64,000 bases of DNA, from positions 1 to 64,000 of the forward strand of contig NZ_JAAORH010000001.1 in assembly GCF_017696085.1 (NCBI RefSeq), given 5' to 3'. The DNA comes from Prochlorococcus marinus XMU1410. Lineage in GTDB: Bacteria > Cyanobacteriota > Cyanobacteriia > PCC-6307 > Cyanobiaceae. Under the pieces are notes generated by a model. The model was not told the origin of the DNA, did not search any database, and worked only from the letters and a program-made list of their open reading frames with translations. Positions 1 to 64,000 of this stretch are shown one piece after another; position 1 is the stretch's first letter, and each line of letters opens with the position of its first letter. The translations under genes and the position numbers were made by a program.

Positions 1-108
1 ACAAGCTGTTTAATTGAAGAATTCCACAGTTACCACAAGAACTACTACTACTAAATTTTTTATTTTATAATTCTTTTTACATTAGAAAAAAAGTAAAAAA
101 TAAATTTA

Positions 109-137
109 TTGAATTTAATTTACGAAAAAAGTATATT
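109..137 (+). promoter_or_regulatory. Putative sigma70-type promoter of dnaN
   Basis: TTGAAT at 109-114 and TATATT at 132-137 are separated by exactly 17 bases, as in a housekeeping sigma70/SigA promoter. The dnaN ATG at 164 would then have a leader of roughly 20 bases. The surrounding DNA is so AT-rich that chance matches are common, so this is a prediction from spacing and position only. Confidence 0.4.
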
Positions 138-163
138 GTATTTGTGTAAAGTTCCAAATTCTG

Positions 164-1321
164 ATGGAAATTATTTGTAATCAAAATGAATTAAATAATG
201 CTATACAATTAGTAAGCAAGGCAGTTGCTTCAAGGCCAACTCATCCAATTCTTGCAAACATACTTTTAACAGCTGACGAAGGAACTAATAAAATTAGTGT
301 CACAGGATTTGACTTAAATTTAGGAATTCAAACTTCTTTTGATGGAACTGTCAAAAATAGTGGAGCTATTACTATACCTTCAAAACTTTTATCCGAAATA
401 GTAAACAAACTACCTAATGAAACTCCTGTTTCTCTAGAAGTTGACGAGAATTCAGATAATATCCTAATAAAAAGTGATAGAGGTTCTTTTAATCTAAAAG
501 GGATCCCCTCTGATGAATATCCTAATTTGCCATTTGTTGAAAGCGGTACTTCTTTGAATATTGATCCTAGTTCTTTTTTAAAGGCTTTAAAATCTACCAT
601 TTTTGCCAGTAGTAATGATGATTCAAAGCAACTACTCACAGGTGTCAATTTTACTTTCAAATCAAATTATTTAGAGTCTGCTTCTACAGATGGTCATAGA
701 TTGGCTGTTGCCTTAATTGGTAATGAAGAACATATTGAAAATAAAGAAAACTTATCTTCAAATGTTGATGATTTATCGGTAACTATCCCAACTAGATCAT
801 TGAGAGAAATTGAAAAACTAGTATCTTTGAGAAGCTCAGAAAATTCAATTAAGCTTTTCTATGACAAAGGGCAAGTAGTATTTATATCTTCTAATCAAAT
901 AATTACTACGAGAACTTTAGAAGGTACTTATCCTAATTATTCGCAATTAATTCCTGATTCTTTTTCTAAAATTCTTAATTTTAATACAAAAAAATTAATT
1001 GATTCATTAGAAAGAATTGCTGTTTTGGCTGATCAGCAAAGTAGTGTTGTAAAGATTAAATTAGATGATACAGATTTAGCTTCAATCAGCGCAGATGCTC
1101 AAGATATTGGAAATGCAAATGAATCAATACCTGTTTCTTATTCTGGAGAAAATTTTGATATTGCATTTAACGTAAGATATTTGTTAGAAGGTTTAAAAGT
1201 TATTGCTTCAGAAAATGTACTTTTAAAGTGTAATATTGCAACTACTCCAGCTGTTTTTGTGCCAGAAGATAATCTTAATTCTTTTACTTATTTAGTTATG
1301 CCTGTGCAGGTTCGTTCTTAA
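164..1321 (+). CDS. dnaN: DNA polymerase III beta subunit (sliding clamp)
   Basis: This 385-residue protein has the length and three-part repeat organisation of bacterial beta clamps. It ends in the typical C-terminal strand (YLVMPVQV). The clamp forms a ring around DNA and tethers the replicative polymerase. The start is the first ATG after the promoter-like sequence, and the N-terminus MEIICNQNELN fits the family. The next gene begins one base after the stop, so the two are probably co-transcribed. In marine picocyanobacteria dnaN conventionally opens the genome numbering. No dnaA is visible beside it here, unlike in many other bacteria. Confidence 0.97.
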   Translation: MEIICNQNELNNAIQLVSKAVASRPTHPILANILLTADEGTNKISVTGFDLNLGIQTSFDGTVKNSGAITIPSKLLSEIVNKLPNETPVSLEVDENSDNILIKSDRGSFNLKGIPSDEYPNLPFVESGTSLNIDPSSFLKALKSTIFASSNDDSKQLLTGVNFTFKSNYLESASTDGHRLAVALIGNEEHIENKENLSSNVDDLSVTIPTRSLREIEKLVSLRSSENSIKLFYDKGQVVFISSNQIITTRTLEGTYPNYSQLIPDSFSKILNFNTKKLIDSLERIAVLADQQSSVVKIKLDDTDLASISADAQDIGNANESIPVSYSGENFDIAFNVRYLLEGLKVIASENVLLKCNIATTPAVFVPEDNLNSFTYLVMPVQVRS

Positions 1322-1322
1322 T

Positions 1323-2030
1323 TTGAAATTACCTAAAGAAATTTTATTAAGTGAATTATTAAAGTATAGTGTTAAGGGTAATATGGTCCTTAATTATGGA
1401 AATGGTGAAAATGTTTGGATGCATCCTCCAGTTCATCGGATTCTAGGATGGTACTCTCGTCCTTCAAATTTTGATTTAAAAAGAAATGTTTGGCGATTAA
1501 ATCAAATTACTCAAATAATAGATAATGAAATTTATGTTAAAGGCGATCCAGCTATTTCGGATTTAGCAACTTTAAATAGGTTTCCAACTTTAATAGAAGC
1601 TAATCTTGTAAATATAAATGGATCAAAAATAGGAGTCATTGCAGATTTTTTATTTGAAATGAAAACCGGAAAAATTAAATATTACTTAGTTTCTAGATCT
1701 AATCCTAAGATTCCAGGTTCAAGTAGATGGAAATTAACTATTGATAATATCAATGATCAACAACCGGGATTGGTATTCTGTCAAAGTAATTCTTTAGATG
1801 ATTTACCTTTAATAAAATCAAGTATTAAAAATGAATTTATGCAAAAAGGGAAAAAAATTTTTGATAGATTTGATGATATGAAAAATATTGCTTCCTATAG
1901 ATTAGAGGAATGGCTTGAAGATGATGAAGATATTAGCCAAAACTTAGATTTTCAACAAAAAAGTTTTTATAATAATGACAAAACATCTATACCGTCTACT
2001 GAAAAAAAAGAAGATGACCCTTGGATATAA
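1323..2030 (+). CDS. PRC-barrel domain protein, conserved in cyanobacteria
   Basis: The 235-residue product starts with TTG one base after the dnaN stop. Two PRC-barrel-like modules can be seen, at about residues 5-75 and 90-155. The second contains the typical run from 'GSKIGVIADFLFEMKTGKIKYYLVSR'-like strands: residues near 100-126 show G-KIG-IADF and T-GKI-YYLVSR. The C-terminal third is acidic and probably disordered. PRC barrels occur in the RNA maturation factor RimM, photosynthetic reaction-centre H subunits and other adaptor proteins. The actual role is unknown. The gene lies between dnaN and purL and is probably in the same operon, with only three bases before purL. Confidence 0.8.
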   Translation: MKLPKEILLSELLKYSVKGNMVLNYGNGENVWMHPPVHRILGWYSRPSNFDLKRNVWRLNQITQIIDNEIYVKGDPAISDLATLNRFPTLIEANLVNINGSKIGVIADFLFEMKTGKIKYYLVSRSNPKIPGSSRWKLTIDNINDQQPGLVFCQSNSLDDLPLIKSSIKNEFMQKGKKIFDRFDDMKNIASYRLEEWLEDDEDISQNLDFQQKSFYNNDKTSIPSTEKKEDDPWI

Positions 2031-2033
2031 ATA

Positions 2034-4373
2034 ATGATAAATCAAAAAAATAATGATCTATATGATCTTAATGAAGCTCTAAAAGTTGAAAATTTAACAC
2101 TTAAAGATTATGAAGAAATTTGCAAAAGATTAAAGAGAAAACCTAACAGAACGGAATTAGGCATGTTTGGCGTTATGTGGTCTGAACATTGTTGTTATAG
2201 AAATTCAAAACCTTTACTATCTAAGTTTCCCACTAAAGGTAAAAATGTTTTAGTTGGACCTGGAGAAAATGCTGGCGTTATTGATGTTGGAAATAATCAA
2301 AAACTTGTTTTTAAAATAGAAAGTCATAATCATCCTTCTGCTATTGAACCTTTTCAAGGCGCAGCAACAGGTGTAGGCGGAATTTTAAGAGATATATTCA
2401 CAATGGGCGCTAGGCCAATCGCAGTTTTGAATTCATTGAGATTCGGTAACCTTGATAAATCATCAAATGTTGATTTACTACGAGGAGTTGTATCTGGTAT
2501 TTCACATTATGGGAATTGCGTAGGAGTGCCGACTGTTGGAGGTGAAATTGACTTCGATGATAGTTACTCTGGAAATCCTTTAGTGAATGTTATGGCTTTA
2601 GGACTTTTAGAGACTGAGGAAATAGTTTGCTCTGGAGCTAAAAATGTAGGATCACCAGTGTTATATGTTGGTAATACAACTGGCAGAGATGGTGTTGGTG
2701 GCGCTAGTTTTGCTAGTTCAGAATTAACTACAACCTCATTGGATGATAGACCTGCTGTTCAGGTAGGTGATCCATTTGTTGAGAAAAGTCTTATTGAAGC
2801 TTGTTTGGATGCTTTTAAGACAGGGGATGTAATTGCAGCTCAAGATATGGGTGCTGCAGGTTTAACATGCAGTAGCGCAGAAATGGCCGCAAATGGAAAT
2901 TTAGGGATATCTATCGATTTAGATTTGGTCCCTTCTAGAGAAGATGATATGTCCTCATACCAGTATTTATTATCTGAATCGCAAGAAAGAATGTTGTTTG
3001 TCGTTAAAGAAGAAAAAATTATTGATCTTATTGAAAAATTTAATAAATGGGGATTATATGCCAGTGTTATTGGTGAAGTGATAGGAACTAATGAAGTAAT
3101 TATTTCTCATAAAGGTAAAATCGTGGCCCAAATACCTACTTCTGCCTTATCTGATGATACTCCTGTCAATTTTCACAATGTGATTAGTAACCCACCCGAT
3201 AATCTTTTAAATAAATGGGAATGGAAAGAAAATGATTTACCAGAAATTTATGAGCAAAAAATATTTTCATTGAAGGAAAATAAAAATTTTTCTTTTTCAG
3301 AAATCATTTTAAAACTACTCTCTAATCCATCAATAGCTTCTAAACGATGGATTTATAAACAATATGACTCTCAAGTTCAGGCAAATACAGTTTTTAAACC
3401 TGGAAAATCAGATGCAGCCGTAGTAAGACTAAGGGAACAAAATAAAAAAAATAAAAGCAAAGTATTTTCTGGTATCGCTGCTTCAGTTGATTGTAATAGT
3501 AGATGGGTTGCGCTTGATCCTTTTAGAGGATCTATCGCTGCCGTCGCAGAGTCCGCTAGAAATGTTAGTTGTGTTGGTGCTGAACCAGTAGCAATTACAA
3601 ATAATTTAAATTTTTCTTCCCCTGAGAATGAAATAGGATATTGGCAACTCTCATCTTCATGTATTGGAATTTCTGAAGCCTGTAAAGCTTTAGAAACTCC
3701 TGTTACAGGAGGTAATGTTTCTTTATATAATGAATCTAAAAATAAAGATAATCTAATTACTCCTATTAATCCTACTCCTGTTATTGGAATGGTTGGAAAG
3801 TTAGATAATGTCGACAAAGCTATAAGTAGTGAATGGAAAAATATTGAAGATCAAATTTGGTTAATTGGTTCTTCTAAATCAGAAATAAAAATTGCAGCTA
3901 GTTCTTATCTGGAATATTTTCATGGAGAAATTACAGGTCGGCCTCCAAAAATAGATTTGTTGGATGAGAAGTTTTGCCAGAGTTTTTTAAGAAATGCTAT
4001 TTTAAACAGTCTTATAGTTTCTTCTCACGATATAAGCGACGGAGGTTTGGCTATAGCTTTAGCAGAGTCTTGTATTTTGTCCGAAATGGGTGCAACTATA
4101 GAATTAGAGAAAGATTTAAATAGAGTTGATAATTTATTGTTTGCCGAAGGCGGGTCAAGAATTATTTTTTCAATTAGTAAAAGGAAACAAAATGAATGGT
4201 TTAATTATTTAAGACAAAATCAAATAAATTTCCCATCAAGTGTTTATGTAAAAAAAATAGGATACGTATCTAGTGACACGCTGAAGATAAAAATCAACGA
4301 AAAAAATATTTGCAATATTAGGGTTGAGGAATTAGCCGAAAAATTTAATAATAGTATTTCAGATTATTTTTAA
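2034..4373 (+). CDS. purL: Phosphoribosylformylglycinamidine synthase subunit II
   Basis: The enzyme converts FGAR to FGAM in the fourth step of de novo purine synthesis, using ATP and ammonia from the PurQ glutaminase. The 779-residue length is that of the small PurL type, which works with separate PurQ and PurS. Conserved signatures include the MWSEHCCYRNSK region (residues 48-59) and ESHNHPSAIEP (96-106). Further along are the duplicated AIRS-like ATP-binding halves, with GGNVSLYNE near residue 560 and DISDGGLA near 665. It sits three bases after the PRC-barrel gene and 47 bases before purF, the first enzyme of the same pathway. Confidence 0.97.
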   Translation: MINQKNNDLYDLNEALKVENLTLKDYEEICKRLKRKPNRTELGMFGVMWSEHCCYRNSKPLLSKFPTKGKNVLVGPGENAGVIDVGNNQKLVFKIESHNHPSAIEPFQGAATGVGGILRDIFTMGARPIAVLNSLRFGNLDKSSNVDLLRGVVSGISHYGNCVGVPTVGGEIDFDDSYSGNPLVNVMALGLLETEEIVCSGAKNVGSPVLYVGNTTGRDGVGGASFASSELTTTSLDDRPAVQVGDPFVEKSLIEACLDAFKTGDVIAAQDMGAAGLTCSSAEMAANGNLGISIDLDLVPSREDDMSSYQYLLSESQERMLFVVKEEKIIDLIEKFNKWGLYASVIGEVIGTNEVIISHKGKIVAQIPTSALSDDTPVNFHNVISNPPDNLLNKWEWKENDLPEIYEQKIFSLKENKNFSFSEIILKLLSNPSIASKRWIYKQYDSQVQANTVFKPGKSDAAVVRLREQNKKNKSKVFSGIAASVDCNSRWVALDPFRGSIAAVAESARNVSCVGAEPVAITNNLNFSSPENEIGYWQLSSSCIGISEACKALETPVTGGNVSLYNESKNKDNLITPINPTPVIGMVGKLDNVDKAISSEWKNIEDQIWLIGSSKSEIKIAASSYLEYFHGEITGRPPKIDLLDEKFCQSFLRNAILNSLIVSSHDISDGGLAIALAESCILSEMGATIELEKDLNRVDNLLFAEGGSRIIFSISKRKQNEWFNYLRQNQINFPSSVYVKKIGYVSSDTLKIKINEKNICNIRVEELAEKFNNSISDYF

Positions 4374-4420
4374 ATATGAAAACCATTTCTCAACTATTAA
4401 TCTTTTTAAGAAATTAAGTT

Positions 4421-5881
4421 ATGTGCGGCATAGTTGGAATCGTTTCTTCAAATGATGTAAATCAACAAATTTACGATAGTCTTTTGCTTTTGCAGCATAG
4501 GGGGCAAGACTCAACAGGTATAGCAACAATGGAAAATACTGTTTTTCATATACATAAGGTTAAAGGTCAGGTTAATACTGCTTATAGAACTAGAGATATG
4601 AGAAATTTAATTGGCAAAATTGGATTGGGTCATGTTAGGTATGCAACAAAGGGATCAGCAGAAAGTGTAGAAGAAGCACAGCCTTTTTATGTTAATGCTC
4701 CCTATGGAATTGTTTTGATACATAATGGAAACTTGACTAATACCAGAGATTTAGAAAAACAGTTGTTTAATGTCGACAAGCGGCATACAAATTCTTCAAG
4801 TGATACTGAAATGTTATTAAATGTATTCGCGACAGAATTACAAGAACAAATTCATAATCAAGAATTAGAACCTGATATTATTTTTAATGCCGTCAAATCT
4901 TTACATAATAGAATTCAGGGATCATATGCTTCAATTGCATTAATTTCAGGACATGGTTTATTAGCATTTAGAGATCCTTTTGGTATTAGGCCTTTAGTCA
5001 TAGGGAAAAGACTTTCATTAACCACAAAAAAAGAAGAATGGATGGTTGCAAGCGAATCTTTAGTTCTTGAGAATAATGATTATCAAGTAGTGAGAGATGT
5101 AGATCCAGGAGAAGCAGTTTTTATAAATCTTGATGGAGAGTTTTTCTCTAAGCAATGTTCTGAAAATCCAATGTTATTTCCCTGTGCTTTTGAATATGTT
5201 TACTTAGCTAGGCCAGATTCAATTATGAATGGAATTTCAGTCTATAAAGCTCGTTTAAAGATGGGAGATTATTTAGCAGAAACAATAAAAGAAACAATCA
5301 ATTCAGGAGATATTGATGTAGTTATGCCTATTCCTGATTCTTCTAGACCCGCGGCAATGCAAGTTGCAAGACAGTTAGGGATAGAATATAGGGAAGGTTT
5401 TTTTAAAAATAGATATGTTGGTAGAACATTCATAATGCCTGGTCAGCAGAAACGTAAGAAATCTGTAAGGCAAAAATTAAATGCCATGAGTGCAGAGTTT
5501 AAAAATAAAAATGTATTAATTGTTGATGACTCGATAGTAAGAGGTACTACTTCAAAAGAAATTGTCCAGATGGCTAAAGATGCAGGAGCAAATAAAGTTT
5601 TTTTTACATCAGCAGCTCCTCCTGTTCGTTATCCTCACGTTTATGGAATTAATATGCCCAATAGAGATGAGTTAATAGCTCATAATAGGACAATAAACGA
5701 AATCGCCGATAAACTTGAAATTGATAACCTTGTTTATCAAAGTGTTGAAAGTTTGCGTAAAGCTATAATAAGTGATTCTCCTATAAAAGATTTGGAGATG
5801 AGTTGCTTTACTGGTTCTTATGTAACAGGAACAGTAAATCAAGAATACTTAAATTGGGTTGAAAATGAATATAAATCTTAG
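4421..5881 (+). CDS. purF: Amidophosphoribosyltransferase
   Basis: PurF catalyses the first committed step of purine synthesis, transferring the amide of glutamine to PRPP. The protein starts MCGIVGIV, so Cys2 becomes the N-terminal glutaminase nucleophile after removal of Met. The class II amidotransferase half (to about residue 230) contains [14 protein letters not shown]. The phosphoribosyltransferase half carries the PRPP loop [15 protein letters not shown] near residues 364-378. Length (486) is normal. It follows purL directly and its 3' end overlaps the convergent topoisomerase gene by four bases. Confidence 0.97.
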
Positions 5882-8319
5882 TCAATAAAGTTTTCAAGTC
5901 GGAAACAATTTTCAAGGTATTCATCCCTATCTAATTTTAAAAAATCAATCAAAAAATTTGATTTATTGGATTTTAAATTTAATTTATTTAGGTCCAATCT
6001 TGCAGATTTATTTTTATTAGTTTCTATATCAAGATGATGGTTACTTGTAATTATTTTGAAAAAGTAATCGTTTTTAAGTTGGGTTTTTTCATTCAAATAT
6101 CCTAAGCTGTATTCATTTGAGCAGTAAATTTCATTGCTATTTATGCAAAAGATTTTTCCTTGTTTAGATATTAAAAAAATATTTTCTCCATCACGGAATG
6201 TACAACAAGAAACGATTTTTTCGGATGGTAAAAGTTTTGCAATTATTAATCCTTGGGATTGTTTAGAAGTTGGCGTTAAAAATTTAGTTGATAAATTAAA
6301 TTTAAAAATTCTTCCTATTGAGGTTAATATTATTAAATCTTTGTTTTCATTACAAATAAAAGAATCAATTGTTTTTAAATTATTTTTTAATTTTGTAATA
6401 GTGAAAGATCTATTACTTTTAATCATATCTTCATCAAATAAAACTTTTTTAAATCTTCCATCTGAATTTAATACGCATAAATAATTTTTAGTTTCTTTTT
6501 TAATTGAATGAAAATTTATTATTTCACTAGAATGAATATTTCCAAGAACTTTATTATCTAATTTATAGTCTTTATTAATACTTGATTCCCAATCAATGGT
6601 AAAAACTTTTCCTGTATTTGTGATTCCAATTAATTTTATATTTTTTTCAATATTGCATATAAATTTTTGAATATTTTTATTATCTATAATTTTATTTATA
6701 ACCTCAAATGATTTCTTGTAATTACCTAAAATCATTCTTTTTAAATAAAGTCTATTGTCTATACATAACTTAGTTTTTTTACTTATAAAGTCTTCTAATA
6801 TTTGATTATTAATCGTTTCTAATTCTTCATTTTGATTTATATTTTTAATTATTTTTGTTTTTCGTATAACATTGTATTTTGTTTTTAATATTAATAATTC
6901 TTCTATGAGTAATTTAAGTAATAATTCTCTTTCGTTCAATAATTTTTGAAAATAATTCTTTTTTTCTTCTAAATTTTTTATTTCATTATCAATTTGATTT
7001 TTCTCTAGATTTGTTAATTTTTTTAGAGGCATATCTAAAACTGAATTTGCCTGTTTTTCACTTAAGAAGAAATTTTCAATTAATTTTGATTTAGCTTCTG
7101 CAGAATTTTCTGATCCTTCAATAATTGCGATAACTTTTTTTATGTTTTTTGTAGCTTTAGATAAACCTTCTGATATTTCTAGTTTATCAAGGGTGTTTTT
7201 TAGAAAGTAAAAAGTTCTTTTTCTGATTGTTTCTTCTCTAAATTCAAGAAAATAGTTGAGATATTTTTTCAGATTTAGTTGTACAGGCTTGCCTTTTATT
7301 AATGCTAAGAATATTGCTCCAAAGTTTGTTTGGAGAGTTGTTTTTTTATATAAGTTTGAAATAACAAGTTCAGAATTAGAATCTTTTTTTAGTTCTATTA
7401 CAATTCTCATTCCATTTCTGTCGCTCTCATCCCTAATATCAGAAATCCCAAGAATCTTGCCTGAATTAACAAGTTCTGCGAGTTTTTCAATCCAACTTGC
7501 TTTGTTAATTTGGTATGGAAGTTCCGTAATTATTATTGCATTCTTTTTATGTTTCCCTTTGCCTAAATTTACCTCTTCCGTATTTACAACTCCTCTTATC
7601 GTTATAGATCCTTTTCCAGTTAGATAAAGTTCTTCTATTGCAGGACTATAAATTAATTCTCCGCCTGTAGGAAAATCAGGTCCTTTGATAATGTTAGAAA
7701 GTTTTTTATCACTAATATCTTTATTTTTAACTAAGGCAACTAAACCATTTACAATTTCGCCTAGGTTGTGAGGAGGAATATTAGTTGCCATGCCAACAGC
7801 AATACCTGATGAGCCGTTCAACAATAAAAATGGAAGTTGGGCTGGAAGAACATCTGGTTCTTTTTGAGAACCGTCAAAGTTATTTGAAAAGTTAACTGTG
7901 TCTGATCCAATTTCTTCAAGAAATCCTTTATAAGCTATTGGAGCTAATCTGGTCTCAGTATATCTCATGGCTGCGGGCGGATCATTATCTACTGATCCAA
8001 AATTGCCATGACCATCAAGAGTAGGATATTTAGTTGAAAAATTTTGTACTAGCTTTACTAATGCATCATATACCGCTTGATCTCCGTGAGGATGGTATTT
8101 TCCAAGCACATCTCCAACAACTCTTGCACACTTCCTAAATGGTTTATCAGGTGTTAAACCTAATTCGTGCATTGCAAATATGATTCTTCGTTGGACAGGC
8201 TTAAGACCGTCTCTTGCATCTGGCAAAGCACGTCCAACTATTACGCTCATTGCATACTCCAAATAAGAACGTTGCATTTCTTCGTGAAGTGAGATGGAAG
8301 TGAAGTTTTTCTTATCCAT
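5878..8319 (-). CDS. Type II topoisomerase A subunit (ParC/GyrA family)
   Basis: This 813-residue subunit breaks and rejoins DNA in a gyrase or topoisomerase IV. The N-terminal winged-helix catalytic domain is clear: [20 protein letters not shown] at 22-41, KYHPHGD at 74-80, and the catalytic tyrosine in AAMRYTETR is Tyr120. The C-terminal part, from about residue 500, should be the beta-pinwheel domain. It is Lys/Asn-rich and divergent, and I see no clear GyrA box (QRRGGKG); the best place for one reads KQSQG. That points towards a ParC-like role, but ParC and GyrA cannot be separated firmly from this sequence. It overlaps the 3' end of purF tail to tail by four bases. Confidence 0.9.
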
Positions 8320-8395
8320 AAGGGCGCATAATTAATAATTATTAATTAACTAAATTAAGACTAATAGGTAAAATAATATTTACCAGTATTGAATA

Positions 8396-9259
8396 TTAAG
8401 ATGATTCATTTATTTTGGATTTTGCAAGTATTACATCTTTTTTAAGCTGTTCATTTTGTAAAAGAATTTCTGTAGAGGATTGTAATTTTTCTCCCCATAA
8501 TTGTTCTTTTCTATATTCATAATTGACATATTTGGGATTTTTAGCCAAAGCTTTTTTTGCGAGCTTAATTGCTAATTCAATATCATTAATTCTTAGACAT
8601 GAAGCTAGTCCTAGTAATGGTTCAGCATTTTCCTGAATTGAGATTGCATTTTCAAAAAGTTTGATTGATAGATTTATATTATTTTTTTCGAAATAAGCTA
8701 AACCTTTATTGTTGATGGCTTGCCAGAAATCAGGTTTAATTTTTATAGATTTATCAAACAATTTGATAGCTCCAAAGTAATTTTTTTCCATTAATAAAAT
8801 ATTTCCTAACTGAAAAATAGCTTTGTGGTTATTAGGTTCTATTTTTATTCCTTTTTCTAAAGCAATCTTTGCCTTTTCTCGTTGGGAAATTTTTAAGTAA
8901 ATATTACTTTTAGCAAAATATACTTCGCTTATTCTTGAATTAATCTGTTCTGCTTTATTTAGAGAATTTAATGCGTTTTTGTATTGTTTTTTAGCCAATT
9001 GTGCTTCAGCTAAAATTAACCATAGTTTTTCATCTTTTGCATTTATTTTTACAGCTAATTTGGCTAAGTTAAGACTATCTTCATATTGTCCAAAATAAAG
9101 TAGTTGGTATGCATTTTTGCTAATATATAAACTTTGCTTTTGTAAATTTTTTATTGTTGGGAAATAATAATAGGGAACTATTGCTTGAACTTTTTCTATT
9201 TGGATACAGTAAAAGCTGATCATTGAGATACAGAATATTTTTTCTAAAAATTTTTTCAT
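8396..9259 (-). CDS. Exported or membrane-anchored TPR protein
   Basis: The 287-residue protein begins with a basic N-terminus and a hydrophobic stretch (about residues 8-28), which looks like a signal peptide or anchor. It is followed by at least five tetratricopeptide repeats between residues 50 and 240; examples are ALNSLNKAEQIN, AKIALEKGIKIEPNN and AIKLFDKSIKIKPDF. TPR superhelices act as protein-protein scaffolds. No catalytic motif is visible and the partner is unknown. It starts three bases after the stop of queG, so the two are likely in one transcript. Confidence 0.85.
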   Translation of the reverse strand: MKKFLEKIFCISMISFYCIQIEKVQAIVPYYYFPTIKNLQKQSLYISKNAYQLLYFGQYEDSLNLAKLAVKINAKDEKLWLILAEAQLAKKQYKNALNSLNKAEQINSRISEVYFAKSNIYLKISQREKAKIALEKGIKIEPNNHKAIFQLGNILLMEKNYFGAIKLFDKSIKIKPDFWQAINNKGLAYFEKNNINLSIKLFENAISIQENAEPLLGLASCLRINDIELAIKLAKKALAKNPKYVNYEYRKEQLWGEKLQSSTEILLQNEQLKKDVILAKSKINESS

Positions 9260-9262
9260 ATT

Positions 9263-10210
9263 TTAATTTTTATTATTTAGATTTGCTTGTATGTTTCTTT
9301 TCCACATCCATGGTTTAATCCTTTTTAATGTAGTTCCTTTAAGATTTTCTTTCCAAGTTTTATCGTCCCAATTTAATGACTCGTTGTTAAGATTTTTAAT
9401 CCATTCTTTCGGTCTAGTTTCAAAATTATTATTGTACGGCACTGATTTATTCCAGGGGCACACATCTTGACAAATATCACATCCTGCAACCCATCCGTCT
9501 AAATTTTTTTCTATTTTCTTTGGAATAGTTTTTTCTCTGTTTTCTATTGTGTGATACGCAATGCATAGATTTGACTGTATTACAAAGGGTTCTACTATTG
9601 CCTTTGTGGGACAATGTTCAATACAAATATCACATTTCCCGCAAAGTGATTGATGAGGTTTATCTGGCATTAAATCTTTTGTAAGGATCATAAAACCCAA
9701 AGTAAACCAAGAACCGTTTTTTTTTGTTATTAAATTACTATTTTTGCCTATCCAACCAATTCCTGATTCCTCAGCCCATGCTTTTTCAAGAAGCGGAGAG
9801 GTATCAACACATATTTTCCATTCGCAATTAGGAATTTCCAGGTTAATCCACTTACCGATATTCTTTAATTTTTTGTGAATCACTTTATGATAATCTTCGC
9901 CTTGACTAAATTTAGCTACCTTGAGGAAGTTATTATTCTTGTTTTCTGAATTAATGTAAGCAAATCCAACGCATAAAACACTTTTTGCATTTTTAAATAG
10001 TGAGCCTATATTTTTTCTTTTTTCTGCTTCCATCCATTTCATTTCAGCATGGTGGTTATTTGATAACCATCTTTCTAGTGCATTAGTTCTTAATTTGATA
10101 CGCGAACTTCCTGGTATTGAAGCTATTCCAGCAATTGTAAAACCTTCAAAAATAGCCCTTTCTTTTAGTTTTTTACTTATTTCTTTTTTTTCTTGAATCG
10201 TATCAATCAT
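9263..10210 (-). CDS. queG: Epoxyqueuosine reductase
   Basis: QueG carries out the last step of queuosine synthesis in tRNA, reducing epoxyqueuosine with cobalamin and two [4Fe-4S] clusters. The 315-residue sequence has the family core VDTSPLLEKAWAEESGIGWIGKN (starting near Asp136). It has eight cluster cysteines: C190, C193, C196 and C200 in CGKCDICIEHC, and C216, C244, C247 and C251 in the second set ending CDICQDVCPWN. The cobalamin requirement fits a genome that also encodes CbiD (33636-34748). A divergent promoter region separates it from the next gene. Confidence 0.95.
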   Translation of the reverse strand: MIDTIQEKKEISKKLKERAIFEGFTIAGIASIPGSSRIKLRTNALERWLSNNHHAEMKWMEAEKRKNIGSLFKNAKSVLCVGFAYINSENKNNNFLKVAKFSQGEDYHKVIHKKLKNIGKWINLEIPNCEWKICVDTSPLLEKAWAEESGIGWIGKNSNLITKKNGSWFTLGFMILTKDLMPDKPHQSLCGKCDICIEHCPTKAIVEPFVIQSNLCIAYHTIENREKTIPKKIEKNLDGWVAGCDICQDVCPWNKSVPYNNNFETRPKEWIKNLNNESLNWDDKTWKENLKGTTLKRIKPWMWKRNIQANLNNKN

Positions 10211-10275
10211 TTCTTGATTTCTTATAGCATTTCTTTTAAAAGTTATTTTTTGAGAATAAACTTATAAATAAAATA

Positions 10276-10298
10276 GATATATTTAAAAAAAATATATC
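10276..10298. repeat. Perfect inverted repeat in the queG/DUF502 divergent intergenic region
   Basis: GATATATTT (10276-10284) and AAATATATC (10290-10298) are perfect reverse complements separated by five A residues. The element lies in the 146-base gap between two divergently transcribed genes. It could be an operator or a weak hairpin. Being purely AT it may also be a chance product of base composition. Confidence 0.35.
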
Positions 10299-10356
10299 CT
10301 AACTTAGTAAAAACAGTTAAATTATTAGTAAAGTTAATATAGTTAGAAACGTTATT

Positions 10357-11091
10357 TTGGTTGAATCTAATCAAAATCAAGATTCGAATTTAGGATCAAG
10401 GCTCCAGCAAGATCTAAAAAATGATCTTATAGCGGGGTTGTTAGTTGTAATACCCTTAGCAACAACCATTTGGCTATCATCATTAGTTAGCAAGTTTGTT
10501 TTAACGCTAGTTACTTCAGTTCCAAAGCAACTAAATCCTTTTATTAATTTAAATCCTTTATTACAAGACTTAATTAATCTCACCTTAGGTTTAACAGTTC
10601 CTTTATTAGCTATTTTGCTTATAGGTTTGATGGCGAGAAATTTCGTAGGAAGATGGTTATTAGAATTTGGAGAAGGTACTTTATCAAAAATTCCAGTAGC
10701 AGGAGCGGTTTATAAAACTCTTAAACAATTGCTAGAAACTTTCTTAAGTAATAAATCTAATAGATTTAGAAGAGTTGTTTTAGTGGAATATCCGCGTGAG
10801 GGACTATATAGTGTTGGTTTTGTAACTGGAGATGTAGGACCTTCTTTACAGCCAGAATTAGAAGAAAAGTTACTCAGCATTTTTATACCTACAGCACCAA
10901 ACCCTACTACTGGATGGTACACACTTGTTCCCGAGTCTTCTGTAAAGGATTTGGAAATATCTGTTGAAGATGCTTTTAAAACAATAATTTCGGTTGGGAT
11001 AGTTAATCCAGATGAGAAAAATAACACTACAAATCCAACATTTTCAAAATTGTTTTCTCAATTACGAGCTTCCACCAATACTTCTTCTTAA
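10357..11091 (+). CDS. DUF502 family integral membrane protein
   Basis: This 244-residue protein starts with TTG. Two strong membrane segments are seen at about residues 24-50 and 66-92. A conserved cytoplasmic or periplasmic domain follows, with the DUF502 hallmarks KIPVAGAVYKTLKQLLE, VLVEYPREGLYSVGFVTG and FIPTAPNPTTGWYTLVP. The family is widespread in bacteria and plants (COV/LCV-like proteins in plants) and its biochemical role is not settled. It is directly followed by nusB with no gap. Confidence 0.88.
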   Translation: MVESNQNQDSNLGSRLQQDLKNDLIAGLLVVIPLATTIWLSSLVSKFVLTLVTSVPKQLNPFINLNPLLQDLINLTLGLTVPLLAILLIGLMARNFVGRWLLEFGEGTLSKIPVAGAVYKTLKQLLETFLSNKSNRFRRVVLVEYPREGLYSVGFVTGDVGPSLQPELEEKLLSIFIPTAPNPTTGWYTLVPESSVKDLEISVEDAFKTIISVGIVNPDEKNNTTNPTFSKLFSQLRASTNTSS

Positions 11092-11094
11092 TTG

Positions 11095-11712
11095 ATGTAT
11101 AATAGATCACTTGCTAGAGAATTATCTTTAATTTCTCTTGGCCTTATAAAAGATAAAGGTGATTTTAAATTAAATAAGTTTCAGATAGAGGAAATTTTTG
11201 AATCTGCTTTGGATTCTCTAATAAATCATTGCAGAGAAGAATTAGATAATTGTGAGTCAGAGTTAGAAAATGCTGCACAAAAAATATTAGATAGTGAATT
11301 GCAAGAAGGTGTTGACTCCTCTTATTCAAATGTTCGAGATGATTTAAAAAAATCTCTCACAAAAATTGAAACTGTAATGAATACACTCTCAGTAACTTTA
11401 GACTTTCCAAAATTAATTGTCTCTAGCCGTCAAATTGATATTAGAGAGGATGTAAATCAAAGGATTTGTAATATAATTAATAATCTTAAAAGTATTGATG
11501 CTGATATCGATCAAGTAATTGATGGATGGAGATTAAAAAGATTACCAAGAATTGATAGGGATATTTTACGTTTAGCTTTCGTGGATATCAATTTTTTGAA
11601 TACACCTTTCGCTGTGGCTTGTGATGAGGCTGTTAATTTAGCTAATAAATATAGTGATTTACAAGGAAGAAAATTTATTAATGGGGTTTTAAGGAGATTA
11701 CAAACAATTTAA
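11095..11712 (+). CDS. nusB: Transcription antitermination factor NusB
   Basis: NusB binds boxA RNA together with NusE (S10) and supports antitermination of rRNA operons. The alpha-helical NusB fold is recognisable in the C-terminal half, with DGWRLKRLPRIDRDILRLAFVDI and AVNLANKYSDLQGRKFINGVLRRL. At about 205 residues it is longer than the E. coli protein because of an insertion/extension (residues 30-110), as is usual in cyanobacteria. A TTG at 11092 directly precedes the ATG at 11095, so either could be the start. I chose ATG. It lies between the DUF502 gene and ftsY. Confidence 0.93.
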   Translation: MYNRSLARELSLISLGLIKDKGDFKLNKFQIEEIFESALDSLINHCREELDNCESELENAAQKILDSELQEGVDSSYSNVRDDLKKSLTKIETVMNTLSVTLDFPKLIVSSRQIDIREDVNQRICNIINNLKSIDADIDQVIDGWRLKRLPRIDRDILRLAFVDINFLNTPFAVACDEAVNLANKYSDLQGRKFINGVLRRLQTI

Positions 11713-11778
11713 TATTCATAATTATTTGATATAAATAAGTAGTATTTTAAAATAATTTAATACGAATAATAAATAATA

Positions 11779-13038
11779 ATGACTAATACTGGTTCCGATA
11801 ATTCTCGTGAGTGGGCTGCACAAGCTTATGCACTGTTAAAAAAAAGACAGGAAGAACAAAAGCAAGAATTACAGAAACAGGAAGAACAAAAGCAAGAATT
11901 ACAGAAACAGGAAGAACAAAAGCAAGAATTACAGAAACAGGAAGAACAAAAGCAAGAATTAATTGATATTCCTAGCAAAGAAAATATTCCTGGACAGTCT
12001 AAAACTGTTGCTGATCCTGTATTAGGGGAATTTGATGATAATTTTACTTGGTCTGCAATGGTATTAGCTGCTCAAGGAAAAAAAATAAATCAAATATCGA
12101 TTGATGAAATTGATTGGTTAACTAAATTGCGGAGAGGATTAGAAGAAACTAGAAAAGGATTTGTTACTGAATTATTGGATAAATTGGGGGATGATCCTCT
12201 TACTCCTGAATCTCTTGATGACTTAGAGACCCTTTTAATAAGAGCTGATGTAGGGATTGATTCAACTGATAAAGTTGTAAATTCTCTTAGAAAAAAATTA
12301 AACGAAGAAGTCGTGGGTGGAGAAGCAGGAATAAAATTCTTGAAGAAGGAATTAAAAATAATTATCGATAGACCAATAAAAAATTCTGGTAGTGATATTT
12401 TAGTTCCCCAAAAGGGTAAGTTAAATGTCTGGTTATTAGTAGGAGTTAATGGTGTTGGTAAAACTACTACATTAGGAAAACTAGCATACTTGTCAGCAAA
12501 AAGTAATTATAAAACTTTGATAGCTGCTGCTGATACCTTTAGAGCCGCTGCAGTAGAACAACTTAAAGTTTGGGGAGATAGAAGCAATGTTGACGTTATA
12601 TCTAATCAATCAAAAAATGCTGATCCAGCTGCTGTAGTTTTTGATGCAATTAATTCTGCAATAAAAAGAAATGTTGATTTATTACTTGTTGATACAGCGG
12701 GTAGATTGCAAACAAAAAATAATTTAATGGACGAATTATCAAAAATAAAAAAAATTATTGATAAGAAGGTTCCAGATGCAATTGTTGAATCATTATTAGT
12801 TTTAGATGCAAGTCAGGGGCAAAATGGCTTAAAGCAAGCAAAAAGTTTTGCTAAAGCAGCAGATTTAAGTGGAGCAATTATTACTAAATTAGATGGTACG
12901 TCTAGAGGAGGAGTTTCTTTAGCTGTATCTGAAGAAGTAAATTTGCCTATAAGGTTTATAGGAGCTGGAGAAGGGATAAAAGATTTAAGACCATTTAATA
13001 GTTATGAATTTGTTGAGGCTATGCTTGCAGATAAATAA
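11779..13038 (+). CDS. ftsY: Signal recognition particle receptor FtsY
   Basis: FtsY is the membrane-associated SRP receptor GTPase that docks ribosome-SRP complexes for co-translational membrane insertion. The 419-residue protein has the NG domain in its C-terminal 300 residues. This contains GVNGVGKTTTLGKLA (G1), DTFRAAAVEQL, VDTAGR (G3), TKLDGTSRGG (G4) and FIGAGEGIKDLRPF (closing motif). The N-terminal A region is short and contains a perfect 10-residue repeat, EEQKQELQKQ, encoded by an exact 30-base tandem array (see separate entry). Confidence 0.96.
   Translation: MTNTGSDNSREWAAQAYALLKKRQEEQKQELQKQEEQKQELQKQEEQKQELQKQEEQKQELIDIPSKENIPGQSKTVADPVLGEFDDNFTWSAMVLAAQGKKINQISIDEIDWLTKLRRGLEETRKGFVTELLDKLGDDPLTPESLDDLETLLIRADVGIDSTDKVVNSLRKKLNEEVVGGEAGIKFLKKELKIIIDRPIKNSGSDILVPQKGKLNVWLLVGVNGVGKTTTLGKLAYLSAKSNYKTLIAAADTFRAAAVEQLKVWGDRSNVDVISNQSKNADPAAVVFDAINSAIKRNVDLLLVDTAGRLQTKNNLMDELSKIKKIIDKKVPDAIVESLLVLDASQGQNGLKQAKSFAKAADLSGAIITKLDGTSRGGVSLAVSEEVNLPIRFIGAGEGIKDLRPFNSYEFVEAMLADK
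11851..11961 (+). repeat. 30-base tandem repeat inside ftsY
   Basis: Three exact copies of a 30-base unit (starting gaagaacaaaagcaagaatt) run from 11851 to 11940. A fourth copy, exact for its first 21 bases, ends at 11961. Each unit encodes EEQKQELQKQ in frame, so copy-number change keeps the reading frame. The copies are identical even at silent sites, which suggests recent expansion by slippage or unequal recombination. Confidence 0.95.
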
Positions 13039-13096
13039 ATATTTAATTAATTTTTTTTAAAAATTTAAATTTAATGTTAAAACATATTTATCTATT

Positions 13097-14449
13097 ATGT
13101 TTGTTTTGACAAATAATCAAAAAGAAAAAATATTTTCGAATAAGTTTATTCAAAAAATTTTAGAAAATGAACCTAAATTAACTTTAGAAAATAAAAATAA
13201 ATTTGCTGAAATTGCCTCTTCACTAGCATATTATTTAAAATCATTTTCAAACATAAATAAATTACTAGATTATATATGCCTAATTTTTAAACATATTTTT
13301 TCTGAAAATATAATTTTAATTATTCCTTTAAATTGTGACGGTGAAATATGGAATGAAAATATAAAAATTTCTGTAAGTGATAAATATTTAAAAATTCAAG
13401 AAGAAATTAGTACTTTTTTGAATACATTTCATTTTTCAAAAAATTTTAAAATAAAAGAAAATTTAATTTTTGAAAATGCTTTAAAAAACAGTTTTAAAGA
13501 ATATAAAATTGAAACGAAAAAATTAATATCTAGAGGTAAATGTAGAGGATTTATTTATATTTTTAGCAAAGATATTTCTAGAAAGTCTATTACTGAAGAT
13601 AGTAATTTTAATTTTATTCAAAATTGTCTAGCTGTTGGGTTAGAAAATTACTATTTAATAAAAACAAATAAAAAACATGAAAACGTAGATAGAGAAATTT
13701 CTACTGGTGCTGAAATTCAATCTCAATTACTACCAGATTTTTGTCCAGTTATTCATGGTATAGACTTGGCTGCTCATTGTAGACCAGCTCTCCAGCTCGG
13801 AGGGGATTACTATGATTTTATGTGCTTAAAGACGAATATCTCTGAAAAAAGAAAAGAAAAATCAAGATGGGCTTTTGTGATAGGTGATGTCATGGGCAAA
13901 GGGATTCCAGCTGGTCTTTTAATGACTATGTTAAGAGGAATGCTACGTGCAGAGGTTCTAACAGGATTACCTCCAGATAGAATTTTGCATGATTTGAATC
14001 AATTAGCATTAAACGACTTAGATCAATCGCATAGATTTGTGACATTATTTTATTCAGATTATGACCCCAGAACAAGAAAATTAAGATTCGCTAATGCAGC
14101 ACATAATCCTCCTCTACTTTGGAAAAGTTCAGATCAGAAAATTATAAAATTAGATGCAGAAGGATTTGTACTTGGACTACAAAAAGATGCTGAATATCAT
14201 TGCGGTGAAATCAAGCTTAATCAAAATGATTTAGTTCTTTATTACACAGATGGAGTAATTGATTCTTCTAATTCTATTGGACAAAGATTTGATGAGGAAA
14301 GATTAATTAAAATTCTTACAAAATTATGCAAACAATCATATACATCCCAACAAATTTTAAATAAAATATTTAAAAAGTTAGATGATTTTACAGGGCAAAA
14401 TAGACATCTAGAAGATGATGCCTCGATGGTTATTTTTCAATTAAAATAG
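13097..14449 (+). CDS. PP2C-type (RsbU/SpoIIE) protein phosphatase
   Basis: The 450-residue protein has a GAF-like, poorly conserved N-terminal region (about 1-190). A C-terminal SpoIIE/PP2C phosphatase domain follows, with AEIQSQLLPDFCP, LGGDYYDF, GDVMGKGIPAGLLM and YTDGVIDSSN. The acidic residues in GDVMGKG, YTDG and the final EDDASMV are the expected metal ligands. In Firmicutes such enzymes dephosphorylate anti-anti-sigma factors. In cyanobacteria the substrates are generally not known, and no anti-sigma partner is adjacent here. It lies between ftsY and argH on the same strand. Confidence 0.9.
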   Translation: MFVLTNNQKEKIFSNKFIQKILENEPKLTLENKNKFAEIASSLAYYLKSFSNINKLLDYICLIFKHIFSENIILIIPLNCDGEIWNENIKISVSDKYLKIQEEISTFLNTFHFSKNFKIKENLIFENALKNSFKEYKIETKKLISRGKCRGFIYIFSKDISRKSITEDSNFNFIQNCLAVGLENYYLIKTNKKHENVDREISTGAEIQSQLLPDFCPVIHGIDLAAHCRPALQLGGDYYDFMCLKTNISEKRKEKSRWAFVIGDVMGKGIPAGLLMTMLRGMLRAEVLTGLPPDRILHDLNQLALNDLDQSHRFVTLFYSDYDPRTRKLRFANAAHNPPLLWKSSDQKIIKLDAEGFVLGLQKDAEYHCGEIKLNQNDLVLYYTDGVIDSSNSIGQRFDEERLIKILTKLCKQSYTSQQILNKIFKKLDDFTGQNRHLEDDASMVIFQLK

Positions 14450-14511
14450 ATATTTTTTGTCACTTATATAAAAAAATGCTTTATTAGAGATACTTAAAGT
14501 TACTCATTGAT

Positions 14512-15891
14512 ATGGCAAAAGTTTGGAGTAAAAGGTTTGATAATGCACTTGATCCATTCATTGAAAAGTTTAATGCCTCAATTAGTTTTGATAGAAAACT
14601 AATTTTAGAAGATTTAGAGTGCTCGATTGCTCATGCGAAAATGCTTGGCAAAACTAAAGTTTTATCCTCTTCTGAAGCGTTGCAAATTACAAAGGGTCTT
14701 GAGTTAATAAAAGTTGAGTACCTAGAGGGTAAATTTCATCCTGGCCCACCTTCTGAAGATATTCACTACTGTATAGAAGAAAAGCTGATAAGTTTAATTG
14801 GTGAAACTGGAAAAAAATTACATACAGGTAGAAGTAGAAATGATCAAGTTGGTACAGATATAAGATTGTGGCTAAGGAAAGAAATTGACAATATCCAAAT
14901 ATCAATAACCCATTTGCAAAAATCACTCTTAAATCTTGCGAAATCCAATATTTATACCTTAATTCCTGGATATACTCATATGCAAAGAGCTCAACCATTA
15001 TCTTTGGCTCATCATTTATTGGCTTATATTGAAATGTTCCAAAGAGACCGTGAAAGACTTAGAGAAGTACGCTCAAGAGTTAATATTTCTCCGTTAGGAG
15101 CTGCAGCATTAGCTGGAACAAAAATAAAAATAGATAGGCAATTTACAGCTGCAGAATTGGGTTTTGAAAAGATTTATAAAAACAGTATTGATGCAGTGAG
15201 TGATAGAGATTTTTGTATTGAGTTTGTATCTGCATCTGCTTTGGTTATGTCTCATTTAAGTAAAATCTCAGAGGAAATAATTTTATGGGTTACCGATGAA
15301 TTTTCTTTTGCGAAATTAACAGATAAATGTGCCACAGGAAGTAGCTTAATGCCGCAGAAAAAAAATCCTGACGTTCCAGAATTGATAAGAGGTAAGACCG
15401 GAAGAGTGTATGGACATCTCCAGGCATTGTTAACGATGGTCAAAGGGGTACCACTTTCATACAATAAGGATTTTCAAGAGGATAAAGAGCCAATATTTGA
15501 TACTGCAGAAACAATATCTTCTTGTATTAAAGCAATGAGTATTCTAATTAATGAGGGTATTGAATTTAATATAAAAAATCTATCTGATTCTGTAGAAAAT
15601 GACTTTTCTAATGCTACTGATTTGGCAGATTACTTAGTTGGTAAAAATGTTCCTTTTAGGACCGCCTATCAAGTTGTTGGTGAAATAGTTAAATATTGCT
15701 TGGAGAGAAAAATGTTATTTAAAAATTTGAAAATTGATGAATTTAAAAAATTTCATCCCGAATTTGATGAGGATGTTTTTGTTGATCTTAAACCTCTTAA
15801 TGTCGTTAAATCAAGAAATAGCGAAGGTGGTACAGGTTTTGTTCAGGTAGAAAAAGAGGTAAATAATTGGCAAAAAAAATTGTTTTTTTGA
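14512..15891 (+). CDS. argH: Argininosuccinate lyase
   Basis: ArgH splits argininosuccinate into arginine and fumarate, the last step of arginine synthesis. The 459-residue protein carries the fumarase/aspartase superfamily signature [20 protein letters not shown]. It also has the [13 protein letters not shown] and [19 protein letters not shown] regions. The length is normal and the ATG start at 14512 gives the typical beginning [21 protein letters not shown]. argJ of the same pathway lies elsewhere in the window (52730-53968). Confidence 0.97.
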
Positions 15892-15954
15892 ATCTAAATT
15901 ATTTTTTACAACAAGGGTATGCTTTGAAGTAGAATAAAAAAGCAATATTATTGG

Positions 15955-15975
15955 ACTACTCATTGTAGTTTTTTT
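15955..15975 (+). terminator. Candidate intrinsic terminator after argH
   Basis: ACTAC (15955-15959) can pair with GTAGT (15965-15969) across a five-base loop and is followed by a T run. The stem is only five base pairs. It sits 64 bases after argH and about 31 bases before the RRM gene, so it may end argH transcription or act in the RRM leader. Confidence 0.4.
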
Positions 15976-16005
15976 ATAAGGTAAATTTTCTTTGTTTAGT
16001 TTAAA

Positions 16006-16656
16006 GTGAGTATTTTTGTTGGCAATTTGCCGTTCCGCGCAGAGCGTGAAGATGTTATACAGTTATTTGCCCCTTTTGGTGAAGTTCTAAATTGTTCTCT
16101 TCCCTTGGAGAGAGATACTGGAAGGAAAAGAGGATTTGCATTTATTGAAATGGCTGATGAAGCAATCGAGTCAACAGCTATTGATGGTTTGCAAGGCCAA
16201 GAACTTATGGGCAGGCCATTAAGAATTAATAAAGCTGAGCCAAGAGGTTCTGGTGGATCTCGTAGAGGAGGAAGAGGCGGCTACGGCGGCGGCGGTAATA
16301 ATGGCGGCTACGGCGGTGGTGGCTACGGCGGCGGCGGTAATAATGGCGGCTACAGCGGTGGTGGCTACGGCGGCGGCGGTAATAATGGCGGCTACGGCGG
16401 TGGTGGCTACGGCGGCGGCGGTAATAATGGTGGCTACGGCGGTGGTGGCTACGGCGGCGGCGGTAATAATGGTGGCTACGGCGGTGGTGGCAATAATGGA
16501 TCTAATAGCTCAAACACTAATAAATCTTCTGGAGCAGAAGGTTGGGAAGACAGAAGCTATGGAAACTCCTCTGACAGCTCTGAATATGAAAATGGTAGGA
16601 GCAGAAGAAAACGGGGAGTGTCTAATCAGGGCAATTCTTCAAACGAGACAAATTAG
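16006..16656 (+). CDS. Glycine-rich RNA-binding protein (RRM domain)
   Basis: The 216-residue protein starts with GTG. One RRM domain occupies residues 1-80, with RNP2 IFVGNLPF (3-10) and RNP1 KRGFAFIEM (41-49). A long Gly/Asn/Tyr-rich region follows, built from five 14-residue units of the type YGGGGNNGGYGGGG. A polar tail with a basic SRRKR stretch ends the protein. Cyanobacterial Rbp proteins of this kind are often cold- or stress-induced and bind RNA. The tail is much longer than in short cyanobacterial Rbp proteins and may drive condensation. The 3' end overlaps the convergent dus gene by four bases. Confidence 0.93.
   Translation: MSIFVGNLPFRAEREDVIQLFAPFGEVLNCSLPLERDTGRKRGFAFIEMADEAIESTAIDGLQGQELMGRPLRINKAEPRGSGGSRRGGRGGYGGGGNNGGYGGGGYGGGGNNGGYSGGGYGGGGNNGGYGGGGYGGGGNNGGYGGGGYGGGGNNGGYGGGGNNGSNSSNTNKSSGAEGWEDRSYGNSSDSSEYENGRSRRKRGVSNQGNSSNETN
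16282..16491 (+). repeat. 42-base tandem repeat (Gly-rich tail), local GC island
   Basis: Five 42-base units begin at 16282, 16324, 16366, 16408 and 16450, each with a TAC codon followed by GGC/GGT-rich codons. They differ at only a few silent or single-residue positions (for example one Gly to Ser, AGC at unit 2). The array is far richer in G and C than the rest of the window and uses GGC, a rare glycine codon in the neighbouring genes. Confidence 0.93.
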
Positions 16657-17657
16657 TAACCCATTTCTTCAAGCGCTGTCGTTAATTTAAATAGATAATC
16701 AATATTTAATTCTTTTTTTATAGATTTATTTGAAATTTGATTTCTCCAAATTTTAGCTTTTGGTATACCTTCAACTAAATTTATAAGATGTTTACAAATA
16801 TCCCAAGATTTTCCTCCATTACTTAAATGCGCTTCTATGTATGGAATTAAGGAGAATATAATATTTGACGCAGATTTAGGTTTCTTTTTAATTCCATAAA
16901 TCCTTTGATCAATTTCAGACCATCTTAAGGGATGTTTATAAATTGAACGTCCAATCATGACCCCATCAAAATCATTTAAGGCTTTTAATGATTGATCGAT
17001 ATTTATTAAACCCCCATTGATTTCTATTAATAATTCTGGATTTGATTTTTTTAATTTTTTTACTACATCATAATTTAGTGGCGGTATGGTCCTGTTTTGT
17101 TTTGGATTGAGACCTTTTAATATTGCTTTTCTTGCATGAACTGTAAATCTGTCAGCACCAGCATTTGCGATAATTTTTACGAAATTATTCAAGTTAAAAA
17201 AACTATCATCATTGTCTACACCGATTCTGTGTTTGATCGTAACCGGTAAGTTGCAATTATTTTTTAAGGACTCTATACATTTTGCTACTTTTTCAGGTTC
17301 TTTCATAAGTGAAGCGCCAAAATTTCCAGAGCAGACCCTTGGACTCGGACAACCAACATTAAAGTTTATTTCGTCATAACCCCAATCCTGTGCCATTTGG
17401 GCTGCCTCTTTTAGGGTTTTAGGATCGTCCCCGCCAAACTGAATCGATATCGGGTGTTCTTCACTATTAAAGTCTAAAAAATTTTCTTTTTTATTCGTAT
17501 ACATTAAACTCTGGGCCACAATCATTTCCGTATACAATAGAGCTTCAGAACTTATTTTTCGCATTATCATTCTGAAATGTTTATCAGTACAATCCATCAT
17601 TGGAGCGATACTTAATTTATGAATATTTTTAATAGAATTAGGCTGAATGAAATTCAT
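16653..17657 (-). CDS. dusA: tRNA-dihydrouridine synthase, DusA type
   Basis: Dus enzymes reduce uridine to dihydrouridine in tRNA D loops using FMN. The 334-residue TIM-barrel protein starts in the family manner with LSIAPMMDCTDKHFR. The catalytic cysteine is in NFNVGCPSPRVCSGNFGASLM, and the GASLM and IKHRIGVD elements resemble the DusA branch. The C-terminal helical domain is complete. It overlaps the RRM gene tail to tail by four bases and is divergent from msrB, only 22 bases away. Confidence 0.9.
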   Translation of the reverse strand: MNFIQPNSIKNIHKLSIAPMMDCTDKHFRMIMRKISSEALLYTEMIVAQSLMYTNKKENFLDFNSEEHPISIQFGGDDPKTLKEAAQMAQDWGYDEINFNVGCPSPRVCSGNFGASLMKEPEKVAKCIESLKNNCNLPVTIKHRIGVDNDDSFFNLNNFVKIIANAGADRFTVHARKAILKGLNPKQNRTIPPLNYDVVKKLKKSNPELLIEINGGLINIDQSLKALNDFDGVMIGRSIYKHPLRWSEIDQRIYGIKKKPKSASNIIFSLIPYIEAHLSNGGKSWDICKHLINLVEGIPKAKIWRNQISNKSIKKELNIDYLFKLTTALEEMGY

Positions 17658-17679
17658 TACTTTTTTGTGATTTAAATAT

Positions 17680-18174
17680 ATGAATCAATTTTTATCAAGA
17701 AGAACTTTTATTCTAATTCCTACTATGTCATTCTTAAAAATAATCTTTAAGCCCATGCAAGTATTAGCATCTTCACTTGCTTCTAAAGAAGAGTGGAATT
17801 TTTCAAAAGACGAATGGAAAGCTAGGCTTAGTCCAGAATCTTATTATATTTTGAGGGAGGAAGGGACTGAAAGAGCTTTCAGCAGTCAATTAAATAATGA
17901 GAAAAGAAAAGGGATTTTTCACTGTGCAGGATGCGATTTGCCACTTTTTGCTTCAGATAAAAAATACGATAGTGGTACAGGATGGCCAAGTTTTTGGGAT
18001 TCAATTCAAGGATCAGTAGAAACAAAAGTTGATTTCAAGTTAATTGTTCCAAGAACTGAATATCATTGCTCTCGATGCGGAGGTCATCAAGGGCATGTCT
18101 TCAATGATGGACCACTTCCCACTGGTAAAAGATATTGTAACAATGGATTAGCATTAAAGTTTGTTCCTGATTAA
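17680..18174 (+). CDS. msrB: Peptide-methionine (R)-S-oxide reductase with N-terminal export signal
   Basis: MsrB repairs the R epimer of methionine sulfoxide in proteins. In this 164-residue protein the structural zinc site is C82, C85, C130 and C133 (CAGC, CSRC). The catalytic cysteine is C153 in RYCNNG, and the GTGWPSFW and [10 protein letters not shown] motifs are present. The first 30 residues are an extra hydrophobic leader with SRRTFI at 6-11, which fits a twin-arginine (Tat) signal. Location in the periplasm or thylakoid lumen is therefore an inference; a simple membrane anchor is the alternative. Confidence 0.93.
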
Positions 18175-18181
18175 ATATTTG

Positions 18182-18206
18182 TGCGGCCTTCCGCAACTTG
18201 TTTTGT
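18182..18206 (+). terminator. Small GC-rich hairpin after msrB
   Basis: TGCGG (18182-18186) and CCGCA (18191-18195) form a five-pair stem around a CCTT loop, followed by ACTTGTTTT. In this AT-rich sequence such a compact GC hairpin stands out. It could terminate msrB or sit in the leader of grpE, whose ATG is 54 bases downstream. The T run is interrupted, so termination is uncertain. Confidence 0.35.
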
Positions 18207-18248
18207 GCATCACTTTATTGGAGAATAGATCTATTAAATTTTAGAAAA

Positions 18249-18968
18249 ATGATTGAAAATCAATCAGACAATATTGATAATAAAGAAAATGATCTTTCTA
18301 ACCAGGATAATGCTCCTGAAGATATATCATCTACGCAAAATTCAACCACCGAAATTGATGAATTATCTTCTCAAAAAATAGAAGAAATAAATACTGAAGA
18401 ATTAAAAAATACTATTTCAAATAATGATGCAAGATTAGAACAATTAGAAAAAGAGCATGAAACATTAAAAAATCAATATGTAAGGATTTCAGCAGACTTT
18501 GATAATTTTAGAAAAAGGCAGTCTAGGGATCAGGACGATTTAAAAGTCCAACTAGTTTCAAAGACTTTAACTGCAATACTTCCTATTGTTGATAATTTTG
18601 AGAGAGCAAGACAACAACTTAAACCAGAAAGTGAAGAAGCTCAAGCTCTTCATAGAAGTTATCAAGGATTGTATAAACAATTGGTAGAAGTTTTAAAACA
18701 ACAGGGAGTTTCACCTATGAGAGTTGTTGGCCAACAATTTGATCCAAACTTGCATGAAGCTGTATTAAGAGAGTCTAGTGAAGAGTTTGAAGAGGATTTT
18801 ATTATTGAAGAATTGCAGCGAGGATATCATCTAGAAGGTAAGGTCTTGAGACATGCATTGGTTAAGGTTTCTATGGGACCTGGTAAACAAAATTCACAAC
18901 AGGAAGTAGAAAAGGATACAGTTGAAGAGGATGATGATTCAGAGGTAAATACTTCTGAAGATGTATAA
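18249..18968 (+). CDS. grpE: Heat-shock co-chaperone GrpE
   Basis: GrpE is the nucleotide exchange factor for DnaK. I chose the ATG at 18249 ([10 protein letters not shown]), giving 239 residues; a start at 18198 would add 17 residues without family support. The first 70 residues are acidic and disordered, followed by a long coiled coil and the beta domain. The signature runs from [20 protein letters not shown] to [22 protein letters not shown]. It is followed after 29 bases by dnaJ, a functional pair. Confidence 0.96.
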
Positions 18969-18997
18969 ATTCCAAATTCTTATTTAAGCATTATCTA

Positions 18998-20125
18998 ATG
19001 GCTGATTTTTACCAAATACTTGGAGTTTCAAGAGATGCTGATGCGGATACCCTAAAAAGGGCTTATAGAAAATTAGCAAGGCAATATCATCCTGATGTGA
19101 ATAAAGAACCTGGTGCTGAAGATAAATTTAAAGAAATTGGTAAGGCTTATGAAGCATTAGCTGATCCTGAAACAAGAGCTAGATATGATCAGTTTGGAGA
19201 GGCCGGCCTTGGAGGTGCCGCTGGAATGCCTGATATGGGCGATATGGGTGGCTTTGCAGATTTATTTGAAACTTTTTTTAATGGCTTTGGCGGACAAAAT
19301 CCTCAGGGAGGAAGAACTCAAAGAAGAGGCCCTCAACAAGGTGATGATTTACGATATGATCTTAATGTTGACTTTAAAGATGCAATATTTGGTCAACAAA
19401 AAGAAATTAAAATTCCTCATCTTGAGACATGTGAAGTTTGTCGTGGAACAGGTGCTAAACCAGGAACTGGTCCAAAAACTTGTTCAACATGTGGAGGAAG
19501 TGGTCAAGTCAGAAGAGCTACTAGAACACCGTTTGGTAATTTCACACAAGTAGCTGAATGTCCTTCATGTAATGGAGCTGGTCAGATAATTGCAGATCCA
19601 TGTGTTAGTTGCGGCGGTAATGGAGTAAAGCAAGTCAGAAAAAAATTAAGAATCAATATACCTGCAGGAGTTGATTCTGGTACTAAATTAAGAGTTTCAG
19701 GAGAGGGAAATGTTGGATTGAAAGGGGGTCCACCTGGAGATCTTTATGTTTTTATCAAGGTTAAGAATGATTCAAAACTTAAAAGAGATGGTGTAACTAT
19801 TTATTCAGAAATAGCTGTAAGTTATTTACAGGCTATTTTAGGAGATACTGTTGAAATTACTACAGTTGATGGAAATGTTAATTTAAAAATTCCAAGTGGT
19901 ACACAGCCAAATACAACTCTTTCACTTGAGAATAAAGGGGTACCCAGGCTTGGTAATCCAGTTGCTAGAGGCAATCATGAAGTCTTAGTAAAGGTAAAAT
20001 TGCCAACTCGTATAACTGACGAAGAGCGAAAGCTTTTAGAGGGATTAGCTTCTCAATATTCAGATAAAAATATTAATTCCAGTAGCGGACTTTTTAGTAA
20101 ATTATTTGGTAAAGAATCTCAATGA
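18998..20125 (+). CDS. dnaJ: Chaperone protein DnaJ
   Basis: This is a full type I J-protein of 375 residues. The J domain has HPD at residues 31-33. A Gly/Phe/Met-rich linker follows, then four zinc-binding CxxCxGxG repeats ([32 protein letters not shown]) and the C-terminal substrate-binding domain. It stimulates DnaK ATPase and works with GrpE encoded just upstream. Its stop overlaps the start of the TusA-like gene by four bases (ATGA), indicating translational coupling. Confidence 0.97.
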
Positions 20126-20352
20126 ATTCCTTAAAGCATTTGGATCTTAAATCTGTTCCATGTCCTTTAAATGTTGTCAAAATCAAATTGGCTTTGGAGA
20201 AGTTATCCAAAAACGAACAACTTATTGTTGAACTAGATAAAGGTGAACCAGAAGAAATGGTATTAAAAAATTTAAAAGAGATGGGATGTTTGTTTAAACA
20301 AATCAAAGAAAATGAAAAATTTATAAAAATAAAAGTATTGAATGAAAACTGA
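20122..20352 (+). CDS. TusA/SirA-family sulfur carrier-like protein
   Basis: The 76-residue protein has the TusA fold signature: a CP motif (Cys14-Pro15) in [22 protein letters not shown] glycine-less acidic turn [17 protein letters not shown] and the final strand follow. TusA proteins carry persulfide sulfur for tRNA thiolation or other acceptors. Embedded between dnaJ and rsgA with overlapping ends on both sides (4 and 11 bases), it is part of a chaperone/ribosome assembly operon. Its acceptor here cannot be predicted. Confidence 0.85.
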
Positions 20353-21259
20353 TTGTAAATATTTAGGTTTAGTTACGAAAAAATTTAACGATTTTTTTTT
20401 AGTTGATTTAAAAAATAAAGAAAACTCTGGAAATAGCGAAAAATTTTTATGTAAGGTTAAGAAGTCCATAAATTTCAAAGATCAATTAATTTATGTTGGA
20501 GACGAAGTAGCGATTGAAAAAATTGATTTTAAAAGTAAACGCGCAGTTATAACAAGACTAAAAAAAAGAAAAAATCTTTTAGTTAGACCCTCAGTTGCAA
20601 ATATTTCTAATATATACGTTACTTTTTCTGTTGGAGAACCAGCGTTAAATTTATCTCAAGTAAATAGGTTTTTGATATCAGCAGAATCAATGGGAGTTGA
20701 AGTCTCATTAGTTTTGACAAAGTGTGATTTAATTTCTGATAAAAGAAGATCATATTTACTTGATAAATTTGAGAAATGGGGTTACCAAGCAATAACTTTA
20801 AATTTACAAAAATCTGATTGCTTTAAAAATTTATTAGTTGATTTAAAGCAAAAAGAATGCTCAATTTTTATGGGTCCATCCGGAGTTGGTAAAACTACTT
20901 TGCTAAATATGATTATTCCAGGTCTTCAAAATATTACTGCTCCAGTTTCCAATAAAATTAAGAGAGGAAAAAATACTACTCGAAATGTTGAGTTATTTTC
21001 TATATCGAATCAAAGTTACATTGTGGATACTCCTGGTTTTAATATGCAACCTCTAGAGGTTGATATTAAGTTGTTACCAAATCTTTATTCAGAAATATAT
21101 AAACAGGTAATTGAAGAAGGAATTAAGTGTAAATTTCGTAACTGCTTACATTTAAAAGATGAGGGATGTAATTTAAATAAATCCTTCGAAAGATATTCTT
21201 TTTATAAAGAAATGATTGAGTCTTCTAAGAGTCACTATTCTCAAAACCAGGAAGATTAA
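20342..21259 (+). CDS. rsgA: Small ribosomal subunit biogenesis GTPase RsgA
   Basis: RsgA is a circularly permuted GTPase that checks late 30S subunit assembly. The permuted order is visible: G4 (LTKCDL, about residue 125) comes before G1 (GPSGVGKTT, about residue 179) and G3 (DTPG). An N-terminal OB fold precedes the GTPase. The C-terminal zinc motif contains [15 protein letters not shown]. The length (305) is normal. The start overlaps the TusA-like gene by 11 bases, and the 3' end overlaps the convergent ybaB-like gene by 35 bases. Confidence 0.95.
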
Positions 21260-21575
21260 GATTTAATCCACCAGTCAAATCATTCATCCTTTCTTTCATA
21301 GTTGTAGTTGATAATTCATGAGCTTTTTGAATAGCTTGCAGAATGTTTTGCTCTATTTGTTCTTTATTTGCATTTGAGATATTTTCTTGTACTTCTACCT
21401 TTAAGGGAAGTTGGTTGCCACTTATCCAAACTTTTATCATTCCATCATCACTTTTGCCTTCAATCTCCATATTTTCAAGTTCATCTTGTAATTTTTGAGC
21501 ATCTTGCTGAATTTGTTTAGCTTTTTTAAAAGCTTCTGTAAGTTGTCCAAAGTTAGGAAGTCCAAAACCCGCCAT
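21225..21575 (-). CDS. YbaB/EbfC family nucleoid-associated protein
   Basis: The 116-residue protein has the typical YbaB pattern. A Met/Gly-rich N-terminus ([33 protein letters not shown]) precedes the strands [18 protein letters not shown] and a C-terminal helix. Members form small dimers that bind DNA. In cyanobacteria EbfC-like proteins affect nucleoid organisation. The 35-base tail overlap with rsgA is notable, and murB follows upstream at 18 bases, so it is probably the last gene of a murC-murB-ybaB unit. Confidence 0.93.
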
Positions 21576-21592
21576 TTTGTAAAAACGTTTCT

Positions 21593-22486
21593 TTAGTTAG
21601 GATAGTCAAAACCAATCGTTCTTACTTCCGGTTGCAAATAAATCCCTTTGTTTTGTAGTACTTTTTGTTGAATTACTGTTATTAATTTATAAATATCTTT
21701 TGCACTTGCAGAAGAAGTGTTAATTATAAAATTTGAATGCACTGTAGAAATTTCAGCATCTCCAATTTTAAATCCCTTTAAACCCATATCATCAATTAAT
21801 TTTGCTGCATAATTATTCTCAGGATTTTTAAAAACACTACCAAAACTTGGTTGATGATATGGTTGTGTTTCTGTTTTTAATTTAAGGTTATTTTTGGTTG
21901 TTTGAATTATTTGTTCTAGATTTCCGTTAGGTTCAAAAAGTAATCTTGCACTAATAATTGTCAAATCACTTCCTTGAAAAGAGCTAAATCTATACTCAAA
22001 ATTTATATCTTTTTTTTCAATTTCAAGTTTTTCATGAGTTTTATTATTTATAACTTTTACGGAAATAAGATTTTTTGCTAGCGATAAATTACCTGTGCCA
22101 GCATTCATATAAATTGCTCCTCCTAAAGTACCTGGAATTCCGACAGCCCATTCCCCTCCTTGTAATCCATTTTTTGCGAGCGAATTAGATAATGTTGGAA
22201 GCATTACACCTGCTTCCGCTTCAACAATTCCAGAATATGGCTCTATCTTTAGCGATTTCAATTTTTTTGTACAAATAACTAAGCCTTTTATGAAAATATT
22301 ATTTATTAATAGATTTGAACCTGCGCCAATTATTTGACATCTTTGTTTGTTTAAATTAGCCCACTTTATTAGATATAAAAATTCTTTAATGCTTCTTGGC
22401 TCAGCAAAATATTCAGCTACTCCTCCAACTTTTATAGTTGTATAACTACTTAAATTACAGTTTCTAGAAAAAATTTTTTTATTCAT
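21593..22486 (-). CDS. murB: UDP-N-acetylenolpyruvoylglucosamine reductase
   Basis: MurB reduces UDP-GlcNAc-enolpyruvate to UDP-MurNAc in peptidoglycan synthesis, using FAD and NADPH. The 297-residue sequence has the FAD-binding regions [16 protein letters not shown] and IGAGSNLLI. It also has [19 protein letters not shown], the serine region [11 protein letters not shown] and the C-terminal [11 protein letters not shown]. It lies seven bases downstream of murC on the same strand. Confidence 0.96.
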
Positions 22487-22493
22487 AAATTAT

Positions 22494-23909
22494 TTATCTA
22501 TTTTGAGTATTTTTTTTATTTAAAATTGACCAGAAATTATGACAATCACCAGCTCCCATATTCAAAATAAAATCCCCTTTTTGAGTTAATTCGTAAAAAT
22601 TATTTGTAACTTCATAATAATTATTTATGTAAATAACATTTTTATTTTTTTTATAAATCAGATCAGTGATAATTTTCGAAGTTATTTTATCTTCGTTTCC
22701 TTCTCCTGCTCCATAAATACTGGTCACATAAATAACATCTGCTTTTGATAATTCTTCAGCGAATTCTTTGGTAAATTGCTTTACTCGAGAGTATCTATGA
22801 GGTTGAAAGATAGCTATTAATCTACTTTTTTGATATTCCTTATCTTTTTGCTGAATCAATAATCTTCCTAATTTAATCGTCTCTTTTATTTCGTTTGGGT
22901 GATGTGCATAATCATCAAATAAACTTCTTTCATCTATTTGGCCTCTGAATTCAAATCTTTTTTTTGGGAGTTTCAGATATTTTATATTTTTCTTAATTTC
23001 TATAAAATCTACTCCTATCATTCTTGATGCTGCTATTGCTGCGGTAATATTAGATAGATTGTGTAATCCTGGAATTGGAATATTTAAACTACTAATAAAA
23101 TTTCCATTTTCATAATATTTTCCAATTGTATATTTTGAATTAATTTCAGTAGGAATTATTGCATAAGCTACGTTTTTAGCCGAAGTGTTTGACCACTTAC
23201 AATTAGAATAAATATTATTTCTTGAGGTTTCACAGTCAAAATTAACTAGTAATTTTTTCGAGTTTTTAGCGAAACTTTTAAAAGAAGATATGACTTCACT
23301 TAAATTAGAAAAGTGATCGCAATGATCAAAATCAATATTGTTGATTATTCCAATATCAGATTTATATCTATTTATTGTCCCATCAGATTCATCAACTTCA
23401 GCTACTAAGTATTTTGTATCTTCTAAATGACAATTAGAGTTGTAAATAGGAATTATTCCTCCAGTTATTGAAGAAGAATTACGTGTACATAATTCAAGTA
23501 TTGTAGATAGAAATGTACTGGTTGATGTTTTTCCATGGCTGCCGGCTACCGCCAATGTAGTATAAGTGTGCATTAGCATTGCAAGTATATCTGAACGATG
23601 TTTTATTGAAAAATTTTTTTCTCTGCAGTACGAAAATTCTTCATTTTCTGGTTTGATCGCGGAGCTTACAACAAAATTAATCAATTTGTTGGTAAATTTT
23701 GAAATAACAATTTCAATATTTTCTCGTGTTTGAGAAGTAAAGATTACTGCACCTAATTTCTCTAATTTTTTAGTTTCATCGTTTTTAACTAAATCAGATC
23801 CTGAAACTGAACAACCTTTTTTAAGTAAACCTATTGCTATTGCTGACATCCCAATACCTCCAATTCCAATAAAATGAAAATGACTTTTCAATAGTAATTT
23901 TTTATCCAA
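22494..23909 (-). CDS. murC: UDP-N-acetylmuramate--L-alanine ligase
   Basis: MurC adds the first amino acid, L-alanine, to UDP-MurNAc. The 471-residue protein shows the Rossmann motif HFIGIGGIGMSAIA, the P-loop AGSHGKTSTSTFLS, VAEVDESDG and the late motif FDDYAHHPNEIK, all typical of Mur ligases. It starts about 190 bases from the divergent gap2 gene and heads the murC-murB unit. Confidence 0.96.
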   Translation of the reverse strand: MDKKLLLKSHFHFIGIGGIGMSAIAIGLLKKGCSVSGSDLVKNDETKKLEKLGAVIFTSQTRENIEIVISKFTNKLINFVVSSAIKPENEEFSYCREKNFSIKHRSDILAMLMHTYTTLAVAGSHGKTSTSTFLSTILELCTRNSSSITGGIIPIYNSNCHLEDTKYLVAEVDESDGTINRYKSDIGIINNIDFDHCDHFSNLSEVISSFKSFAKNSKKLLVNFDCETSRNNIYSNCKWSNTSAKNVAYAIIPTEINSKYTIGKYYENGNFISSLNIPIPGLHNLSNITAAIAASRMIGVDFIEIKKNIKYLKLPKKRFEFRGQIDERSLFDDYAHHPNEIKETIKLGRLLIQQKDKEYQKSRLIAIFQPHRYSRVKQFTKEFAEELSKADVIYVTSIYGAGEGNEDKITSKIITDLIYKKNKNVIYINNYYEVTNNFYELTQKGDFILNMGAGDCHNFWSILNKKNTQNR

Positions 23910-24059
23910 TGTTTATCTTTTACTTAAATCAAAATAACTTCTAGGTAAAATTTTGCTATTTTTTCTTAAAAAAAAATGTTTTTTTTCTTGAATTAATACA
24001 AAACTAGACTTATTTGCTTAATAAATCAAAAAAACCTTACGTTATTGCACAAAATTCAG

Positions 24060-24065
24060 TATGAT
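24060..24065 (+). promoter_or_regulatory. Candidate -10 element for gap2
   Basis: TATGAT lies 36 bases upstream of the gap2 ATG. A CTTACG sequence 17 bases upstream is a poor -35 match, so only the -10 is proposed. The 192-base murC/gap2 divergent region otherwise contains no gene that I can see. Confidence 0.3.
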
Positions 24066-24101
24066 CAGCAACTTAGGTTAATCATTTAGAAATTATTAGT
24101 T

Positions 24102-25124
24102 ATGACTTTGCGTGTTGCAATTAACGGCTTTGGCAGAATTGGTCGAAACTTTATGCGTTGTTGGCTTAGTAGAGGTGCTTACACCAATATTGAAGTAGTT
24201 GGAATTAATGTTACCTCAGATCCTAAGACTAATGCTCATCTATTAAAGTATGACTCCGTCCTTGGCCAACTTGATGGTGTTGATATTCAATATACTGATG
24301 ATACTTTTGTAATTAATAATAAGACAATTAAATGTTTTTCTGATAGGAATCCAATGAATCTCCCTTGGAAAGACTGGGGTGTAGATTTGGTTATTGAATC
24401 TACTGGAGTGTTTAATACAGACGTAGGTGCAAGTAAGCACTTAGAAGTAGGAGCAAAAAAAGTCATCTTAACTGCTCCTGGTAAAGGTGATGGAGTTGGT
24501 ACTTATGTAGTAGGAGTAAATGCCGATACATATAAACATAAAGATTATGATATTTTGAGTAATGCTAGTTGTACAACAAACTGTTTAGCTCCAGTAGTTA
24601 AAGTTTTAGACCAAACTTTTGGAATTAACAAAGGTTTGATGACTACAATTCATAGTTATACAGGGGATCAAAGAATTTTAGATAATAGCCATAGAGATCT
24701 AAGGAGGGCTAGAGCTGCTGCTACAAACATCGTTCCTACTTCTACAGGAGCTGCAAAAGCAGTAGCTCTGGTATACCCAGAAATGAAAGGCAAATTAACA
24801 GGAATTGCAATGAGAGTTCCAACTCCTAACGTTTCAGCAGTAGATTTTGTTTTTGAATCTTCTAAATCCGTTACATCAGAAGAAGTCAACAATGCTCTCA
24901 AGGAAGCATCTCTAAGTTCAATGAAAGGAATTATTAAGTATGGAGATGAACCATTAGTGTCAAGCGATTACGCAGGCACCAATGAATCATCAATTGTAGA
25001 TAGTGACCTTACTATGTGTATCGGAGATAACCTTGTAAAAGTGCTTGCATGGTATGACAATGAGTGGGGTTATAGTCAGAGAGTTGTAGATTTGGCAGAG
25101 ATTGTTGCAAAAAATTGGGAATAA
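24102..25124 (+). CDS. gap2: Glyceraldehyde-3-phosphate dehydrogenase, photosynthetic (Gap2) type
   Basis: The 340-residue enzyme interconverts glyceraldehyde-3-phosphate and 1,3-bisphosphoglycerate. The catalytic cysteine is C157 in SNASCTTNC. The residue after the second strand is Asn in GINVTSD, where strictly NAD-dependent glycolytic enzymes usually have Asp. This fits the NADP-using Calvin-cycle Gap2 form of cyanobacteria. The Gap2 sequence [20 protein letters not shown] closes the protein. The gene abuts the convergent thiL gene without any gap. Confidence 0.94.
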
Positions 25125-26111
25125 TTAAAAATGCTTGAAAGGTTTGTTATCAAGTAATTTGTTTTTGTTAATATCTTTAAAGTCTATTGATGGTTCACCA
25201 TCAGCAAAAAAACCAATCTCGTTAATATCTTTATCAAGTTTACATAAATTCTTTGCCCATTTTTTTGGTAAGGAGAAAACTAATTCGTAATCTTCACCTC
25301 CAAAAAAATAATATTCGTCCCATTTGTCTCCTTTAGGCCAATCCTTATCTTTGGGTATTTTTTCATAATTGATAATTGCTTTGCATTTGCTAGCATTTGC
25401 TAAATCTTTTAAAGCTTGAAATAGACCATCACTGCTATCGGTACATCCTATTTTTTTGATTTTTTTATTGGAGCGAGTTTTTAAAAGATTTTTTAGAAAA
25501 TTTGGGTAAACTTTAGGGCGACAAAAATGTTCAATGGATTTACTGATTAATCTTTTATTAAGAGAAATATCATTATCTAAATTAATTTTATTTTTAATTA
25601 AAAATCCTAGTTTGCTAAGACCATGAATTCCTGTAGTTAAGATGACATCTCCTGGTTTACATGCGTTTCTTCTTAATTCAAGTTCACCTTGAATCCCAAA
25701 GGCAGTGATTGATATGGCTTTTTGATTTCCTTTTGAGCAATCTCCACCAAGAATTATGCCGCCATATTCCTTTAATGCTTTATTTATTCCTTTGTATAGT
25801 TCTTCAACCCAAATCCACTTAGTTTTGGGAGGTAGAACTAAACTTACTGTAATACCAATAGTTTTCTTACTACCACTAGATAACAAGTCAGAGATGTTGC
25901 TTACAACTGCTTTCCACCCAAGGTCCGTAGGACAAATAGTAATGTCATTGAAATGAACATTTTCTACCAAAGAATCAGTATTAACAAGTAAATTTTCATT
26001 TTTAGTTTTGATTAAAGCGCAATCATCTGAAATTTGGTTTTTAGGCATAAATTTTCCTAGCCTATTTATTAATTCTTTTTCCCCTATATCTTCTAATATT
26101 TCTTTATGCAT
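25125..26111 (-). CDS. thiL: Thiamine-monophosphate kinase
   Basis: ThiL phosphorylates thiamine monophosphate to the active diphosphate. The 328-residue PurM/ThiL-fold protein has ISDDCALIKTKNENLLVNTDSLVENVHF near the start and GDCSKG. It also has CTDSSDGLFQALKDLA and GGEDYELVFSLP, which supply the acidic metal and phosphate ligands. Its start overlaps the 3' end of the cyclophilin gene by eight bases, so the two are co-transcribed. A thiO-like gene of the same cofactor pathway lies at 49371-50480. Confidence 0.94.
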   Translation of the reverse strand: MHKEILEDIGEKELINRLGKFMPKNQISDDCALIKTKNENLLVNTDSLVENVHFNDITICPTDLGWKAVVSNISDLLSSGSKKTIGITVSLVLPPKTKWIWVEELYKGINKALKEYGGIILGGDCSKGNQKAISITAFGIQGELELRRNACKPGDVILTTGIHGLSKLGFLIKNKINLDNDISLNKRLISKSIEHFCRPKVYPNFLKNLLKTRSNKKIKKIGCTDSSDGLFQALKDLANASKCKAIINYEKIPKDKDWPKGDKWDEYYFFGGEDYELVFSLPKKWAKNLCKLDKDINEIGFFADGEPSIDFKDINKNKLLDNKPFKHF

Positions 26112-27195
26112 TTAATTTGAGGTTTTCAATCCCTTCTAAAACGTCAATTGAAATTATTGTGTCATCTTTAGTAAGCTCCTCTAATACATCAAATCCATCT
26201 ATAACGTAACCAAACGCAGCATTCCTCCCGTCAATTAAATTGCGACCTGCTGGATTTAATTCTGCTTCATATAAAAAGAAGAAAAATTGAGATGAGCCAT
26301 CATCAACTGCGGAATTTGAATGGGACCATCCTAGAGTTCCAAGTGTTGCAAAAGGTAATGTTGGCGTTTCTGTGTAAAGACCTAAATCTTCAAAAGTTTG
26401 ATTATAAAAAGTATCTTTTTCATCAGGAATTCTAATTTCTAAGGGAACGTGACGTTCCACCTTTGTTTCAGGATCTACGTAACCAATATCTTCACCAATT
26501 GGATCACCTGTTTGCAATACAAAAAATTCTTCTGCTCTGTTGATAGGTAAATCTTTATAGAATTTTTTTGAAGATAAATCTATGAATGCTCCTGCTGTAA
26601 GCGGGGCGTTAAATCCATCCACAATTGCTTGCATATCTCCTTTGGAAGTTTTAATACTGACTTTTGCTCTGCCCAGTAATCTTGGTAAGTTATCAAATTC
26701 TTGAGGAATAGAATATGGAAATTCATTTGGTAAAAAATACTCTTCTAATCCACCTATTTTATCTAAAGCATCTCTTCGGGTCGCTATAAATGAGTATTTA
26801 TCCTTTGATTTAGAGTATTCTTGAAGACTATCAAAATTTTCTTTGAGCTCTAAAAATGTTTTGTCAGCAATTTTCTTTTTATCGTTTGGTAATTCGTGAA
26901 TAATTTTACTCTGGTATTTTTTTAGTAAAGATTGACATTTTGTAACAGTTTTCGTAAGAGCGGGCCATCTTCCTCCTCTTACAAGGTCACTAGTTTCTTC
27001 CAATTTATGTTGAAGTTCTTGTAACTCAACTTGCTTGATAGGGAGTGCGTTTCTAAGGATTGCACTAGGGTCTTTTACTGCATTTCCAGTAGGTAAATCA
27101 GCTAGTACTTGAATCGGTTTTAAGAGAAAAACCTGTAAAATTACAATTGATAGACTTAGGAAAAGTTTGTTCTGATTTGATAAGAATTTTTGCAT
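26104..27195 (-). CDS. Exported cyclophilin-type peptidyl-prolyl isomerase (TLP40/CYP38-like)
   Basis: The 363-residue protein begins with a signal peptide (hydrophobic residues about 10-32). A helical region of about 120 residues follows, and then a C-terminal cyclophilin domain from about residue 170 ([32 protein letters not shown]). This architecture matches plant and cyanobacterial lumenal cyclophilins involved in photosystem II assembly. Several isomerase active-site residues of classic cyclophilins are not obvious, so catalytic activity is uncertain. The gene is divergent from efp, with only 43 bases between the two starts. Confidence 0.88.
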
Positions 27196-27238
27196 AGCAC
27201 TCTTGCAGGTTTATGATCCTTGGGGATGTAATACAGGA

Positions 27239-27799
27239 ATGATTTCCAGTAACGATTTTCGCACAGGTACTACCATCGAATTGGATGGACAAGTTTGGCG
27301 TGTTGTAGAATTTCTACATGTCAAGCCTGGCAAAGGTTCTGCTTTCGTGCGAACAAAATTAAAATCAGTTCAAACCGGCAACGTGGTTGAAAAAACTTTT
27401 CGAGCCGGAGAATCAGTACAGCAGGCTATCCTTGAGAAGTCTAACCTGCAGCACACTTATGTGGAGTCTGGTGATTATGTTTTTATGGATATGACAAGTT
27501 TTGAAGAGACAAGACTCACCTCTGAACAAATCGGTAAAGGTGCAAAATATTTGAAAGAGGGAATGGAGGTTAATGTAATTTTTCATAATGGTAAGGTTTT
27601 AGAAGTAGAACTTCCAATATCTATTACTTTGAAAGTCACAGAAACTGATCCAGGAGTTAAAGGTGATACTGCTAGTGGGGGCACGAAACCAGCTATTCTA
27701 GAAACAGGTGCTCAAGTTATGGTTCCTTTATTTATTTCTGTGGGAGAAATGATTAAAGTTGATACTCGTAATGACAGTTATCTTGGACGTGAAAATTAA
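27239..27799 (+). CDS. efp: Translation elongation factor P
   Basis: EF-P relieves ribosome stalling at polyproline. The ATG at 27239 gives [17 protein letters not shown], the usual start, and a 186-residue protein. A start at 27203 would add 12 residues and run into the divergent promoter. The modified-loop residue is Lys32 in VKPGKGSAF. Codon use in the first part is less AT-rich than in its neighbours. The stop overlaps the accB start (TAATG), implying translational coupling. Confidence 0.96.
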
Positions 27800-28305
27800 T
27801 GGCTATGAAATTAGATCATGATGACTTAAATCGCTTAATTGAGAAAATCTCTACAAGTGATATACAAGAGTTCTCGCTAGAGGGAGAAGATTTTAAACTC
27901 GAAATAAAAAGGAATGTATTCGATCAGAACCAAGTTATTAATAATTTAGTTTCTAATACTTTGTCTGATAATCAAACAATTGCTAATCAAAAAACTATTA
28001 ATGATAATATTCCTATTGTTAATGAGCCTGAAGTGCCTCAGGTGGCGCCTCCAGGACGTTCGGATCTAACTGAAATTACTTCTCCTATGGTTGGTACATT
28101 TTATAGGGCTGCAGCGCCTGGTGAGGAACCATTCGTTGAGGTTGGGAATAACGTTAAGGTCGGTCAAACTATCTGTATTTTGGAAGCAATGAAGTTAATG
28201 AATGAAATTGAATCTGAATTTAATGCTGAAATAGTAGAGATTCTCGTTGAAAATGGAACACCAGTAGAATTTGGTCAAGTTTTAATGCGTGTTAAGCAAT
28301 CTTGA
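27799..28305 (+). CDS. accB: Biotin carboxyl carrier protein of acetyl-CoA carboxylase
   Basis: BCCP carries CO2 on biotin between the carboxylase and transferase components in fatty acid synthesis. The 168-residue protein has an N-terminal region, a Pro-containing linker and the biotinyl domain with ILEAMKLMNEIE, where Lys132 is the biotinylation site. efp-accB adjacency is widespread in bacteria. The 3' end overlaps convergent pdxA by 24 bases. Confidence 0.96.
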   Translation: MAMKLDHDDLNRLIEKISTSDIQEFSLEGEDFKLEIKRNVFDQNQVINNLVSNTLSDNQTIANQKTINDNIPIVNEPEVPQVAPPGRSDLTEITSPMVGTFYRAAAPGEEPFVEVGNNVKVGQTICILEAMKLMNEIESEFNAEIVEILVENGTPVEFGQVLMRVKQS

Positions 28306-29316
28306 ATTGTTAGTCATTTCTACTGCAGCCTTAATAGCTTCAATCATGCTCTGAGATTGAGCAATTCCTTTGCCAGCAATATCAAATCCAGTTCCATGAT
28401 CCGGAGATGTTCTTATAAAAGGTAAACCGATTGTGGTATTGACTGAGTAATTAAGAGCTATCACTTTCATTGGTATTAAACCTTGATCATGATACATAGC
28501 GAGAATTCCATTATGCTTTTCAGCATTTTTGTCATTCCAAGCTTTTACAGAAGAATTCCAGCAACTATCTGGTGATAAAGGGCCTAATAATTCAATACCT
28601 CTATTCTTTTCATTCCAAGTAATTAATGCATCATTGAGCCAATCTTTCTCTTCATGACCTAAGATACCTTCTTCCCCGGCGTGAGGGTTTAATCCTGCTA
28701 CTTTTAAACTAGGTTTATCAGTATATGCATTACAAAATTCTTTGAAAAGATCCAATTTAGAGTGAATTAATTCTGTTGTTAATTTCTTGGGAACCTCAGA
28801 AAGGGCTATGTGGGTTGTAGCTAATAAAGTATTAAATCTCCAACCTGTAATTGGCGATTTAGCTGTGAATAACATGCCAAAGTTTTTTACTCCACATGAT
28901 TTTGCTAGTACTTCAGTTTGACCAGAGAAGTAATGACCTGCTAGATACCATGATTTCTTGCAAATTGGTCCAGTTACAAGTGCTGAATTGGGATATTGTT
29001 TTACAATTTCTATTGCTTTTGTTAAATATCGGAAACTTGAATTTCCGTAACTCGATTTAAGGTCATTATCTGATGAAGAAATTTCTATATCATGTATCTT
29101 TAAATTTTTAGGATTTGCAAGGTTTTCTAATCCTAAGGATCTAAGGTGTTCATATGTATTTTGTAGATTTTTTTTTGATCCAACTAATATAAAGTCAATA
29201 TTTTCTGGTATCTCATTAGAACAAAGCGCTTTTAAGATTATTTCAGGTCCAATACCTGAGTCATCTCCCATGCTTATTACTACCTGTAATATTTTATTTG
29301 TATTTTGAAAATTCAT
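28282..29316 (-). CDS. pdxA: 4-hydroxythreonine-4-phosphate dehydrogenase
   Basis: PdxA oxidises 4-phosphohydroxy-L-threonine in the DXP-dependent route to pyridoxal phosphate. The 344-residue protein shows the start ISMGDDSGIGPEIILKAL, TGPICK, the metal histidine region HYFSGQTEVLA and LNPHAGEEGILGHEE. The C-terminal MYHDQGLIPMKV and RTSPDHGTGFDIAGKG are also present. It follows an epimerase-like gene on the same strand after 22 bases. Confidence 0.95.
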   Translation of the reverse strand: MNFQNTNKILQVVISMGDDSGIGPEIILKALCSNEIPENIDFILVGSKKNLQNTYEHLRSLGLENLANPKNLKIHDIEISSSDNDLKSSYGNSSFRYLTKAIEIVKQYPNSALVTGPICKKSWYLAGHYFSGQTEVLAKSCGVKNFGMLFTAKSPITGWRFNTLLATTHIALSEVPKKLTTELIHSKLDLFKEFCNAYTDKPSLKVAGLNPHAGEEGILGHEEKDWLNDALITWNEKNRGIELLGPLSPDSCWNSSVKAWNDKNAEKHNGILAMYHDQGLIPMKVIALNYSVNTTIGLPFIRTSPDHGTGFDIAGKGIAQSQSMIEAIKAAVEMTNNSRLLNTH

Positions 29317-29338
29317 AAAAAGTTTTTAAATTTATTTT

Positions 29339-30217
29339 TTAACTATTCAGGTAGCAATTTTTTAAGCCTAGTTTATAGTTTTTATAAATTAGTTTATATC
29401 CGAGTGTTTCGCATAAAAGTTTGTTCGAAACTCTTCTATTTTCCATCCAAAAAGATTGAGCAATAGGTGATAATTCATCTTTTGCATCCTCAAATAATAT
29501 TGGTTGTGGCATTTTTAAACCAAGTAAATCGTAACAATATTGAATAACTTCTATCTGAGAACAGGGTTCATCATCCGCAATATTTACGATTTGGTGAAAC
29601 TTTAAACTATCTTTATTTTGTAATAAATAAATAATCGCATGTGTAATATCAGCAATATGAACTCTTGAAAATACTTGAGCTTTTTTTAAAATAACTCGTA
29701 TTTTTTGATTTTTGATTGCTTCAAAAGTGGATCTTCCAGGTCCATATATGCCAGGTAATCTAAAAATTTGCGCAGGTAAAGTAGATTCAATCCATTTTTT
29801 TTCGCAATTTAATCTATTGTGGCTTCTTTTTTGACAAGGATTAGGCTGATCTGTCTCAGAAACCCAACCACCTTTGGTGTTTCCATATACTCCTGTGGTA
29901 GATAAATATCCAACCCATTCAAGGGGTAAATCTTGGAGTTTACTTTGAAGGCTTCCTAATACGGGATCGTTACCATTTTTGTCAGGAGGTATGCAACTAA
30001 GAATATGTGTGACTCCATCAAAAATTTCTTCATCAGGAACCACACTATTTTCACTGTTGAAAATAAAACTATTTGGATCTTTGCTTACAGATCTTGAGCT
30101 CGTTAAAACAGTGCAACCAAATTTTCTAATAGTTCTTGCAAAAAAACTACCGCTGAAACCACATCCAAAGACTAAAAATTTTTTTTTATTTCCGAGTAAA
30201 CTTGCAGGTTTTTTCAT
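29339..30217 (-). CDS. NAD(P)-dependent epimerase/dehydratase-like protein
   Basis: I chose the internal ATG at 30217 (MKKPASLLGNKKKFLVFGCGFSG), giving 292 residues. A longer reading starting at 30286 would overlap the divergent neighbour. A Rossmann dinucleotide motif FGCGFSGSFFA is at the N-terminus, with LSTTGVYGN and RLPGIYGPGRSTFE further on, as in extended SDR sugar-nucleotide epimerases of the YeeZ type. The active-site YxxxK is not evident (the YG-containing strand is followed by RSHNRLNCEKKW), so the substrate is unknown. Confidence 0.8.
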   Translation of the reverse strand: MKKPASLLGNKKKFLVFGCGFSGSFFARTIRKFGCTVLTSSRSVSKDPNSFIFNSENSVVPDEEIFDGVTHILSCIPPDKNGNDPVLGSLQSKLQDLPLEWVGYLSTTGVYGNTKGGWVSETDQPNPCQKRSHNRLNCEKKWIESTLPAQIFRLPGIYGPGRSTFEAIKNQKIRVILKKAQVFSRVHIADITHAIIYLLQNKDSLKFHQIVNIADDEPCSQIEVIQYCYDLLGLKMPQPILFEDAKDELSPIAQSFWMENRRVSNKLLCETLGYKLIYKNYKLGLKNCYLNS

Positions 30218-30252
30218 GTTTGGTATAAGTAGTACATATGTATTAATTAATG

Positions 30253-30480
30253 ATGAAGTTAACTCTTGAGCCCGTTTTAAAATCAAAAACTTTCTGTATT
30301 AGCAAAAGTTATCCTCGTTTTGTAGAGAAAGAAGTAAGATTAGTTAATTTCAAATTCTATCAAAAGTTATTTGTCTTTCTTATTTCATTTTCGACAATTT
30401 TAATATTCTCCGAATCGCCAAAAGAACTGGAAAATATATGTGAGAGTTATAATTCTAGAAAAATATGTAGTTCTTGGTAA
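30253..30480 (+). CDS. Small hypothetical protein with one hydrophobic segment
   Basis: The 75-residue reading frame (ATG at 30253) has a basic N-terminal half and a hydrophobic segment (FYQKLFVFLISFSTILIF, about residues 36-53). It ends LENICESYNSRKICSSW. Short exported proteins ending in a CESYN...C-W pattern seem familiar from picocyanobacteria, but I cannot name a family. The true start may be further in, so that the hydrophobic part serves as signal peptide. It is divergent from the epimerase and convergent with the HNH gene, touching it directly. Confidence 0.55.
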   Translation: MKLTLEPVLKSKTFCISKSYPRFVEKEVRLVNFKFYQKLFVFLISFSTILIFSESPKELENICESYNSRKICSSW

Positions 30481-30882
30481 TCAAGCTGCTTTATATTCTG
30501 ATTCATCTTTTACATAATTCTTATTTTTTACCTTAAAATTAGGATTGGCCCATTGTAGTAATCGTATAGCTAATCTTAAATCTCCCTCTAACCAAGCTCT
30601 TATAGCCATTGCTCTTCGGGGATCATAAAATTTTTGCCTTCTATACCAATACAAAGCATTTTCATCTGATTTGTCCCCATTACAGGAAAGACATGCAGGG
30701 ACACAGTTTTCTGTTGTACTTAATCCTCCTTGGCTTCGTGGTATTACATGGTCAATAGATTCAGATGGTTTTCCGCAATATATACAACTTTTTCCTGTAA
30801 ACCTATGAATAGATTTTCGCCATTGTCTAAATCTGAACTTAGGACATAAATCCTCTAAAAAAACCGCATCATTAATATGCAT
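30481..30882 (-). CDS. HNH endonuclease family protein
   Basis: The 133-residue protein contains a complete HNH zinc-finger nuclease motif: C33-x2-C36, His45 in IDHVIPRSQGG, Asn59 in ENCVPACLSC and C64-x2-C67. The domain occupies nearly the whole chain, with a basic N-terminal extension (RFRQWRKSIHRFTG). Stand-alone HNH proteins of this kind are found in most cyanobacteria as chromosomal genes. Whether this one is a DNA repair nuclease, a restriction relic or a homing-type enzyme cannot be told. No methylase or intron is adjacent. Confidence 0.85.
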   Translation of the reverse strand: MHINDAVFLEDLCPKFRFRQWRKSIHRFTGKSCIYCGKPSESIDHVIPRSQGGLSTTENCVPACLSCNGDKSDENALYWYRRQKFYDPRRAMAIRAWLEGDLRLAIRLLQWANPNFKVKNKNYVKDESEYKAA

Positions 30883-31045
30883 TCAGAATATTTAGTTAAA
30901 TAAATAATGGCTTGAATATATTAAAAGTCAATATTTGTTGATGCTTTTTTGCCTAAATTTGGCAGTAAAAATGTGATTAAGTGTGTTTAGATACAAAATA
31001 ATATTTATTAAATTTAAAAAAGTTATTATCTTTCTGAAATTTTGA

Positions 31046-31510
31046 TTAATAACTATATCTATCAAGTGTTTCATCAGTAAATTCTTCAGAAATTTCTTCA
31101 TTAGTTTCTTCTAATTCTTTTTCTAATTTTTTTCTTTTCTTTTCTCTATCTTTTGCTTCTTTTTCTTTTCTTTCTTCTTCTTTTTCTAAATCTCGTATTA
31201 GTTTTCTATTTGGATGAAGATTATCTAAATATTCAACACAATAACTAAATTTTTCTCTTTCTCTTATAACTGTTTCAGTAATTTGTGCTGCTGCATTTTT
31301 AGGGGAAACTTTGAATAATCCTCCTTTCTGTTTTTTTATATATGTATAAGCTGCATCCCAACTACTTTCATGGTCATTTCCGCCATCTCTCATAGTACAA
31401 AAAATTTCTGCTCCAAATGAACTTGCATTTACTTTTGCCGGAGTGAGGGTTAGAGGAGTAAAAATTCCCAACGCTAATAATGTTAGTTTTTTCTTTTTGA
31501 ATCTTTCCAT
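31046..31510 (-). CDS. Exported hypothetical protein with charged C-terminal coil
   Basis: The 154-residue product has a classic signal peptide (MERFKKKKLTLLALGIFTPL, cleavage likely after VNASS near residue 31). A conserved-looking core (FGAEIFCTMRDGG, two cysteines) follows. A strongly charged Lys/Glu helix spans about residues 105-140. I do not recognise a function; the general form is a periplasmic protein conserved among cyanobacteria. The 163 bases between this gene and the HNH gene upstream hold nothing I can identify. Confidence 0.7.
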   Translation of the reverse strand: MERFKKKKLTLLALGIFTPLTLTPAKVNASSFGAEIFCTMRDGGNDHESSWDAAYTYIKKQKGGLFKVSPKNAAAQITETVIREREKFSYCVEYLDNLHPNRKLIRDLEKEEERKEKEAKDREKKRKKLEKELEETNEEISEEFTDETLDRYSY

Positions 31511-31566
31511 TAGCCTTTTATCTTCTATTTAAAAATATCTTTTATTGAGAATATGTCTATAGAAAT

Positions 31567-32079
31567 TTAAGATTTAATTACTCCAAATATATTCAAGCAT
31601 TTTACAACTAGAGGCAGAATTAAAAGCACAGTAATCAACCTTACTGCATGTAGAGTTGCTACAGCAGCTCCCACTCCGTATTCAGACCCTACAAGACTCA
31701 TTCCGCTTATTCCTCCTGGTGCAGCTCCTAGAATTGTTGTTATTACATCTATATTAAGTAATCTGCTTGTCCATAATCCAATTGCCAATCCTGTAATAAC
31801 TAGAGTAAAAGTTATTAATATGGCCGGCCTCCATAAATTTTGAATATCAACTAATGAATCTTTTGTTAATGACGTACCAATTACTGTTCCAATTCCGATT
31901 TCTAAAATTGTTCTTGTGCCGATTGGCCACTCCGCCATGTCGACTTTGCCACTAATGCTGAGTATGCTTGCGCCTATTAAAGCACCTGCTAGAGGAGCTG
32001 CAGGAATACCTGTTTTTAGAGCTACAGCCCCAAAAATAGAACCTGCAATTAGGTAATAGAATAAATTTATGTTAGGCAT
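31567..32079 (-). CDS. AbrB-family integral membrane protein (single module)
   Basis: This 170-residue hydrophobic protein has about five to six membrane segments. The glycine-rich pattern (PLAGALIGASILSISGK, LGAAPGGISGMSLVGSEYG) is that of the AbrB/YgbB membrane family, once called putative ammonia monooxygenase. Most members are about 350 residues with two such modules. This protein has one, a form I believe is usual in cyanobacteria. The function is unknown; it should not be read as evidence for ammonia oxidation. Confidence 0.8.
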   Translation of the reverse strand: MPNINLFYYLIAGSIFGAVALKTGIPAAPLAGALIGASILSISGKVDMAEWPIGTRTILEIGIGTVIGTSLTKDSLVDIQNLWRPAILITFTLVITGLAIGLWTSRLLNIDVITTILGAAPGGISGMSLVGSEYGVGAAVATLHAVRLITVLLILPLVVKCLNIFGVIKS

Positions 32080-32212
32080 AAATTTGAAAGATGTTTGAAC
32101 AATAATATTAGTAAATTTTTTTTTTGTTTAAGTTTGTAGTCAAATAATATTTTTAGTTCCTCTCGTAATGTCCCCTTTTATTGGCATAATATTAATTAAA
32201 GCATTAATTTTT

Positions 32213-32410
32213 ATGTCTTCACAAATTTCATTTAAAGATAATAAAAACCGCATAAAGAAAAAATTATCTTTTTTTGAGGGTGGCCATCAGCTTGAAAAAT
32301 TAGAATTTGCCCTTGCAATAGCTCAAACCAAAGGTGATGAAAAAAAATCAATCCTTTTAAGAAAAAAGATTGTTGAATTAGGCGGAAATGTTGAAGAGCC
32401 AGGCACTTAA
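32213..32410 (+). CDS. Small conserved-looking hypothetical protein
   Basis: Start chosen at the ATG at 32213 (MSSQISFKDN), giving 65 residues. An earlier ATG at 32168 adds a hydrophobic 15-residue stretch that could instead be a signal anchor. The protein is charged and helical (KLSFFEGGHQLEKLEFALAIAQ...) and ends ELGGNVEEPGT. No known domain recognised. It converges with the aminotransferase gene, one base away. Confidence 0.6.
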   Translation: MSSQISFKDNKNRIKKKLSFFEGGHQLEKLEFALAIAQTKGDEKKSILLRKKIVELGGNVEEPGT

Positions 32411-32411
32411 C

Positions 32412-33575
32412 TTAATTTCCCTCTAAATATTTAGATACCACGACTAATGCTTCACCAGCCTGTTGGGTTGATATTTTCTTGAGTTCGAGAAGTGTATTAC
32501 TTATAGCAGAAACTACAGTAATAATATCTCTGTCATTAACATAACCTAAATGTCCTACTCTAAATATTTTTCCCTTTAAATGATCTTGACCACCAGCAAG
32601 TAAAATATCGAAATTAGTCTTTATTGTTTTTCTAAATTCTTCAGCATCCATTCCTTCAGTTTTTATTGCAGTAATAGAAGGGCTTAAATATTTTTCATCA
32701 GCAAATAATTTTAGATTTAAAGCCTTTACAGCATTGCTCATCGCTAATTTGTGTTTATTGTGTCTACGAAAAATGTTATCTAAGCCTTCTTCTCTCATCA
32801 TTTTTAAAGCTTCATCTAAAGCAAAAACTAAATTAACTGCTGGAGTATATGGATTGCTGTTACTTAAAAGACTTTTTCTGTAGGATTTCAAATTTAGATA
32901 AAACTTTGGTAAATTAGATTTTTCTGCAGCTTCCCATGCTTTTTGGCTCATTGCTATAAAACTAAGCCCTGGAGGTATCATATATCCCTTTTGTGATCCT
33001 GAAGCAACGATATCTAATTTCCATTCATCTACTGGCACATTGCAAGCTCCAAGACTTGTAACGCAGTCAACAATTGATAAAGCTGTGTTGTGTGCGCGAA
33101 TATATGAACTTATAGTTTCTAGATCATTAATTACACCTGTTGAGGTTTCAGAATGAGTCAAAATAACAGCCTTTATTTCTTTTTGTTTATCTTCTTCTAA
33201 TACTTTTTTGAATTTTTCTGGATCAAGTGGGGTACCCCATTCGGAATCAATTTTTATCACTTCTAGACCAAATTCTTTCGCAACTTTTACCCATCTTTCT
33301 CCAAATTTTCCATTTTCTCCACAAATTACTTTATCTCCTCTACTTAAGGTGTTTATTATGCCAGCCTCCATAGCGGCAGTACCACTACCAGTGATTGTTA
33401 GAACATCATTTTGAGTTTGATGAAGCCACTGTAAATTTTTAGTAGTACTCTCTACGAGATCTTGAAATTCTTTACTGCGATGGCCTATTGGATGCTTACT
33501 TAATGCTTGTAAAACTTTTTCTGGGACTGGTGTGGGTCCAGGAATCATCAATGATAATTTTTGTTGTATGGCCAC
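32412..33575 (-). CDS. Class V aminotransferase (serine/alanine--glyoxylate type)
   Basis: The 387-residue PLP enzyme has the start MIPGPTPVPEKVLQALSKHPIGHRS typical of serine-pyruvate/alanine-glyoxylate aminotransferases. The PLP lysine is K196 in SGSQKGYMIPPGL. In phototrophs such enzymes convert photorespiratory glyoxylate to glycine using Ser or Ala. Older annotations call the family 'soluble hydrogenase 42 kDa subunit', which is misleading. The gene is divergent from cbiD, with 60 bases between starts. Confidence 0.92.
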   Translation of the reverse strand: MAIQQKLSLMIPGPTPVPEKVLQALSKHPIGHRSKEFQDLVESTTKNLQWLHQTQNDVLTITGSGTAAMEAGIINTLSRGDKVICGENGKFGERWVKVAKEFGLEVIKIDSEWGTPLDPEKFKKVLEEDKQKEIKAVILTHSETSTGVINDLETISSYIRAHNTALSIVDCVTSLGACNVPVDEWKLDIVASGSQKGYMIPPGLSFIAMSQKAWEAAEKSNLPKFYLNLKSYRKSLLSNSNPYTPAVNLVFALDEALKMMREEGLDNIFRRHNKHKLAMSNAVKALNLKLFADEKYLSPSITAIKTEGMDAEEFRKTIKTNFDILLAGGQDHLKGKIFRVGHLGYVNDRDIITVVSAISNTLLELKKISTQQAGEALVVVSKYLEGN

Positions 33576-33635
33576 TTTTTGTTAAATAGGTCATTCTTAG
33601 ATTAGTTCTCATTATATATTTTTCAATTACTTGAT

Positions 33636-34748
33636 TTGAAAAAAGGATTTTCTTTACCTTTATGGGTTGCTGGAGCTGCTAGGGCAGCATTAAAAAAACT
33701 AGTTGAGTTACCATTTGAGAATTATGAACTAATAAAAATTCCTAATGAAAATAAAGAAATAAAAATTGAGATTCATTCTGTGGGTTTACTTAAAGATGAC
33801 TCGCATGCATTAGGAATTACCTTTGCAAAGTCAGGCTTAGATCTTGACATTACACAAAACTTAGAAATATGGACAATAGTATCTTTAGAAAAAATTTCTT
33901 TTAATAATCCTGTTCAAACAATTCCAATCAATATTATTGCAGGATTTGGTGTAGGCATAAAAGAAGATACTTCAGAGATATGCATTTCTAATTTTGCAAA
34001 AGAAGTTTTATATGAAAATTTATTAGATAGTATTCCTGAGGGCTTTAATTTGAAATTAGAAATAATTTTCCCAAATGGGAAGTTTTTAGCGGAAAGAACT
34101 AGTAATAAGTCATTTGGTATTGTTGATGGATTATCTATTATTGGTACTTCTGCAGAGACTTATTCGAGTGCTTCACCTGATCAATTAGAAGAGGCTAAAA
34201 ATAATCTAGCAAAGTTAATTCAAAATGATTTTAAAGGGGAGGTTGTTTTTGTTATTGGTGAAAATGGGTTAAATTTGGCCAAAACTTATAATGTTAATTT
34301 GCCAATTATTAAAATTGGAAATTGGATAGGACCATTATTAGTTGATGCTGCAATAAAAAAAGTTAAAACTGTAATTCTTTTTGGTTATCATGGGAAATTA
34401 ATTAAATTAGCAGGCGGTATTTTTCATACACATAATCATTTAGCTGATGCAAGAATTGAGATTCTTGTTTATTTAGCAGTGCAAGAAAGGGTACCACCTG
34501 AAATAATAATTGAATTATCTCAGTTAAATAATCTTGAGGATGCATTACAATTCCTCGAAAGATTTAATAAATCTTTAGCTGATAAATTATTCAAGAATTT
34601 ATCAAGTACGATCGAAAAGCGTTCTTTTAATTATGTAAACAGGTATGTAAAAACTGATATGGAAATCGCATCAATCATTTTTGATAGAAAAAGGAAAATA
34701 AGGTGGGCTGGAATTTACGGTAATAAGTATATTTCTTATTTTCAATGA
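33636..34748 (+). CDS. cbiD: Cobalt-precorrin-5B C1-methyltransferase
   Basis: CbiD acts in the anaerobic corrin ring pathway of B12 synthesis. The 370-residue protein starts with TTG (LKKGFSLPLWVAGAARAALKKL). The family features are FGVGI, GTSAETYS, the glycine-rich IKIGNWIGPLLVDA and GYHGKLIKLAGGIFHTHNHLADARIE. Picocyanobacteria make pseudocobalamin, and QueG in this window is a likely user of a corrinoid. It is followed by guaA after 55 bases. Confidence 0.95.
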   Translation: MKKGFSLPLWVAGAARAALKKLVELPFENYELIKIPNENKEIKIEIHSVGLLKDDSHALGITFAKSGLDLDITQNLEIWTIVSLEKISFNNPVQTIPINIIAGFGVGIKEDTSEICISNFAKEVLYENLLDSIPEGFNLKLEIIFPNGKFLAERTSNKSFGIVDGLSIIGTSAETYSSASPDQLEEAKNNLAKLIQNDFKGEVVFVIGENGLNLAKTYNVNLPIIKIGNWIGPLLVDAAIKKVKTVILFGYHGKLIKLAGGIFHTHNHLADARIEILVYLAVQERVPPEIIIELSQLNNLEDALQFLERFNKSLADKLFKNLSSTIEKRSFNYVNRYVKTDMEIASIIFDRKRKIRWAGIYGNKYISYFQ

Positions 34749-34803
34749 GAATAATTTTGTAATTCATTATGCTTTTGTAAATAAATTGAGTTAACTTTTA
34801 TAC

Positions 34804-36390
34804 ATGAGTCAAACATCTTTAAAAAAAGAACGAAATCCTGCAATAATAATATTGGATTTCGGATCTCAATATTCTGAATTGATTGCAAGAAGAATTAGAG
34901 AAACTAATGTTTTTTCTCTTGTAGTAAGTAATCAAATTTCAATTGAAGAAATTAAAGTTATTAATCCTAATGGGATTATTTTGAGTGGAGGTCCAAATTC
35001 TGTATATGAACAAAATGCTCCTAAGTGTGATGAAAAAATTTTTAATTTAGGAATTCCTATTCTCGGCATATGTTATGGAATGCAATTAATGGTCAAAGAA
35101 CTTGGAGGATCAGTTATTTCAGCAACAAAAAAAGCAGAATATGGTAGAGCACCAATAAATATAGACCAAGAATCTGAACTCCTAACTGATGTAGAAGATA
35201 AATCTATTATGTGGATGAGTCATGGAGATTCTATTAATTGTTTGCCTGATGGATTTAATAAAATTGCTCATACCGAAAACACTCTTCATGCAGCAATTTC
35301 AAATGATGTAAAGAAATTATTTGGCGTACAATTTCATCCAGAAGTTATTCATTCAGAGTTTGGGATGACGGTAATTAAAAACTTTGTTTATAAAATTTCT
35401 TGTTGTGCGGCTGATTGGACAACCGAAACATATATAGAGGAAACTATTCCCAGGATAAGAGAGCAAGTTGGCAATAAAAAAGTTTTGCTTGCCTTGTCTG
35501 GAGGAGTTGATTCCTCAACTCTTGCATTTCTTCTCAATAAAGCCATTGGAAATCAGCTTACATGCATGTTTATAGACCAAGGTTTCATGAGAAAAGGTGA
35601 ACCAGAATTTTTAATGAATTTTTTTGATAAGAAATTTCACATAAAAGTTGAATATATTAATGCAAGGGAAAGGTTTATTGCCAAATTAAATGGGATTACT
35701 GATCCAGAACAAAAAAGGAAAATTATAGGTGAAGAATTTATTAGGGTATTTGAAGAGGAAAGCAATAGATTGGGGCCTTTTCAGTATTTAGCTCAAGGTA
35801 CTCTTTATCCTGATGTTATTGAAAGTGCTGGTACTAATATTGATCCTAAGACTGGTGAAAGAATCGCTGTAAAAATAAAGAGTCATCATAATGTAGGCGG
35901 ATTGCCAAAAGATTTACAATTTAAATTAGTTGAGCCATTAAGAAAACTTTTTAAGGATGAAGTCCGAAAGGTGGGCGCTGCTTTAGGTTTGCCAGATGAA
36001 ATTATAAAAAGGCATCCGTTCCCAGGACCAGGATTAGCTATAAGAATTTTGGGAGAAGTGAATAATGAAAAACTTGATTGTTTAAGAGATGCAGACTGGA
36101 TAGTAAGAGATGAAATTAAAAAAACAGGTCTTTACAATGATATTTGGCAAGCTTTTGCAGTATTGCTACCAGTTAAAACAGTAGGAGTTATGGGTGATAA
36201 AAGGACTTATGCATGGCCAATAGTTTTACGTTGTGTATCTAGTGAAGATGGTATGACAGCCGATTGGTCAAAAATTCCTTTTCAGATTTTGGAAAGGATT
36301 GCGAATAGAATCGTAAACGAAGTAAGTTCAGTTAATAGAGTTGTTTATGATATTACAAGTAAACCTCCTGGAACTATTGAGTGGGAGTAA
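34804..36390 (+). CDS. guaA: GMP synthase (glutamine-hydrolysing)
   Basis: GuaA aminates XMP to GMP. In this 528-residue protein the class I glutaminase domain has the nucleophile C90 in GICYGMQLM and the His-Glu pair in FHPEVIHSE. The ATP pyrophosphatase domain has [14 protein letters not shown], and the dimerisation domain ends with the conserved KPPGTIEWE. Length and ends are normal. It complements purL and purF at the start of the window. Confidence 0.97.
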
Positions 36391-36460
36391 GTCTTCAAAT
36401 TTTTAAAAAATTTAAAGTTTTTTATTTAAGCCAGAAATGTCTTGATAAATTTAAAACATA

Positions 36461-37174
36461 ATGCCCGATACTATTAAATTAAGTCGAACTACAGTTGAGA
36501 AATATCTTAGTTGTCCAAGATGTTGTGTACTTGACAAAAAATATCAAATAAAACCGCCATCATTACCATTTACCTTAAATATAGCTGTAGATAATTTATG
36601 TAAAAATGAATTTGATTACTATAGAAAAATTCAGGAGCCGCATCCTTTATTTATTGAATATGGAATTGATGCCGTACCTTTCAAACACAAATATTTAGAA
36701 CGTTGGAGAAGTAATTTTCAAGGGATAAGATTTAAGTCAACTGAACATAACTATGATTTTGGTGGAGCTGTAGATGATATTTGGCAGAAAAAAAATGGTC
36801 ATCTTATTATTGTTGATGTAAAAGCAACATCTAGAAATAATTTTGATTGGTTTGAGACTTTTGATAAATACGAATATGCAAAAGCTTATAAAAGACAGTT
36901 AGAAATGTACCAGTGGTTGTTTAAGAAAAACGGTTTTCAAGTGGCTAAAGAAGCTTATCTTTTATATTTCAATGGCAAGAAAAATGAAGAGTTTTTTAAT
37001 AACCAATTAAATTTTGACGTACATCTAATTAAATTAGATTGTTCTACTTCATGGGTAGAAAATAAGATAATTGATACGGTTAATTTATTACGTTCGGATA
37101 ATTTCCCCAAACCTTCCTTAAATTGTGAATACTGTAATTATTTAAAGAAGCGTTGGCAGTTGTCAATAACTTAA
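36461..37174 (+). CDS. Stand-alone PD-(D/E)XK nuclease, Cas4/RecB-like with paired cysteines
   Basis: The 237-residue protein has the layout of Cas4/AddB-type iron-sulfur nucleases. An N-terminal SRTTVEKYLSCPRCCVLDKKY carries C18, C21 and C22. A nuclease core follows with GGAVDDIW (D105/D106) and LIIVDVKAT (D119, K121). A QLEMYQW helix (Q146, Y150) comes next, and a C-terminal C222-x2-C225 pair ends the protein. In that family the cysteines bracket the nuclease and bind a [4Fe-4S] cluster; that this one does is inference. No cas gene or CRISPR array is nearby, so a DNA repair or recombination role is more likely than CRISPR adaptation. Confidence 0.8.
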   Translation: MPDTIKLSRTTVEKYLSCPRCCVLDKKYQIKPPSLPFTLNIAVDNLCKNEFDYYRKIQEPHPLFIEYGIDAVPFKHKYLERWRSNFQGIRFKSTEHNYDFGGAVDDIWQKKNGHLIIVDVKATSRNNFDWFETFDKYEYAKAYKRQLEMYQWLFKKNGFQVAKEAYLLYFNGKKNEEFFNNQLNFDVHLIKLDCSTSWVENKIIDTVNLLRSDNFPKPSLNCEYCNYLKKRWQLSIT

Positions 37175-37254
37175 TATTAATAGGATAATTTTTTATATTT
37201 CTGGAAAAATAGTGAATAAAAGATAATCTTTAATTAGATTATTAATTTAGACTT

Positions 37255-37863
37255 TTGATAAAATCTAAAAATTCTGAAAGAAAGATAACTAATCATCTGC
37301 AACAAGATGTAGTCAAGATATCTGGTAAAACAATTTTTATTAATCCTTTTTTATATTGGCGAAGATTTGATGAAAATACTAATAGATGGCTTAGAGAACC
37401 TGGTCAAATGTCAGAAGATCAAATCTCGCCAAATAGGAACCGTTTTTATCCAGAAATAGAGTGGGCTGATTTAAGTCATGAGCAAAAGCTTATAAAAGAT
37501 GCAACTGTTGAGATGTTTTTAAAAACTCTTGAATTAATAAGTACATTTCATCCTTATCTTACTTCTGGACAATTATTAGAAGTGGAGAGGAAAATGGCGA
37601 TTATAAAAAAGATTCCTTTCGAAAAGTGGGTAATAAAATCTTTCGCCAAAAAAGCGAGATTGCTACAAAATGAAAAAAGAAAATTTCAAAGAGAAAGATT
37701 TTATAGTAGCTGGAGGGAATGGTTTAGTCTAGTAAATACTCAACAAGCCATTGTGCCGTTAATCGTCACGATATTTATTTCTTCATTTATTGGATGGTCT
37801 TTAGGAATATCAAAGAATAGTTGTAATCCTTATTTTGAACAAAATATAGAAAAATTAAATTAA
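37255..37863 (+). CDS. Hypothetical protein with C-terminal membrane anchor
   Basis: The 202-residue product starts with TTG. The N-terminal 165 residues are hydrophilic, aromatic- and basic-rich (PFLYWRRFDENTNRWLREPG; KKARLLQNEKRKFQRERFYSSW). One membrane segment follows at about residues 168-190 (IVPLIVTIFISSFIGWSLG), leaving a short tail. The topology suggests a cytoplasmic domain anchored in a membrane. No family recognised. It lies between the nuclease gene and a small ORF upstream of a penicillin-binding protein. Confidence 0.7.
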   Translation: MIKSKNSERKITNHLQQDVVKISGKTIFINPFLYWRRFDENTNRWLREPGQMSEDQISPNRNRFYPEIEWADLSHEQKLIKDATVEMFLKTLELISTFHPYLTSGQLLEVERKMAIIKKIPFEKWVIKSFAKKARLLQNEKRKFQRERFYSSWREWFSLVNTQQAIVPLIVTIFISSFIGWSLGISKNSCNPYFEQNIEKLN

Positions 37864-37970
37864 TTCTTTTTGATCTTTTTTAATTATCAAAGTAAATAAA
37901 ATTTTGAAAAATTAAATTTATTATTTAGAATTCTATTAATTAAAATAATTTTCTAAAAAGTATAATTTTT

Positions 37971-38114
37971 ATGATTGAAAATTTGAATCCAAATTATATT
38001 GAAAATGATGAGTGTAATCTGAAAAATGAAGATAGTGATTACAAAGATTTAATTACTAAACTTAAGGAGATAAAATCAACCATTGCTTTATTGGAAAAAA
38101 TAATTTTTAAATAA
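37971..38114 (+). CDS. Small acidic ORF (47 residues) upstream of the PBP gene
   Basis: ATG at 37971 opens a 47-codon frame reading MIENLNPNYIENDECNLKNE and ending LLEKIIFK, with stop at 38112-38114. It fills the 260-base space between two genes, lies 12 bases before the PBP start and has the same strand and codon style. It is helical and acidic and shows no known motif. A chance ORF cannot be excluded in this AT-rich sequence. Confidence 0.5.
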   Translation: MIENLNPNYIENDECNLKNEDSDYKDLITKLKEIKSTIALLEKIIFK

Positions 38115-38125
38115 TTTTTATATTT

Positions 38126-39916
38126 TTGATAAAAACAAATCCTAATAAAAAACTTATTTCATTAAAAAGACAACCTTTAGTCTTACTTATTTTTTCTTCT
38201 ATTTCATTTTTATTGATTCTATTTAGGTTAATTTTTTTACAACTTTTAAGTTATGAATCTTTTAAGGAGATGTCTGATGAGAATAGGATTAGACTTATTG
38301 CTTCACAGCCAATACGCGGAAGAATATTAGATAAAAATGGTTATGTTTTAGCAGATAGTAGAGTTAAATATTCTTTGATAATAAAGCCTCAATCTGTTAA
38401 TAAAAGTATTTGGGAGAAACATAAATCAAGCCTTTCTAACTTGTTAAATATTGATAGTAATGTAATTCAAAAAAAATATTCTGATGGTTTAAAAAATCAA
38501 ACACTTTCAGTAACTATTCTTGATGATTTAAATGTAGATCAATTAATAAAATTCAACGAAAATCAAGATAATTTTATTAGTTTTCAAATAGCTACAAAAT
38601 TAATTAGAAATTATCCTTATAAATCTCTTGCTGCCCATGTAATTGGTTATACCCAGCCAATCACTGATTCAGAATATAAATTCTTATCTAAAAAAGGTTA
38701 TAAATTAAATGACTTAATCGGTAGAACTGGAATTGAATATGTTTACGAAGATTTTATAAGAGGTGAATGGGGTGGAGAAATGGTTGAAGTAAATTCAATA
38801 GGAAAATTTCAAAGATCATTGGGTATAAGACCTCCATTAAAAGGTAATGATATTGAACTAACAATCGACCTTAATCTGCAATTAGTTGCTGAGGAAGTTC
38901 TTAAAGATAAAAAAGCTGGAGCCATAATAGTAATGGATCCACGAGATGGTGCAATAAGAGCAATGACAAGTAAACCTACATTTGATTTAAATTTTTTCTC
39001 AAAGGATTTTAAACCTGAGAAAGAATATAATAAACTTTTTAATTCTCCTGAAAAACCTTTATTTAATAGAGCATTAAATGCCTACGATCCAGGAAGCGTT
39101 TGGAAAATTGTAACGGCTTTAGCTGGCTTGGAAAGTGGAAAATTCCCTAGAGAAACCATGTTAGATACGAAACCATGTATAACTTATGGGAGCCAATGTT
39201 TTAGAGAGCATAATGATTTAGGCTTTGGGGTAATAGGTTATGAAGATGCTTTAAGAGTTTCAAGTAATACATTTTTTTATCAAGTAGGTTATGGAGTAGG
39301 AGTTGATGAAATTCATAAGGTCTCACGAAAGCTTGGTTTTAATTCTTTATCTGGAATTGAAATTTCTGAACAAGAAAATATAGGATTTGTAGCTAGTGGT
39401 GAATGGGCTAAAGAAGGCAGAGGATGGGGGCAACCAGGAAGAACCCCTTGGGTTCCAGAAGATATTGCGAGTATGTCTATTGGACAATTTGTTGTACAAG
39501 TTACCCCTATTCAAATAGCTAGAGCATATGCTGCAATTGCAAATGGAGGTTATCTAGTAACTCCTTATCTAGTTAAAAAAGATGAAGAAAATCTATCAGA
39601 TAAAAAACTTACTAAAATTGATATTGATTCAAAAAATATTCAGTTGATAAAAAGTGGTTTGAGGAAAGTAGTAGAGTCCGGCACAGGAGTATCAATTAAT
39701 TATGGAGTTTCAAATTTGCCTCCAGTTTCAGGCAAAACTGGAACTGCTGAAGATGGGGAAGGTGGATTAGATCACGCTTGGTTTGTTTGCTTTACTCCCT
39801 CTGAAAAAAGCGAATTACTTATAGTTGCTTTTGCACAAAATACTCCTGGCGGGGGATCTGTTCATGCACTGCCTATGGCTAGAGCAATTTTGAAAGTTTG
39901 GAATGAAAAAAAATGA
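38126..39916 (+). CDS. ftsI: Peptidoglycan D,D-transpeptidase, class B penicillin-binding protein (FtsI type)
   Basis: The enzyme cross-links septal peptidoglycan. The 596-residue protein starts with TTG and has an N-terminal membrane anchor (about residues 18-40). A dimerisation domain with RIRLIASQPIRGRILDKNG follows, then the transpeptidase domain. Its three active-site motifs are visible: S-x-x-K in DPGSVWKIV, S-x-N in RVSSNTFF and KTG in VSGKTGTAEDG. No PASTA domain is seen. Assignment to FtsI rather than the elongation PBP2 rests on the general sequence pattern and length. Confidence 0.9.
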   Translation: MIKTNPNKKLISLKRQPLVLLIFSSISFLLILFRLIFLQLLSYESFKEMSDENRIRLIASQPIRGRILDKNGYVLADSRVKYSLIIKPQSVNKSIWEKHKSSLSNLLNIDSNVIQKKYSDGLKNQTLSVTILDDLNVDQLIKFNENQDNFISFQIATKLIRNYPYKSLAAHVIGYTQPITDSEYKFLSKKGYKLNDLIGRTGIEYVYEDFIRGEWGGEMVEVNSIGKFQRSLGIRPPLKGNDIELTIDLNLQLVAEEVLKDKKAGAIIVMDPRDGAIRAMTSKPTFDLNFFSKDFKPEKEYNKLFNSPEKPLFNRALNAYDPGSVWKIVTALAGLESGKFPRETMLDTKPCITYGSQCFREHNDLGFGVIGYEDALRVSSNTFFYQVGYGVGVDEIHKVSRKLGFNSLSGIEISEQENIGFVASGEWAKEGRGWGQPGRTPWVPEDIASMSIGQFVVQVTPIQIARAYAAIANGGYLVTPYLVKKDEENLSDKKLTKIDIDSKNIQLIKSGLRKVVESGTGVSINYGVSNLPPVSGKTGTAEDGEGGLDHAWFVCFTPSEKSELLIVAFAQNTPGGGSVHALPMARAILKVWNEKK

Positions 39917-39938
39917 AATTTTTTTAGGTTTTAAAGGT

Positions 39939-40463
39939 TTATGTTTTTAGTTTTTTCATTTGCAAAAGTCTTTGAATAATATCTTCAATAGTTTTTGTAT
40001 CTATAGGTTTACTATATGACGACAAAAGTTGTCTCCCTAATACTTGACTTCCTAAATGCACTAATTGAATGCGTAATGAGGTCAGTAGTTCTAACCCTAT
40101 CCCACCAGAGAATGTTGCAATTGCAATCGGTTGACCATTAAATAAATTCCTAAAGTCATCTCCCGAAACAGAAAGCCATGCTATGAAGTTGGAGAGAATG
40201 GGAGGTATAGATCCATTATATTCAGGCGCACAAATCACCCACCTTTCAATCTTGAAAAGCTTTTTCTTTAATTCTTTTATTTCATCCGGAATATTTTCTT
40301 TGCTGTGATTTCTTGGATTAAATAATGGAATATCAAGGGTTGTAAGATCTAAAATTTCAGAACTTATTTTAAATTCATTACTTTTTTCAAGAAATTTTTC
40401 AGAAAGCTCTAGATTTTTACCACAACTAGCCGTAATGATTATTAGATCTTTTGTTTCAGTCAT
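39939..40463 (-). CDS. NADPH-dependent FMN reductase-like flavoprotein
   Basis: The 174-residue flavodoxin-fold protein has the FMN-reductase pattern, with an N-terminal IIITASCGKNLELSEKF phosphate-binding region and ICAPEYNGSIPPILSNFIAWLS. Such enzymes supply reduced flavin or reduce quinones. It is the last gene of a three-gene minus-strand group with the two flavodiiron genes, 18 bases downstream of the second, so a joint role in electron disposal is plausible but not shown. Confidence 0.85.
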   Translation of the reverse strand: MTETKDLIIITASCGKNLELSEKFLEKSNEFKISSEILDLTTLDIPLFNPRNHSKENIPDEIKELKKKLFKIERWVICAPEYNGSIPPILSNFIAWLSVSGDDFRNLFNGQPIAIATFSGGIGLELLTSLRIQLVHLGSQVLGRQLLSSYSKPIDTKTIEDIIQRLLQMKKLKT

Positions 40464-40480
40464 AAATTAGATAAATAAAT

Positions 40481-42283
40481 TTAATAGTTAGCGCCTGTTT
40501 TGCGGTGATGAACTGCTGTTAGACTATCGGATTTTAGTATATTACCGTGTAGTACTTCTGCGTAAATTACCCAATGATCTCCACATTCCATTCTCTCTTT
40601 TACAGAAGCATCTAACCATGCGAGCGATTCAGGAATGATTATCTGTTCATTAGGAGTTAATTTAATATTTAGTCCTTCAAATCTATCTTCTCCAGGTGCA
40701 AAGGGCTTTGTGAATCTTTTTAAAGGTTCTTTAAAATCTTTTTCACTAAGAATATTTAATGCGAATGAATCTCCTATTTGCAGAAGAGACTCTACTGATC
40801 TATCTTTAGCTACTGCAATACTTAATCCGGGCGGGGAAAAACTTGCTTGACTTACCCAAGATGCAAGCATAGCTCCTTTAATATTATTCTCATCTTTGCC
40901 TTTAGAGGCTGTTAGGACACAAAGCGATCCAATTACTCTTCCAAGAGCTTGTAGTTTTGGATCCGTTTTGCTAGTAATCATTCCAGTATCTGATTTTCTG
41001 GGTTTTTTCTTTGCTTTTTTTATAATTTTTCTTCCAAAGTGAGTACCTATTTCTTCTAACTCTTTAATCTTTGGTTTATTTGGACTGAATTTAATCCTTA
41101 TAGGGTCAAAACTAAACTTAAAACCACCATCTTTTAATTTTGTTTCAAGTAAATCTATAGCTTCGCCGCTCCAGCCAAAACTGCCAAAAATTCCCACTGG
41201 CTTATCTCTATTACCCTCTGCTAACAATGTTCCTAGTGCACTAACTATTGGTGTTGGGGCGTGACCCCCCAATGTGGGTGAGCCTATTAAATATCCATCA
41301 GCATTTTGGATGGATTTTACAAGTACATCATTAGGTGTAAATTCACAATTAATACTTTCAACTTCTACAGAGGTTCTATTTATCCCTTTAGCTAATGCAT
41401 CCCCTATTGAGGCTGTGTTTCCATATGCACTTGCATATATAAGAGCGATCTTATGATTATTGGTTGAGAGATTCTCTCCCCATCTAATGTAGTCATTTAA
41501 AAAGCTTTTTAAGCTATATTCGATCGCGGGACCATGTAATGGTGCAATAGTTTTAATGTCATAATCTGCAATTTTTTCAGTTATTGATACTACTTGATTA
41601 GACATTGGTGCCATCAAACAATCATAAAAATGTTTTCTATCAATTTCTGTACTAACTCGATTTGTTTCAGACCAATATTTAGATGCAATATGTGCAGAGA
41701 AAATTTTTTCACTAAGAAGTATTTCTTGATTACGTTCATAAATTATCAGTCCACCAGGCCAACGTGCTGTTGGAATAGGAATTAACTCTAGTGAAATTTT
41801 ATCTAATTCTAAATTAAGTTCTTTTTTGATTATGTTTATTTTAGGTAATTGAATTTCAATAAAGTTTTCTAAGGTAGGATTTCTTTGGTTCCAAAGTTCG
41901 CTAATAAGTTTATAACCTGGATTAGAGCAAGTAATAGTTGTATTTTGAAATTGGGTACTTATGTTCTTTATAGTTTCAATAATTTGGGGATTAATATGAC
42001 CAGAAATGAAGTTGATATTACTTAATTTAAATTGATCGCAAAACCTAGAAATTACTTTATTAAACGAATCTAAATATTGTTTCTCAGGTGGATGAATAAT
42101 AAAAAGTTCCTCATGACTTCTAATGAAAAAAGTATTAAAAGAGGTTCCTTTTTCAAGGTTAAATTCAAGTTCAAATCTTTCTTTATTTTGGTCTAGGAAT
42201 CTTACACAAGAAAAATTTTCAGTAATTTCAAATTCTGATAAATTTTGATTTTCTGCAATTAAGCCTATATTAATATCTGACAT
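40481..42283 (-). CDS. Flavodiiron protein, Flv1-type with degenerate diiron site
   Basis: The 600-residue protein has the three-part cyanobacterial arrangement: beta-lactamase-like domain, flavodoxin domain (IALIYASAYGNTASIGDALA) and a C-terminal flavin reductase domain. The diiron ligand motif H-x-E-x-D-H is altered to GHINPQ here. The second histidine region reads PTARWPGG instead of APNLHWPD. The aspartate region reads LLSEKIFSAHIA. This is the pattern of Flv1/Flv2 proteins, which pair with Flv3/Flv4. The canonical partner lies immediately upstream in the same operon (16 bases). Confidence 0.92.
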   Translation of the reverse strand: MSDINIGLIAENQNLSEFEITENFSCVRFLDQNKERFELEFNLEKGTSFNTFFIRSHEELFIIHPPEKQYLDSFNKVISRFCDQFKLSNINFISGHINPQIIETIKNISTQFQNTTITCSNPGYKLISELWNQRNPTLENFIEIQLPKINIIKKELNLELDKISLELIPIPTARWPGGLIIYERNQEILLSEKIFSAHIASKYWSETNRVSTEIDRKHFYDCLMAPMSNQVVSITEKIADYDIKTIAPLHGPAIEYSLKSFLNDYIRWGENLSTNNHKIALIYASAYGNTASIGDALAKGINRTSVEVESINCEFTPNDVLVKSIQNADGYLIGSPTLGGHAPTPIVSALGTLLAEGNRDKPVGIFGSFGWSGEAIDLLETKLKDGGFKFSFDPIRIKFSPNKPKIKELEEIGTHFGRKIIKKAKKKPRKSDTGMITSKTDPKLQALGRVIGSLCVLTASKGKDENNIKGAMLASWVSQASFSPPGLSIAVAKDRSVESLLQIGDSFALNILSEKDFKEPLKRFTKPFAPGEDRFEGLNIKLTPNEQIIIPESLAWLDASVKERMECGDHWVIYAEVLHGNILKSDSLTAVHHRKTGANY

Positions 42284-42299
42284 TTCAAAGACTTATTTT

Positions 42300-44075
42300 C
42301 TAATAGTGATTAGCAACTTTTCTGTGATGAACTGCTGTCTTACATGATAAGTCAGAAACATTACCATTTTCAACAATTCCGTAAATTATCCAATGGTCTG
42401 GAGTCTCCAGTCTTGAACTGACTTTACAATCTAAAAAGGCGAGTGAATCTGAGAGAACAGGTCCTCCTTCAGCGATGTTGCTAATTACATCTACATCCGC
42501 AAATCTATCAGCTCCAGGGGCAAACCTTTTTAAAAAATGTCTGAACATTTTTTGATAGTTATCTTCTCTCAAGATATTCACAACAAAACCTTTACCAACT
42601 TGCATATATGATTCAATAGCTCTATCTTTTGCTACTGCAACTGTAATACCTGGTGGAGAAAAGCTTGCTTGACTAACCCAACTTGCGACCATTGCACTTC
42701 GTCTAAATGTCGAACCTTCCCCTTGACTAGCTGTTACTACATATAATCCTCCACTTAATCTACCTAACGCTTTATCTAAATTTGAATCAAGGCTCTTCAT
42801 AGAGGCAATATTCTTCTTTTTATTGATCAATTGACCCAAATCAGTTCCAGCTTCTTCGAATTGTTGATAAACAATCGGATCTGGAATATTTTTAACTCTT
42901 AATGGAGAGAAAGCTTCTTTTTGACCAAGTTCTCTTAATTTATTTGCTAAGGAATCTATAGGTTCATCATTTCCACCAAATGCATCATAAACTGCAGTAA
43001 ATTGTTTTGGCTTTAGTGCTGCAAATAAAGTACCGAGAGATTCTTTTAATTCATTATCTGAGTCTACAGGCCATGTGGGAATGACTACTGCTTTTGATTC
43101 GGAAATTAAACTTGTTAATTCTTGCGGGTCAGAAGATCTTAGATCAATTAACTGAACCTGAGCATCTGCTTTGCTTATTCCATGAGATATCGCTTGACTG
43201 AGTCGATCACAATAACCATAGTCGCTTATGTAGCAGACTGACACAAAATCATTGCCTTTGCTTTTATTGCTACTCCATTCTAGATATTTTCCTTTCCAAA
43301 AATTGACCTGATTATGGAGCAAAGGCCCATGACCCACAGCTATTGTTTTTAATTCAGGTAGCTTATCTATTCTTTTAATTGCCTGCATAACGCTTCTAGC
43401 ATTTGGACCCATAAGGCAATCGTAATAAAAACGGAAATCATCGTATATTTCTTTTTGATCAGTGTCAAAAAATTCGTCAGAACAATAATGTAGTCCAAAA
43501 GCATCGCATGTATAGAGAACATTTGTGCTGTGATCATATGAAAATATGGTATCTGGCCAATGCAAATTTGGTGCACTTATGAATTCAATATTATGTTCTA
43601 AACCACTATTAGGATTAGTTCCGAGATTTAAAAACTCTCCGCTCTTAACCTCTAGACGTTTAAAGGGAATATGTATTTGGTCTTCAATAAATTTAAGTGC
43701 TAATTTTGATCCAACTACTGTGATATTTTGGTTTAATTCTAAAAGATTACCTATTAAACCAGAATGATCAGGTTCTGTATGGCTAGTAATTAGATAATCA
43801 ACTTCTTGCGGATTGACCTTTTTCAGTAATTCTTCAAACCATAATTCTTCAAACTTTGCGTGACTAGTATCAATGATTGCTAGTTTCTCGCCTTTAATAA
43901 TAAAACTATTGTAAGTAGTTCCATTTCTTAAACCAAATTCAATATCAAATCTACTGCGATCCCAATCCAAAGATCTTATGGCACAAGAATCATCAGCAAA
44001 GTTTTGAGATTGAACCGTCAACTTGTTATTAGTTTGTGCCAATTTAGAATTACTTGTTTGGGCAGAGGCTATCAT
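42300..44075 (-). CDS. Flavodiiron protein, Flv3-type with canonical diiron site
   Basis: This 591-residue protein has the same three domains as its neighbour and intact metal ligands: SHTEPDHSG, APNLHWPD, YTCDAFG and AVGHGP. Flv1/Flv3 heterodimers reduce O2 to water downstream of photosystem I and protect against fluctuating light. The flavodoxin domain (VCYISDYGYCDRLSQAISHG) and the C-terminal flavin reductase domain are complete. It is first in the flv-flv-FMN reductase unit and divergent from alaS. Confidence 0.94.
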   Translation of the reverse strand: MIASAQTSNSKLAQTNNKLTVQSQNFADDSCAIRSLDWDRSRFDIEFGLRNGTTYNSFIIKGEKLAIIDTSHAKFEELWFEELLKKVNPQEVDYLITSHTEPDHSGLIGNLLELNQNITVVGSKLALKFIEDQIHIPFKRLEVKSGEFLNLGTNPNSGLEHNIEFISAPNLHWPDTIFSYDHSTNVLYTCDAFGLHYCSDEFFDTDQKEIYDDFRFYYDCLMGPNARSVMQAIKRIDKLPELKTIAVGHGPLLHNQVNFWKGKYLEWSSNKSKGNDFVSVCYISDYGYCDRLSQAISHGISKADAQVQLIDLRSSDPQELTSLISESKAVVIPTWPVDSDNELKESLGTLFAALKPKQFTAVYDAFGGNDEPIDSLANKLRELGQKEAFSPLRVKNIPDPIVYQQFEEAGTDLGQLINKKKNIASMKSLDSNLDKALGRLSGGLYVVTASQGEGSTFRRSAMVASWVSQASFSPPGITVAVAKDRAIESYMQVGKGFVVNILREDNYQKMFRHFLKRFAPGADRFADVDVISNIAEGGPVLSDSLAFLDCKVSSRLETPDHWIIYGIVENGNVSDLSCKTAVHHRKVANHY

Positions 44076-44194
44076 AGAATAATTAGCTTTATAAATTAAC
44101 TTTAGTTATATAGAATATAAATTCGCGTGATTATCTTTGCGAAATAACCGAAATTACGCTTTTCTTTAATTTTTAATCTTCTTATTCTGGATAA

Positions 44195-46855
44195 ATGACA
44201 TCTCAATTAATTAAAAAAATAGTTACTGGAGATGAGATAAGAAATGCTTTTTTAAAATTTTACAGTGAAAAATTACATAAAATCATTCCAAGTGCATCTT
44301 TGATTCCAGATGACCCTACGGTTATGCTCACAATTGCTGGAATGCTACCTTTTAAACCAGTTTTTTTAGGTTTAAAAGAAAGACCATCAAAAAGGGCTAC
44401 ATCTAGCCAAAAGTGCATCAGAACAAACGATATAGAAAACGTCGGAGTTACAGCTAGACACCACACTTTTTTTGAAATGCTTGGTAATTTCTCTTTTGGA
44501 GATTATTTTAAACGAGAGGCTATTCAATGGGCTTGGGAATTAGTTACTAATATTTATCAACTTTCTGTTGAAAATATAATTGTGAGTGTTTTTCACGAAG
44601 ACGAAGAGTCTGCAAAAATTTGGAGAGATGAAATTGGTATTCATCCAGATAGGATAGTCAAACTAGGTGAGGAAGATAATTTTTGGTCATCTGGCAAAAC
44701 AGGTCCATGTGGACCTTGTTCAGAACTTTATTATGATTTTCATCCTGAAAAGGGTCTGCAGAATATTGATTTAGAAGATGGAGATCGTTTTATTGAATTT
44801 TATAATCTTGTTTTTATGCAATATAATCGTGATCCTAATGGAAAATTGACCGATTTAAAATTTAAAAATATTGATACAGGAATGGGTCTTGAAAGGATGG
44901 CTCAAATACTACAAAAAAAGCAAAATAATTATGAGACAGATTTGATTTTTCCTATTATTCAAAAAATTTGTGAGATTGCAAATATTGATTATTTTTCTTC
45001 AGATGAAAAAAATAAAATTTCTTTAAAAATCATTGGTGATCATACAAGAGCTGTTATTCATTTAATTTCTGATGGAGTATCAGTAAGTAATCTCGGTAGG
45101 GGATATATATTAAGAAGGCTTATTAGAAGAATGGTCAGACATGGCAGATTATTAGGTATAACAAATGAATTTTTACCTCATATTGCTACTGTCGGAATTA
45201 ACTTAATGCAAAATAATTATCCTGATTTAAAAAATAATAATGATTTAATTTTGAATGAGATAAAAATTGAAGAAATAAGATTTAGGGAAACTCTTGAAAG
45301 AGGAGAGAAATTGCTAGATGAGTTAATTTCTTCAGGGCAGAAATTAATTTCTGGTTTTAAAGCTTTTGAACTTTATGATACTTATGGATTTCCTCTAGAA
45401 CTTACTGTAGAAATTGCTGAAGAACATAGTATTAGTGTAGATGTAAAGGGTTTTGAAGAAGAAATGAATGTACAAAAAGAGAGAGCTAAAGCTGCTTCAA
45501 GTAATATTGATTTGACATTAGAGGGATCATTAGAGCGAGAAATAGATGTTTTTAACAAAACTGTTTTTAATGGTTATAAGTCACTCCTTTCGGAAGCTGA
45601 AATAAAGGGTATATTCTTGGATTCAACATTAGTTAAGGAAGCAAGTGAAGGTCAGAAAGTTTTAATTGTTCTTGATCAGACAACTTTTTATGGAGAATCT
45701 GGCGGGCAAGTTGGTGATATTGGAACGATATTTTCAAACGATGTTGAGGTCTTGGTTGATAATGTCATGCGAAAGAAAAATGTTTTTTTACATTATGGAA
45801 CCATCAAAAAAGGAAAATTAACTATTGGACAAAAAGTTAAGACTAATGTTAGCTCCTCCAATAGAGCTAAGGCTGCTGCAAATCATACAGCTACTCATTT
45901 ATTACAATCTGCACTTAAATCAGTTATTAATGAAAGTGTTGGACAAAAAGGTTCATTAGTAGCCTTTAATAAATTACGATTTGATTTTAATTCCTCTAAT
46001 CCTATTTCTAAAGATCAAATTTCCAAGATTGAGACTTTAGTTAACTCTTGGATTATGGAAAATCATGCCCTAGAAATAAAAAATATGTCTAAGAGTGAGG
46101 CTCTTGAAAAGGGCGCAGTCGCCATGTTTGGAGAAAAATATGATGATGAAGTGCGCGTTGTTCATGTACCAGGAGTTTCAATGGAACTTTGTGGTGGCAC
46201 ACATGTTAAAACTACATCCGAATTAGGTTCTTTCAAAATAATTAGTGAGGAAGGAATCTCAGCTGGAGTCAGAAGAATTGAAGCATTATCAGGTCAATCA
46301 GCATTAGACTATTTCAGTGATAGAAATGCATTAGTAAACCAACTAAGTGATTTGTTAAAAGCAAATCCTAATCAACTTTTTGAAAGGGTTAATAATTTGC
46401 AAGCAGAGCTTATTAATAAAAATAAGGAGATACAAAAAATGAAAGATGAAATTGCATATTTTAAATACTCTTCTATAAAATCATCCGCAGAAATAGTAAA
46501 TTCTTTTTCAATTTTAGTAAATCAGATTGATGGCTTAGATGGGAATTCTTTGCAATCTGCAGCACTTAATTTAACTTCTCATTTAGGAAATAAAGCAATA
46601 GTGATTCTTGGGGGAATACCAAATCCAGAAAATAGAAAGTTGTTATTTGTAGTTTCTTTAGGTGATGATGTAGTAAAAATAGGATTGCATGCAGGTAAAT
46701 TAATTAATGAGATTGCAAGAATTTGTTCGGGAGGTGGAGGAGGAAAGCCTAACTTTGCTCAAGCAGGTGCTAAAGATATTGATAAGTTAAGTGATGCTTT
46801 AGATTATGCTAAAAATTATTTGCAAAAAACATTAGCTAGTCATTCTGATAAATAA
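44195..46855 (+). CDS. alaS: Alanine--tRNA ligase
   Basis: The 886-residue enzyme charges tRNA-Ala. Visible signatures are the class II catalytic region [32 protein letters not shown]-like motif 3, editing-domain histidines in [12 protein letters not shown] and MELCGGTHV with its zinc cysteine. The Gly-rich C-Ala end [16 protein letters not shown] is complete. The 3' end overlaps the convergent speA gene by 16 bases. Confidence 0.97.
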
Positions 46856-48786
46856 CTACTTTTTCTGAGACTAATTTCGATTTGATCTATTAATTTCCTT
46901 GCTTCTTCAATAGTTAATTTTTTTTGATCAATTGCTGATTCAGTATTAATTCTTATAGATTCAACCAAAGAAGCTGAACTGTAATCTAATAATTGTAAAA
47001 TTTCAGATTTACTGTCCTCTTTAATAATATTTCTGACCTTATATGAATTATCTTGATTTATGTCTATATGAACAACGTTGGTACTGCCAAATAAATTGTG
47101 CAAGTTTCCTAATGCTTCTTGATAGGCTCCAGTCATAAAAATTCCAATTAGGTAATCTTTATCTTCTTCTGGCTTATGCAAATTTAGTAGTGATTTAATT
47201 TTTCCATTATCAATAAAATTATTTAGTTTCCCATCTGAATCACAAGTCAAATCTGCAAAGTTGCCTTTGCAGAATGGCTCCTCTAAGTGCCTATGTATTG
47301 GTACTATTGGAAAAATCTGATTTATTGCCCAGCTATCAGGAATAGATTTAAATATAGATAAATTTGCATAATAAGTTGATGCAAGAGTTTCTGTAATTTC
47401 AGATAAATCAGGGTGATTGATTTCATCATTATTCAGGTTATTAGAAATTTCTTTTGCGCAAGCCCAAGTAAGTTCTTCGGCATAAGCTCTTTCTGCTAAA
47501 CTTAAAAATCCTAATCTAAAAGCGACTAAGCAATCTTCTTTAAACTTTTTTGCATCATTCCATAGTTCAATTATTTGAGATAAATTTATTTTTTTATTTT
47601 TAAGTTTTTTTAATTCATAGAAAGTATCAAGTAAATTTGAAATTATTAATTGTTGATTTTTTTTATCAAAAATTTGTAGTTTGGAACTGACATGACTTGT
47701 TCCTAAGACATTAAAAATTAAAACTGAACAATGACTAATTATTGCTCTTCCACTTTCTGAGATTATGGTTGGATGCTTGATATTATTTAATTCACATGAA
47801 TCCTTAATAGTTGCAATTACATCGTTAGCATAATTTTGGAGAGAATAATTAGTAGAAGTGTTGGAGGAGGTTTTAGTTCCATCAAAATCTATTCCTAATC
47901 CACCCCCAACGTCGATATATTGCATTGGGGCTCCTAGTTTGCATAGTTCAACATATATTTGACTCGCTTCTTGTAATGCGTCTTTGATCACAGCAATATC
48001 ACTTATTTGACTGCCTATATGAAAATGGAGCAATTTCATTTCGTTGATAAGATTTGCTTCTTTTAGTTCTTTTATTGTCAACATAATTTCTGGTATTGAT
48101 AATCCAAATTTGGAATTATCTCCAATAGATTTACCCCACCTACCACTACTTTTACTTGATAACTTTGCTCTAATTCCTATCAATGGAGTCGCGTTAAGTT
48201 CTTGAACTGCTTGAATAATTCTTTTTACCTCATCTCGCTGTTCAATAACTATTATTGGATTTTTGCCGAGTTTTCTGGCCAAAGTAGCAATCTCAATATA
48301 TTTTTTATCTTTATATCCGTTGCATATTAGTAATGAATTTTGGTTTTCAAGAAGTGCAAGTCCAATTAATAGTTCTGATTTACTTCCTACTTCTAAACCA
48401 AAATTCCATTGGCTACCAAACTCTATTATCTTTTCTAGGACATTTTTCTGTTGATTACATTTGACAGGAAAAACGCCTTGATAAATGTTCTTATATTTAT
48501 AGGTTTTTATTGCTTTTAAAAAAGAGTCATGTAATGCATTTATTCGATCTTTCAAGATATCATTAAATCTTATGATTAATGGAGGATTTATTTCTCTACT
48601 CTTAAGTTCTTTTACAAGCTTAAAAAGATCAATCTTATTTTCAGATTTTATATCTTTAGTTACTGATATATTTCCTTTGGAATTTATAGAAAAATATTTA
48701 TCTCCCCATTTGTCTATGTTATAAGTCGAAATACTATCTTCAATAGTCCAAATATTCTTGAATTTTTTCGGCTCAAAATTGGTCAA
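46840..48786 (-). CDS. speA: Biosynthetic arginine decarboxylase
   Basis: SpeA makes agmatine from arginine, the entry to polyamine synthesis. The 648-residue PLP fold III protein has the PLP lysine in [14 protein letters not shown] near residue 103. It also has [27 protein letters not shown] and ISESGRAI, and the late [18 protein letters not shown] region. Length and motifs match the SpeA rather than the ornithine/diaminopimelate branch. Confidence 0.95.
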
Positions 48787-48908
48787 TTTATGTCTTAGTG
48801 ATTAATAAATGTTTTTGAAAATAACTTAAAACAATATCTTTTATTTTAATGATTACTTGCCAAGTTACCACCCAAAAGTTGAATATACATAGAGTGATTA
48901 TTAACTAA

Positions 48909-49367
48909 ATGACCAAAGAAAGAACCTTTATTGCAATTAAACCAGATGGAGTTCAAAGAGGATATGTTTCTGAGATTATTGGCAGATTTGAAAAAAAAGG
49001 ATTTAAATTGGTTGGATTAAAGCAATTAATTCCTTCAAAAGAACTTGCTCAAAATCATTATGGAGTACATAGAGAAAGACCCTTTTTTGGTGATTTAGTA
49101 GAATTTATTTCAAGTGGTCCTGTTGTAGCAATGGTATGGGAAGGCGAAGGAGTTATTTTGAGTGCTAGAAAACTAATAGGTGCAACAAAACCTCTGGAAG
49201 CAGAGCCTGGAACAATTAGAGGTGATTTAGCTATTGATATTGGGAGGAATATTATTCATGGTTCTGATGGAGAAGATACAGCAAAATTTGAAATTGATCT
49301 ATGGTTTAACGTAGAGGAATTATGTGAGTGGGAAACTTCTGATTCGAAATGGCGATCTGAAAATTAA
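48909..49367 (+). CDS. ndk: Nucleoside-diphosphate kinase
   Basis: Ndk transfers phosphate from ATP to other nucleoside diphosphates. The 152-residue protein is complete, with the phosphorylated histidine H117 in NIIHGSDG and the usual start [15 protein letters not shown]. The 122-base divergent region to speA holds no other gene. Confidence 0.97.
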
Positions 49368-49370
49368 AAT

Positions 49371-50480
49371 TTAAATCGCAAATCTATCTAAACTAAATTT
49401 TTCTAAAAAGCTTTTCTCTATTTCTTTGAGATTTTTATTTTGAACTATTTTCAAAAGAAGATCACTTGTTATTGCAGAAAATAAAACTCCATTTCTGTAA
49501 TGTCCTGTAGCTATATAAAGATTTTCAATTTTTGATTTTCCAATTATTGGTTTTAGATCTGGTGTGCAAGGTCTAAAACCCCACCAATGTTCCATTTGTG
49601 GCCAATTAATAGCTTCTGGCAATAAAGAGCGAATGCCTTCTTGCAGTTGTTTTATTCCATTAGGAGTATTACCTTGATTAAATTTTGAATCTTTTTCAAC
49701 TGTCGCTCCAACTATAATAAGTCCATCATCACGGGGAACTAGATAAGTTTTTGGACCAAAAATAACTCTTTTCAAAAAATTTGTTGGACCTTGTATTGAT
49801 AGCATTTGTCCCTTTACAGGAAAGACTGGAATCTTATTAAAAATTTTTTTACTCCACGCACCGCTGCATATAATTGCTTTTTCGCAGTTAATTTTTTTTA
49901 TTTCCCCAGTGGCACATAAAACTGTTGCACCTGTAATTTTGTTTTTTTCGAATATCAAATCCCCTACTTCTGATCCCTCTTGAAATTCGACTCCATTCAA
50001 GGAGCATGCTCTCTCAAGTGCACGCATCAGTTTTCTTCGGTTATCTATTTGACCATCTTGTTCAAAAAGTAAACCATGTTTCCAAATAGAATTCATTCCA
50101 TTGATTTCTGTTTGAAGATCTTTGTGATTTAAATATTTTCCATATTCATAAGTGGGAAACTCTTCAAGATCTTCTTTGTTTTTAAAAGGAACTACTATGC
50201 CACATTTTTTTAAACCGCATTTAATATTACTATCTTGTTCAATACTTTGTATCCACTTTGGAATTAGATTTTGACTTTCTTGGCCAAATTTTAGTAATTC
50301 ATCTTCGAGCCCTTCGGCATGAGTAGCTAACATTCCTGCAGCAACAAATCCAGCTGATTCATTTCTGTTTTTGCTTAAAACTAAAACTTTGAAGTTATTT
50401 CTAGAAAATTCATAAGCAATAGATAAACCTAAAAGTCCACCTCCAATAATTAATATTGAATTTTTGTTTTCTTGTGCCAT
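49371..50480 (-). CDS. thiO: FAD-dependent glycine oxidase-like enzyme (ThiO/DadA family)
   Basis: The 369-residue protein has an N-terminal FAD-binding motif, ILIIGGGLLGLSIAYEFSR, and the DAO-fold pattern AAGMLATHAEG. The C-terminal WGFRPCTPDLKPIIG and ATGHYRNGVLFSAIT are typical of ThiO, which oxidises glycine to iminoglycine for the thiazole of thiamine. Other D-amino acid oxidases look similar, so the substrate is inferred. Its 3' end is four bases from ndk. Confidence 0.85.
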   Translation of the reverse strand: MAQENKNSILIIGGGLLGLSIAYEFSRNNFKVLVLSKNRNESAGFVAAGMLATHAEGLEDELLKFGQESQNLIPKWIQSIEQDSNIKCGLKKCGIVVPFKNKEDLEEFPTYEYGKYLNHKDLQTEINGMNSIWKHGLLFEQDGQIDNRRKLMRALERACSLNGVEFQEGSEVGDLIFEKNKITGATVLCATGEIKKINCEKAIICSGAWSKKIFNKIPVFPVKGQMLSIQGPTNFLKRVIFGPKTYLVPRDDGLIIVGATVEKDSKFNQGNTPNGIKQLQEGIRSLLPEAINWPQMEHWWGFRPCTPDLKPIIGKSKIENLYIATGHYRNGVLFSAITSDLLLKIVQNKNLKEIEKSFLEKFSLDRFAI

Positions 50481-50559
50481 TTAAAAATTAATATTTTTAT
50501 TTGTGTTTTGGTCCTGTTTTCCTTTATATCCAATAATATTAATAAAGAGACTTTTAATA

Positions 50560-52032
50560 ATGAACAATTTGGAATCTTGGGAAGCTGTGATTGGTTTGGA
50601 AACTCATGTACAGCTTAATACGAAAAGTAAAATATTCACATCTGCGTCAACAGCTTTTGGTGACGCACCTAATACCCATATAGATCCTGTAGTTTGTGGT
50701 TTACCAGGAACTCTTCCAGTTCTGAATGAGACTGTTCTTGAGTATGCTGTAAAAACTTCGTTAGCATTAAATTTAAACGTTGCAGAACATTGTAAATTTG
50801 ATAGAAAACAATATTTTTATCCTGATCTTCCTAAAAACTATCAAATTTCACAATTTGATGAGCCACTAGCTGAAAATGGTTGGTTAGAGGTTGAAATAAT
50901 TGAAAAGGATAAAGAACCTTATATAAAAACAATTGGTATAGAAAGGCTACATATGGAAGAAGACGCCGGAAAACTAGTCCATTCAGGAAGTGATAGATTA
51001 GCTGGCTCTAAGTATTCTTTAGTTGATTACAATCGTGCCGGAATAGCATTGTGTGAGATTGTAAGTAAACCAGATATTAGATCAGGTAAAGAGGCATCTG
51101 AATATGCTTCAGAGATTAGAAGAACAGTTAGATATCTAGGGGTATCAGACGGAAATATGCAAGAGGGTTCATTACGCTGCGATGTCAATATTTCAGTTAG
51201 AAAAGGACCTAATGCTCCTTTTGGTACCAAAGTGGAAATAAAAAATATGAATTCATTTTCTGCAATTCAAAAGGCTTGTGATTATGAAATAGCCAGACAA
51301 ATAGAAGTTTATGAAAATGGAGGAAAAATTTTCCAAGAAACAAGGTTATGGGATGAAGCTAAGCAATTAACGAAAAGTATGAGATTAAAAGAAGGTAGCA
51401 GTGACTATAGATATTTTCCTGATCCTGACTTAGGTCCAATTGAAATAACAAAAGCCCAACAAGAAATATGGTTTAAAGAACTACCAGAATTACCTTCAAA
51501 GAAAAGATATAAATACGTAAGTCAATTTGGGCTTTCTGCATATGATGCAAGGGTAATTTCTGATGAAATAAGCATGGCAAACTTTTTTGAAGAAACAGTA
51601 GCAAATGGTGCTGAGGCTAAACTAGCTTCAAATTGGGTAACAAGTGATATTGTGGGCTATTTAAAATCAAACAAACTAAGTTTTAGTGAATTAAAGCTTA
51701 GTCCTGAAAATCTTGCTGAAATGATTAACATGATTTCAAAAAATATAATTAGTGGAAAAATTGCAAAAGAAATTTTACCTGAACTTATTAAAAAAAATAT
51801 TTCCCCGAAAAAATTAGTTGAAGAAAAAGGGTTGGCAATGATATCTGATTCTTCAAGTATTTCACCAATAATTGATGAACTTATAAATGAACATCCAAAT
51901 GAAGTTCAAGCATTTAAAAATGGCAAAACTAAGTTACTTGGTTTTTTTGTTGGTCAACTTATGAAAAGAACAAAAGGTAAAGCTGATCCTAAACTTGCAA
52001 ATAAACTTCTTATAGAAAAATTAAATAGCTAA
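50560..52032 (+). CDS. gatB: Aspartyl/glutamyl-tRNA amidotransferase subunit B
   Basis: GatB activates misacylated Glu-tRNA-Gln for amidation with GatA and GatC. I chose the ATG at 50560 (MNNLESWEAVIGLETHVQLN), giving 490 residues; an upstream ATG at 50503 adds 19 residues unlike the family. Signatures are IGLETHVQLNTKSKIF, VDYNRAGIALCEIVSKPD and GSLRCDVNISVR. The C-terminal YqeY-like tail that contacts tRNA is present. Confidence 0.96.
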   Translation: MNNLESWEAVIGLETHVQLNTKSKIFTSASTAFGDAPNTHIDPVVCGLPGTLPVLNETVLEYAVKTSLALNLNVAEHCKFDRKQYFYPDLPKNYQISQFDEPLAENGWLEVEIIEKDKEPYIKTIGIERLHMEEDAGKLVHSGSDRLAGSKYSLVDYNRAGIALCEIVSKPDIRSGKEASEYASEIRRTVRYLGVSDGNMQEGSLRCDVNISVRKGPNAPFGTKVEIKNMNSFSAIQKACDYEIARQIEVYENGGKIFQETRLWDEAKQLTKSMRLKEGSSDYRYFPDPDLGPIEITKAQQEIWFKELPELPSKKRYKYVSQFGLSAYDARVISDEISMANFFEETVANGAEAKLASNWVTSDIVGYLKSNKLSFSELKLSPENLAEMINMISKNIISGKIAKEILPELIKKNISPKKLVEEKGLAMISDSSSISPIIDELINEHPNEVQAFKNGKTKLLGFFVGQLMKRTKGKADPKLANKLLIEKLNS

Positions 52033-52035
52033 AGC

Positions 52036-52653
52036 TTAAAGAAGCTCTTTTATCGTATTAATCCATTTATTTTGATCATTCGAATTCTCTAAAATAATAT
52101 CTGAGAATTTTCTTTTTTCTTCAAAACTTAATTGAAAATTTATCAATTCATATGCTTCTTTTTCGCTAATTTTATCTCTTGTGATAAGTCTGTTTTTTTG
52201 TATTTCTTTAGGACATTTAACTAACCATATTTCAGTGCAAATATCTTCAAATTTTGCTTCAAACAATAATGGAATAACCAATAATATAGTTTGATTATTT
52301 CTGTATTGACTGCATTCTTCTATCATTCTTTCTTTAATTAAAGGGTGAAGTAGTTTTTCAATCCATTCCTTGCTTGCTGAATGTTTAAAAATAATGTTCC
52401 TTAAAAGTTTTCTGTTTATTTCTCTTTCTGAATTGCTTTTATTATCAATAATTTTATTTCCAAAATAATCTAAAATTTTCTTATATCCATATGTGTTTGG
52501 TTTGATTAATTCTCTTGAAAAATGATCTGCATCTAATATTGGTATATTTTTATGTTTTCTTATGTAATTAGTTATGGTTGTCTTCCCACTTGCAATACCG
52601 CCTGTTAAACCAATCCTTCTTTGGTTGTTTTTTAATTTTTTAAGAATATCCAT
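52036..52653 (-). CDS. coaE: Dephospho-CoA kinase
   Basis: CoaE phosphorylates dephospho-CoA in the last step of coenzyme A synthesis. The 205-residue protein has the P-loop IGLTGGIASGKTTITNYI (residues 15-32), the DADHFSREL region and a lid with KNRLITRDKISEKEA. It is convergent with gatB (three bases between stops) and divergent from argJ (76 bases). Confidence 0.95.
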   Translation of the reverse strand: MDILKKLKNNQRRIGLTGGIASGKTTITNYIRKHKNIPILDADHFSRELIKPNTYGYKKILDYFGNKIIDNKSNSEREINRKLLRNIIFKHSASKEWIEKLLHPLIKERMIEECSQYRNNQTILLVIPLLFEAKFEDICTEIWLVKCPKEIQKNRLITRDKISEKEAYELINFQLSFEEKRKFSDIILENSNDQNKWINTIKELL

Positions 52654-52729
52654 ATAATTAATAATAATCTAATTAGTTAGTTTCTTTAGTTTTAAAGAGT
52701 AGTTAGTATGAACTAAAATACCAAAAAGT

Positions 52730-53968
52730 TTGAGCCAGTTAGATTCCAATTGGTCGTTTGTTGATGACAGTAAGGTAACACCCAAGGGGTTTCTTTTTGC
52801 TGGGATATCTGCTGGTTTAAAAGCTTCTAATAAAAAAGATTTAGCACTAATACTCGCTCCAGAAGGAAGTATTTTTAGTGGGATGTTTACCCAATCAATT
52901 GTTCGAGCTTCTTGTGTGGATATTTGTGAGGAAAGGATTAAAAAAACTTCAGGTTTTGTAAGAGCAATATTAATTAATTCTGGTCAAGCAAATGCATGTA
53001 CAGGAAATCTTGGCATTCAACATTTTCAAATTGCTACAGGAAAGATTGCGGAACTTTTAGGAATAAAAGAAGAAGAAGTTTTAATGTGCTCAACTGGTGT
53101 AATTGGTGTTCCAATACAAATAAATGATTTAGTAAAAAATTTACCGAATTTAGTTAGTGATTTAAAGGGTAATAATTTTGCAAATGCAGCAGAAGCAATT
53201 TTAACTACTGATTTGACTTTGAAAAAAGTTTCAATAGAGACGATTATTCAAGGTAGAAAAATAAAAATAGCAGGATTTGCAAAAGGTTCAGGAATGATAT
53301 ATCCCAATATGGCTACAATGCTTGCTTTTCTAACCTGTGATGCGGGTATTCAAAAAGAAGAATGGGACAAAATGATTGCTATTGCGGTTCAAAAATCTTT
53401 TAATGCAATATCAGTTGATGGAGAGACAAGCACAAATGATTCTTTTGTTGGAATAAATGCAGGAGAGAAAATTAAAAAAAGGTTTTTTCCAATTATCCAA
53501 CAAGGGATTGATATTGTATGTCAGAACTTGGCAAAAAATATTGCAAGGGATGGAGAGGGAGCAAATTGTTTATTAGAAGTTTTGGTTCAAGGAGCAAAAA
53601 ATAAAGATGATGCAATTATGCTCGCGAAATCTATTTGTAATTCTGCTTTGGTAAAAACTGCGATACATGGTTGTGATCCAAATTGGGGACGAATCATTTC
53701 TGCTGCAGGTAATTCTGGAGTTAAATTTAATTTAAATGACGTTGACTTGTATATAGGAAACGCTCACATTTTGGAAAAAGGCAAGTTAAATAAATATGAT
53801 CCACAAAAAGTCACAGACTATATTAAGTCCAGAATGAAAGGTAGATATTTGGTAGATGATATTGTAAAAATTATGATTAATCTAAATTCTGGCGAATCAA
53901 AAGGCACAGCTTGGGGGTGCGATCTTTCTAAAAAATATGTTGAAATAAACTCTGAATATACTACATAG
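52730..53968 (+). CDS. argJ: Bifunctional glutamate N-acetyltransferase / ornithine acetyltransferase
   Basis: ArgJ recycles the acetyl group between acetylornithine and glutamate in arginine synthesis. The protein starts with TTG (412 residues). It self-cleaves before the catalytic threonine T196 in MIYPNMATMLAF. The C-terminus ends with the conserved sequence KKYVEINSEYTT. The last nine residues plus stop (53939-53968) reappear in frame at 56647-56676, after the two surface-anchor genes; see the separate entry. Confidence 0.96.
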   Translation: MSQLDSNWSFVDDSKVTPKGFLFAGISAGLKASNKKDLALILAPEGSIFSGMFTQSIVRASCVDICEERIKKTSGFVRAILINSGQANACTGNLGIQHFQIATGKIAELLGIKEEEVLMCSTGVIGVPIQINDLVKNLPNLVSDLKGNNFANAAEAILTTDLTLKKVSIETIIQGRKIKIAGFAKGSGMIYPNMATMLAFLTCDAGIQKEEWDKMIAIAVQKSFNAISVDGETSTNDSFVGINAGEKIKKRFFPIIQQGIDIVCQNLAKNIARDGEGANCLLEVLVQGAKNKDDAIMLAKSICNSALVKTAIHGCDPNWGRIISAAGNSGVKFNLNDVDLYIGNAHILEKGKLNKYDPQKVTDYIKSRMKGRYLVDDIVKIMINLNSGESKGTAWGCDLSKKYVEINSEYTT

Positions 53969-54079
53969 TCTGAGATCGATTGTGCTGCAGTAGAAGTCAG
54001 GGAATACTAAAACGATATGACACTAATATGACAGTAGATTTCAACTAATTTATTAATTTTAAAAAGTTTATATAAAATT

Positions 54080-55021
54080 TTATTTAAGTTTATAGATTGC
54101 TAAATCTTTTGACTTAATTTCCTTAAGTGCAAATTTTTCAAGTCTTTCTAATCTTGATATAAGTTGCTTATTTTTTTCCTCAAGAGATTCAATTTTGTTC
54201 TTGAAATTTTCTTTCTCTTTCATACTGATTTGAGTTGGTTTTATGGCCTTACCTAATTTCCATACAAATCCTGCTCGTGCAGAAAAAGTATCTTCAAAAT
54301 CTCCTGCATAATCTTGACCAGGCATAGTCATAGACGCCGCATAATTAATTGATAGTTTTTCATTTAATTTTGAGGCACAACCTCCAGAAAAAGCAAAATC
54401 CCCTCCGTGAGTTCCAGTCCCCAAACCGCAAGCAAGACTAGTTTCAGTAGGAACAGTTGGTAAACCTGTTAGGGCAGCACTTAATGCTCCAACATTATTA
54501 ATTGATTGCTCAACATCTCTTCCGTTAATTAATAATTTACTTCCATTTGTGATGTTTATAGGTGCAATTCTTCCTTGTGAGTCCGTTGCCCACATTTTCA
54601 TTTCTTTTGAAGTTTCTTGTAATTTGAGTGAGTTTTGACCAACACTTATCACATTTGAGTTAGCAAACATACTTTGTTTTTGCAAAACTAGAGGAGAACC
54701 AGGAAATATATCATCAGTAATTGTTCTCCAGGTATCTGATTTCCAATCGTATGCGTGGTGATTAGAATCTGCAGTTCCAGTTAAAATTAGTTCTCCTGTA
54801 GATGGACTAACGAAAGAATTCATACCAGCACCATTTGCACCAAGGTCTTTTTCAGTTAATAGGGTTTTAGTGTTAGTACTTAGATCAATCCCATATACCT
54901 TTGTTAAAGTTTCGTTTTCATCCGGAGGACTCTCTATGGAGAAAATATCAAATGCATAAAGAGGACTTAAAGATACTGAACTAAAAAAACTCAGCAAAAC
55001 CGCTCTAAACAAATTTTTCAT
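54080..55021 (-). CDS. Exported protein with YadA-like anchor domain and coiled-coil tail (paralogue A)
   Basis: The 313-residue protein has a signal peptide (about residues 1-23). An N-terminal region follows with propeller-like strands (VYGIDLSTNTKTLL, GELILTGTADSN, YDWKSDTW). Residues 158-258 resemble the YadA/Hia C-terminal membrane anchor: SINNVGALSAALTGLP, then alternating strands ending FSARAGFVWKLGK. Two cysteines in this domain (LACGLG, SGGCAS) are unusual. A 55-residue tail follows with heptad-like EKNKQLISRLERLEKF. Outer-membrane trimer formation is inferred from the family. The neighbouring gene 55161-56339 is a paralogue with an almost identical anchor. Confidence 0.8.
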   Translation of the reverse strand: MKNLFRAVLLSFFSSVSLSPLYAFDIFSIESPPDENETLTKVYGIDLSTNTKTLLTEKDLGANGAGMNSFVSPSTGELILTGTADSNHHAYDWKSDTWRTITDDIFPGSPLVLQKQSMFANSNVISVGQNSLKLQETSKEMKMWATDSQGRIAPINITNGSKLLINGRDVEQSINNVGALSAALTGLPTVPTETSLACGLGTGTHGGDFAFSGGCASKLNEKLSINYAASMTMPGQDYAGDFEDTFSARAGFVWKLGKAIKPTQISMKEKENFKNKIESLEEKNKQLISRLERLEKFALKEIKSKDLAIYKLK

Positions 55022-55160
55022 TATAAAAATTATATTTACCCAGTTTTATCAATTAAATATTTTAAAAACTTATATTTTGCCGAATTTCACTAATTATAAA
55101 AGTCTCAATTTAACTTCTATTGTTATTACCTCGTGCAAGGTGATTATTATTTCTACTCAA

Positions 55161-56339
55161 TTATGGCAATTTTATAGTTGCTAAATCTGTTGATTTTGAG
55201 GTATCAAGTGCAATTTTTTCTAATCGTTCGAGTCTTTCTAGAAGTGCTTTATTTTGAGCAATAATGTTTTTATTATTTGCTTTAAGATCACTAATTTCTT
55301 CTTTCAATTCTTCTTTTTCTTTCACACTTATCATAGAAGGTTTTGATGATTTACCTAATTTCCATATAAACCCTGCTCTCGCAGAAAACTTATCTTCAAA
55401 ATCACCTGCGTAATCTTGACCTGGCATAGTCATTGATGCGGCATAGTTAATTGATAATTTTTCATTAACTTTAGAAGCACAACCTCCAGAAAAAGCAAAA
55501 TCGCCCCCATGAGTCCCAGTTCCTAAACCGCAGGCGAGAGTTGTGTCATTAGGAACTTTTGGTAGTCCAGTTAAAGCAGCACTCAATGCTCCAACATTAT
55601 TAATAGATTGCTCTACATCTCTGCCATTTATAAGTAATTTGGTTCCGTTGGTGTAATCAATAGGAATTGAATTTCCTGCTGCATCTTTTGCCCAAACTTT
55701 TTGTTTTCCATTTTCTTCTTTGGTAATCCAAGAGTTTTTACCAATATGTAATTCTCCATTTGCTTTTTTGCTAATTAATGGTTCTCCATCAATGGATACT
55801 CCCTCTGCTGTTATATCAATATCATTTACATCATCACCTATTTGAACGGATCCATCTAAGTTTTTTTTAAGTATCGTATTACCTCCAATTTCTATATCGA
55901 ATGATCCATCTGAATTACCATTAACTGACGGTATATCAAAATTAATATCATAACTTGATTCAGATTTGTCTCTCTCATAAGTCGATGTAGTAAAGGAATT
56001 ATTTTTTATATCGTAAATAAATTTGTTATTACTTGTTGAAGATTTAAAGTGCATTTTCCCATTAATAGAGTCATAAAAAGATTTGTTGATGTCAATTTTG
56101 TCTTTTTTCCAATCATTTTCAGTATTGAAATCTGATTGTTCTGCTTGAATTAATGAACCTACACCTTCATAATTACCTGTTATTGAATTCCATTTTTGAA
56201 TATCTATTGTGTATGTGTTATTAATTCCATCACGACTTATAAAATTGTTGGCATTAATACCCCACTTGTCGTATTCGGATAAGACGGGCATCCCAAAAAT
56301 AGTTGAGCTTAAAAATAATAAACCTATAGTGTTTTTCAT
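55161..56339 (-). CDS. Exported protein with YadA-like anchor domain and coiled-coil tail (paralogue B)
   Basis: The 392-residue protein has a short signal peptide (residues 1-18). A divergent N-terminal part follows with the same YxID...sG-h...YDhK pattern as paralogue A, at greater length. An inserted Asp/Gly-rich stretch (about residues 130-215; GDDVNDIDITAEGVSIDGEP) has head-like beta repeats. The anchor spans residues 230-330 and differs from that of paralogue A at only eight of 101 positions. A 62-residue coiled-coil tail ends the chain. It is probably a surface-exposed or periplasm-spanning structural protein, function unknown. Confidence 0.8.
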   Translation of the reverse strand: MKNTIGLLFLSSTIFGMPVLSEYDKWGINANNFISRDGINNTYTIDIQKWNSITGNYEGVGSLIQAEQSDFNTENDWKKDKIDINKSFYDSINGKMHFKSSTSNNKFIYDIKNNSFTTSTYERDKSESSYDINFDIPSVNGNSDGSFDIEIGGNTILKKNLDGSVQIGDDVNDIDITAEGVSIDGEPLISKKANGELHIGKNSWITKEENGKQKVWAKDAAGNSIPIDYTNGTKLLINGRDVEQSINNVGALSAALTGLPKVPNDTTLACGLGTGTHGGDFAFSGGCASKVNEKLSINYAASMTMPGQDYAGDFEDKFSARAGFIWKLGKSSKPSMISVKEKEELKEEISDLKANNKNIIAQNKALLERLERLEKIALDTSKSTDLATIKLP

Positions 56340-56646
56340 AGTTTTTTCAAAACTGATTATTAATTTTTTTATAGCATTTATTATCCTGGATTATTAAAAA
56401 TAGTCGCTAGGAAATTCCCATCCCCCCTCTCAGAGCTGAATACTCACCATTGGTAGAAATGTAATTATTCTGTGATTACGCTTAAGATCACAGAAATTAA
56501 TCCCAATTATTTCAATGGTTTTTATTTAACAATCTAAAACTGTGATTATTATTTTGCCGACTGTGATTATGGTGTGATTATTTTCTAAAAATTCACTTAA
56601 GTGATAGCAATGGATTACAGCAAGGTGGATATACTAAATGCCAAAG
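56340..56646. other. Non-coding stretch upstream of paralogue B
   Basis: About 300 bases without a convincing gene. It holds the TGTGATTA repeat cluster (56470-56580), a C-rich patch near 56420-56436 and, near its right end, the sequence leading into the argJ-tail copy. The 11-base word TATTTTGCCGA at 56550-56560 also occurs upstream of paralogue A at 55073-55083. The stretch is the presumed promoter region of paralogue B, which is read leftwards. Confidence 0.7.
56470..56580. repeat. TGTGATTA repeat cluster with a perfect inverted repeat
   Basis: TGTGATTA occurs on the + strand at 56471, 56541, 56562 and 56573. The first copy is part of a perfect inverted repeat: CTGTGAT (56470-56476), ten spacer bases, ATCACAG (56487-56493). 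The array lies 130-240 bases upstream of paralogue B. It may be an operator array for a dimeric regulator or binding sites for a partition or recombination protein. The spacing is not that of a CRP site (TGTGA-N6-TCACA). Confidence 0.8.
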
Positions 56647-56676
56647 GTGGAAATTAATAGCGAATATACTACTTAA
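56647..56676 (+). pseudogene. Second copy of the argJ 3' end (fragment)
   Basis: Ten codons here read VEINSEYTT then TAA, identical in protein to the last nine residues of argJ (53939-53968) and in the same orientation. Of 30 bases 22 agree; every difference is silent, including a Ser codon switch TCT/AGC and a different stop codon. The core GAATATACTAC is identical. No argJ homology is evident upstream of it in this frame, where a stop at 56635-56637 is followed by ATGCCAAAG. It overlaps the last eight bases of the small membrane protein gene on the other strand. Confidence 0.65.
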
Positions 56677-56914
56677 GTTTTAGTAAATCTAATGGTAGAT
56701 ATTCATTAATAAAGAGAAACAGTATTGTTAAAGTTCCAATTACAGAGCCTATAAAACCTCCAAAAAAATTAACTAATAATCCAGATTGTCTAATTATTGC
56801 TTCTTCTTTTTTTTCTTCTTCTTCAAAATTAGAAGAATCAACTACTTTTAAGCGCTTATTGGTTGTTGGTTGTTTAAGTTGTTGGTGTCGGATGAGGGCT
56901 TCGAAATCAGGCAT
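56669..56914 (-). CDS. Small membrane protein overlapping the ParA-like gene
   Basis: Start chosen at the ATG at 56914 (MPDFEALIRHQQLKQPTTNK), giving 81 residues; an ATG at 56938 adds eight. The first 40 residues are hydrophilic with an acidic EEEEKKEE patch. A single membrane segment with a glycine zipper-like run (NFFGGFIGSVIGTLTILFLF) spans about residues 49-70. It overlaps the 3' end of the ParA-like gene by 67 bases in another frame, implying coupled translation. The function is unknown; membrane tethering of the ATPase partner is a possibility. Confidence 0.65.
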   Translation of the reverse strand: MPDFEALIRHQQLKQPTTNKRLKVVDSSNFEEEEKKEEAIIRQSGLLVNFFGGFIGSVIGTLTILFLFINEYLPLDLLKLK

Positions 56915-57519
56915 GGAATTTGTGAGGCAATTGAACAATAAGCAGACCAGCCCGTCATTCGACGAGGATCTGATCTGCCTAAATCGTCTACAGCTTCAAA
57001 TACAGCATTGCCAGAGGCTTCTGCTTTATCAAATGCTGAGAGTAAGGGTATAAATGTATCAAAAACATATAAACCAAAATTTTTTAGAGCTGCTTTGGCT
57101 TGTTGCGCTGCTTTTTGCTGTCTAAAATCAACTTTTACTATTACTACAGCATGGTTAACTTTTAAGTTGCTTAATAAATTAGCTAGTTCAACAGTTAATT
57201 CTACTGATCTTGCTTTTGCAGTTGTAGGCAAGATAACTAAATCTGAACCATACGCTAAGTGTTTAAGTTCTTCTTGATCACTGCTAGCCTGGCCATCAGT
57301 TATTACAATTTCTGATGATCTTGATGCTTTAGCAGCTGAACTGACGGGGAAAACTGGAAATGGAAGATTGCCTCTTGATGCGTATGCTAAAGCAGATCTA
57401 TTCTTGTCGGCATCGACTATGCAAACTTTTTTACCTTCAGAATGCCAAACACTTGCAAGGTGAATACTTGTACAGGTCTTGGCAACCCCCCCTTTTTGTC
57501 CGCAAACGGTAATGAACAA
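56848..57519 (-). CDS. Orphan ParA/MinD-type ATPase
   Basis: The 223-residue protein has the deviant Walker A motif with signature lysine, KGGVAKTCTSIHLA (near residue 9), the switch I region VDADKNRSALAYA, and VITDGQASSDQEELKHLA. This is the ParA/Soj family used for DNA or protein-complex positioning. The usual DxPP in the second motif is replaced by TDGQAS. There is no parB gene beside it, so it is unlikely to be a standard chromosome partition pair. Partners may include the small membrane protein that overlaps its 3' end. Confidence 0.88.
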   Translation of the reverse strand: MFITVCGQKGGVAKTCTSIHLASVWHSEGKKVCIVDADKNRSALAYASRGNLPFPVFPVSSAAKASRSSEIVITDGQASSDQEELKHLAYGSDLVILPTTAKARSVELTVELANLLSNLKVNHAVVIVKVDFRQQKAAQQAKAALKNFGLYVFDTFIPLLSAFDKAEASGNAVFEAVDDLGRSDPRRMTGWSAYCSIASQIPCLISKPSSDTNNLNNQQPISA

Positions 57520-57637
57520 TTTTTTATTTTTATTTCTCTTACTTTGGAGAATAATTTCTTAATGTCAAGAGAAACTGATTTTTAATGCTTTAAAACTTAT
57601 TTTTTGAAATATTTTAAAGAAGTTAATATTTTTAGAT

Positions 57638-57651
57638 AACCTTATAAGGTT
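57638..57651. promoter_or_regulatory. Perfect 14-base palindrome upstream of aldo/keto reductase
   Basis: AACCTTATAAGGTT is a perfect palindrome located 18 bases before the GTG start of the reductase gene and 118 bases from the start of the divergent ParA-like gene. Size and position suit an operator for a dimeric repressor. No regulator gene is adjacent. Confidence 0.4.
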
Positions 57652-57669
57652 CCTTATTTAAATTGGCTA

Positions 57670-58632
57670 GTGAAGAAAAGAATTGGATTAGGTACGTGGT
57701 CTTGGGGGAATAAGCTTTTCTGGAATTACCAATCTACAAATGACGATGATTTACGTGAGACATATGATGAAGCGTTACTAAGAGGTTTCGATCTAATTGA
57801 TACTGCAGATTCTTACGGTACTGGGAATCTTCAGGGCAGAAGTGAATTGTTGATAGGAAAATTTTTACTAAATACTCCTTCAGCAAAGAAAAAAAGAATT
57901 CAAGTAGCAACCAAACTTGCACCTTATCCCTGGAGAATAGGTAGCAGAGGCTTTAATAAACCTTTTTTGAAAAGTTTAGAGAGACTTAATAACAAATTAG
58001 ATATAGTGCAATTACATTGGTCAACTGCAAAATACAATCCTTGGCAGGAATTAGGGCTGTTGAATAATCTTTGCGATTTAAAAGATGAAGGCTTTGATTT
58101 TCAAATAGGCTTATCAAATATAGGCCCTAAAAGATTGATGAAATTAATTAATTTTTTAGCAAAAAGAAATCAGAACCTAAAGAGTGTTCAAATACAGTTT
58201 TCTTTGCTTGCTCCCGATTTAGGAAAACAATATCAGGTAAAAAAAATTTGCGACGAAAATAATATTGATTTCTTTGCTTATAGTCCTTTGTCCTTTGGAA
58301 TACTTTGTATTGATCCAGATAAAGAAGAAAATAAAGAAAAAAGTTTTATTCGTAATTCCTTATTTGAAAACTATAAAAAACCAACATATGATTTGCGGAG
58401 GTGTCTAAAAAGAATTGCGCATCAAAGATCAGTTTCCCAAGCGCAAGTAGCAATTAATTGGTGTTGTTATCAAGGAACTATTCCACTTGTTGGAATGCGA
58501 AAAAAATCTCAAGTCATAGATGTATCTAATGTATTTAATTGGAATTTAAAAAAAAATGAATTTAAAGTACTTCAGGAAGTTTCAAAAAAATGTTTAAAAA
58601 AAATGCCGAAAAATCCTTTTTCGAGTAATTAA
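57670..58632 (+). CDS. Aldo/keto reductase family oxidoreductase
   Basis: The 320-residue TIM-barrel protein starts with GTG (KKRIGLGTWSWGNKLFW). The catalytic tetrad of the family can be placed: DTADSYG (Asp, Tyr), VATKLAP (Lys) and VQLHWS (His). NADPH would be the cofactor. The substrate cannot be told from sequence. The C-terminal half (AYSPLSFGIL, QAQVAINWCCYQG) is complete. Confidence 0.92.
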   Translation: MKKRIGLGTWSWGNKLFWNYQSTNDDDLRETYDEALLRGFDLIDTADSYGTGNLQGRSELLIGKFLLNTPSAKKKRIQVATKLAPYPWRIGSRGFNKPFLKSLERLNNKLDIVQLHWSTAKYNPWQELGLLNNLCDLKDEGFDFQIGLSNIGPKRLMKLINFLAKRNQNLKSVQIQFSLLAPDLGKQYQVKKICDENNIDFFAYSPLSFGILCIDPDKEENKEKSFIRNSLFENYKKPTYDLRRCLKRIAHQRSVSQAQVAINWCCYQGTIPLVGMRKKSQVIDVSNVFNWNLKKNEFKVLQEVSKKCLKKMPKNPFSSN

Positions 58633-58640
58633 TTAAATTT

Positions 58641-58778
58641 TTAGCTAGATATTTTCTTATTTTTTTTTATTTGACAACCACTATTCCATAGTTCATTGGG
58701 AAATTTTTCACCAGTGAATCTAATAACTTTTGGTTTGAGATTTATTATCAAGTCATTTAGTTTTTTATTAGATTCCAT
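58641..58778 (-). CDS. Possible small ORF (45 residues)
   Basis: ATG at 58778 opens a frame reading MESNKKLNDLIINLKPKVIR and ending CQIKKNKKISS, with TAA at 58643-58641. The composition is that of a small basic soluble protein and includes FTGEKFPNELWNSGCQ, which is richer in Phe/Trp/Cys than random AT-rich sequence would give. It lies between the reductase and tmRNA genes in a 300-base gap that otherwise holds nothing I recognise. Confidence 0.4.
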   Translation of the reverse strand: MESNKKLNDLIINLKPKVIRFTGEKFPNELWNSGCQIKKNKKISS

Positions 58779-58931
58779 TTTGCAAGATTGGATTTCTTAA
58801 TAAGATAAATTAATTTAAAACTTATCTTCTCAGTATTTATACTTATAAAATTAAAAAAATTCTTTTTAATACAAGTAATTGCAGCAATATTTACACACTC
58901 ATAAATTATCTACTACAACTTCTTAGTTATT

Positions 58932-58958
58932 TAAAAAAGTGGAGTCCTTTCAGACTCC
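58932..58958 (-). terminator. Intrinsic terminator of tmRNA
   Basis: On the minus strand GGAGTC-TGAAAG-GACTCC forms a six-pair GC-rich stem with a six-base loop (58941-58958). It is followed by AC and then a T run (58932-58938). It lies at the downstream end of the coding piece of tmRNA. Confidence 0.85.
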
Positions 58959-59210
58959 TCGTATCATTTGGTTGATAAGGCTGATATAACCCCATCTCCT
59001 TTTGGATCAAGCAGCAACTGGTGCTGTTTGACGGGAGAAACTAACGATTTTGTTAGCATTTGTGTTTTTGCTCTAACCGAGCCGGCTTCAGTCACCTTCC
59101 TTATGCTCCGTCGAAACCATTACAACCCCAAATAGTGGAGTTGAGCGGAATCGAACCGCTGTCCGAAACATCGGTTGAGATCACCTAGTCCAATTGGACA
59201 TTTATATTCT
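58941..59210 (-). ncRNA. ssrA: Circularly permuted two-piece tmRNA
   Basis: Read on the minus strand, the acceptor piece comes first. The T arm GGACAGCGGTTCGATTCCGC is followed by CAACTCCA, ending at 59136. After only six intervening bases (59135-59130) comes the 5' end of the coding piece, GGGGTTGTAATGG, from 59129. GGGGTTG pairs with CAACTCC as the seven-pair acceptor stem. The tag frame (59057-59007) encodes ANKIVSFSRQTAPVAA followed by TGA, a tag I recognise as Prochlorococcus-type. tmRNA rescues stalled ribosomes and tags the peptide for proteolysis. The 5' end of the acceptor piece is estimated. Confidence 0.95.
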
Positions 59211-59259
59211 GACAGGCAAAATGGTTATTGAATAGTTTTTTTACTAAGTTTTATCGTAT

Positions 59260-60384
59260 ATGAATGTAGTGGCATCATCTCCGGAGGGACTAGAGAAATC
59301 TTTAGCAGAAGAAATTTCAAATTTAGGCGGCTTCAATATTAATACTTATAAAAGATTTATTAATTTTGAATGTGATTTTGAAACTTTTTATAGAGTTCAT
59401 TTCTATTCAAAATTAGCTTTTCGTTTTTATAGAGAAATTGCAAGTTTTAATTGCTATGACAAGCAATCTTTATATGCGGGGGTTAGAGATTCATTTGATT
59501 GGTTAAATTGGTTGCACTTTGATAAAACGTTTAATGTTCAAGTAACTGGGAGAACATCTTCTTTAAGTCATACTCATTTCACTGCTCTAGAAGTAAAAAA
59601 TTCTATAACTGATTTGCAACAGGCAGTTTGGAGTAAACGATCAAATATTTCTCTTGATAATCCTGATTTTATAATTCATCTGCATTTAAATAATAATAAA
59701 GCAATTCTTAGTCTTCAAAGCAGCGTAGAAAGCTTACACAAAAGAGGCTATAGACCCGCAATTGGAAATGCTCCATTAAAAGAAAATTTAGCTTCTGGAT
59801 TGATAAATATGACTAAATGGAATGGCAAAGTTCCATTAATAGATTTTATGTGTGGCTCGGGAACTTTTTTAATTGAGGCAGTCAACCAATTCCTTGGAGT
59901 TCCCATAAATATTGATAAGGCATATCTTTTTGAGAATTGGCTGGACTTTAGGAAAGATATTTATCTTAATGAAAAAAATAAGGCAAAAAATAAAATTATA
60001 AATTATGAACAATTACCAACAATAATAGGGTGTGAAATTAATAAAAAGGTTTTTGAGCAGGCGAATGTAAACATATCATTAGCTGGACTCGAAAATTATA
60101 TTGAGCTTATAAATAATGATTTTTTAGCACTCCAATTAACTTGTAAACCTGGGATAGTTATATGTAATCCTCCATACGGTAAAAAATTAGGCGATGAAAA
60201 TGAATTGATTTGTTTATATGAACAAATTGGAATCTTCCTAAAGAATAATTTTGCAGGTTGGGAATTTTGGCTGCTAAGTGGAAATCCAAAACTAACAAAA
60301 TATTTGAAAATGAAATCTTCATTGAAAATTCCTGTTAGTAATGGGGGGATAGATTGTAGATGGATAAAGTATTTAATTAGGTAA
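59260..60384 (+). CDS. THUMP-domain rRNA guanine methyltransferase-like protein (RlmL N-half type)
   Basis: The 374-residue protein has an N-terminal THUMP-like region (residues 1-160; ASSPEGLEKSLAEEISNLGG, FNVQVTGRTSSLSHTHFTALEVKNSI). A UPF0020 methylase domain follows, with HKRGYRPAIGNAPLKENLASGLI, the SAM motif DFMCGSGTFLIEA and the catalytic NPPYGKKLG. It resembles the first half of RlmL, which makes m2G2445 in 23S rRNA. The second (RlmK) half is absent, which is common. Confidence 0.9.
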   Translation: MNVVASSPEGLEKSLAEEISNLGGFNINTYKRFINFECDFETFYRVHFYSKLAFRFYREIASFNCYDKQSLYAGVRDSFDWLNWLHFDKTFNVQVTGRTSSLSHTHFTALEVKNSITDLQQAVWSKRSNISLDNPDFIIHLHLNNNKAILSLQSSVESLHKRGYRPAIGNAPLKENLASGLINMTKWNGKVPLIDFMCGSGTFLIEAVNQFLGVPINIDKAYLFENWLDFRKDIYLNEKNKAKNKIINYEQLPTIIGCEINKKVFEQANVNISLAGLENYIELINNDFLALQLTCKPGIVICNPPYGKKLGDENELICLYEQIGIFLKNNFAGWEFWLLSGNPKLTKYLKMKSSLKIPVSNGGIDCRWIKYLIR

Positions 60385-60385
60385 T

Positions 60386-60787
60386 TTATTTTTTACCTAA
60401 AACGGCCTTTGTTGTCTTTCCTAAACCCTCTAATGTTTGAGGAAGATATGGTCCTTTGGCTAATTTTCCTCCAAGCTTCAAACTTAAGCCTGCAAGAAAT
60501 AAATCGATAAATATTATGATTAATAAATTATATTCAATATTCCAGTTATTATATTTCGCTAGAAAAAGATAAAAAATAATATGGATGCAAAGTAGTACTA
60601 ATAATAATAATGTGCTGCCAATTGTCAAAAATATTCCACCACTAATTAATCTTCTTTTTTCTCTATCTACTTCTTGAAGAGCTATTCTGACATGTAAATC
60701 CATCACTGAACTTGCGATGGCTGAAATTCTGGAGGCTGTATTTGCAAAGTTTTTATTTTTTGGTTTTTCCATATTATTTTTTGCCAC
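60386..60787 (-). CDS. DUF1469/YqjE-like membrane protein
   Basis: The 133-residue protein has two membrane segments (about 53-77 and 84-105). Its N-terminal helix ISAIASSVMDLHVRIALQEVDREKRRLISGG matches the usual pattern of the phage-holin-like DUF1469/YqjE family. It overlaps the 3' end of the DUF883-like gene by 14 bases. The E. coli equivalents yqjD and yqjE are also adjacent. Role not established; probably membrane-associated stress physiology. Confidence 0.75.
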   Translation of the reverse strand: MAKNNMEKPKNKNFANTASRISAIASSVMDLHVRIALQEVDREKRRLISGGIFLTIGSTLLLLVLLCIHIIFYLFLAKYNNWNIEYNLLIIIFIDLFLAGLSLKLGGKLAKGPYLPQTLEGLGKTTKAVLGKK

Positions 60788-61235
60788 TGTTTAGGAGACT
60801 TCCTATTAGTAAACCTATACCAGCTGCAATAGCAATAGATAATAGTGGTTTTTTTCTTATTGGACTTTCTATTTTTGGTCTAAGTGTATTGTTAAGCTCT
60901 TCTAATAATTCTTCTAATTGACTTTCAATAGGCTCAATTTTTTCTGATATTTCCCAATTGTTTTCTCTTATTGAATCAATGATTTCAAATATTTGGCTTT
61001 TTATTCCAATTGCTGAGGTTCCACTATGGCTAGCTATTACTTCAACTAAATCATCAATACTCCCTTTTGTGGCTTCAAGGGTTTGATGTGCAATATTAGG
61101 CCATTTTTCTTTTATTAAAGGTATTAAAATGTCAATTTTTTCAAATAACCATTTTTCCAGGATAACTTCTTTTTCAGGAAGATCAGATTTATCTTCTTTT
61201 TCTTCTACTTCTTTGGGAGGATGGTAAGTCTCCAT
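60774..61235 (-). CDS. DUF883/YqjD-like single-span membrane protein
   Basis: The 153-residue protein has a charged N-terminus and long amphipathic helices (residues 30-125). A single C-terminal membrane segment with a glycine-rich pattern follows (LLSIAIAAGIGLLIGSLL, about 130-148), preceded by RKKP. This is the layout of the YqjD/ElaB family, inner-membrane proteins reported to bind ribosomes in stationary phase in E. coli. It is first of a two-gene unit with the YqjE-like gene. Confidence 0.7.
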   Translation of the reverse strand: METYHPPKEVEEKEDKSDLPEKEVILEKWLFEKIDILIPLIKEKWPNIAHQTLEATKGSIDDLVEVIASHSGTSAIGIKSQIFEIIDSIRENNWEISEKIEPIESQLEELLEELNNTLRPKIESPIRKKPLLSIAIAAGIGLLIGSLLNSGKK

Positions 61236-61405
61236 TATTTAAACTTATTTATTTTAAGATTAGACCCTATTTTCTTAATTTGGAACCCTTATTTAAAGAA
61301 TTGTGCGATTTATATAGAATAAAAACATATAAAAGTTTATTTACATTTTATTTATCTACTCTGTTCTTTAAGAAGGTTTTGTTAAGCTATTACTGAATTT
61401 ATTAA

Positions 61406-61561
61406 ATGAGTTTAAATTTCATCATGGATATTACATTTGCATCATTAATTTTTGCATCTCGCACAATCCCTACAGATTTTGGATTAGTAGCTGCAGCTAT
61501 CGCTGGAGCTGGAAGTTTGCTATTCATTGCTTTAAGATTTGTTCCTGATGCAAGTAATTAA
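61406..61561 (+). CDS. Small single-span membrane peptide (51 residues)
   Basis: The ATG at 61406 (MSLNFIMDITFASLIFASRT) or an internal ATG at 61424 opens this frame, which ends FIALRFVPDASN. The core, FGLVAAAIAGAGSLLFIALRF, is one clear membrane span. Small single-span peptides of this length are common as photosystem accessory subunits in cyanobacteria, but I cannot match it to a named Psa or Psb protein. The long AT-rich upstream gap (61236-61405) with TATAGAAT near 61312 may contain its promoter. Confidence 0.65.
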   Translation: MSLNFIMDITFASLIFASRTIPTDFGLVAAAIAGAGSLLFIALRFVPDASN

Positions 61562-61643
61562 ATAACAGGAAACATCTCTTAGAAAATATATCTTTACTCA
61601 ACTTTGTTTTGAAAATAGATTCGATTTATTTATCAACTAGATA

Positions 61644-62006
61644 ATGAATAAATGGGTTTTGCTTGAACATAAAGTTTATTCTGCTAAAGAGATAGATATT
61701 CATTATGATTTTCTAGTTGAAAATGGGATAGATTGTTTGACTTGGAAATTTTTAAAACTACCTTTATTAAATCAAGCTTCTATAGAAATTTTTAAGCAGC
61801 CAAATCATAGGCTTTTATGGCTATCCAGGATAGAACATGAACTTTCTGAGAATAGAGGTTTAGTAAAAAGAATTGATCATGGAAAATTTAAAAATGTTTC
61901 TGATAAATTGAACTCTGAATATTATCGATTCATTTTGGATGGTGAACTTCTTTCTGGTTTGTTTGAAATTTCGGGTAATTCTTGTAGATTGAGCAAATAT
62001 TATTAA
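61644..62006 (+). CDS. Small protein resembling a LigD 3'-phosphoesterase domain
   Basis: The 120-residue protein has WVLLEHKVYS (His9), DIHYDFLVENG (His20, Asp22), LSRIEHELSE (His65) and the closing strands YRFILDGELLSGLFEI. The order and form resemble the phosphoesterase module of bacterial LigD, where an H...HYD-R-E motif and a later vEDH histidine form the metal site. The similarity is weak and based on inspection only. Spacing between the first two histidines is longer than I remember for LigD. It lies 82 bases upstream of smc on the same strand. An unrelated conserved hypothetical is the alternative. Confidence 0.5.
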   Translation: MNKWVLLEHKVYSAKEIDIHYDFLVENGIDCLTWKFLKLPLLNQASIEIFKQPNHRLLWLSRIEHELSENRGLVKRIDHGKFKNVSDKLNSEYYRFILDGELLSGLFEISGNSCRLSKYY

Positions 62007-62088
62007 TATTCATTTATAAATAAACGTAATATTTCTATTGAGAATTTTTGTAAATTAGTTATTCTTATTTAGCTATTAAGACTTGAGA

Positions 62089-64000
62089 TTGGTACATATC
62101 AATCAGGTCGAGTTTGAAAATTTTAAATCTTTTGGAGGAAATGTAAAAATTCCTCTTGAAGAAGGTTTCACGGTGGTTACGGGCCCTAACGGTTCTGGTA
62201 AAAGTAATATTTTAGATGGAATTTTATTCTGTTTAGGTCTAGCTAATAGTAGAGGGATGAGGGCTGAAAGATTACCAGATCTAATAAATAGCTCTAAAGT
62301 TAAAGAGGGTAAGTCATCAGAAACATCTGTATCAGTAAAATTTAATATTCAAGATTGGTCTCCCAGAGAGGACCTTCCGCCTTTGGAACTAGAAGAAGAA
62401 GAAATTGCCCTTCATAAAGGTCAAAAAGAATGGGTAGTTTCTAGAAAATTAAGGCTTATGCCAGGTGGTTCTTATGCTTCTACTTATACTTCCGATGGCA
62501 AACAATGCACCTTGCAACAAATACAGAGAATATTAAGAGATATTAGTGTTGATCCTGAGGGCAGCAATGTTGTTATGCAGGGTGATGTAACAAGAATAGT
62601 ATCAATGAATAATAAGGAGAGGAGAAATCTTATTGATGAATTAGCAGGAGTCGCACTTTTTGATACAAGAATAGAACAAACTAATGCAAAATTAAATGAC
62701 GTTTTCGAAAGACAAGAAAGATTTGAAATTTTAGAAAATGAATTGCAATCTAGTAAAAATAAGCTTGAAAAAGAATGTGAAAAAGCAAAGCGATATAAAG
62801 AGTTAAAGGCAAAACTATTACAAATAATGGAATTAGAGAAAGTTCTTATTTTTGAAAAACAAGTTAAACATGTTGAATCTATAGAAAAAAAAGAAAGTGA
62901 AATTGAAAAAAATAAAATTTTATTTAATAAACAAAAAGAATCTATCAGTAAAGAAATATCAGTCTTAGAAGATGCTTTAAAAATACTTGTTGATGAGCTT
63001 AAGGAGAAAGGCGAGGATAAATTGATTAAAGTGAATTCTGATATTGGAAGTATTAATTCTAGCTTGAGAGAACTTGATAGGATATCAAGTCTGAATAAAG
63101 AAGAAGGTATTAAATTACAAAAGCAGAGAGATGAAATTGCAGTTTCTAAAAGGAATATTGAGTCAGAAAAGATGAGACAAGAAAATTTCGATGATAATTT
63201 TTTAAATCAAATGAACTTGCAAATTGATGATCTCACTTTAAAACACAAACTATCTCGAAAAAAACTTTCTGATGCGGCTGGAGAATCTGGAGAATTCTCA
63301 AAACAAAGTATCAAATTAAATGCTGAGCTTGAAAGTATCAAAAATCAAATTAATCCTTTGGAAATAAAAAAAAGGAAAATTGAAGAAGAAACTATTCAAA
63401 ATAATATACAAAAAGATGAGATATTGTCACAGATCGAATCCTTAGACTTAGAAAAGCAGAAACTTTTTCAGGGAAATCAAAGCAAAAAAGAGACATCCGA
63501 TACAAAGAATAAAAACTTGGTAAGTAATAGCGCAGAAATTAATTCTTTAAAAAATGAAATTGATTTATTAATTAAAACTAAATCTAGGCTAAATAACGAG
63601 CAATTAAGGCTTGAAAAGGATTTATCTAGATTCGAAAGCAGGAAGGAAGCTTTAAACGAATCTAGAGGTTCATATGCTCTAAGAATTCTCTTAGAGGCAG
63701 GGTTAGAGGGTATACATGGTTATGTAGCTCAACTTGGAGAGGTCAGTGAGAAAAATAGATATGCATTAGAAATTGCTGCTGGAAATAGGTTAGGACAAAT
63801 TGTTGTTGATAATGATCATATTGCTGCAAAAGCAATTGAAATTCTTAAAAAGAAGAAAGCGGGAAGATTAACTTTTTTACCTTTAAATAGAATTAAAAGT
63901 CAAAAAAAGAATTATGCAATTTCAAGATTTGAAAATAACAGGGAGAATGGATTTATTGATAAAGCTATTAATCTAATTACTTTTGATGAAATTTATTCAG
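62089..64000 (+). CDS. smc: Chromosome segregation protein SMC (5' part, runs off the window)
   Basis: The open frame continues to the window edge and gives the first 637 residues. The start is TTG at 62089 (then VHINQVEFENFKSFGG); another TTG two codons earlier at 62083 is possible. The Walker A motif VVTGPNGSGKSNILDGILF lies near residue 30. It is followed by the head features (QGDVTRIVSMNNKERR, IDELAGVALFDTR) and a long coiled-coil arm. The hinge begins near residue 520 (SYALRILLEAGLEGIHGYVAQLG). SMC compacts and aligns chromosomes. Confidence 0.95.
   Translation, partial: MVHINQVEFENFKSFGGNVKIPLEEGFTVVTGPNGSGKSNILDGILFCLGLANSRGMRAERLPDLINSSKVKEGKSSETSVSVKFNIQDWSPREDLPPLELEEEEIALHKGQKEWVVSRKLRLMPGGSYASTYTSDGKQCTLQQIQRILRDISVDPEGSNVVMQGDVTRIVSMNNKERRNLIDELAGVALFDTRIEQTNAKLNDVFERQERFEILENELQSSKNKLEKECEKAKRYKELKAKLLQIMELEKVLIFEKQVKHVESIEKKESEIEKNKILFNKQKESISKEISVLEDALKILVDELKEKGEDKLIKVNSDIGSINSSLRELDRISSLNKEEGIKLQKQRDEIAVSKRNIESEKMRQENFDDNFLNQMNLQIDDLTLKHKLSRKKLSDAAGESGEFSKQSIKLNAELESIKNQINPLEIKKRKIEEETIQNNIQKDEILSQIESLDLEKQKLFQGNQSKKETSDTKNKNLVSNSAEINSLKNEIDLLIKTKSRLNNEQLRLEKDLSRFESRKEALNESRGSYALRILLEAGLEGIHGYVAQLGEVSEKNRYALEIAAGNRLGQIVVDNDHIAAKAIEILKKKKAGRLTFLPLNRIKSQKKNYAISRFENNRENGFIDKAINLITFDEIYS

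Follow-up and report, generated by a model that had tools for sequence, protein, structure and literature searches.

The 3′ end of argJ as a probable attachment site for small gene cassettes in Prochlorococcus

Background

In the stretch of Prochlorococcus marinus XMU1410 DNA analysed here (64,000 nucleotides, hereafter the window), the coding end of argJ is found twice, with a pair of surface-anchor genes in between. This raises the question of how the second copy arose and whether the genes between the copies arrived with it. We consider it very probable that the 3′ end of argJ is an attachment site for small cassettes moved by lambda-type tyrosine recombinases, mostly in trans, and that the window carries a fused pair of such cassettes.

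Two copies of the argJ 3′ end in the window

VEINSEYTT and a stop codon are encoded twice on the same strand, at the end of argJ (53939-53968) and in a second tail (56647-56676), as had been reported in a first-pass annotation of the window. Its count of 22 identical letters in 30, with silent differences, was also reproduced, all eight differences being synonymous or stop-for-stop. Common to both 30-mers is GAATATACTAC. The features of the site are as follows.

52730-53968, + strand: argJ, the target gene, its 3′ end being the putative chromosomal attachment site (Pfam ArgJ, E 2.9e-129; single tail in 47 empty sites)
53948-53961, + strand: left junction core (attL), AACTCTGAATATAC, from column comparison of junctions; predicted exchange zone at about 53948-53955
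53956-53968, + strand: element-supplied argJ end (occupied sites depart from the empty form by 153 changes, all of them synonymous)
56656-56669, + strand: right junction core (attR), AATAGCGAATATAC, from core matches in the window and relatives
56664-56676, + strand: displaced native argJ end, closing with ACTACTTAA like 44/47 empty sites
56669-56938, - strand: convergent small membrane-protein gene, right flank of the site; its end meets or overlaps that of argJ at empty sites
56848-57519, - strand: ParA-like gene, conserved right-flank anchor (Pfam CbiA, E 8.9e-13), beyond the site in relatives

With up to two mismatches, the core AATAGCGAATATAC was found at one site in the window (56656-56669), and since 0.55 matches are expected there by chance, the core by itself would count for little; chance is excluded by the stretch of nine identical residues with its stop codon and, more strongly, by the recurrence in relatives described below. 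The residues MPK directly before the second tail come from the element's left arm, so that the tail does not extend into a longer piece of argJ. The second tail overlaps the end of the convergent membrane-protein gene, which matters because relatives free of an insert have argJ against this same gene.

Empty and occupied sites among relatives

A total of 122 loci were compared: the window, 75 of 80 initial loci from an ArgJ scan of genome contigs (76 Prochlorococcus and 4 uncultured Synechococcaceae), five longer fetches (L131-L135) replacing L092, L082, L088, L090 and L109, L130, and L136-L175, which are 40 consecutive lower-identity entries of the genus among the matches listed (argJ was found in 168/200 genomes). 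Because L130 was chosen for its integrase and L136-L175 are consecutive entries, this sample is not random. In 47/122 loci, argJ with a single tail adjoined the convergent membrane-protein gene, and in 67/122 variable cargo lay between the two, including cargo other than that of the window between two tails; both arrangements had been anticipated from the window. The right end was not reached in 8/122 loci, one of which (L094) is probably empty, as it stops within the membrane-protein gene, reached at the distance typical of empty sites.

A second core AATAGCGAATATAC with no more than three mismatches was located at the far junction in 56/67 occupied loci. The far core had no such match in 11/67, comprising five loci (L066, L084, L096, L132 and L159) with an AAC-TCN codon variant and six in which the core region was more altered. 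Inner cores, detected in 27/67 occupied loci, divide the cargo into 1, 2, 3 and 4 cassettes in 40, 22, 4 and 1 loci, respectively. The 107 cassettes with both ends were 154-9043 bp long (median, 1613 bp) and belonged to 45 cargo groups.

These data bear on another origin of the second tail, namely homologous recombination with a divergent argJ neighbourhood, which the first-pass annotation had also proposed, or local duplication of the tail by chance. Two argJ alleles would differ silently only, as the two tails of the window do, but the junctions are precise in 56/67 occupied loci, with 45 cargo groups among the 107 cassettes; in addition, tandem arrays have inner cores, arm repeats match within cassettes (see below), and homology ends at the core. 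With junctions this precise and cargo that shows no relation between strains, homologous recombination is unsupported. We regard both forms of this origin, refuted as they are by recurrence at a single exact position, as extremely improbable.

An attachment site in argJ, the reading preferred here, also has traces outside the genus. Among 19 loci of other genera, L205, L210 and L220 contain three to four downstream copies of their own argJ tail (3-7 mismatches in 24), and L207 and L219 contain one copy at 7 mismatches in 24; at the other 14/19 loci no second argJ tail better than 8 mismatches was found. Since tail copies occur at 5/19 of these loci, the site is probably older than the genus, with a patchy distribution.

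Native end and zone of exchange

At the empty sites argJ ended with ACTACTTAA in 44/47 loci and with ACTACTTGA in the rest; at the 75 occupied or open sites ACTACTTAA was present in 4, and 21 other endings were observed. The ending in the window, ACTACATAG, was absent from all 47 empty sites. Over the last five argJ codons including the stop, the 75 occupied or open sites differed from the empty consensus by 153 synonymous and 0 non-synonymous changes, so the element brings a silent replacement end. The second tail of the window has letters and a flank equal to those of the empty sites, so the native end resides there. Read from these letters, the intact argJ closes with a sequence supplied by the element, and the second tail is the displaced native end. 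The earlier proposal of an element integrated at the argJ 3′ end with a replacement end is thus upheld, except that the second tail, taken for the replacement, holds the native end. It was also noticed that L094 is one of the 4/75 occupied or open sites ending with ACTACTTAA.

Columns were compared across 47 empty, 75 argJ-side, 40 inner and 66 far junctions. Left of the core, the letters hardly varied in empty and argJ-side sites but did so at the inner and far ones. Positions 15 and 18 were T in 47/47 empty and 64/66 far junctions and mixed on the argJ side; position 9 was G in 12/75 argJ-side and 10/40 inner junctions, with 2/47 in empty and 3/66 in far junctions; and Asn-Ser variants at positions 3-6 were seen on either side. 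On the basis of these patterns, the exchange is placed in AATAGCGA, a predicted zone of 7-8 bp within the Asn-Ser-Glu codons, which is the usual size of the exchange zone for tyrosine recombinases. GAATATACTAC, previously suggested as a crossover site, is indeed shared by both tails, but the predicted zone overlaps only its left end.

Arm repeats of the cassettes

Among cassettes of at least 400 bp, 75/102 have a left-arm 6-mer that recurs at a spacing of exactly 11 bp; eight other spacings gave 0-8, and 27/102 were without an 11-bp repeat. The left-arm word was also present in the cassette's own right arm in 61/75 distinct cases, whereas 5000 permutations of the right arms gave 26.4 on average and 41 at most. 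Seven unit classes (TGTGAT, TAACAC, TGACAC, AAACAC, TACCAC, AAACCA and CTTAC) cover 67/102 cassettes, with 35 fitting none, and in 52/67 the unit of the cassette's own class was found in the right arm (permuted mean 12.1, maximum 22 in 2000). These classes were named after the arms had been inspected, and the 61/75 test repeats the comparison without hand-made classes. In several classes the distance to the core was almost constant, being -94 in 15/22 class A (TGTGAT) pairs and -73 in 10/11 TAACAC pairs. Within 246 kb of argJ intervals the class A pair was counted 74 times, against none in 1.21 Mb of flanks.

The insert of the window

As first annotated, the DNA between the two tails consists of two YadA-like genes and non-coding sequence, and no integrase was found in it. 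Its features are listed below.

54018-54034, + strand: right-arm repeat pair TGACACTAATATGACAG, class B2 (TGACAC); the pair's only match in the window
54080-55021, - strand: YadA-like gene 1, cargo of the first cassette; without Pfam match; gene and flank 89% identical to L152
55092-55139, no strand assigned: scar of a lost inner junction, 48 nt where L152 has 326 nt comprising the core and both arms
55161-56339, - strand: YadA-like gene 2, cargo of the second cassette; Pfam YadA_anchor 23.3 bits, cut-off 22.7
56562-56578, + strand: left-arm repeat pair TGTGATTATGGTGTGAT, class A (TGTGAT); pair confined to argJ intervals, 0 in flanks

The two genes are 61% identical, and the YadA_anchor cut-off was reached by gene 2 only. 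The right and left arms of the insert belong to different classes (TGACAC vs TGTGAT). In L152, a YadA cassette with a similar right arm is followed by a core at 1687 and then by another YadA cassette, which closes with a left arm of class A; identity of the window to this locus is 89% over 53921-54647 and 90% over 56408-56676. Alignment at the scar revealed that L152 positions 1381-1463 and 1790-2027 flank a missing segment of 326 nt (1464-1789). Because L152 retains these 326 nt with the inner core where the window has 48 nt, the insert of the window is a fused cassette pair with its inner junction deleted. With unmatched arms, the 2.7-kb composite probably no longer moves as a unit. Neither a second copy of the left arm nor a YadA relative outside the array was found in the genome of the window.

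Recombinases at the argJ site and elsewhere

By profile search, a tyrosine recombinase was identified in 3/107 cassettes; as the profile was built from L092, L130 and L225 plus 20 relatives, one of them from the genome of L132, and so included these elements or their genome, the three hits are not independent finds. The other 365 cassette reading frames gave no match with this profile up to E 1. The figure of 3/107 counts profile matches, and the family scans of the cargo covered chosen proteins.

A 468-aa recombinase is encoded directly behind argJ in L092/L131 and a 457-aa recombinase likewise in L130; the two are 58% identical and match the integrase family phrog_1 (E 2.4e-20 and 3.5e-19, respectively), their Pfam Phage_integrase scores lying under the family cut-off. 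Close relatives (at least 58%) were found in 2/266 genomes of the genus, both beside argJ, and eight other genomes had distant matches. L132 has a different recombinase of 527 aa inside a 9-kb insert. A PDB sequence search with the two recombinases gave no match up to E 1, NCBIfam gave none for the 468-aa protein, and a single-sequence AlphaFold2 model of the latter (mean pLDDT 37) was set aside. Viral contigs contained no relative of the integrase and none of the three att strings, i.e. no free attP, and no integrase match was found in phage records. Neither excision nor a circular cassette was observed. It was also noticed that L131 has genes for a ParB-methyltransferase and a resolvase alongside the integrase.

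The L092/L131 and L130 elements carry pairs of class A, to which the left arm of the window's insert also belongs, on both sides, with left-arm pairs at -223, -126 and -106, not -94. These integrases are the best helper candidates for class A cassettes, and candidate cognate integrases for the core plus arms. As only 3/107 cassettes contain a recognisable tyrosine recombinase, and two of the three have the repeat type of the window's left arm, the cassettes are likely to move in trans.

A different enzyme could act from afar, in the manner of an integron integrase: a fixed 389-aa tyrosine recombinase encoded beside cobO. This protein is the sole match over the cut-off to the Phage_integrase family in the genome of the window and was matched in 87/101 genomes of the genus (30/30 of those at least 90% complete), and a distant enzyme would fit the lack of an own recombinase in most cassettes. 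However, it was also matched in 143/151 genomes of the family, a few of the matches being distant, including genera without a second argJ tail (14/19 loci), and since its distribution does not follow the arrays, it is only a rival. Moreover, one protein would hardly be able to read at least seven arm classes, and other elements have integrases right at argJ. We therefore judge action by the 389-aa protein to be quite improbable and favour integrases of elements that use the argJ site itself.

Comparison with known systems

The argJ site is of a known kind, combining additive cassette islands with SCC-like docking in a gene end. In additive islands, as described in parts of PMC10872708 and PMC4119200, cassettes are added behind repeats of a gene 3′ end at tRNA genes. 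Two features of such islands were present at argJ: 1) cassettes that are present, absent or different by strain at one chromosomal place (47 empty and 67 occupied of 122), and 2) copies of the argJ 3′ end separating the cassettes (far core in 56/67, inner cores in 27/67). The additive flexible genomic islands of Alteromonas and Methylophilaceae likewise use a conserved gene 3′ end as target for serial cassettes varying by strain, but their targets are tRNA genes, whereas argJ is protein-coding, its cassettes are small (median 1613 bp) and carry several classes of arm repeat around a common core. Within the window, a tmRNA gene (58916-59225) but no tRNA gene was found.

Docking in the 3′ region of rlmH with flanking direct repeats is described for SCCmec/ECC in part of PMC6222049. 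These staphylococcal and enterococcal elements resemble the argJ cassettes in using the 3′ region of a conserved protein-coding gene and in their flanking direct repeats; they differ in the gene (rlmH versus argJ) and in the enzyme, which is the large serine recombinase CcrAB versus tyrosine-type integrases. The smaller serine recombinases of L130 and L131 are of resolvase type and not Ccr-sized. Recombinase-less elements and tandem composites exist among SCC and ECC as well.

The anatomy of lambda attP is a core plus arm sites. The argJ cassettes appear similar in having a short exchange zone in the core (AATAGCGA) and repeated arm words on both sides (75/102 left, 61/75 matched right), but most of these attP-like units are without an integrase. 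Integrons, too, gather cassettes into an array at a single site, most of them without an integrase; there, however, the integrase lies beside the array, whereas none lies in the window's insert and the three recombinases found (3/107) lie inside a cassette, and the attC arrangement is replaced at argJ by what appear to be arm repeats.

Tycheposons, in the parts of PMC10872708 that bear on them, are alike in host group and carriage of cargo; their tyrosine recombinase has a possible counterpart in 3/107 argJ cassettes and none in the window's insert. Seven tRNA genes are reported for them, and the argJ units are much smaller and mostly without a recombinase. The cassettes could derive from larger elements similar to tycheposons or phage satellites, as their cargo modules or as relics; such elements, perhaps carried in capsids or vesicles, would target argJ in place of a tRNA gene. 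Such an origin would be compatible with the preferred explanation and is suggested by the Prochlorococcus elements with a tyrosine recombinase in that paper (PMC10872708, in part) and by the ParB-methyltransferase and resolvase genes beside the integrase of L131. We find it rather unlikely, as the tycheposon sites reported in these parts of the paper are tRNA genes and none was found in the window, the median cassette is 1613 bp against the 4-200 kb quoted for tycheposons, and the argJ-site integrase had no match in viral contigs or phage records. The sites of P-SS2 and T7-like cyanophages, in the parts of PMC2784084 and PMC8776855 concerned, are tRNA-linked and not in argJ.

Proposed mechanism

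In the preferred explanation, integration at argJ by lambda-type recombinases, recombination in AATAGCGA would join the element's right arm to argJ. As the right arm would replace the final codons and stop of argJ silently, ArgJ would stay intact, and the native end would be pushed to the far junction. Repeated integration would yield tandem arrays. Most cassettes would be non-autonomous, having a core and arm repeats without a recognisable integrase, and would probably be moved in trans by integrases of rarer same-site elements with matching arm repeats. In the window, a B2-type and an A-type YadA cassette would have become the 2.7-kb composite by deletion of their inner junction. The letters themselves show the site, arrays, replacement ends, arm repeats and their matching, the integrase-bearing elements and the inner deletion. 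The acting recombinase, excision, the vehicle of transfer and the composite's present immobility are what we infer from them.

Comparison of cassettes and host flanks is consistent with transfer in part. The cassettes of L139 and L041 are 92.6% and 91.8% identical to that of L167, with flanks at 81.0% and 80.9%, respectively; being more alike than their host flanks, they have moved between lineages. Among comparable cassette pairs, 7/15 exceed the flank identity and 8/15 do not, so part of the cassette content is inherited or older.

A broader proposal is that argJ serves as a shared dock with one core for several orthogonal systems, whose different integrases each recognise their own 11-bp-spaced arm code (at least seven classes), and that cassettes without an integrase fall into mobilisation groups, with rare helper elements acting on each in trans; for this we see about as much in favour as against. 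A similar logic may hold at other gene ends, for example at the flavodiiron gene site at 42300.

Significance for Prochlorococcus

The argJ dock and the sharing of one core by several arm codes look new; our literature searches, the scope of which did not include the main tycheposon paper, returned nothing on an argJ site. The cargo comprises surface-protein genes and, among the chosen proteins scanned, matches to helicase, restriction and nuclease families; a role in countering phages or in altering the surface would be in keeping with it. Since the junction letters separate empty from occupied sites, occupancy can be counted in metagenomes, and the arm codes predict the pairing of integrases with cassettes. 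The occupation of one precise site in a housekeeping gene in 67/122 loci bears on the question of how the streamlined Prochlorococcus genomes acquire flexible genes.

Reading frame and neighbouring features at the argJ site

At the far junction of the argJ cassettes, the element DNA just before the core (left arm) and the displaced argJ end (native tail) were joined in a short reading frame, which was also present in three loci of other genomes (L038, L044 and L055).

Window 56638-56676, plus strand: 12-codon reading frame MPKVEINSEYTT*, left arm joined to native argJ tail

A permuted tmRNA gene was located about 2.2 kb past the right junction (window 58916-59225, minus strand). In the genome of L130, an argJ-site element with a tyrosine recombinase gene directly behind argJ, argJ itself (L112:3037-4276, minus strand) was broken across two frames, owing to either mutation or an assembly error.

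Cargo proteins and a recombinase beside cobO

One protein of L131, the other such integrase element, had no match in Pfam or PHROG; visual inspection picked out an HxH motif, which may point to a nuclease of the HUH type.

L131:5115-5957, plus strand: 281-aa protein

An unusual metabolic cargo was the CobA/CobO/BtuR-domain protein of the L079 cassette (L079:7403-8515, minus strand). It was also noticed that window 36461-37174 (plus strand) encodes a PD-(D/E)XK or Cas4-like protein, sharing 36% identity with a cargo protein of the L050 argJ cassette array. A tyrosine recombinase adjoining cobO had matches in 143 of the 151 family genomes.

Window genome, C1:471891-473057: 389-aa tyrosine recombinase
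L225:1426-2595, minus strand: 389-aa tyrosine recombinase

Probable integration site at a flavodiiron-type gene

Window 42300-44075, minus strand: flavodiiron-type gene, 3′ end at 42300

In L237, L238 and L239, a tyrosine recombinase gene was located directly behind the flavodiiron-type gene. Comparison of tail copies was made with L238 and L239, the L237 stretch stopping before the right end of the site, and revealed a degenerate copy of the gene tail (9 and 10 mismatches in 30, respectively) followed by the window-type flank. It is likely that this 3′ end, at which the site is empty in the window, is a second integration site at the end of a protein gene.
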